The notes under the pieces were generated by a model. It ran no database searches, was not told where the DNA came from, and saw only the letters and a program-made list of their open reading frames with translations. Below, piece by piece: positions 1 to 26,819 of a stretch of DNA of 26,819 nucleotides. Each line of letters opens with the position of its first letter. Position 1 is the first letter of the stretch. The stretch is from positions 1-26,819 of IMG/VR virus record IMGVR_UViG_3300017769_000100; one strand, written 5' to 3'. This DNA is from a virus. A program made the position numbers and the translations under genes.

Positions 1-48
1 ATAGGCGCCTACTTTGGTGGACGCTCTTACGAAAAGATAAAAAGATAA
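1..48 (+). CDS. 3' end of an upstream virion gene (partial)
   Basis: Frame 1 is open from the first base and ends at TAA 46-48, giving the C-terminal tail IGAYFGGRSYEKIKR. The next start codon lies one base after this stop, the same tight spacing seen through the rest of the cluster, which supports a real gene end. The AYFGG string resembles the ICYFGK end of the next protein, so it may be another member of the same virion protein type. Only 15 residues are visible, so no function can be assigned. Confidence 0.5.
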   Translation: MGAYFGGRSYEKIKR

Positions 49-49
49 A

Positions 50-646
50 ATGGCACAAAATTCAACAGAAGTAGCTTATAGCTTTGGTCAATTTGGATCT
101 GCATTCGCCGATCTCAACGCAAATACTATAACACCGCCAGAAGAGTTAGCTATAGTAGCTATTCAGTTTTTAGCAGACACATCTCTTGATGTTTTGACTT
201 CAAAAGACTCGGACGTATTTCCAACCATAGGCGCTGCTGCGCACGATAGTGGTCGTTATACTAGAACAGTAAATCAAGGTGACGCTACTACAAACAAAAT
301 AATATTTGACCAAGAAAACGCGGGTACAGGAAGTATTGATGATATAAAAGTTGGTGATGAAGTCTACGATGGCGCTACGGGTGTTTTACACGGGACTGTT
401 ACCATTTTAGATCCTGATGGCAATAATACAAAAGAAATACAAATCAGTGCTTCTGCAGATATTACAAACGACGAGACCTTATCGTTTTTAAGACCAAAAG
501 AAATAAGTAGCCAAGGTGTTGGTGGCTTAGCTATTGACAGCACGCAAGTTTTTCCTAAAGGATTAACTATATACGGTAGATGGGATTCAGTATCCATAGC
601 CGCTGATGATGAAGATGGTGGTATAATTTGTTACTTTGGTAAATAA
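50..646 (+). CDS. conserved virion-associated protein, function unknown
   Basis: This 198-residue protein has no signal peptide and no membrane segment. It looks beta-rich: a middle section (about residues 80-150) reads like a small barrel with KVGDEVYDGATG and HGTVTILDPDG, and the end carries FPKGLTIYGRW followed by an acidic turn and IICYFGK. I recall similar endings in structural proteins of marine phages, but no enzymatic motif is visible. Its position next to a lectin-like protein and upstream of the packaging genes suggests a particle-surface or tail role. The start is the only ATG close to the upstream stop. The stop overlaps the next start by one base (TAATG), which suggests translational coupling. 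Function is inferred from context only. Confidence 0.7.
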   Translation: MAQNSTEVAYSFGQFGSAFADLNANTITPPEELAIVAIQFLADTSLDVLTSKDSDVFPTIGAAAHDSGRYTRTVNQGDATTNKIIFDQENAGTGSIDDIKVGDEVYDGATGVLHGTVTILDPDGNNTKEIQISASADITNDETLSFLRPKEISSQGVGGLAIDSTQVFPKGLTIYGRWDSVSIAADDEDGGIICYFGK

Positions 647-1353
647 TGCTAGGGTTAGGAAGCTATATATCAGATCACAAGGGAGATAGATTTGATTTAT
701 CTGATGTGTCAGGATTAGTCAGTTGGCTTCAGTCAGGGTCTGGATACACTGGAACTGTTGGCGAAGCTGTTAGCAGTTGGTTTGACAGAGCTAGGCACTT
801 GAGCTGGAGCCAAAGCGAGTCTAGCCAAAGACCTACTATAGTTGCCAATGGCGGATTAAATTTTGACGGTGCAAACGACGCTCTAGATGCAGGAACTCAA
901 ATATCTTTAACTACCTTTCACTTGTTTATGGTTATAGATCTTGAAGGAGCTAACAACGAGACTGCCATTGGGGTTAATGCTTCCACTAATTTTTTAAGAT
1001 TTTTCAAAGGTGGAAACCTTAACCAAATGAGATATAAGTTTGGATCTGATGGGCCTGTAGACAAAAATGTAACAGCATCTAGCAATATACCTACTACTAA
1101 ATTTTTATTTGAACTATCTAGAACAAACGCAGCTTCTAACAATTTAACAACTATATTTGACGGGACAGCAGTAAGCACTGACACTTTAGACGTTGCTAAA
1201 GACTGGATAATTAGAAGCGTAGGCGCTCAGTCTCCCACAGGAGCAAACCCGACGCAAGGAATAATATATGAATTAGCAATTTACAACAACGTTCTTTCAG
1301 GTGATAATTTAACCAACGCAAGAGCAGACATACAAGCAAGAAACGACTTGTAA
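646..1353 (+). CDS. LamG/concanavalin-like virion protein
   Basis: The 235-residue product shows the usual pattern of a concanavalin A-like (LamG) jelly roll. It has an opening LVSWLQSG strand, then LNFDGANDAL at residues 71-80 (the common LxFDGxxDxL motif), a FHLFMVIDLEG strand, a TTIFDGTAV turn and a closing IIYELAIYNNVLS strand. Proteins of this fold usually bind glycans or other surface ligands. On a phage they tend to be capsid decorations or parts of receptor-binding tail appendages, so a role in host-surface or polysaccharide contact is a reasonable inference. The start overlaps the previous stop by one base. No catalytic pair typical of glycoside hydrolases was recognised, so simple binding is favoured. 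Confidence 0.7.
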   Translation: MLGLGSYISDHKGDRFDLSDVSGLVSWLQSGSGYTGTVGEAVSSWFDRARHLSWSQSESSQRPTIVANGGLNFDGANDALDAGTQISLTTFHLFMVIDLEGANNETAIGVNASTNFLRFFKGGNLNQMRYKFGSDGPVDKNVTASSNIPTTKFLFELSRTNAASNNLTTIFDGTAVSTDTLDVAKDWIIRSVGAQSPTGANPTQGIIYELAIYNNVLSGDNLTNARADIQARNDL

Positions 1354-1377
1354 TAATAATTAATTAAATTAAATAAA

Positions 1378-1659
1378 ATGGCAAAAAGAAAGACGCCTAA
1401 GGCTAAAGACCTTAGACCTGATCGCATTAACAGCGATCAACTAGAAAAACTTCAAGCAGCAGTAAGATCACTGCAAAACTACCAAAATCAAATAGGTGCG
1501 CTAGAAACTCGCAAACACGAGATGCTGCACCTATGCTTTCAAGTAAGCGATATAATTTCTAAAATGAGAGGTGAGTTTAAAAAAGAGTATGGCTCTGCTG
1601 ACATTAACATAGAAGATGGTTCTATAAAATACACGGAAGATGAGCAAGCTAATTCGTAA
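1378..1659 (+). CDS. small coiled-coil protein of the packaging region
   Basis: This 93-residue protein has a basic N-terminus (MAKRKTPKAKDLR), then a long predicted helix with heptad-like spacing (about residues 19-68), and an acidic tail with SADINIEDGSIKYTEDEQ. I recall similar proteins in environmental phages beside the same neighbours, always of unknown function. It contains HEMLH at residues 47-51, formally an HExxH match, but the protein is too short and too helical for a zincin. The leader is almost pure A/T with no Shine-Dalgarno sequence. Its 3' end overlaps the next gene by 20 bases. It may be an oligomeric assembly factor, which is inference only. Confidence 0.7.
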   Translation: MAKRKTPKAKDLRPDRINSDQLEKLQAAVRSLQNYQNQIGALETRKHEMLHLCFQVSDIISKMRGEFKKEYGSADINIEDGSIKYTEDEQANS

Positions 1660-1861
1660 AATAACAATAGGTAAAGACTACAAGATAGACTCAATGCACT
1701 ACTCCGTAGGGCAAGAGGTTTATGGTGGTCACGTTATATGCGACATTATTGAAGAAGACGACAAGTACTCTATATATATAAAAAAAAGAAAAGACGTACT
1801 ACCTTGGAAAGACTTCAATAAGAACATGGCGGTATCCGTAGAGTATAACCTAGAGTACTAA
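1640..1861 (+). CDS. small conserved hypothetical protein
   Basis: The 73-residue product is beta-rich with aromatic residues: KITIGKDYKIDSMHYSVGQ, then VICDIIEEDDKYSIYIKK, then LPWKDFNKNMAVSVEYNLEY. The alternating hydrophobic pattern and terminal strand suggest a compact beta fold. No enzyme motif, signal peptide or membrane segment is seen. I recall similar small proteins next to terminase genes in environmental phages, without assigned function. It starts 20 bases inside the preceding gene and its stop overlaps the next ATG by one base, so it sits in a translationally coupled run of small genes that leads to the terminase. Confidence 0.7.
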   Translation: MSKLIRKITIGKDYKIDSMHYSVGQEVYGGHVICDIIEEDDKYSIYIKKRKDVLPWKDFNKNMAVSVEYNLEY

Positions 1862-2469
1862 TGAAAAGCGTTTACGGTTTTGTTGTAAGACCGTTGGGGT
1901 CTAGATACAATAACACAAAGTCTGTAGGTGACAAAGAGCTAATTGTGAACTCTGAAAACTTTAATCATCAGTTCGTCAACAGGGAGGCTAAAGTTATAAG
2001 CGTACCTACTCATCAAGATACGTTAGGTATAAAACCCGGCGATACAGTTATAGTTCACCACAACGTTTTTAGAAGGTGGGAAGATCAACACGGTAACGAA
2101 AGAAATAGCAAAAACTATTTTAACGAAGAAACTTATGTGGTTTATCAAGATCAAATATTCTTGTATAAACCTCATGCAAACTGGACAAGGTTTAAAGATT
2201 CTAAGTGGGAAGCGCCTAAAGGATATTGTTTTATTCAACCCATAAAAGACAATAAAGATTTTTCTGCAGAAAAAGAAAAACCGCTAATAGGTATAGTTAA
2301 ATACTCTGATGGTACTGTAGACATAGGAGACTTAGTAGGTTTTAGGCCTAGCTCTGAGTATGAGTTTGTTATAGATGGAAAAAGGCTGTATAGAGTAATG
2401 TCTAATTTTATTACAATTAAATATGAATATCAAGGAGACGAAGAAGAGTATAATCCAAGCTGGACATAG
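1861..2469 (+). CDS. probable double GroES-like co-chaperonin
   Basis: The 202-residue protein reads as two GroES-like modules. The first has YGFVVRPLGSRY near the N-terminus and IKPGDTVIVHHNVFRR at residues 57-72, matching the GroES pattern of a strand followed by a KxGDxV turn. Residues 73-84 (WEDQHGNERNSK) could be a mobile loop. The second has GIVKYSDGTVDIGDLVGF (144-161) and then EYEFVIDGKRLYRV (166-179), which resembles the GroES end where G-D-x-V-x-F precedes a V-D-G-K-x-Y-x-x hairpin. Phage GroES homologues such as T4 gp31 help the host chaperonin fold the capsid protein, so the same job is plausible here. The gene ends in TAG, the only non-TAA stop among the complete genes, and overlaps the next gene by 47 bases. 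The fold call is from sequence pattern only. Confidence 0.6.
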   Translation: MKSVYGFVVRPLGSRYNNTKSVGDKELIVNSENFNHQFVNREAKVISVPTHQDTLGIKPGDTVIVHHNVFRRWEDQHGNERNSKNYFNEETYVVYQDQIFLYKPHANWTRFKDSKWEAPKGYCFIQPIKDNKDFSAEKEKPLIGIVKYSDGTVDIGDLVGFRPSSEYEFVIDGKRLYRVMSNFITIKYEYQGDEEEYNPSWT

Positions 2470-2698
2470 AGCAGTTGAAGAACTTATTAAAGTGGCTAAA
2501 GAAGCTATTGTTGATAGTGGTGATGACATTACCGCTGATAGACTTAAAAATGCTGCGGCTACAAAAAAGCTAGCTATATTCGATGCCTTTGAAATACTTA
2601 ATCGTATACAAGAAGAGCAGGCTTTGCTTGACGGCAAAGTTGTAGAAGAAAAAAAGGAAAGAGTTTTTAAAGGTTTTGCTGAAGGTAGATCTAAATAA
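2423..2698 (+). CDS. putative terminase small subunit
   Basis: This 91-residue, almost entirely helical and highly charged protein lies directly upstream of the large terminase gene, with a one-base TAATG overlap. Visible blocks are an N-terminal helix rich in Lys/Glu, DDITADRLKNAAATKKLAIF (about residues 34-53), a second helix DAFEILNRIQEEQALLDG and a basic end FKGFAEGRSK. Size, helical content and position fit the DNA-recognition subunit that brings phage DNA to the packaging motor, and I recall homologous proteins in this place in related phages. No classical helix-turn-helix was confirmed, so the role rests mainly on context. The start ATG lies inside the preceding gene and gives the only full-length helical frame. 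Confidence 0.55.
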   Translation: MNIKETKKSIIQAGHRAVEELIKVAKEAIVDSGDDITADRLKNAAATKKLAIFDAFEILNRIQEEQALLDGKVVEEKKERVFKGFAEGRSK

Positions 2699-4911
2699 TG
2701 TACGAACAGAGTTTATATAAAATAATACAACCAATAAGAAGCAACACTATTAAAAGACTTAATAAGTCTAAGAAGTGGGGCTACGGCTATAACAAAGAGC
2801 ACGGTGTTGTCGTTATATCTAAGACAGGTCAAATTGGCGAAATATACGATATACAAGGTTTAAAAATTGCTTTACCTCTAGCTCCGAAAAATGTGTATAG
2901 CAACGAGCTTAAAAAATGGAAGCAGCTTGAAAAACCTTCTATACTAAAGAAAATAAAAAGCATATTCGACTGGAGAGAGTATCCTGAAGAACAAAAAGAA
3001 CAGTGGTATGACTATATAGACGAAGAGTTTAAACGTAGAGAAGAAGGGTTTTGGTTCGACAACGATGGAACTACTACATATCTACCCGGTAGTCATTATA
3101 TGTATCTTCAATGGAGCAAGATAGACGTTGGTGCTCCAGACTTTCGTGAAGCAAATAGATTGTTTTTTATATTTTGGGAAGCTTGTAAAGCGGATATTAG
3201 ATGTTACGGTATGTGTTATCTTAAAAACAGGCGTTCTGGTTTTTCGTTCATGAGTAGTGCTGAAACCGTTAACCAAGCAACAATATCTAGTGATAGTAGG
3301 TACGGTATATTATCTAAGTCTGGTGCCGATGCTAAAAAGATGTTTACAGACAAGGTTGTACCAATATCCATAAACTACCCTTTCTTTTTTAAGCCAATAC
3401 AAGATGGTATGGATAGACCAAAATCTGAGCTAGCTTACCGTGTTCCTGCAAGTAAATTTACTCGTAAAAAAATTACATCAAAAGAAAAGCTAGAAGACAT
3501 ACAAGGTCTAGACACTACAATCGATTGGAAAAACACGGGTGATAACAGTTATGATGGTGAAAAACTTAGCCTACTAGTTCACGATGAAAGTGGTAAGTGG
3601 GAAAGACCTGACAATATACTTAACAACTGGCGGGTAACCAAAACTTGTCTTAGGCTAGGTTCTAGAATAGTTGGTAAGTGCATGATGGGATCAACGTCAA
3701 ACGCCTTAGATAAAGGTGGTGATAACTTTAAAAAATTATACAACGACAGCGATGTCACTAAAAGAAACGCAAATGGACAAACACGCTCTGGTTTATATTC
3801 TTTGTTTATCCCAATGGAATGGAACTATGAAGGTTTTATTGATGAGCATGGACGACCTGTGTTTAACACTCCAAGAAGAGAAACTCGTGGACCCGACGGT
3901 GAACTAATAGACATAGGTATAATAGAATACTGGGACAACGAAGTAGAAGGATTAAAAGGTGATCAAGATGGATTAAATGAATTTTACCGTCAGTTTCCTA
4001 GGACTACGGAGCATGCGTTTAGAGATGAAACTAAAAACAGTCTATTTAATCTAGTTAAGATATACGAGCAAATAGATTATAACGAAGGAATAAGAAACTC
4101 TAACGCTGTTACTACAGGAAACTTTCAGTGGCAAAACGGAATAAAAGACACTAAGGTTGTTTTTGTACCAGACCCAGGTGGTAGGTTTAAAGTTAGCTGG
4201 GTTCCTAGTATAGGTTTACAGAACAGACAGATAATAAAACAAGGCATTAAACTACCAGGAAACGAGCACGTAGGTGCGTTTGGCTGTGATAGCTACGATA
4301 TTAGTGGAACAGTGGACGGTAGAGGTTCTAACGGTGCTTTACATGGCTTGACTAAGTTTTCAATGGAAGATGCTCCCGCAAACACTTTTTTCTTAGAGTA
4401 CGTGTCAAGACCACCTACAGCTGAGATATTTTTTGAAGACGTGTTAATGGCTTTAGTGTTTTACGGTATGCCATTACTTGCTGAGAACAACAAACCAAGA
4501 TTACTGTACTACTTAAAGAGAAGAGGATACAGGGGATACTCTATGAATAGACCAGATAAAGTTTGGAATAAACTATCTGTTGCTGAAAAAGAAGTTGGAG
4601 GTATACCAAACTCTAGTGAAGACATAAAACAGTCTCACGCCGCTGCTATCGAGATGTACATAAATGACCACGTTGGTCATAAAGGAGACGGCAACTACGG
4701 TAACGTGTATTTTAACGAAACTCTTAACGACTGGGCTAAGTTTGACATCAACAAGAGAACTAAGTTTGACGCCGCTATAAGCTCAGGGTTAGCTATTATG
4801 GCTTGCAATAGACATTTATACTATCCTAAATCAAGTAATACTAATAAAGTGAGCTTAAATATTGCTCGATATAAGAACGATGGTTTATCATCAATATTAA
4901 TTAAAAAATAA
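2698..4911 (+). CDS. terL: terminase large subunit (packaging ATPase-nuclease)
   Basis: This 737-residue protein is the motor that pumps DNA into the prohead and cuts the concatemer. The ATPase half carries a deviant Walker A loop, KNRRSGFS at residues 176-183 after GMCYL, a Walker B strand LSLLVHDE at 290-297 with D296/E297, and the terminase signature FPRTTEHAF at 433-441. The nuclease half has an RNase H-like opening FGCDSYD with D531 as the likely first metal ligand, and a late acidic residue D691 in TKFDAAIS. The long N-terminus with GSHYMYLQWSKIDVG and the GADAKKMFTDK and FFFKPIQDG blocks resemble crAss-like phage terminases, whose length is about 700-780 residues. It sits between the putative small subunit and the portal gene, the standard packaging order. 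Confidence 0.93.
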   Translation: MYEQSLYKIIQPIRSNTIKRLNKSKKWGYGYNKEHGVVVISKTGQIGEIYDIQGLKIALPLAPKNVYSNELKKWKQLEKPSILKKIKSIFDWREYPEEQKEQWYDYIDEEFKRREEGFWFDNDGTTTYLPGSHYMYLQWSKIDVGAPDFREANRLFFIFWEACKADIRCYGMCYLKNRRSGFSFMSSAETVNQATISSDSRYGILSKSGADAKKMFTDKVVPISINYPFFFKPIQDGMDRPKSELAYRVPASKFTRKKITSKEKLEDIQGLDTTIDWKNTGDNSYDGEKLSLLVHDESGKWERPDNILNNWRVTKTCLRLGSRIVGKCMMGSTSNALDKGGDNFKKLYNDSDVTKRNANGQTRSGLYSLFIPMEWNYEGFIDEHGRPVFNTPRRETRGPDGELIDIGIIEYWDNEVEGLKGDQDGLNEFYRQFPRTTEHAFRDETKNSLFNLVKIYEQIDYNEGIRNSNAVTTGNFQWQNGIKDTKVVFVPDPGGRFKVSWVPSIGLQNRQIIKQGIKLPGNEHVGAFGCDSYDISGTVDGRGSNGALHGLTKFSMEDAPANTFFLEYVSRPPTAEIFFEDVLMALVFYGMPLLAENNKPRLLYYLKRRGYRGYSMNRPDKVWNKLSVAEKEVGGIPNSSEDIKQSHAAAIEMYINDHVGHKGDGNYGNVYFNETLNDWAKFDINKRTKFDAAISSGLAIMACNRHLYYPKSSNTNKVSLNIARYKNDGLSSILIKK

Positions 4912-4913
4912 GT

Positions 4914-7337
4914 ATGGCTGAGTCAGTTGTAAAAAGTTATTTTCCTTCACAAGTAGTTAGTGATTTAGAAAAAATGTTGCCAGAGTATGGTTTAAAAGTT
5001 GCTAAAGCCATAGAGCAAGAGTGGTTTAACGAAAACTACACTAACAATAGGTATATAGAAAACAAAGAAAGATTTCACAAGCTGAGGTTGTACGCTAGAG
5101 GCGAGCAGTCAATACAAAAATACAAAGATGAGTTATCTATAAACGGTGACTTAAGCTACTTAAACTTAGACTGGAAGCCGGTGCCTATTATACCTAAATT
5201 TGTAGATATAGTTGTTAACGGTATGGCTGATAGATCTTACGATATAAAAGCTTACTCTCAAGATCCATACGGCGTAGATAAAAGAACTTCGTACATGCAG
5301 TCTATATTAGACGACATGCGAACTAAAGACTTTGCTGAAAAAGTTAGAGATACATTTAAAATAGATATAACAGAAAACGAACCAAACACGCTGCCTCAAA
5401 CAGAGGAAGAGCTAATGCTTCACATGCAGCTTACCTACAAGCAGGAGGTTGAAATAGCCGAAGAGCAAGCTATAGCTGTGTTGATGAAGGGTAACGATTA
5501 CGATTTAATATCAAAAAGATTTTACTACGATCTTACCGTGCTGGGTATTGGCGCTGTTAAAACAGGGTTTAATACGTCTGAGGGAATTACTGTTGATTAT
5601 GTTGATCCGGCTAATATGGTTTGGTCGTATACTGATTCACCTTATTTTGATGACGTATACTATGTAGGTGAAGTTAAAACAATACCTATAAACGAGCTAG
5701 CTAAACAATTCCCTGATCTAAATCAAGCTGAGCTAGAAGAAATAGCTAACAAGCCAAACAATAGATCTAGGTACGGTTATCAACGGGTTAGAAACTCAAA
5801 TAAAACAGACAACAATAAAGTTCAAGTTTTGTACTTTAACTACAAGACATATATGAACAATGTTTACAAAGTAAAAGAAACAGGTACTGGCGGTGAAAGA
5901 GCTATACCAAAAAACGACAGCTTTAATCCACCCGAAGACAAGCAAGGAAACTTTAAGAGAGTATCTAGATCTATAGAGTGTGTTTATGACGGCGCTATAA
6001 TACTAGGTACAGATACTCTGTTAAAGTGGGAGATGGCTAAAAACATGGTTAGACCAAAAAGTGACTTCACTAAAGTTAAAATGAATTATGCTATAGTAGC
6101 TCCTAGAATGTACAACGGTAGAACAGAATCTATTGTTAGTAGAATAACAGGTTTTGCTGATATGATACAGCTTACACACTTAAAGCTACAGCAAGTGATG
6201 TCTAAGATGGTTCCAGACGGTGTTTATCTTGACGCTGATGGTTTAGCTGAGATAGACTTAGGTAACGGCACAAACTATAATCCTCAAGAAGCTTTAAACA
6301 TGTTCTTCCAGACGGGTAGCGTTATTGGTAGGTCAATGAACTCTCTAGGTGAAGGTAACCCTGGCGCTGTACCTATTAGAGAAATACAGTCTGGTGGTGG
6401 TGGCAACAAAATGCAAGCGTTAATAGGTAGTTACAACTATTATCTTCAAATGATGCGAGATGTAACTGGTCTAAACGAGGCTAGAGACGGTAGCACTCCT
6501 GACAAAAACGCTTTAGTTGGTGTTCAAAAGCTAGCTGCAGCAAACTCTAACGTAGCCACTAGACATATACTACAGTCTGGCTTATTCTTAACAGCACAAG
6601 TAGCAGAAGCTTTATCGCTTAGAATATCTGACGTTATAGAATATTCTCCAACAAAAGATGCTTTTATACAAGCTATTGGAGCTCACAATGTAGCTACACT
6701 TGAGGAAATGGCAAACTTACACCTGTATGATTTTGGTATATTCTTAGAGTTAATGCCTGACGACGAAGAAAAACAAATGTTAGAAAACAACATACAGGTA
6801 GCTTTGGGCCAGAAGCTAATAGATTTAGAGGACGCTATCGATCTTAGAGACATAAGAAACTTAAAGTTAGCTAATCAACTTCTTAAAATTAGAAGAAAGC
6901 AGAAAGCAGAAAGGGATCAAGAGATGCAGCAACAAAACATACAGGCTCAAGCTCAAGCAAACGCTCAATCACAGCAAGCTGTAGCTCAAGCTGAAATACA
7001 AAAGCAACAAGCTATGGTTCAAATGAATACTCAATTAGAACAAGCTAAGTCTGAGTTTAAAATAAAACAATTACAGCAAGAAGCTTTGGTTAAGAAAGAT
7101 CTTATGAAGTATGAGTTTGAATTAAACATGCAATTAAAAGATGTTGAAGCTAAAGCTAGCAGAGAAGCTGAGGTATCTAGAGAAGACAGAAAAGACGAAA
7201 GAACAAAAATGCAAGCCTCACAAAAGAGCGCTTTAATCGATCAAAAAGAAAAAGGCAAAGGCCCGCAAAGATTTGAATCATCAGGAAATGATGTTATAGG
7301 CGGTGGCATGCGATTAAACAAGTTTGATCCAAGATAA
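4914..7337 (+). CDS. portal protein
   Basis: The 807-residue product follows the terminase by two bases. Large portal proteins of this length are typical of crAss-like podoviruses; twelve copies form the DNA channel at one capsid vertex. The core (about residues 30-640) has portal-like features: an N-terminal helical region with NENYTNNRYIENKERF, a wing-like segment with VDYVDPANMVWSYTDSPYF, and a helical stem-like region around RSMNSLGEGNPGAVPIREI and the MMRDVTGLNEARDGSTPDK block that occurs in many phage portals. The last 170 residues are a Gln/Ala/Lys-rich coiled coil followed by a Gly-rich end (GNDVIGGGMRLNKFDPR), consistent with a barrel extending into the capsid. The assignment rests on order, size and these blocks. 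Confidence 0.88.
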   Translation: MAESVVKSYFPSQVVSDLEKMLPEYGLKVAKAIEQEWFNENYTNNRYIENKERFHKLRLYARGEQSIQKYKDELSINGDLSYLNLDWKPVPIIPKFVDIVVNGMADRSYDIKAYSQDPYGVDKRTSYMQSILDDMRTKDFAEKVRDTFKIDITENEPNTLPQTEEELMLHMQLTYKQEVEIAEEQAIAVLMKGNDYDLISKRFYYDLTVLGIGAVKTGFNTSEGITVDYVDPANMVWSYTDSPYFDDVYYVGEVKTIPINELAKQFPDLNQAELEEIANKPNNRSRYGYQRVRNSNKTDNNKVQVLYFNYKTYMNNVYKVKETGTGGERAIPKNDSFNPPEDKQGNFKRVSRSIECVYDGAIILGTDTLLKWEMAKNMVRPKSDFTKVKMNYAIVAPRMYNGRTESIVSRITGFADMIQLTHLKLQQVMSKMVPDGVYLDADGLAEIDLGNGTNYNPQEALNMFFQTGSVIGRSMNSLGEGNPGAVPIREIQSGGGGNKMQALIGSYNYYLQMMRDVTGLNEARDGSTPDKNALVGVQKLAAANSNVATRHILQSGLFLTAQVAEALSLRISDVIEYSPTKDAFIQAIGAHNVATLEEMANLHLYDFGIFLELMPDDEEKQMLENNIQVALGQKLIDLEDAIDLRDIRNLKLANQLLKIRRKQKAERDQEMQQQNIQAQAQANAQSQQAVAQAEIQKQQAMVQMNTQLEQAKSEFKIKQLQQEALVKKDLMKYEFELNMQLKDVEAKASREAEVSREDRKDERTKMQASQKSALIDQKEKGKGPQRFESSGNDVIGGGMRLNKFDPR

Positions 7338-7338
7338 C

Positions 7339-7363
7339 TATTAACTAATTATATTATATTATG
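7339..7363 (+). promoter_or_regulatory. A/T-rich leader before scaffold gene (copy 1)
   Basis: TATTAACTA followed by ATTATATTATATT runs straight into the scaffold ATG at 7361. The same parts, with two extra T bases after TATTAACTA, precede the ATG at 9984. There is no Shine-Dalgarno sequence. It could be a translation leader suited to a Bacteroidota ribosome or part of a phage promoter; the sequence alone does not decide. Confidence 0.4.
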
Positions 7364-8473
7364 GAAGAAGAAAAAAAAGAACCTATTGTTGAAGAGATTC
7401 AGCAAGAAACTCCAGAGGCTGTAGAACAACCTAAGGAAGAAGTAAAACAAGACTTTAGCAAGTTTGAATCTAAAGATGACGAATCTGTTTACAAAGTCGA
7501 CTTGTCAACACCTAAAGCAGAAGAGCCTGTTGCAGAAGAGCCTACTGAGGCCTTGAAGGAAGTTGTTGAAGAAGTTAAAGCTGTAGAAGAGCAGCCTGTA
7601 GAGCAAAAAGTTGTAGAAGAAGTTAAACAATCGAGTGAAACAAGTAATGATTTACCTGAAGGGGTAGACAGTTTAGTTAGTTTTATAAAAGAAACAGGTG
7701 GATCTGTAGAAGATTATGTTTCGCTAAACAGAGACTATTCTAAGATGGATAATCAAGATGCTTTAAGAGAGTACTACTCTAAAACAAAGCCTCACTTGAC
7801 AGGTGACGAGGTTGATTTTTTATTAGAAGATAATTTTTCATACGATGAAGAGATCGATGAAGAAAACGATATAAAAAGAAAAAAATTAGCGTTAAAAGAG
7901 CAAGTTGCCAGCGCTAAACAATACTTAGAAGATCAAAAAGCTAGGTATTACACCGATGTTAAAACCAACAATACTCTGTCTGAAGAACAGCAGAAAGCGG
8001 TAGATTTTTTCAATCGCTACCAAAAAGAATCAGAAGAAAACCAAAGAACTATAGAAGAAAGATCTTCAAGGTTTCAACAAAAGACTGATAATCTTTTTAG
8101 CGAAAAATTCAAAGGTTTTGAATTTAACTTAGGTGAAAAGAATTTTAGGTTTAATGTTAACAATAAAGATCAAGTAAAAGAAGAGCAAAGCGACATCAAT
8201 AACTTTGTTAAGAAGTTTCTTGACAATGACGGTAACTTGACAAACGCAGACGCATACCACAAATCACTTTACACAGCAATGAATGCCGACGCTGTAGCAA
8301 AGCACTTTTACGAACAAGGTAAAGCAGATGCTATCAAGGATAGTGTTTCGAGTGCTAAAAATATAGACATGGCTCCAAGGCAATCGCTTAGCGATGGTGT
8401 AGAGACTGGTGGTGTAAAATATAGAGTTCTTGGTGATGATTCTAATTCGCTTAAATTTAAAATTAAAAAATAA
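7361..8473 (+). CDS. scaffolding protein
   Basis: This 370-residue, very acidic protein lies between portal and major capsid genes, the normal place for the scaffold. Residues 1-100 are low-complexity Glu/Val/Pro/Lys repeats (for example VVEEVK twice and AEEP twice). The middle is helical and charged (about residues 165-245). The C-terminus is basic (LKFKIKK), as in many scaffolds that use a basic end to hold the capsid shell. Scaffolds build the procapsid interior and leave or are degraded before packaging; no protease domain is visible in it. The leader in front of its ATG is almost the same as the one before the gene at 9984. Confidence 0.72.
   Translation: MEEEKKEPIVEEIQQETPEAVEQPKEEVKQDFSKFESKDDESVYKVDLSTPKAEEPVAEEPTEALKEVVEEVKAVEEQPVEQKVVEEVKQSSETSNDLPEGVDSLVSFIKETGGSVEDYVSLNRDYSKMDNQDALREYYSKTKPHLTGDEVDFLLEDNFSYDEEIDEENDIKRKKLALKEQVASAKQYLEDQKARYYTDVKTNNTLSEEQQKAVDFFNRYQKESEENQRTIEERSSRFQQKTDNLFSEKFKGFEFNLGEKNFRFNVNNKDQVKEEQSDINNFVKKFLDNDGNLTNADAYHKSLYTAMNADAVAKHFYEQGKADAIKDSVSSAKNIDMAPRQSLSDGVETGGVKYRVLGDDSNSLKFKIKK
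7517..7546 (+). repeat. 15-bp tandem duplication in the scaffold gene
   Basis: Two adjacent 15-base units begin with the same 12 bases (GCAGAAGAGCCT) at 7517 and 7532. They encode AEEPV and AEEPT in the acidic N-terminal region of the scaffold, a small in-frame expansion of a disordered segment. Confidence 0.75.
7562..7627 (+). repeat. repeated 18-bp segment encoding VVEEVK
   Basis: The segment GTTGTTGAAGAAGTTAAA (7562-7579) recurs at 7610-7627 with a single T-to-A change. Both copies encode VVEEVK and are 48 bases apart in register, so the acidic scaffold N-terminus seems to have grown by local duplication. Confidence 0.75.
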
Positions 8474-8491
8474 CTCTAAAAACATTTAATT

Positions 8492-9913
8492 ATGGCAATT
8501 ACTAATAATGCTGCAACGTTGAATGCTGTTCCTGCTCCACAGAAACACACAACTGCAGGAAATTACATTGACTTTACTGATACCAACACTAAAGGTTGGG
8601 CTCAGCAACACTTACCAGATCTACTAGAGCAAGAAGCTGAAGTATTTGGTAACAGAACTATCTCAGGTTTCTTATCTCAAGTAGGTGCTGAAGAATCTAT
8701 GGCTTCTGACCAAGTTATTTGGTCTGAGCAAGGTCGTTTACACTTATCTTACACTGCTACTGCAGGGTCAGGTATTGAGAAGTTTACTATCGCTAACGAT
8801 GTAGACGGTAACGATATGACAGGTGCTCACGCTATTAGAAAGAACGACTTATTATTAATCACTAGCTCTACTAAAACTAAGAGAGCTATTGTAAAGAGCG
8901 TTGTTGGTGATCTTATCGAAGTTGCGTTATTTGAAAACGCTACTTTTACATCTCACTTTAACAATGCCTCGCTTCAAGTACTAGTTTATGGTTCTGAGTA
9001 TGAAAAAGGTGCTAACGGTAGAGTTGATGCTATTGAGCCTCAGTTCAAGTCGTTCACTAACAAGCCAATCATCGTTAAAGACAAGTATGAGATCTCTGGA
9101 TCTGACACTACTCAAATCGGTTGGGTTGAAGTTTCTGGTGAAGACGGACAAAACGGCTACTACTGGTACTTAAAAGCTGAAGGTGACACTCGCGCTCGTT
9201 TTGCTGACTACTTAGAGATGACTATGTTAGAGTCTGAAAAAGGTGCAGGTACAAACGCTGTTGACGACTACTTAGGTACTACTGGCGCTGTAGGTACTGA
9301 AGGTTTATTCTCTGCTATAGAAACTCGTGGCCACGTTACAACTGGTATTACTGGTGTTAACGCTGCTACTGATTTAGCTGAATTTGACGCTATATTAGCT
9401 GAGTTTGACAAGCAAGGTGCTATTGAAGAAAACATGATGTTTGTAAACAGAGACGTGTCTCTAGCTATGGACGATATGTTAGCTTCTATGAATTCTTATG
9501 GTGCTGGTGGTACATCTTACGGTGTATTCAACAACTCTGAAGATATGGCATTAAATTTAGGCTTCTCTGGTTTCCGTAGAGGATCTTACGATTTCTACAA
9601 GTCTGACTTCAAATACTTGAATGACAAAGGAACTCGTGGAGGTTTAATTGATACTGTTAACGCTATTCGTGGGGTTATTGTACCTGCAGGTGTATCTTCA
9701 GTTTACGATCAGCAATTAGGTAGAAACTTAAAGCGTCCGTTCTTACACGTACGTTATAGAGCTTCTCAAATGGAAGATCGTAAGATGAAAACATGGGTGA
9801 CTGGATCAGTTGGTGGACAATTCACTTCTGATTTAGATGCTATGGAAATGCACTACTTATCTGAAAGATGTTTAATCGTTCAGGGTGCTAATAACTTCAT
9901 GTTAATGAAGTAA
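8492..9913 (+). CDS. major capsid protein
   Basis: This 473-residue protein follows the scaffold gene and precedes a strong terminator, the expected place for the shell protein. Its size fits the HK97-fold capsid proteins of crAss-like phages (about 490 residues). The blocks LPDLLEQEAEVFGNRTISGF (residues 41-60) and DQVIWSEQGRLHLSY (about 73-87) resemble those capsid proteins as I recall them. The middle region (about 88-170) looks like an inserted beta-rich domain. Codon use is unlike its neighbours: only 2 of 23 isoleucines use ATA and 10 of 19 arginines use CGN, whereas ATA and AGA prevail nearby. That fits a very highly expressed gene. No signal peptide or obvious maturation-cleavage site was identified. 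Confidence 0.9.
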   Translation: MAITNNAATLNAVPAPQKHTTAGNYIDFTDTNTKGWAQQHLPDLLEQEAEVFGNRTISGFLSQVGAEESMASDQVIWSEQGRLHLSYTATAGSGIEKFTIANDVDGNDMTGAHAIRKNDLLLITSSTKTKRAIVKSVVGDLIEVALFENATFTSHFNNASLQVLVYGSEYEKGANGRVDAIEPQFKSFTNKPIIVKDKYEISGSDTTQIGWVEVSGEDGQNGYYWYLKAEGDTRARFADYLEMTMLESEKGAGTNAVDDYLGTTGAVGTEGLFSAIETRGHVTTGITGVNAATDLAEFDAILAEFDKQGAIEENMMFVNRDVSLAMDDMLASMNSYGAGGTSYGVFNNSEDMALNLGFSGFRRGSYDFYKSDFKYLNDKGTRGGLIDTVNAIRGVIVPAGVSSVYDQQLGRNLKRPFLHVRYRASQMEDRKMKTWVTGSVGGQFTSDLDAMEMHYLSERCLIVQGANNFMLMK

Positions 9914-9924
9914 GCAACATTACT

Positions 9925-9960
9925 TAAAGGGGAGATTAAGTTCTCCCCTTTATTTTTTTT
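9925..9960 (+). terminator. Rho-independent terminator after the capsid gene
   Basis: An 11-bp stem (T9925 to A9935 with T9942 to A9952, including AAAGGGGAGA/TCTCCCCTTT) closes a 6-base loop, TTAAGT, and is followed at once by eight T bases (9953-9960). This is a textbook intrinsic terminator 12 bases after the capsid stop. It probably ends or thins out transcripts there, so the capsid message would exceed that of the genes downstream. Confidence 0.9.
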
Positions 9961-9986
9961 ATTAACTATTATTATATTATATTATG
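9960..9986 (+). promoter_or_regulatory. A/T-rich leader after the terminator (copy 2)
   Basis: TATTAACTA, two T bases, then ATTATATTATATT lead into the ATG at 9984. Apart from the two extra bases it equals the leader of the scaffold gene. Lying between a terminator and the next gene, it is a natural candidate for a promoter or a 5' leader that restarts expression, but no standard -10/-35 pair or Bacteroidota TAnnTTTG box was recognised. Confidence 0.4.
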
Positions 9987-10826
9987 GCTAAAAAGCAAAC
10001 CGCAGCAAAAGCTGCACCAACGGTTGAAGTAGAACAACCAGAAATTAAAGCTACAAATAAAATGGTTGAAGTAGCTATTGAAAAGCCTCAACCAAAAAAA
10101 CCCGAATGGGAGGTAAAAGATAGAACTTACTATCTAGCGGAAAATAGAAGTCCACTAAGCTACAAGCTTAAAACAACAAACATTTATTATTTTGACGAAG
10201 AAAAAGGATACGAGCGTGAGCTTAAGTATACTTCTAATCAAAGAACACCGTTCGTAGATGAATTTGTTGGTGACGGAAGACTAGAGCATGTTATATTTAG
10301 AAACGGAGTTTTAACAGTGCCTAAGTCTAAAACAGTACTTCAAAAAATGCTTTCTTTATATCACCCTCAAAAAGAAGTTGTATTTTACGAGATAATGCCT
10401 CAGCAAGAAGCAGCTAGTGAGTTAGACTTCTTAGAGTTCCAAGTTGAAGCGTTAGGTATAGCTAAAGAGCTAGACATTGACACTGCTGAAGCTGTCATGC
10501 GAGTAGAGTTAGGATCTAAGGTATCTAAGATGAGTTCTAAAGAACTTAGAAGAGATTTACTATTATTTGCTCGAAGTAATCCTGGTTTATTCTTAGAACT
10601 TACTACAGACGAAAACGTAACGCTTAGAAACTTTGGTATCAAAGCTGTTGAGTTTGGAATAATTAAATTATCTCAAGATCAACGTACATTCATTTGGGGT
10701 TCTAATGATAGAAAACTAATGACAGTACCTTATAACGAGCATCCATACTCAGCTTTAGCCGCTTGGTTTAAGACTGACGAAGGCTTAGAGGTATACAAGA
10801 GTATTGAAAAGCGCTTAAACGTGTAA
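9984..10826 (+). CDS. conserved auxiliary head/neck-region protein
   Basis: The 280-residue product opens with about 45 residues of Lys/Ala/Pro/Glu-rich low complexity. A beta-rich section follows with DRTYYLAENRSPLSYKL and IYYFDEEKGYERELKY (about residues 47-78) and a helical second half containing LDIDTAEAVMRVELGSKVSK, SSKELRRDLLLFARSNPGLF and LMTVPYNEHPYSALAAWF. I recall similar proteins directly downstream of capsid genes in environmental phages, none with a proven function. Its place between capsid and ring proteins suggests a capsid vertex, decoration or connector role. It is isolated by a terminator upstream and a long hairpin downstream, so its expression may be set separately from both neighbours. 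No enzyme motif is seen. Confidence 0.7.
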   Translation: MAKKQTAAKAAPTVEVEQPEIKATNKMVEVAIEKPQPKKPEWEVKDRTYYLAENRSPLSYKLKTTNIYYFDEEKGYERELKYTSNQRTPFVDEFVGDGRLEHVIFRNGVLTVPKSKTVLQKMLSLYHPQKEVVFYEIMPQQEAASELDFLEFQVEALGIAKELDIDTAEAVMRVELGSKVSKMSSKELRRDLLLFARSNPGLFLELTTDENVTLRNFGIKAVEFGIIKLSQDQRTFIWGSNDRKLMTVPYNEHPYSALAAWFKTDEGLEVYKSIEKRLNV

Positions 10827-10830
10827 TTAC

Positions 10831-10877
10831 TTTATGGAGGAGTGGTTGTTCGCTGAGCAGCCACTCTAATCCATAAA
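10831..10877 (+). other. long two-part intergenic hairpin without a T tract
   Basis: TTTATGGA (10831-10838) pairs perfectly with TCCATAAA (10870-10877). Inside, GAGTGGTTG (10840-10848) pairs with CAGCCACTC (10858-10866) with one T.G wobble, leaving a 9-base loop and a small internal bulge (G on one side, TAA on the other). The 3' side runs into A bases, not T, so it is not a classic terminator on either strand. It fills nearly all of the gap between two genes and could be an RNA-processing or transcript-stability element. Confidence 0.7.
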
Positions 10878-10887
10878 AAATTATTAC

Positions 10888-12054
10888 ATGGCGGTAAATA
10901 TAGACACAGTATATCAAACAGTATTAGCTATAGCCAACAAAGAACAAAGAGGTTACTTAACGCCTCAAGAGTTTAACCTTATGGCTAGCCGAGCTCAAAG
11001 AGAAATATTTGAGCAATATTTTTACGATATAAATAGATTTAGTAGAATGCCTGGCAACTCAACAGAGTTCTCAGACATGCTTTATATATTAGAAGAAAAG
11101 ATAGCTCCGTTTAGAGTTAACGATGTGCTTTTAACATCAAACGCAAAACCTTTTGAAGATACTTTTGAACTTGACATAGCGGGCTGGACCGCGGGCGCAA
11201 ACGGTATTTCTTCGCACGTTGTTCCAGCAGCATCTAATAACTACAATGGAGGTTTAAAAGTTTTGCAAAACGCAAACGCAACTTCCCACACTGTTGAAAG
11301 TGATACTAATGTTGCTTTAACAGCAGGTAAAAAATATGTAGTAAATTGGGAGATTATAGATATGAACGAGCCATCATCTTACTATATAATTATTGATGAC
11401 GCGGGATCAAACGCACACTCTTACCAACAAAACGAACCACAAGTGGGAGCTCTTAGTTTTACCTTTATAGCTGACACCACAGGAAATCACAATATAAGAA
11501 TTATAAATTCTGATACTAATAACACAGGTAAATACATAACCGTTGGCAATATATCTATTGAAGAAGTAGATGACACAACTATAGGCGATGGTGGTACCAA
11601 TGCTTTGTATCGATTAGGTGGAGTTACTTGGCAAAACTACGGTGCTAGCTACGCTAAACAAGTACCTGAAGTCACTGCTGATCAGATAAAAAAATACAAT
11701 GTATCTCCGCTAGCTAGACCAACGAGGTCAAATCCTGTTTACGTTAGAACTAGTGCTAACTCGATAGAGTTACACCCAGCGGCTAACCCAAGTTTAGATC
11801 AAATAAAACACAGCTACGTTAAAACGCCAACAGACCCTTATTGGGGTTATGTTGTTGTTCCTAAGTCTCAAGGTGGCAACGAGTATCCTTTGTACGACTC
11901 TAGCACCGCTGTAGATTTTGAGCTACACGAGTCAGAAGAAACAACTTTAGTTAACAAAATATTAGAGCTCGCTGGAATAATAGCTAAACAACCAGATCTA
12001 ATTCAAGCTGGGGCTGGCAAAGATGCGTCTGAATTTCAAAAAGAAAACTCATAA
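10888..12054 (+). CDS. neck ring protein with carbohydrate-binding-like insert
   Basis: The N-terminus (NKEQRGYLTPQEFNLMASRA, residues 17-36, then EIFEQYFYDINRF) is the typical start of a ring/head-to-tail adaptor protein of crAss-like and related podoviruses as I recall them. The matching C-terminal half begins near residue 240 (LYRLGGVTW) and includes VYVRTSANSIELHPAA and SYVKTPTDPYWGY. Between them, residues about 89-227 form a separate beta-sandwich-like unit: FEDTFELDIAGWTAG, GGLKVLQNAN, KKYVVNWEII, SYYIIIDDAG, LSFTFIADTTGNHNIRII and KYITVGNISIEEV. That order resembles family 4/9-type carbohydrate-binding modules. Relatives are, from memory, nearer 230-260 residues, so the extra length is explained by the insert. 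The protein should sit under the portal, with the insert facing outwards. Confidence 0.72.
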   Translation: MAVNIDTVYQTVLAIANKEQRGYLTPQEFNLMASRAQREIFEQYFYDINRFSRMPGNSTEFSDMLYILEEKIAPFRVNDVLLTSNAKPFEDTFELDIAGWTAGANGISSHVVPAASNNYNGGLKVLQNANATSHTVESDTNVALTAGKKYVVNWEIIDMNEPSSYYIIIDDAGSNAHSYQQNEPQVGALSFTFIADTTGNHNIRIINSDTNNTGKYITVGNISIEEVDDTTIGDGGTNALYRLGGVTWQNYGASYAKQVPEVTADQIKKYNVSPLARPTRSNPVYVRTSANSIELHPAANPSLDQIKHSYVKTPTDPYWGYVVVPKSQGGNEYPLYDSSTAVDFELHESEETTLVNKILELAGIIAKQPDLIQAGAGKDASEFQKENS

Positions 12055-12057
12055 AAC

Positions 12058-12969
12058 ATGGCATTAATAACACAAACAGATTCTCAGTATTATGGTGGCA
12101 GCGATTTAGGCGGTTATCAGTTCACTTCTTTGCAAACTATTATAGATCAATTTATACTAGCATACGTAGGTGAAGATAAGATTATATCTAAGATAAGAAG
12201 ACCAGACGTAGTTTTTCATGCTCAAAGAGCAATGCAAGAGTTTAGCTTTGATACTTTTAAATCTATAAAGGCTCAAGAAATAAAAGTTGGAAACACTTTA
12301 ACCATGATGCTACCTAAAGATTATGTTAACTACGTTAAGATTTCTTGGGTTGATAACTCAGGTATTCATCACCCTTTGTATCCTAACAGAGATTCTTCAA
12401 ATCCTAGTAGTATAATACAGAACGCAGACGCTACTTATAGGTTTGACCATGACGGCGATGGCGATACGGAAGAAGCAGGTGAAGATACTTTAAACTATAA
12501 CTCTGAGTCTCATAGCTGGAGCAAGTATAAGTCTGGTACACCACCAGAAAATCAAAACGAAGCGTTTGAGTATGATGAAGAAAACATATACTCTTATAAC
12601 GAAGGAAGAAGATACGGTATAGATCCAGAAAGAGCACAGTCTAACGGTACTTTTTATATAGATCCTAAAACTGGTAGAATCCACTTCTCGTCTAACATGA
12701 CTGATCAATACGTTGTGCTAGAATATATAAGTGATGGCCTAGGAACAGAAGAAGAAATGAAAGTTCACAAGTTTGCTGAAGAAGCAATGTACAAGTGTAT
12801 AGCATACGCTATCTTGTCAACTAGAATAAATACGCCAGAGAACTTAGTTCAAAGATTTAGAAGAGAAGCTTTTGCGGCTAAAAGAACAGCTAAGCTTAGA
12901 CTTTCTAATATAAAACTCAACGAACTAGTTCAGGTAATGCGCGGTAAATCAAAACACATAAAACACTAA
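12058..12969 (+). CDS. second neck ring / tail tubular-like (P22 gp4 type) protein
   Basis: This 303-residue protein follows the first ring gene by three bases and precedes the nozzle gene, matching the neck order of crAss-like podoviruses. The N-terminal helical part (TIIDQFILAYVGEDKIISK, then VVFHAQRAMQEFSFDTFKSI) and the strand LTMMLPKDYVNYVKISWVD are typical of gp4/gp11-type adaptor proteins. The C-terminal helices (VHKFAEEAMYKCIAYAILST, FRREAFAAKRTAKLRLSN) pack in such rings. A middle insertion (residues about 120-190) is acidic and flexible; it starts with DHDGDGDTEE at 130-139, which looks like a calcium-binding D-x-D-G-D-G loop. The last residues are strongly basic (GKSKHIKH). The role is inferred from order and family resemblance. 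Confidence 0.72.
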   Translation: MALITQTDSQYYGGSDLGGYQFTSLQTIIDQFILAYVGEDKIISKIRRPDVVFHAQRAMQEFSFDTFKSIKAQEIKVGNTLTMMLPKDYVNYVKISWVDNSGIHHPLYPNRDSSNPSSIIQNADATYRFDHDGDGDTEEAGEDTLNYNSESHSWSKYKSGTPPENQNEAFEYDEENIYSYNEGRRYGIDPERAQSNGTFYIDPKTGRIHFSSNMTDQYVVLEYISDGLGTEEEMKVHKFAEEAMYKCIAYAILSTRINTPENLVQRFRREAFAAKRTAKLRLSNIKLNELVQVMRGKSKHIKH

Positions 12970-12972
12970 TAC

Positions 12973-15900
12973 ATGCCGGAATTAAAGAGAGGTTTTGAAA
13001 AAGGTAAAATGAATAAAGACCTTGACGAAAGGTTGCTTCCTAGCGGTGAGTATAAGCACGGCTTAAATATAGAGGTGACTACGTCTGAGAGTTCTAATGT
13101 TGGGGCTGTCGAAAACTTAATTGGCAACTACAACCTTAATACTATATCTTATCACGAGCCGTTTTACGATGGCCAAGAGCAAGCGTTTGATAGAGATGGT
13201 TATCCTATGGGGTATAGCTACACCTACACTTCTGGCGGGCAGACAGGATTTAGTAGTAACGCTGAAGTTGTTGGAACTACAGTAGATGATAAGACAAAAA
13301 AAATATACTCTCTTATAGCTAGAGTGCTAGACTATGGTGTTACATCAGTTGGATCGTATGGAAACGTAGAAACAGGCGTAAGATCAGACGCTATTGTGGA
13401 AACTCCTAAAACTTCTCAAAACTCAACTAAAATAGTTTTTAGTGATATATACGAGGTTAAAAGACCTTTTGGTGTTATTGAAGGAGGAAAAAGAAATACC
13501 AAGGCTAATCCTACGGCTACAACTAACGCCACTGCTGTTATAGACGCAAACTACACTGAGATTAGAGTTACTGACGCGTCCTACTTCAACTACTTAAACG
13601 GTATAAAACCAGGTATGACTGTTCAAGCTGTACTACCAGATGGCACTAATCTTTGGGAGACTAATGGGATAATTACTGTTATTACGGCAACACCTCACTT
13701 TGCGGACCCTACGTCTTATTTATTGCTAAGACTAAGTAACCCATCTACAGGAACTATAAACTTAACGGCAGCAAACTTAAATGCTGGCGCTGTTTTAAAG
13801 TTTAGTGACGAAAGGCTTTTAAACTTCGAGCCGTCAAGTAAAATTTCTTACACAGACACTAACGGTAGCAGCGTTACTAGTCCTACTCCAATAGACAACA
13901 AGATAACTGGTATAAACACTTTTGATGGTTTACTTTATTTTACTGACGGTAAAACTGAGCCTAAAAAAATAAATATTGAAAACTCTAAAAGAGGTACACT
14001 AAACGCTAACCCCTACCACGAAACTAAGTTTGTTTATGAAAATTACTTAGGTGAATTTGCTTCAGAAAAGCTTACGCTAGAGCATATTACCGTAATAAAA
14101 AGAAGTCCTTTAAATCCTCCTGTTATTAAAATGCGTAACACTCAGTTAAAAGGGCAGGTTAATAAAATAGGTGTAACTAACACAGCTGGAGATGAAGGCG
14201 CAGGAACAGACTTTACTAACTACTCCAAAGGAAATGCTTTTAATTTTACTATAGCAGAAAACGTAGAGCACGAAAAAGTAGAAATAGCATTAAACATAGA
14301 CTCTGGTGGTAACTACAGATCGATAAAAGCGGGTGACAAACTAGTATTAAAAAACAATGGCTATGAAGTATATCTAGAGGTTGTTGACAGCTCGGCCACA
14401 ACTATAAGCACTAAGTTTAGAGAAGCTAACGCTCTTTATCTTGAAAATCCTCCAAATCAACCGGCTATAAAGTGGGAAGCTAGCCTGTATGAAAGCGGTG
14501 AATCAAAGCATCCAGCAAAAGCCATGTGGGAAAAGCAGTTTATTAGAATAGCCTACAGGTGGAAATATGAAGATGGTGAAGTATCAGCTTTATCACCTTT
14601 TTCTGAGGTTTGTTTTTTGCCTAGAGATCGATATAGTTATTCTTCTAAAGATAGCTATAACACCGCTATGATAAACGATTTAAGGGAGCTTACTATAAGT
14701 AACTTTTTACCTTTAGGCACACCAAAAGACGTGGTTCAAGTAGACATAGTAGCTAAAGAAGACAAAGTGGCAAACTTGTATCTTTTAAAAACAATTAAAA
14801 AAGGAGACTACAAGGTAAACGCTAGCACAGGCTTTAGAGAATATGAGTTTGATAAAGACGCTTTTGAGGGCGTTTCAAACGCTGGTCATGGAAGGTTTGT
14901 TGCCACCGGTAGTGCGTTAGGATCTGTACTTCCGTCTGACCAACTGCTAAGACCTTTTGATTCTGTACCTAGAACAGCAATAGCTCAAACTATATCTGCC
15001 TCAAGATTAATATATGGTAACTACAAAGCAAACTACGATCTAAAAGACGCGGCTGAAGATAATATAGAGTTGAACTATAACGACTGGCGAGGCAATTTTT
15101 CTTTGCGCTCAGATCCTTATAAGTGGCAAACAAACCATAGTAACGGAAAGTTTTACGGTTATCCAGCGTTAAAGGCTGGTAGATCATATTCTGTTGGTAT
15201 GGTTTATAAAGATAGATTTGGTAGAGAATCGTCTGTGGTTATAGGCGACAAGTACACTTTAGATATAGGTTATCAAAGAAGAGATCAAATTGATAGATTG
15301 AGATTAGATGTAGCTCACAACGCTCCAAGCTGGGCGGAATATTTTAAATTCTTTATTAAAGAATCCTCAGCTGAATTTTACAATATACCTTTGCAAGCGC
15401 ATTATCCGTGTAATGTAGATGACAGTGATAACGCTAGTGAAGTTTGGTTATCTTTTTCTTCTGCAGATAGAAACAAAGTTCAAGAAGGAGATTTTTTAAT
15501 ATTAAAAAAAGGTCATTCTAGATGGCAAGACGGCCTTGGAGGTACAGACGCGCACATATCAGGTATGGGCGACAGAAAATATAAAATATTAGATATATCA
15601 AATGAAGTTCCAGATGACTCTATTCCAGAAGAAAGAGCGCCGTCCGGCGAAGACAAAGCTGGTAAGTTTTTTGCTAAGGTGAAAATAGATAGGGCTATTA
15701 TTGCCTCTTTTGGTGTAAACCCAGGTAATGATGGTTCGTGGAGACAGTATTGGCAAGATGCTACAGGAGGTCAAGATAATCCAAACCCAGCTATATTTGA
15801 GGTAGAACCTAGAGACAAATTAGATATACCTGTATATTATGAGGTTCCTAGAACTTATCCTGTAAAGCTAAAAGAACAAAACGCGTATGAGTTTATTAAT

Positions 15901-18900
15901 CCCGGAGATAGAATTTACATGTACTACAAGGCTGGAGCTGGGCTATCGGCTCAGCTACGTGAAGAGTTTATGCACGATGCTAGTAGAAGAAGAGCTTGGT
16001 ATAATTTAACCACAACTGTAGTTAGCGTAGCTGGACCTGAGTTTCCAGATGGACCTACAGCTGTAACTGTTGATACGCCTTTTACTTTGCCGGTATTACA
16101 CGCGTACGATAGTGATGGCGATGGCTCTTTAGACACTAATTCAAACAGTTATCAAAGACCTGGCACTGTTTGGTTTATTAGAGAGGACGGATCTTTTGCT
16201 ACGGCTAAAATATGGCACTCTAGCTCAGTGGCTACATACGGAGCGTCTGGTACAGTACTATATGTAAAGCCTGAAGTCCACAACGGGCAGTTTTGCTTGC
16301 CTTTTTCTAATTGCTTTAAGTTTGGTAATGGTGTTGAGTCTAATAGAATACAAGATGACTTTAACGCTCCGTTAATGGAGAATGGCGTGAAGGTGTCAAC
16401 TACATCAGATAACTATAAAGAAGAAGACAGAGGCAATGGATTAATATTCTCAGGTATATATAACTCTAAAAATGGAGTAAACAACCTAAATCAGTTTATT
16501 AGTTCTTCAGGAATAACTAAAGACTTAAACCCTCAGTTTGGCTCTATACAAATACTAAACGCTAGAGATACAAACATAACTACAGTTTGTGAGCATAAAG
16601 CGGTAAAAGTGTTAGCTAACAAAGATGCTTTATTTACAGCATCAGGAGCTAATCAAGTGACTTCAACTAAAAACGTGTTAGGTCAAACTGTTCCGTATGC
16701 TGGAGAGTTTGGTATAGGTACGTTAAGATCTTCTTTTGTCAACGAAGAGTTTAGATCCTATTTTGTAGACCCTCATAGAAATAAAGTTTTAAGATTATCA
16801 AACGACGGGTTGACAGCTATATCTGACGCTGGTATGGGAGATTATTTCGGAGACGCGTTAGATGAAGTGTCAGCTGCAGTAGGCTCTTACAATAGAGATA
16901 AAGGTGAATATGACTTAACGTTACATTACAACGTTACTAGCACTAGTAAGACTGTAGAAACAATTTCTTACTCTGAATTTGTTAAAGGCTGGACCTCTTT
17001 TAAGTCTTACGTTCCAGACGCTGGTGTTTCTCTTGACTCTAACTATTACACGATGGTCGGAGGCTTAGTTTACTTGCACGATGAGAAAAACTACAGTGGT
17101 GGCGACGTTGCTAGATGTAACTATTATGGCACGCAATACAAGTCTTCTATAACAACTATATTTAACGATGCGCCTGCTGCTGTCAAAAGCTTTCAAGCTA
17201 TAAACTACGAGGGAACTCAGTCTAAGATTATAAAGCCTGACGTCTCTGTAAACAACAGTGGCAGTGCGGTTTCTAGCGGATCTAGCGCTAGCATAACTTT
17301 AGCAACATCAAACACGGCTATAGCAGCTGGTCAAACCGTAAGCCTTAGCGATGGCACTAAAATAGGTGTTGTAAAATCTATAAATAGCACCACGTTAGTT
17401 TTAATAGACAATGTTGCCGCTACGGTAGGAGGTGGCGTTGCTTTAGTTTTTAGCGATAACGAATACTACAATAACACAGCTGTAAACGGCTGGTCTGTAG
17501 AAAGCATAATAACAGACAAGCAAAGAGGTTCTATACATGAGTTTAAGGAAAAAGAAGGTAAATGGTTTAATTACATACATGGTGATGAGCTAGACGGTAG
17601 TAACTTACCAACATCACAAGAGTTTAACGTACAAGGACTAGGTAGAATAGACTCTATTGGCTTTGGCGGAGCAACTTTTGGCACTAGCACGGTTTCTTTA
17701 ACTACTACGTTAACTGGAGATGGAGCCAGTACTACTACTGTAGTTGTTCCATCAAGCACTATACAAAACGGCGCTAATCAAAATACTTTAGGCACGCAAT
17801 CAATAGTGCTTACGGCTCCAGCTTGCGGTGCAATTACATCTGCAAACATAACAGTAGGAACTTTACCTAGCGGCATCACTTCAGTTAGTGTACCTAGTGC
17901 TCAAACGATCATGCCTGGAAACACTATAACCCTAACTGTAACGCTAAGTTCAGCTGTTATTACTTCAAACACGTCCTACGCTATACCTATAGAGGTTAAC
18001 CTTGTTGACGTTTGTCAAGACCACGAGTTTCAAGTAACAATAAATCAGCCAGTAAACTACACGTATGACATAAGCGGGTTAAGTGATTACTCTGTGTTTG
18101 CACCGTCATACGACGCTTCAGGAAACGCAACATTTAATTTATCTGGACAAAGTCAACTATATAGCACATCTGGAGCCGCACAAGAGACGTTCTCTGTAAC
18201 TTTTACGGCTCAACCGGGCTATGTGTTCTCTGCTAATGACTTTGATCCTACAGAAGCTTTTAATACAGAATCTCACTGGTCTTATACTGAGGTGTATACT
18301 TACAACGGTGAAGGTCAACCCACAGCGGTTACGTACACGTATTCTTACCAAGGTCAAGCTGACAACCCAGACCCAAGCGACGGTGGTATTTCAGCTTTCG
18401 ATTTAGTAACTTTTCCTAGCCCAACAATGAACGATGGTGATGTTGAAGTTGAAGAGCCGGTAATACCTGACTCTTTAACTAGAAACGTAAGTGTAGTAAT
18501 GGTTGATAGCACAACAGGCTTATCTTTAGCTAACGCTAGTGTTCAAGAAATTTCAGCTGAGGTAATGGACGGCGACAATCAAGACACGCTACTAAGTCTT
18601 TCTATGGTTATAACACCAAACCTAGGCTTTGATCTTGCGGCCGCAGCAGACTTTACAACAACAGGCCTAACAATAACTACGAGCGCCGGCACAGCTAACA
18701 CTAACGATATAACGGTCTCTTACTCTGATGGGGCTTTTGGAACAGTTTTAGTTGATGTTTTGTTTGGTAGCTTAACTATAACGGAAGACGTCGTTTACAC
18801 TGTAAAAATAAGAGAATCTGAAGAAGTTACAGCATCTACTTCAGGCCAATCATTTACTGTTGCTATAGTAAACACCGCCGGCACTGAAACTCCAATTTTA

Positions 18901-19263
18901 ACCGCTGGAACAGGTTATTCAGCTACGCAGACTATAAATGCGTCTGATGACAGTAGTGAAAATGACGTGTTTACCGTTTCTAGCGATGGTGGCACAACGG
19001 TTGGCACAACGCAAAGAACTGTAGCTACTGTAGTTATAGAAACTGATAGTGGCCTTTCTTTTGGAACTGGCGCTGGAGAGCATGATATGGCGCTGTCTGT
19101 TGACGATATTTCAAGATGGGAAGTGTCTTACGCTTTAAGTGCTAACTCTGATGGAGACGCTAACGGTAAGGTTACTTATACTATAAAGTACACTGGAACA
19201 GGCACGTCTAACACTTTTGATCCAGTAGATACCTTAAAAACTCAAAAAGTAACAGTTTCATAA
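12973..19263 (+). CDS. tail nozzle/stabilisation protein (P22 gp10-like) with long Ig-like extension
   Basis: The 2096-residue product opens with FEKGKMNKDLDERLLPSGEY (residues 8-27), a hallmark I associate with the stabilisation/nozzle proteins of crAss-like and related podoviruses; those are structurally like the P22 tail needle-holder gp10. A further conserved block is NCFKFGNGVESNRIQDDFN starting at residue 1113. The first ~1500 residues would form the tapered tail tube that opens to the host surface. A likely calcium loop, DSDGDGSLD, is at 1046-1054. From about residue 1560 the protein turns into Ser/Thr/Val-rich beta repeats like bacterial Ig-like domains, including one with two cysteines (C1618 and C1681). 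No protease or glycosidase motif was found. The extension probably reaches outward as an adhesion or docking element. Confidence 0.8.
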   Translation: MPELKRGFEKGKMNKDLDERLLPSGEYKHGLNIEVTTSESSNVGAVENLIGNYNLNTISYHEPFYDGQEQAFDRDGYPMGYSYTYTSGGQTGFSSNAEVVGTTVDDKTKKIYSLIARVLDYGVTSVGSYGNVETGVRSDAIVETPKTSQNSTKIVFSDIYEVKRPFGVIEGGKRNTKANPTATTNATAVIDANYTEIRVTDASYFNYLNGIKPGMTVQAVLPDGTNLWETNGIITVITATPHFADPTSYLLLRLSNPSTGTINLTAANLNAGAVLKFSDERLLNFEPSSKISYTDTNGSSVTSPTPIDNKITGINTFDGLLYFTDGKTEPKKINIENSKRGTLNANPYHETKFVYENYLGEFASEKLTLEHITVIKRSPLNPPVIKMRNTQLKGQVNKIGVTNTAGDEGAGTDFTNYSKGNAFNFTIAENVEHEKVEIALNIDSGGNYRSIKAGDKLVLKNNGYEVYLEVVDSSATTISTKFREANALYLENPPNQPAIKWEASLYESGESKHPAKAMWEKQFIRIAYRWKYEDGEVSALSPFSEVCFLPRDRYSYSSKDSYNTAMINDLRELTISNFLPLGTPKDVVQVDIVAKEDKVANLYLLKTIKKGDYKVNASTGFREYEFDKDAFEGVSNAGHGRFVATGSALGSVLPSDQLLRPFDSVPRTAIAQTISASRLIYGNYKANYDLKDAAEDNIELNYNDWRGNFSLRSDPYKWQTNHSNGKFYGYPALKAGRSYSVGMVYKDRFGRESSVVIGDKYTLDIGYQRRDQIDRLRLDVAHNAPSWAEYFKFFIKESSAEFYNIPLQAHYPCNVDDSDNASEVWLSFSSADRNKVQEGDFLILKKGHSRWQDGLGGTDAHISGMGDRKYKILDISNEVPDDSIPEERAPSGEDKAGKFFAKVKIDRAIIASFGVNPGNDGSWRQYWQDATGGQDNPNPAIFEVEPRDKLDIPVYYEVPRTYPVKLKEQNAYEFINPGDRIYMYYKAGAGLSAQLREEFMHDASRRRAWYNLTTTVVSVAGPEFPDGPTAVTVDTPFTLPVLHAYDSDGDGSLDTNSNSYQRPGTVWFIREDGSFATAKIWHSSSVATYGASGTVLYVKPEVHNGQFCLPFSNCFKFGNGVESNRIQDDFNAPLMENGVKVSTTSDNYKEEDRGNGLIFSGIYNSKNGVNNLNQFISSSGITKDLNPQFGSIQILNARDTNITTVCEHKAVKVLANKDALFTASGANQVTSTKNVLGQTVPYAGEFGIGTLRSSFVNEEFRSYFVDPHRNKVLRLSNDGLTAISDAGMGDYFGDALDEVSAAVGSYNRDKGEYDLTLHYNVTSTSKTVETISYSEFVKGWTSFKSYVPDAGVSLDSNYYTMVGGLVYLHDEKNYSGGDVARCNYYGTQYKSSITTIFNDAPAAVKSFQAINYEGTQSKIIKPDVSVNNSGSAVSSGSSASITLATSNTAIAAGQTVSLSDGTKIGVVKSINSTTLVLIDNVAATVGGGVALVFSDNEYYNNTAVNGWSVESIITDKQRGSIHEFKEKEGKWFNYIHGDELDGSNLPTSQEFNVQGLGRIDSIGFGGATFGTSTVSLTTTLTGDGASTTTVVVPSSTIQNGANQNTLGTQSIVLTAPACGAITSANITVGTLPSGITSVSVPSAQTIMPGNTITLTVTLSSAVITSNTSYAIPIEVNLVDVCQDHEFQVTINQPVNYTYDISGLSDYSVFAPSYDASGNATFNLSGQSQLYSTSGAAQETFSVTFTAQPGYVFSANDFDPTEAFNTESHWSYTEVYTYNGEGQPTAVTYTYSYQGQADNPDPSDGGISAFDLVTFPSPTMNDGDVEVEEPVIPDSLTRNVSVVMVDSTTGLSLANASVQEISAEVMDGDNQDTLLSLSMVITPNLGFDLAAAADFTTTGLTITTSAGTANTNDITVSYSDGAFGTVLVDVLFGSLTITEDVVYTVKIRESEEVTASTSGQSFTVAIVNTAGTETPILTAGTGYSATQTINASDDSSENDVFTVSSDGGTTVGTTQRTVATVVIETDSGLSFGTGAGEHDMALSVDDISRWEVSYALSANSDGDANGKVTYTIKYTGTGTSNTFDPVDTLKTQKVTVS

Positions 19264-19272
19264 AATAATTAA

Positions 19273-19638
19273 ATGGCATTAATAACTATAAAAATAACCG
19301 GTAATATAAACAACTCTGTTCAAGTAGGAGACACTTTATTTTGTTCTCCAGAAACTTTTGACAGCGGTTTTGATACGGTGCAAAGTTTTAACAATATATC
19401 TAAAGTTGGGCCTATAGAGGAGATAAGAAGACTTAATGGCTATGGGTATATATACGTCGATGCTGATGTAACCATAACTCCTCCCGCGGCTGGAGACTTC
19501 TTGTTCTTTAGCAAAAGTAGCATGGCTAACATCAGTTCTTTGTTAGGTTACTATGCAGAAATCAAGATGATAAACGATTCTACAGATAGAGCTGAGATAT
19601 TTAACGTCAGTGCTGAGATAGCTCAAAGTAGTAAATAA
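19273..19638 (+). CDS. small conserved virion protein
   Basis: The 121-residue protein is beta-rich, with MALITIKITG, VGDTLFCSPET, GFDTVQSFNNISKVGPIEEI, GYIYVDADVTITPPAAGDFL and a strongly patterned end, SSLLGYYAEIKMINDSTDRA followed by EIFNVSAEIAQSSK. I recall closely similar proteins in marine tailed phages, described only as structural. No signal peptide, membrane segment or catalytic motif is visible. Being placed immediately after the nozzle gene (nine bases) suggests a tail or nozzle-associated component. The start ATG is preceded by AAAATAATTAA and no Shine-Dalgarno sequence. The exact function is unknown. Confidence 0.7.
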   Translation: MALITIKITGNINNSVQVGDTLFCSPETFDSGFDTVQSFNNISKVGPIEEIRRLNGYGYIYVDADVTITPPAAGDFLFFSKSSMANISSLLGYYAEIKMINDSTDRAEIFNVSAEIAQSSK

Positions 19639-19678
19639 GCGTATAAAAAAGTAATAATAGTATAGTAAATTAAAAAGT

Positions 19679-20518
19679 ATGAGCAATAAAAATAACGATC
19701 CAATACACTACAGTAACAGCCCTATGAAATTCTTAGGAGCCGTAGCTCAGTTGGCTGGTGGTCTAATAGGTAGAGGTAAAAAGAAAGATGCTTTAAAAGC
19801 CGCTAATGATCAAGCCGCGTTAGATAAGGAGGCATACAGAAACACAGAGATAACAAATCCATATGCTGATCTTGAAAACACTATGGAAGATCTAACTGTC
19901 AACACGCAGCAAGCTGAGTTTCAAAGAAAGGCTATGGAGCAACAGCAAGCTAACATGATGGGTAGTATGGAACAGGCGGGTGGTTTTGACGCTGGTAATA
20001 TTCAAGCTATGATGGGCGCCGCAAATCAACAAGCTCAACAAGCATCAGCTAGTATAGGTGCTCAAGAGTCTGCTAATACTAAAGCTGCAGCTCAAGCTGC
20101 CGGTGCTAACCAAATGGCGAAGGCTCAAGGAGAGTCAGAGCGCCAAGCTAGACAAGCTGACATGAACGCTAATCTAATGAACATGTCTAGAGAAGACGCG
20201 GCTAACGCTCAAGGAGCGGTTGATCAGTCGACAGCGGATATTGTCGGTGGAGGCGCAGGTATAATTGGCGGTGTTGCAAACATGTTTTCTGAGAGATCTA
20301 TGAAGAAAAACATTAAGAAAGTTGGTGAGTCTCCTAGTGGTCTTAACGTATACAACTTTGAGTACAAAAACAAAAAACACGGTAAAGGTAAGTTTCAAGG
20401 TGTTATGTCCGACGAAGTACCTTCATACGCGGTTGTTAGTAGACCAGGAAAGCCTGACATAGTAAACTACAATTTAATCGACGTAGTAGCTAAATCTATC
20501 AAAGGTAACAAAAAATAA
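19679..20518 (+). CDS. Ala/Gln-rich internal virion protein with short S74-like chaperone end
   Basis: The 279-residue product has an N-terminal hydrophobic/amphipathic stretch (LGAVAQLAGGLIGRGKKK, about residues 20-37), a long Ala/Gln/Met-rich helix (about 65-175) and a Gly-rich hinge (VGGGAGIIGGVANMF, about 189-203). The final ~75 residues begin SERSMKKNIKKVG (204-216) and continue to the GVMSDEVP block. That ending resembles the intramolecular chaperone (peptidase S74) domain, whose members self-cleave before a conserved serine, here perhaps S204. The front part resembles podoviral internal core or ejection proteins such as T7 gp14. The domain is short for S74 (usually over 100 residues), so cleavage may be lost. 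The SPMKF motif at residues 14-18 recurs in the next protein. Its role in DNA ejection is inferred. Confidence 0.65.
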   Translation: MSNKNNDPIHYSNSPMKFLGAVAQLAGGLIGRGKKKDALKAANDQAALDKEAYRNTEITNPYADLENTMEDLTVNTQQAEFQRKAMEQQQANMMGSMEQAGGFDAGNIQAMMGAANQQAQQASASIGAQESANTKAAAQAAGANQMAKAQGESERQARQADMNANLMNMSREDAANAQGAVDQSTADIVGGGAGIIGGVANMFSERSMKKNIKKVGESPSGLNVYNFEYKNKKHGKGKFQGVMSDEVPSYAVVSRPGKPDIVNYNLIDVVAKSIKGNKK

Positions 20519-20527
20519 AATATAATT

Positions 20528-22141
20528 ATGGCTGAAGAAAAAAAAGACAATAAAACTTTTGGTAGCGGAAAGTCGTTCGGAGCGGGAACATCAGTTCCTG
20601 GAAGCTGGACGTCTAGAGTTGACTGGGGTAAAGTAGCCTCAGATTTAAAAAGCGTAGAAGATTTAATATCTGGTAACACTGAAAGACAGTTAAGACGAAA
20701 AGAAGAGGCTCAAGAATTAGGCTTTGAAGATCGCAAGTCTATGCGTAAAGGCAATAAAGTGGCTAAGCTTGAAGAAGAAATGAAAGGCTTAAGTCCTGAC
20801 AGCAAAAAATACAAAAGACTAGAAAAGAAAGTTGAAAGAAAAAAATCAAAAATAGAATATACAGAAGCTGAACAAAAAAGAAGAGAAGAAGAAGAAGAAA
20901 AGAAGAAGCAAGAAGGAAATACAGACAGCAAAAAAAGTACAGATAGCGAAGATAATTCTACCCTCAATACAAACACCGTCGATAGAAGTATATCCGTAAG
21001 CGGTAGAACAGACGAAAATAAAAAGAAAGACGCTACCGCTGTTCCTATGCTAGATCGTGGATTTTTTCCATTAAGTTCTAAAAAAAATAAATCACCTATG
21101 AAGTTTGGTGGTGGCGACGCTAATTTTATCGCTAACTACAGAAAAAGCTCTCCAAAGCAAGTTAATTACGGCGATATTAGATCTCAAATAGACGCCGTTG
21201 CAGACGCGTACAAAAGTCAAGTTGAAGCTTTAGCTAAAAAAGAGTTAGAAGCTTACGATATAAACGAGGCTAGCGTAGAAGGTTTTAAAGGCTTTGGTAA
21301 TGGACAAAACATGGCTACAGAATACTTTACAGCTCAAAAAGAAGAGTTAGCAAGACTAAAAAACGAAGCTGCTAAAACAAGCTATAGGGGCAAAAGGTAT
21401 AAAAACTTAAAGCTTAAAATGCAAGAGATAGAAGATAACTCTATCAACATGAATAATAGAATGAAAGAGCTTCAAGATGCTAAACTTGAGTGGGTTACTG
21501 CAAATGGATATGGTCCTGAAGGAAACGGTATTAGTGCCTACTCTAACGGTTCTAGTCAAGAAAAAAAACACTACTTAAACGAAATATTTTCTAAAAACGC
21601 ACCTGTTCAGATGACTGACGGACAAATGATTTTTACCATTAAAGATCCAACCACAGGTGAACCAAAGCAAATGACTTTAGAGCAAGCTATGGAGGGCGTG
21701 TATAAAATAGACGAAAGAAGCAGGACAGCGTTAAAAAATCAACGAGACGCTTTACGTAAATCAGTTAAAGATAACTTAAGTTTTGACGAAGGCGCTATTA
21801 AGTCAGACTTAGACTACATGCTTAGAGACGCTAATGACAACCAGCTTATGTCTTGGATGTATGATGACTTAAATGGAACTGGCAGAAGTTTTATAGAAGA
21901 CTTTGCCGCAGCCAACACAGGCTTAAGTGAAGAAGACTTAAACCCTTCGTCGGACCTTTGGAAAAAAGAAGGCTTTGTAGATGCTTTGAGAGAAGAGATT
22001 AAAGAGTATTATTTAGAGATGTCTAGAAGTACCTATAACAAATATCAAGTAGCAAGCAACAATAAAGGTATTCCCAGCGATCCAGTAAGTAACACTTTTG
22101 AAGAAGGATTTGAGCAATTTTTAGAGTCAAATACTGAGTAA
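20528..22141 (+). CDS. charged internal/cargo virion protein, function unknown
   Basis: This 537-residue protein is hydrophilic and mostly helical. Residues 1-50 are Gly/Ser-rich. Residues about 55-125 form a highly charged Lys/Glu helix. A disordered, Ser/Thr/Asp-rich linker follows, then the motif SPMKF (189-193), shared with the preceding protein. The second half has several helices (for example YKSQVEALAKKELEAYD and AKTSYRGKRYKNLKLKMQEI) and a small beta segment, VQMTDGQMIFTIKDPTTGE, before an acidic C-terminus. No enzyme motif, signal peptide or membrane segment was found. Its place between an ejection-like protein and the giant protein suggests that it is packaged inside the head or tail as cargo. 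Function otherwise unknown. Confidence 0.65.
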   Translation: MAEEKKDNKTFGSGKSFGAGTSVPGSWTSRVDWGKVASDLKSVEDLISGNTERQLRRKEEAQELGFEDRKSMRKGNKVAKLEEEMKGLSPDSKKYKRLEKKVERKKSKIEYTEAEQKRREEEEEKKKQEGNTDSKKSTDSEDNSTLNTNTVDRSISVSGRTDENKKKDATAVPMLDRGFFPLSSKKNKSPMKFGGGDANFIANYRKSSPKQVNYGDIRSQIDAVADAYKSQVEALAKKELEAYDINEASVEGFKGFGNGQNMATEYFTAQKEELARLKNEAAKTSYRGKRYKNLKLKMQEIEDNSINMNNRMKELQDAKLEWVTANGYGPEGNGISAYSNGSSQEKKHYLNEIFSKNAPVQMTDGQMIFTIKDPTTGEPKQMTLEQAMEGVYKIDERSRTALKNQRDALRKSVKDNLSFDEGAIKSDLDYMLRDANDNQLMSWMYDDLNGTGRSFIEDFAAANTGLSEEDLNPSSDLWKKEGFVDALREEIKEYYLEMSRSTYNKYQVASNNKGIPSDPVSNTFEEGFEQFLESNTE

Positions 22142-22242
22142 ATCAAGTGATAATAAATATAGCCAAAGTGAGGTTACATCTTCGTCCGTAAGCTTTGCGA
22201 CTAATTAGGACGTAGAAGAAGAGTAATTAAAAATTTATTATC
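22142..22242 (+). other. 101-base gap with an imperfect hairpin
   Basis: This is the longest gene-free stretch of the window, in a cluster where most gaps are under 40 bases. It holds TCTTCGTCC (22179-22187) pairing with GGACGTAGA (22208-22216), with one T/T mismatch, around a 20-base loop, and then an A/T-rich run before the next ATG. No T tract follows the stem, so it is not a clear terminator. A promoter or leader for the giant gene is possible, but no recognisable promoter boxes were seen. Confidence 0.35.
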
Positions 22243-25200
22243 ATGCCTAGATATTCAGTAGACGACAAGGTCTATAACATTCCAGAAGACAAGGAACAAG
22301 CTTTTCTTGCAAAATTTCCAAAAGCAAAACTATTAAGCCCTTTAAAACAATTAGAGGGAAACGAGGACGACGTGGAGACAGTAGATCCCAACGACACGTC
22401 GATGAATACGGGATCAGATGGGGAAGATACTTCTTCGGATTCACCAGAAGATGAAACTATATACAGAGGTGAAAATCTAGAAGAAGTCAACATTAGGCCT
22501 CAAATTATGACTCTTGAAGCTTTTGTCGAGTTAGCTTCAAATACAAAAGGTTATAAGGTTGAAAAAGATTTATCAGAAGGTTTGAATACCTATTACGCTG
22601 ACGATCCAAAAGCGGCAGAGTTAACTTTTGAAAACACAAACATGCTAGGCTTGGGCACAGACGGTATATTTGGTAAGAATCAAATAAAAATTAAGTCTGG
22701 CTATCTTTTAAGTGGATCTCAAAAAATATTTATACCCAAAAAGCCTTACAAACACCATACTGACGAAAACGGAAACATAACAGCTGGAGGTAGTAATAGA
22801 GAAGATTGGGTGAAAGCTTACGATGCTTACGTCAGAATGACTGAGTTGCATTTCGAGGGGGCAAACTCAGCTCCAGAAACGGCTGAAGAAAAAGAAAACT
22901 TAAGAAAAAGAAACGACGAGTATACTAAAGATATAGCTCTACACAACATAAACTTTCAATTAAAAAACGCTCTTGAGGTCGCTGAAACAGACGAAGAAAA
23001 ACAAAGACTACAAGATGAGTTGCTTTTTAACGAGCAAAATCCCGAAGAAGTTAAAAACAACATAGACTTAGAGGCTTTAAGAAAAAAAGACGTTTACGAA
23101 TTAAACAAGCAAAAGCTTGATGATTGGAACAACACCGTTGGGCAAGAGTTAGCTAATCAATATAGAGCAGAATACAATAGAGAAAACGATCCAAGAGAAG
23201 GTGGTAAAAACTTTGAAATAGAAAGAGATAACTATATAAACCAAAAATTAAACGAACAAAGAGCCGCGCAAAACCCCATAGAAACCGAGGTGATAAACAA
23301 CTATCAAAAAGCTATTGATGAGCTTCAAACTAACTCTGGGTTTAACATGGTTCAAAACCTAATGCAAGGTAAGATCGGTAGCACAACTCAAAGAGGCGAG
23401 CAAGAGTTTAACAATTTAGATTGGATTGGGGACAACAAGTTTGATATATTTAGAAACTTACCGTATAGAGATGTTAAAGCCCTAGCAAATGGTGATTTGG
23501 GTGAAAGTTGGCAAAGAAACTTTTTAGCTCAAGAGAAGCAAAAGTTGTTTAGCAAAAATATAGATGAACTAAACCAGCAAGGAGATCAGCTAGAGCTAGC
23601 GATTGATGATTTCGAGCAAGATAAAAAAGATTATGACGACTTAGTAGCTGACTACCAAGAAAGATCTACAGCGTTAAACGAAGAATACGGTAGTATAGGA
23701 TCTCAACTAGAAAGCGTACAAAAGTTGTTAGAAGGTGATGTTGAAGCGCTAAATGATTTTCAAAAAAGAATTGACAGTCAAACAGACGATTATATTAAAG
23801 GAGAACTACAAAAGCTATATGACAGTAGATTTAAAGAATATAACCAAAGATACAACGAGTACAAAGAGCTTAGAGAAAGCGCTCAGCCATATCTAGAAAG
23901 AGCAAGGCAGCTTGAAAACGAATATCTTGACTTAGAATTACAAAGACAGCAACTAGACGTTGAAGGCGGAGAGTTAGACTCTATGGCTTCTAAAATAAAA
24001 AACGCCGAAGAAAGAACATACGCTGAGTTTAGTTATGATAAAATGACTAAAGTTATAGGTAGTGATTTTAAGCTAGACGACGACTACTACGAATGGAAAA
24101 ATAAAAGAGTTACCGACGATACTGGTGTTTTTGGTAGCTCTAGAGACTTTACAAACACTTTGGTAACTGGCCTTATAAAAGGCGGGCTTGACCTTTATGT
24201 CGGCACAGTAATATCTGTAGGGGAGTGGATAGGCAGTAACATAAAAGGTATTGGTGGAAGTTTTTCTACTAGCGAGAACGTATACGACAATTACGATTGG
24301 CTAAACAACAAGTACGGAGGCTTAGTCGCCTCTTTAACTACATTTGTACCGGTTGCGGACGGAGCTAATTTAAGAAAAGAAGGTCAATTTCTTGGAGGTT
24401 ATAAGCATGCTATGAAAACTACAGCTAACATGCTACCGTTTACATTACAAATAATAGCTTCTGCTAGAAAAGGTGACGTTAATAAAATGGGTAAGCTATA
24501 TAGCACTTTAGCTAAAAAAGGTGTAGACGCAAAAAAGCTAACAGCGCTAAAAGGTTCGGAAACAGCTTGGAGACTAACAATACATGACAATGTTCAAGAA
24601 GGCAAGGCGCTAGGCTTAGATGATGAAAAAGCCCAGCAATATGGTTTTTACGCTTCTGTAGCTACATCTTTGAGTCAGTTGATAATGCCAGACTTTAAGC
24701 TAGTCGGTGGTTCAAGTAGGGTTTTATCAGGATTAAAAAGCTCATTTGGAACTAATTTAAAATCAGCTGTTAATAGAAAAGCTGGGCTAAACGCTGTTGG
24801 TCAATTTTGGTTAAACTACGCAAGAGAATACACGGAAGAACTTACCGAACTTACTTTTCAAAACATAAACAAACACTCTTTAGGTTTAGGCCACGGTAGT
24901 ATATTTGGTACTTTAGAAAACCATAGAGATATAGCCGAAAGCGTGCTTTTGCTAAACGGAACTTTACAAGGTACTAGCACGGCTATGGGTAGCGGAGATT
25001 ATCAAGCGTTTAGAAATCAACTTTTCGATGGGTTTAGACAAAGAGGCTTAGATGTTGTTCAAGACATAGAAAACGACATGCTACAAGTTGCAGAAAAAAT
25101 TGACATATATAGCGCGGATGGAAACGATAGTAAAGTAGAGTATTTTACCGATCTATACAATAAAATGAAAAAGGGTAGAGACTTTTCTTTACTAATAAAC

Positions 25201-26819
25201 AACGCTATAAACTTATCGCCTGAAAGCGTGACTGACGAGCAGTTAGATCTAGTTATACAGAAACAAGAGTTGCTAGCTAAGAAAAAAGAGTTAGATCCGG
25301 CTTTTGCAGGTATGTATGACGCAAACATTGAGGCTCTTGATGTTCAAATTAACAACTCTGGCGTAGCTCAAGTTACAGAAAAGATGTTTGATAGAACTAC
25401 AAAAAACGCCAAGCTTATGGGCGAAAAAATGGGTATTGTAGTTAAGGTTTTTGGCGATAAAAATACTGACCCTTCAGCTGAAATAGAAACTTATTTATCA
25501 GAAAACACTGACTTATCTAAAGACAAAATCAAGCAAGCGGCAAAAGAGCAAGGTGGCGCTTTTACCGACAACAATGGAAACGAAGTTTTTATAGTCAACA
25601 AGAGTAAAGCTATGACTTCGTCTGGGGCAAATGTTGCCGCGCACGAGCTTTTGCATAAGTTTATGGCTATGACAATGGCTGAAACTACAGAAGATGGTTT
25701 TATAATAACAGACCAAGACGGAAACCCTTTGCTTAACAAAGAAGCTGCATTAGCAATACAACAAGGTTTAGGCGCGGAAATAATGAAGTTAAATCCTAAA
25801 CGTATAGCTGACTCTACTTTTTCAAGAAGAGTTGAAGCTTACCAGTCAGACCCATCTAGCGTTCAAGCTGTAGAGCTGTTAACACTTTTTGGAGATGCGT
25901 TGGCGTCTGGGGATATTAAGTACGAAGAGAACGTATTTACTAAAATTGGAGACTTTGTTAGAAAAGCTACTCAAAAAATGGGTATGCCTATAACGTTTAG
26001 AACAGGAAAAGATGTATTTAACTTTTTAAGAGACTACAACGAAAGTATAGCTAAAGGTAAATTTACCGAAGCTCAAAAGAACATGTTTAGATTTGGAGCA
26101 GAGCTTAAAGGAGATATTAGCAAACTTGCGTCTGATCCTAGAATTAAAAAAGAAGTTTTAATAGAAAATCTTTTAGAGCAAGGAATATCTCAATATATTG
26201 TTGCTCCATCTGAAAGAACAAAAAACACAAAAGTTGGTAATTATCTTTCGTCTAGAGATTTAAACGACTTAAAAGACTTTGATAATTTTACTCAAAATCC
26301 TGACGGTACGCCTAAATACAGTACTCAAGAAGATTTTAAAATGTCAGAAGATTACTACAATGGCTATTCGTCTATAGTTGACTCTTCTGCTTTAGACGGC
26401 TTGATAATGGCTGGTATGACTGAAAAAGGTCTTAGAGGTGCGGCTATGGAAGACTTTGTAAGAAAAGTAAAAGAAGAGATAGGAGATAGATATTTAGGTA
26501 AAATAAATAAAAAAACAGGCGAAAGAGGTAGAGGTTTTGATATAGAAGCCACTAATGCTAGTTTGTTTGGCTGGATTACGGGTGTTGCTGGTGGTCAAGG
26601 TAAGTCTATTATATTTAGAGCCAAGGGCGATGTAATGAATCAATATAAAAAAGACAAAAGTGGTGGCACTGTGTCTTTAGATAAAAACATTGGTGACGGA
26701 ACTACTTTTGGCGATATGATCGTGGACCAAGGCAACAACATGATAGAATCGTTTGAGCAAGAAAATCTTAGTCACACTGAGGCTAGAGAGCAAGCTGTTA
26801 TACCCGGTGTTTTTGCTAG
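22243..26819 (+). CDS. giant polyvalent/ejection protein with zinc-metallopeptidase motif (3' end beyond window)
   Basis: The frame is open for 1525 codons from ATG 22243 and has no stop before the window ends. The start MPRYSVDDKVYNIPEDKEQAF is followed by an acidic Ser/Asp/Thr linker (about residues 40-75), charged helices and a long coiled coil (about 420-580), and a Gly-rich hydrophobic stretch at 640-667 that may insert into membranes. HELLH lies at residues 1134-1138. With E1211 in AVELLTLFGDAL as a possible third ligand, this fits a gluzincin-type metallopeptidase. A conserved-looking block at about 1366-1500 contains NASLFGWITGV and IIFRAKGDVMNQY. Such multi-domain proteins are known in podoviruses as internal proteins injected with DNA, sometimes called polyvalent proteins. 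Its last position in the virion cluster supports that role. The substrate of the peptidase is unknown. Confidence 0.75.
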   Translation, partial: MPRYSVDDKVYNIPEDKEQAFLAKFPKAKLLSPLKQLEGNEDDVETVDPNDTSMNTGSDGEDTSSDSPEDETIYRGENLEEVNIRPQIMTLEAFVELASNTKGYKVEKDLSEGLNTYYADDPKAAELTFENTNMLGLGTDGIFGKNQIKIKSGYLLSGSQKIFIPKKPYKHHTDENGNITAGGSNREDWVKAYDAYVRMTELHFEGANSAPETAEEKENLRKRNDEYTKDIALHNINFQLKNALEVAETDEEKQRLQDELLFNEQNPEEVKNNIDLEALRKKDVYELNKQKLDDWNNTVGQELANQYRAEYNRENDPREGGKNFEIERDNYINQKLNEQRAAQNPIETEVINNYQKAIDELQTNSGFNMVQNLMQGKIGSTTQRGEQEFNNLDWIGDNKFDIFRNLPYRDVKALANGDLGESWQRNFLAQEKQKLFSKNIDELNQQGDQLELAIDDFEQDKKDYDDLVADYQERSTALNEEYGSIGSQLESVQKLLEGDVEALNDFQKRIDSQTDDYIKGELQKLYDSRFKEYNQRYNEYKELRESAQPYLERARQLENEYLDLELQRQQLDVEGGELDSMASKIKNAEERTYAEFSYDKMTKVIGSDFKLDDDYYEWKNKRVTDDTGVFGSSRDFTNTLVTGLIKGGLDLYVGTVISVGEWIGSNIKGIGGSFSTSENVYDNYDWLNNKYGGLVASLTTFVPVADGANLRKEGQFLGGYKHAMKTTANMLPFTLQIIASARKGDVNKMGKLYSTLAKKGVDAKKLTALKGSETAWRLTIHDNVQEGKALGLDDEKAQQYGFYASVATSLSQLIMPDFKLVGGSSRVLSGLKSSFGTNLKSAVNRKAGLNAVGQFWLNYAREYTEELTELTFQNINKHSLGLGHGSIFGTLENHRDIAESVLLLNGTLQGTSTAMGSGDYQAFRNQLFDGFRQRGLDVVQDIENDMLQVAEKIDIYSADGNDSKVEYFTDLYNKMKKGRDFSLLINNAINLSPESVTDEQLDLVIQKQELLAKKKELDPAFAGMYDANIEALDVQINNSGVAQVTEKMFDRTTKNAKLMGEKMGIVVKVFGDKNTDPSAEIETYLSENTDLSKDKIKQAAKEQGGAFTDNNGNEVFIVNKSKAMTSSGANVAAHELLHKFMAMTMAETTEDGFIITDQDGNPLLNKEAALAIQQGLGAEIMKLNPKRIADSTFSRRVEAYQSDPSSVQAVELLTLFGDALASGDIKYEENVFTKIGDFVRKATQKMGMPITFRTGKDVFNFLRDYNESIAKGKFTEAQKNMFRFGAELKGDISKLASDPRIKKEVLIENLLEQGISQYIVAPSERTKNTKVGNYLSSRDLNDLKDFDNFTQNPDGTPKYSTQEDFKMSEDYYNGYSSIVDSSALDGLIMAGMTEKGLRGAAMEDFVRKVKEEIGDRYLGKINKKTGERGRGFDIEATNASLFGWITGVAGGQGKSIIFRAKGDVMNQYKKDKSGGTVSLDKNIGDGTTFGDMIVDQGNNMIESFEQENLSHTEAREQAVIPGVFA

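Follow-up and report, generated by a model that had tools for sequence, protein, structure and literature searches.

What is the giant protein encoded at the end of a marine virus fragment, and what would the putative metallopeptidase at its HELLH motif do? We addressed these questions with IMG/VR record IMGVR_UViG_3300017769_000100, a stretch of 26,819 bases (here, the window) from a marine bacterial virus. The giant gene begins with an ATG at position 22243 and remains open through 26817, giving the 1,525 residues without a stop that the initial annotation had reported. Because the record is a virus contig that ends inside the gene, the gene is incomplete in the window. The downstream sequence was supplied by a related IMG/VR contig (L002), whose complete counterpart (P0002, 3177 aa) is 94% identical over the shared part. 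At full length, the window gene is expected to have ~3180 codons and to encode roughly 3,200 residues. A more distant contig (L003) carries a giant of 3605 aa (P0003). The features of the window gene are as follows.

22243..26817 (+): 5' part of the giant gene, 1525 codons
22243..22332 (+): N-terminal tag of ~30 residues (MPRYSVDDKVYNIPEDKEQAFLAKFPKAKL), which opens ~25 giants and is absent from the remaining proteins on these contigs
22855..24162 (+): variable E/K/Q-rich region, aa 205-640, with unrelated sequence in its place in L003
24184..25242 (+): helix-rich module, aa 648-1000, common to 17 other giants and opening with a mildly hydrophobic Gly-rich stretch
25411..26061 (+): zincin metallopeptidase domain, aa 1057-1273, predicted from alignments, invariance, a structural model, and Foldseek
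25642..25656 (+): HELLH, aa 1134-1138, with H1134 and H1138 as predicted zinc ligands and E1135 as predicted general base; invariant in 51/51 and in model helix 107-120
25873..25875 (+): E1211, predicted third zinc ligand; invariant in 51/51 and in model helix 181-198
26389..26817 (+): start of a sigma-70-like module, aa 1383-1525, from profile comparisons; in L002 the module reaches ~aa 1560
26692..26748 (+): core of a sigma-finger-like motif, GDGTTFGDM..., aa 1484-1502, preceded by VSLDKNI, from hhalign

The zincin domain

HELLH occurs once in the window giant, and the composition of the chain predicts only ~0.008 HExxH motifs. Among 51 non-redundant sequences, H1134, E1135, H1138, Y1200, and E1211 were identical in all 51. 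A separate alignment of 14 diverse zincins left N1119, H1134, E1135, H1138, and E1211 invariant; its members had been chosen for HExxH, while N1119 and E1211 played no part in the choice. The window giant thus has the HExxH plus glutamate third ligand that define gluzincins, at the residues originally proposed. If the domain works as a zincin, it would bind zinc through H1134, H1138, and E1211, with E1135 acting as the general base.

Conservation of the motif extended across a wide sample. A terminase alignment yielded 80 contigs, and a zincin match was obtained in 10 of 36 records (34 from the terminase scan plus the records of L002 and L003). Giants from 16 large contigs contained HExxH in 14 cases; the two others were L124 and L121, the latter being cut by its contig end. 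In a wider IMG/VR scan, 301 confirmed stretches encoded a relative of the zincin, from which 79 loci were kept, all of them with HExxH. Since 26 of these loci were found solely by a downstream motif outside HExxH, [TS][GA][KER]DV[FY]NF, and every one of the 26 has HExxH, its conservation is not merely a bias of the search. The zincin domain was also under the strongest purifying selection among the regions tested, with a dN/dS between the window and L002 of 0.058 in aa 1031-1280 versus 0.17 to 0.24 in the regions before it. Five of the 51 relatives matched Peptidase_M78 (IrrE-like; best E = 4.9e-7). The window's own chain had no match among Pfam peptidase and LPD models, and nothing significant was returned when the zincin was compared with PDB sequences by profile or sequence searches.

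The predicted structure fits a zincin as well. Zincins of phage polyvalent proteins are described as having an HExxH helix, a later helix with glutamate, and a three-stranded sheet (PMC5512222). An AlphaFold2 model from the 51-sequence alignment (pLDDT 83.8, pTM 0.82) has this layout, with predicted strands at 41-46, 80-84, and 90-95, a helix at 107-120 bearing HELLH, and a helix at 181-198 bearing E1211 (model numbering). Both histidines lie in the same model helix; neither histidines set apart nor homologues of the zincin domain lacking HExxH were obtained. With Foldseek, the best hit among viral models had E = 2e-5 and a probability of 1.00, and an annotated large polyvalent protein was matched at a probability of 0.96. 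Against solved structures, the best match was anthrax lethal factor, itself a zincin (probability 0.82, weak E = 0.056). The corresponding domain of phage N4 has the same fold link to lethal factor (Iyer et al. 2017, PMC5512222), and the likeness reflects a common fold, nothing more.

Modules before and after the zincin

The chain upstream of the zincin is far less stable than the chain that follows. P0002 and P0003 are weakly alike over their first ~150 residues and share everything from ~residue 1110 onward, with no significant BLASTP similarity between ~150 and ~1110. The N-terminal part has thus been swapped, already among close relatives, and the part from the zincin onward has been kept. 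The opening tag is common to ~25 giants while the sequence after it varies; it is possibly a packaging or docking signal. Residues 205-640 of the window giant have a high content of E, K, Q, and L, a composition that fits the coiled coils noted in the initial annotation. The hydrophobic Gly-rich stretch reported at 640-667 exists, although its hydrophobicity is mild: the highest Kyte-Doolittle mean over 19 residues is 1.30, under the usual level for a membrane helix, and we judge such a helix unlikely there. We also compared the module at 648-1000 with LPD14 and with gp101 of Cellulophaga phage phi38:1 and found no link to either.

Downstream of the zincin, we identified a candidate sigma-70-like module. 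The window sequence directly after the zincin is RGFDIEATNASLFGWITG, followed further on by VSLDKNIGDGTTFGDMIVD. Using a reference set of 84 sigma factors (four from E. coli and 80 loci from GTDB genomes), a 19-sequence profile of the module matched sigma region 2 in hhalign at 42% probability with a score of 28.8. Control scores were no higher than 18.5 in 100 column shuffles, reached 10.6 with the profile reversed, and were no higher than 21.6 when other modules were run against this target. Sigma regions 3.2 to 4 were matched by the SLD-containing stretch with 78% probability (E = 1.8e-5, score 38.4, versus at most 18.35 in 60 shuffles). Because several profile variants were tried, these scores carry some selection. 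A narrower profile (A10) gave no match to region 2, and without the SLD/finger motif the match to regions 3.2 to 4 fell to 0.7%. One relative matched Pfam Sigma70_r2 at E = 1.3e-4 and 22.1 bits, slightly short of the 24 bits set as the curated cut-off. Structural modeling of the module gave a poor result (pLDDT 69), and a fold search with this model gave no clear fold; profile and sequence searches against PDB sequences returned nothing significant. The first IMG/VR scans with the segment found the two nearest contigs only, until more distant relatives were added. The start of the module lies 51 to 255 residues past the zincin in 18 of the 18 giants that have both.

Judged by profile alignment, the module resembles sigma-70 factors in a candidate region 2 and, correctly ordered relative to it, a motif like the sigma finger (region 3.2). 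It differs from them in its sub-cut-off Pfam score and in that the helix-turn-helix of region 4 is not recognizable. On this evidence, we lean slightly toward a true relationship to sigma factors. Such a module could put the RNA polymerase of the host to work on early phage genes.

In complete relatives, the sigma-like module is followed by a HAD-phosphatase-like domain and then by a very conserved C-terminal region. Among 99 giants, matches were found to the zincin profile in 89 (most of which had been chosen by it), to the C-terminal blocks C1 and C2 in 80 and 77, to the HAD-like domain in 61, and to the sigma-like module in 19. The rest of the chain had first been described as matching no nameable enzyme, with a virion RNA polymerase suggested as a domain that could lie past the window. 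The first statement needs amending for the sigma-like and HAD-like modules. The second finds no support in the complete relatives of 3177 and 3605 aa, which matched no RNA polymerase family in Pfam or PHROG and lack a DxDxD motif. With the catalytic domain not found by any of these routes, we rejected an N4-type virion RNA polymerase.

Several other observations concern the distal chain. The HAD-like domain of P0002 (aa 2210-2390) bears FDFDETL and LTARP motifs and has a weak PHROG match to polynucleotide kinase. In P0003, a P-loop kinase resembling zeta toxin or polynucleotide kinase (aa 2437-2724; Pfam AAA_33, E = 2.7e-10) interrupts the HAD-like domain, with the DxDxT motif on one side and LTAR on the other, as it does in L112, L115, and L116. 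This pairing of kinase and HAD phosphatase is reminiscent of the polynucleotide kinase-phosphatase of T4 type and may point to end repair of RNA or DNA. When 16 giants were scanned with Pfam, the zeta-toxin/AAA_33 kinase was detected in three and LPD14 in four, including that of L003. At aa 3114-3140, P0002 has C-terminal Cys/His-rich repeats with a weak match to DUF5763.

Gene neighborhood and cultured relatives

The window terminase matched 87 phage records at 32 to 63% identity, nearly all of them flavobacterial phages, including the Flavobacterium elemo phages, Cellulophaga phages such as phi38:1 and phi19:3, and Tenacibaculum phage Gundel. The terminase was also present on 46 of 50 zincin contigs. 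The window phage falls within a large set of phages, most of them uncultured, with relatives among the flavobacterial podoviruses, and its host is probably a flavobacterium or another member of the Bacteroidota. The order of terminase, portal, structural genes, and giant is kept in Elemovirus, the Cellulophaga phages, and MW202828; no giant was seen at the corresponding place in Gundel. As in Elemovirus and the Cellulophaga phages, the giant gene is the last of the virion cluster. Elsewhere in the window, a GroES-like co-chaperonin gene at 1861-2469 (PHROG 13932, E = 1.2e-18) lies upstream of the terminase and also occurs in cultured relatives. The product of 646-1353 has a weak match to Laminin_G_3, a lectin-like fold (E = 2.2e-4), and is possibly a receptor-binding protein.

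The counterpart giants of cultured phages vary in length and content. In the elemo phages, gp18 (3694 aa, annotated as structural) shares its gene position with the window giant and has a homologous zincin (HEIFH), which the window zincin profile matched at an hhalign probability of 94.75%; a BLASTP match between P0005 and P0003 (E = 4e-5) also linked the zincin to a cultured phage. Unlike the window giant, gp18 has no detectable sigma-like module, and its C-terminal region is not detectably related, carrying DUF3293 instead. The giants of phi38:1 (gp101, 1691 aa, annotated as structural) and phi19:3 (gp129, 1871 aa) occupy the same position but are about half as long and lack HExxH, so some phages of this kind do without the zincin. 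The giant of MW202828, a phage from a spring (L010; P0006, 3859 aa), has two separate HEFGH motifs, at aa 1615 and 2500, neither clearly related by profile to the window zincin. Searching cultured phages by tblastn gave no match for the window protein and one weak hit for the rest of a complete relative. We looked for a C-terminus in common with the cultured giants and did not find one.

Possible roles of the zincin and comparison with known systems

The best placement for the window giant is among the phage polyvalent proteins, as initially proposed. It is multidomain and very large, its gene adjoins virion genes, its predicted zincin has the layout described for the class, and conservation, Foldseek matches, and a homologous cultured-phage protein annotated as structural point the same way. 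Its class, its location in the virion cluster, and counterparts annotated as structural suggest that the giant is probably packaged and would enter the host together with the DNA. Zincins have been proposed to cut polyvalent chains into working units (Iyer et al., PMC5512222). In the window giant, the zincin would most likely cleave its own chain into functional pieces, either as the giant is packaged or once it has entered the cell, and the strong constraint on the domain together with its fixed place beside another module favors such an internal role. Against this reading stands the N4 virion RNA polymerase, which carries a zincin of this kind and is packaged uncut (PMC5512222). Overall, we think it fairly probable that this is a packaged polyvalent protein that enters with the DNA and is processed by its own zincin. 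In this subfamily, the piece beside the zincin might then turn host RNA polymerase to the transcription of early phage genes. The full scenario, in which the zincin releases the sigma-like module after entry and thereby steers host RNA polymerase to early phage promoters, as a borrowed-polymerase counterpart of N4, strikes us as rather unlikely taken as a whole.

Other roles for the zincin can be weighed against self-processing. The main alternative has the zincin acting as an effector on the host, cleaving a target such as a defense or regulatory protein right after entry. IrrE/M78-like peptidases cut repressors in known cases, and it is to this family that five of the 51 relatives are matched. 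Host proteins are the targets of zincins in related classes, and action after injection is discussed by Iyer et al. (2017, PMC5512222). The fixed place of the zincin 51 to 255 residues before the sigma-like module and the strict constraint on it fit an internal job at least equally well, although neither is decisive, and we regard a host effector as possible, if on balance doubtful.

Assembly proteases are normally small separate proteins, and this zincin is embedded in a chain of more than 3000 residues with sigma-like and HAD-like modules. A protease that matures other head or tail proteins and has no use in the host therefore seems quite improbable, despite the placement of the gene in the virion cluster and the precedent of zincin-like peptidases proposed for assembly proteolysis in some jumbo phages (PMC7824862). 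As for a chance HELLH, the chain is indeed very long and helix-rich, but the expected count, the 51/51 invariance, and the predicted zincin fold already contradict this reading, and we give it hardly any credence.

Self-processing remains our preferred reading. The zincin and the sigma-like piece after it suggest that the virus may deliver a self-cutting tool for transcription takeover into the cell. A large, mostly uncultured phage group (301 IMG/VR stretches) is now tied to the polyvalent-protein class, and elemo gp18 provides its zincin with a named homologue from culture that is open to tests of self-cleavage; a limited literature search found no data on packaging or cleavage in the elemo phages. 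Should the sigma-like module prove real, a transcription factor may travel in the phage particle, which would offer another route to the start of phage transcription besides host promoters and virion RNA polymerase.

Compared with the phage-type polyvalent proteins of Iyer et al. (2017, PMC5512222), the window giant is similarly large, multidomain, placed in the virion cluster, and equipped with a zincin. LPD domains are known from that class, and LPD14 occurs in relatives of the window giant, although the window's own chain matches no LPD model. The sigma-like module after the zincin sets the window giant apart, as sigma is not mentioned in that account, and in the literature searched we found no description of a fixed tandem of zincin and sigma-like module. 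A giant with a zincin is a known class; the fixed tandem is the new part. The N4 virion RNA polymerase (Schitoviridae) is a chain of ~3,500 residues delivered from the virion (PMC12633501), with a zincin domain in the chain, and is packaged uncut (PMC5512222). The window giant resembles it in size, in having a zincin within the chain, and probably in delivery from the virion. N4 differs in bringing its own RNA polymerase domain; none was found in relatives of the window giant, where the sigma-like module would instead borrow the enzyme of the host.
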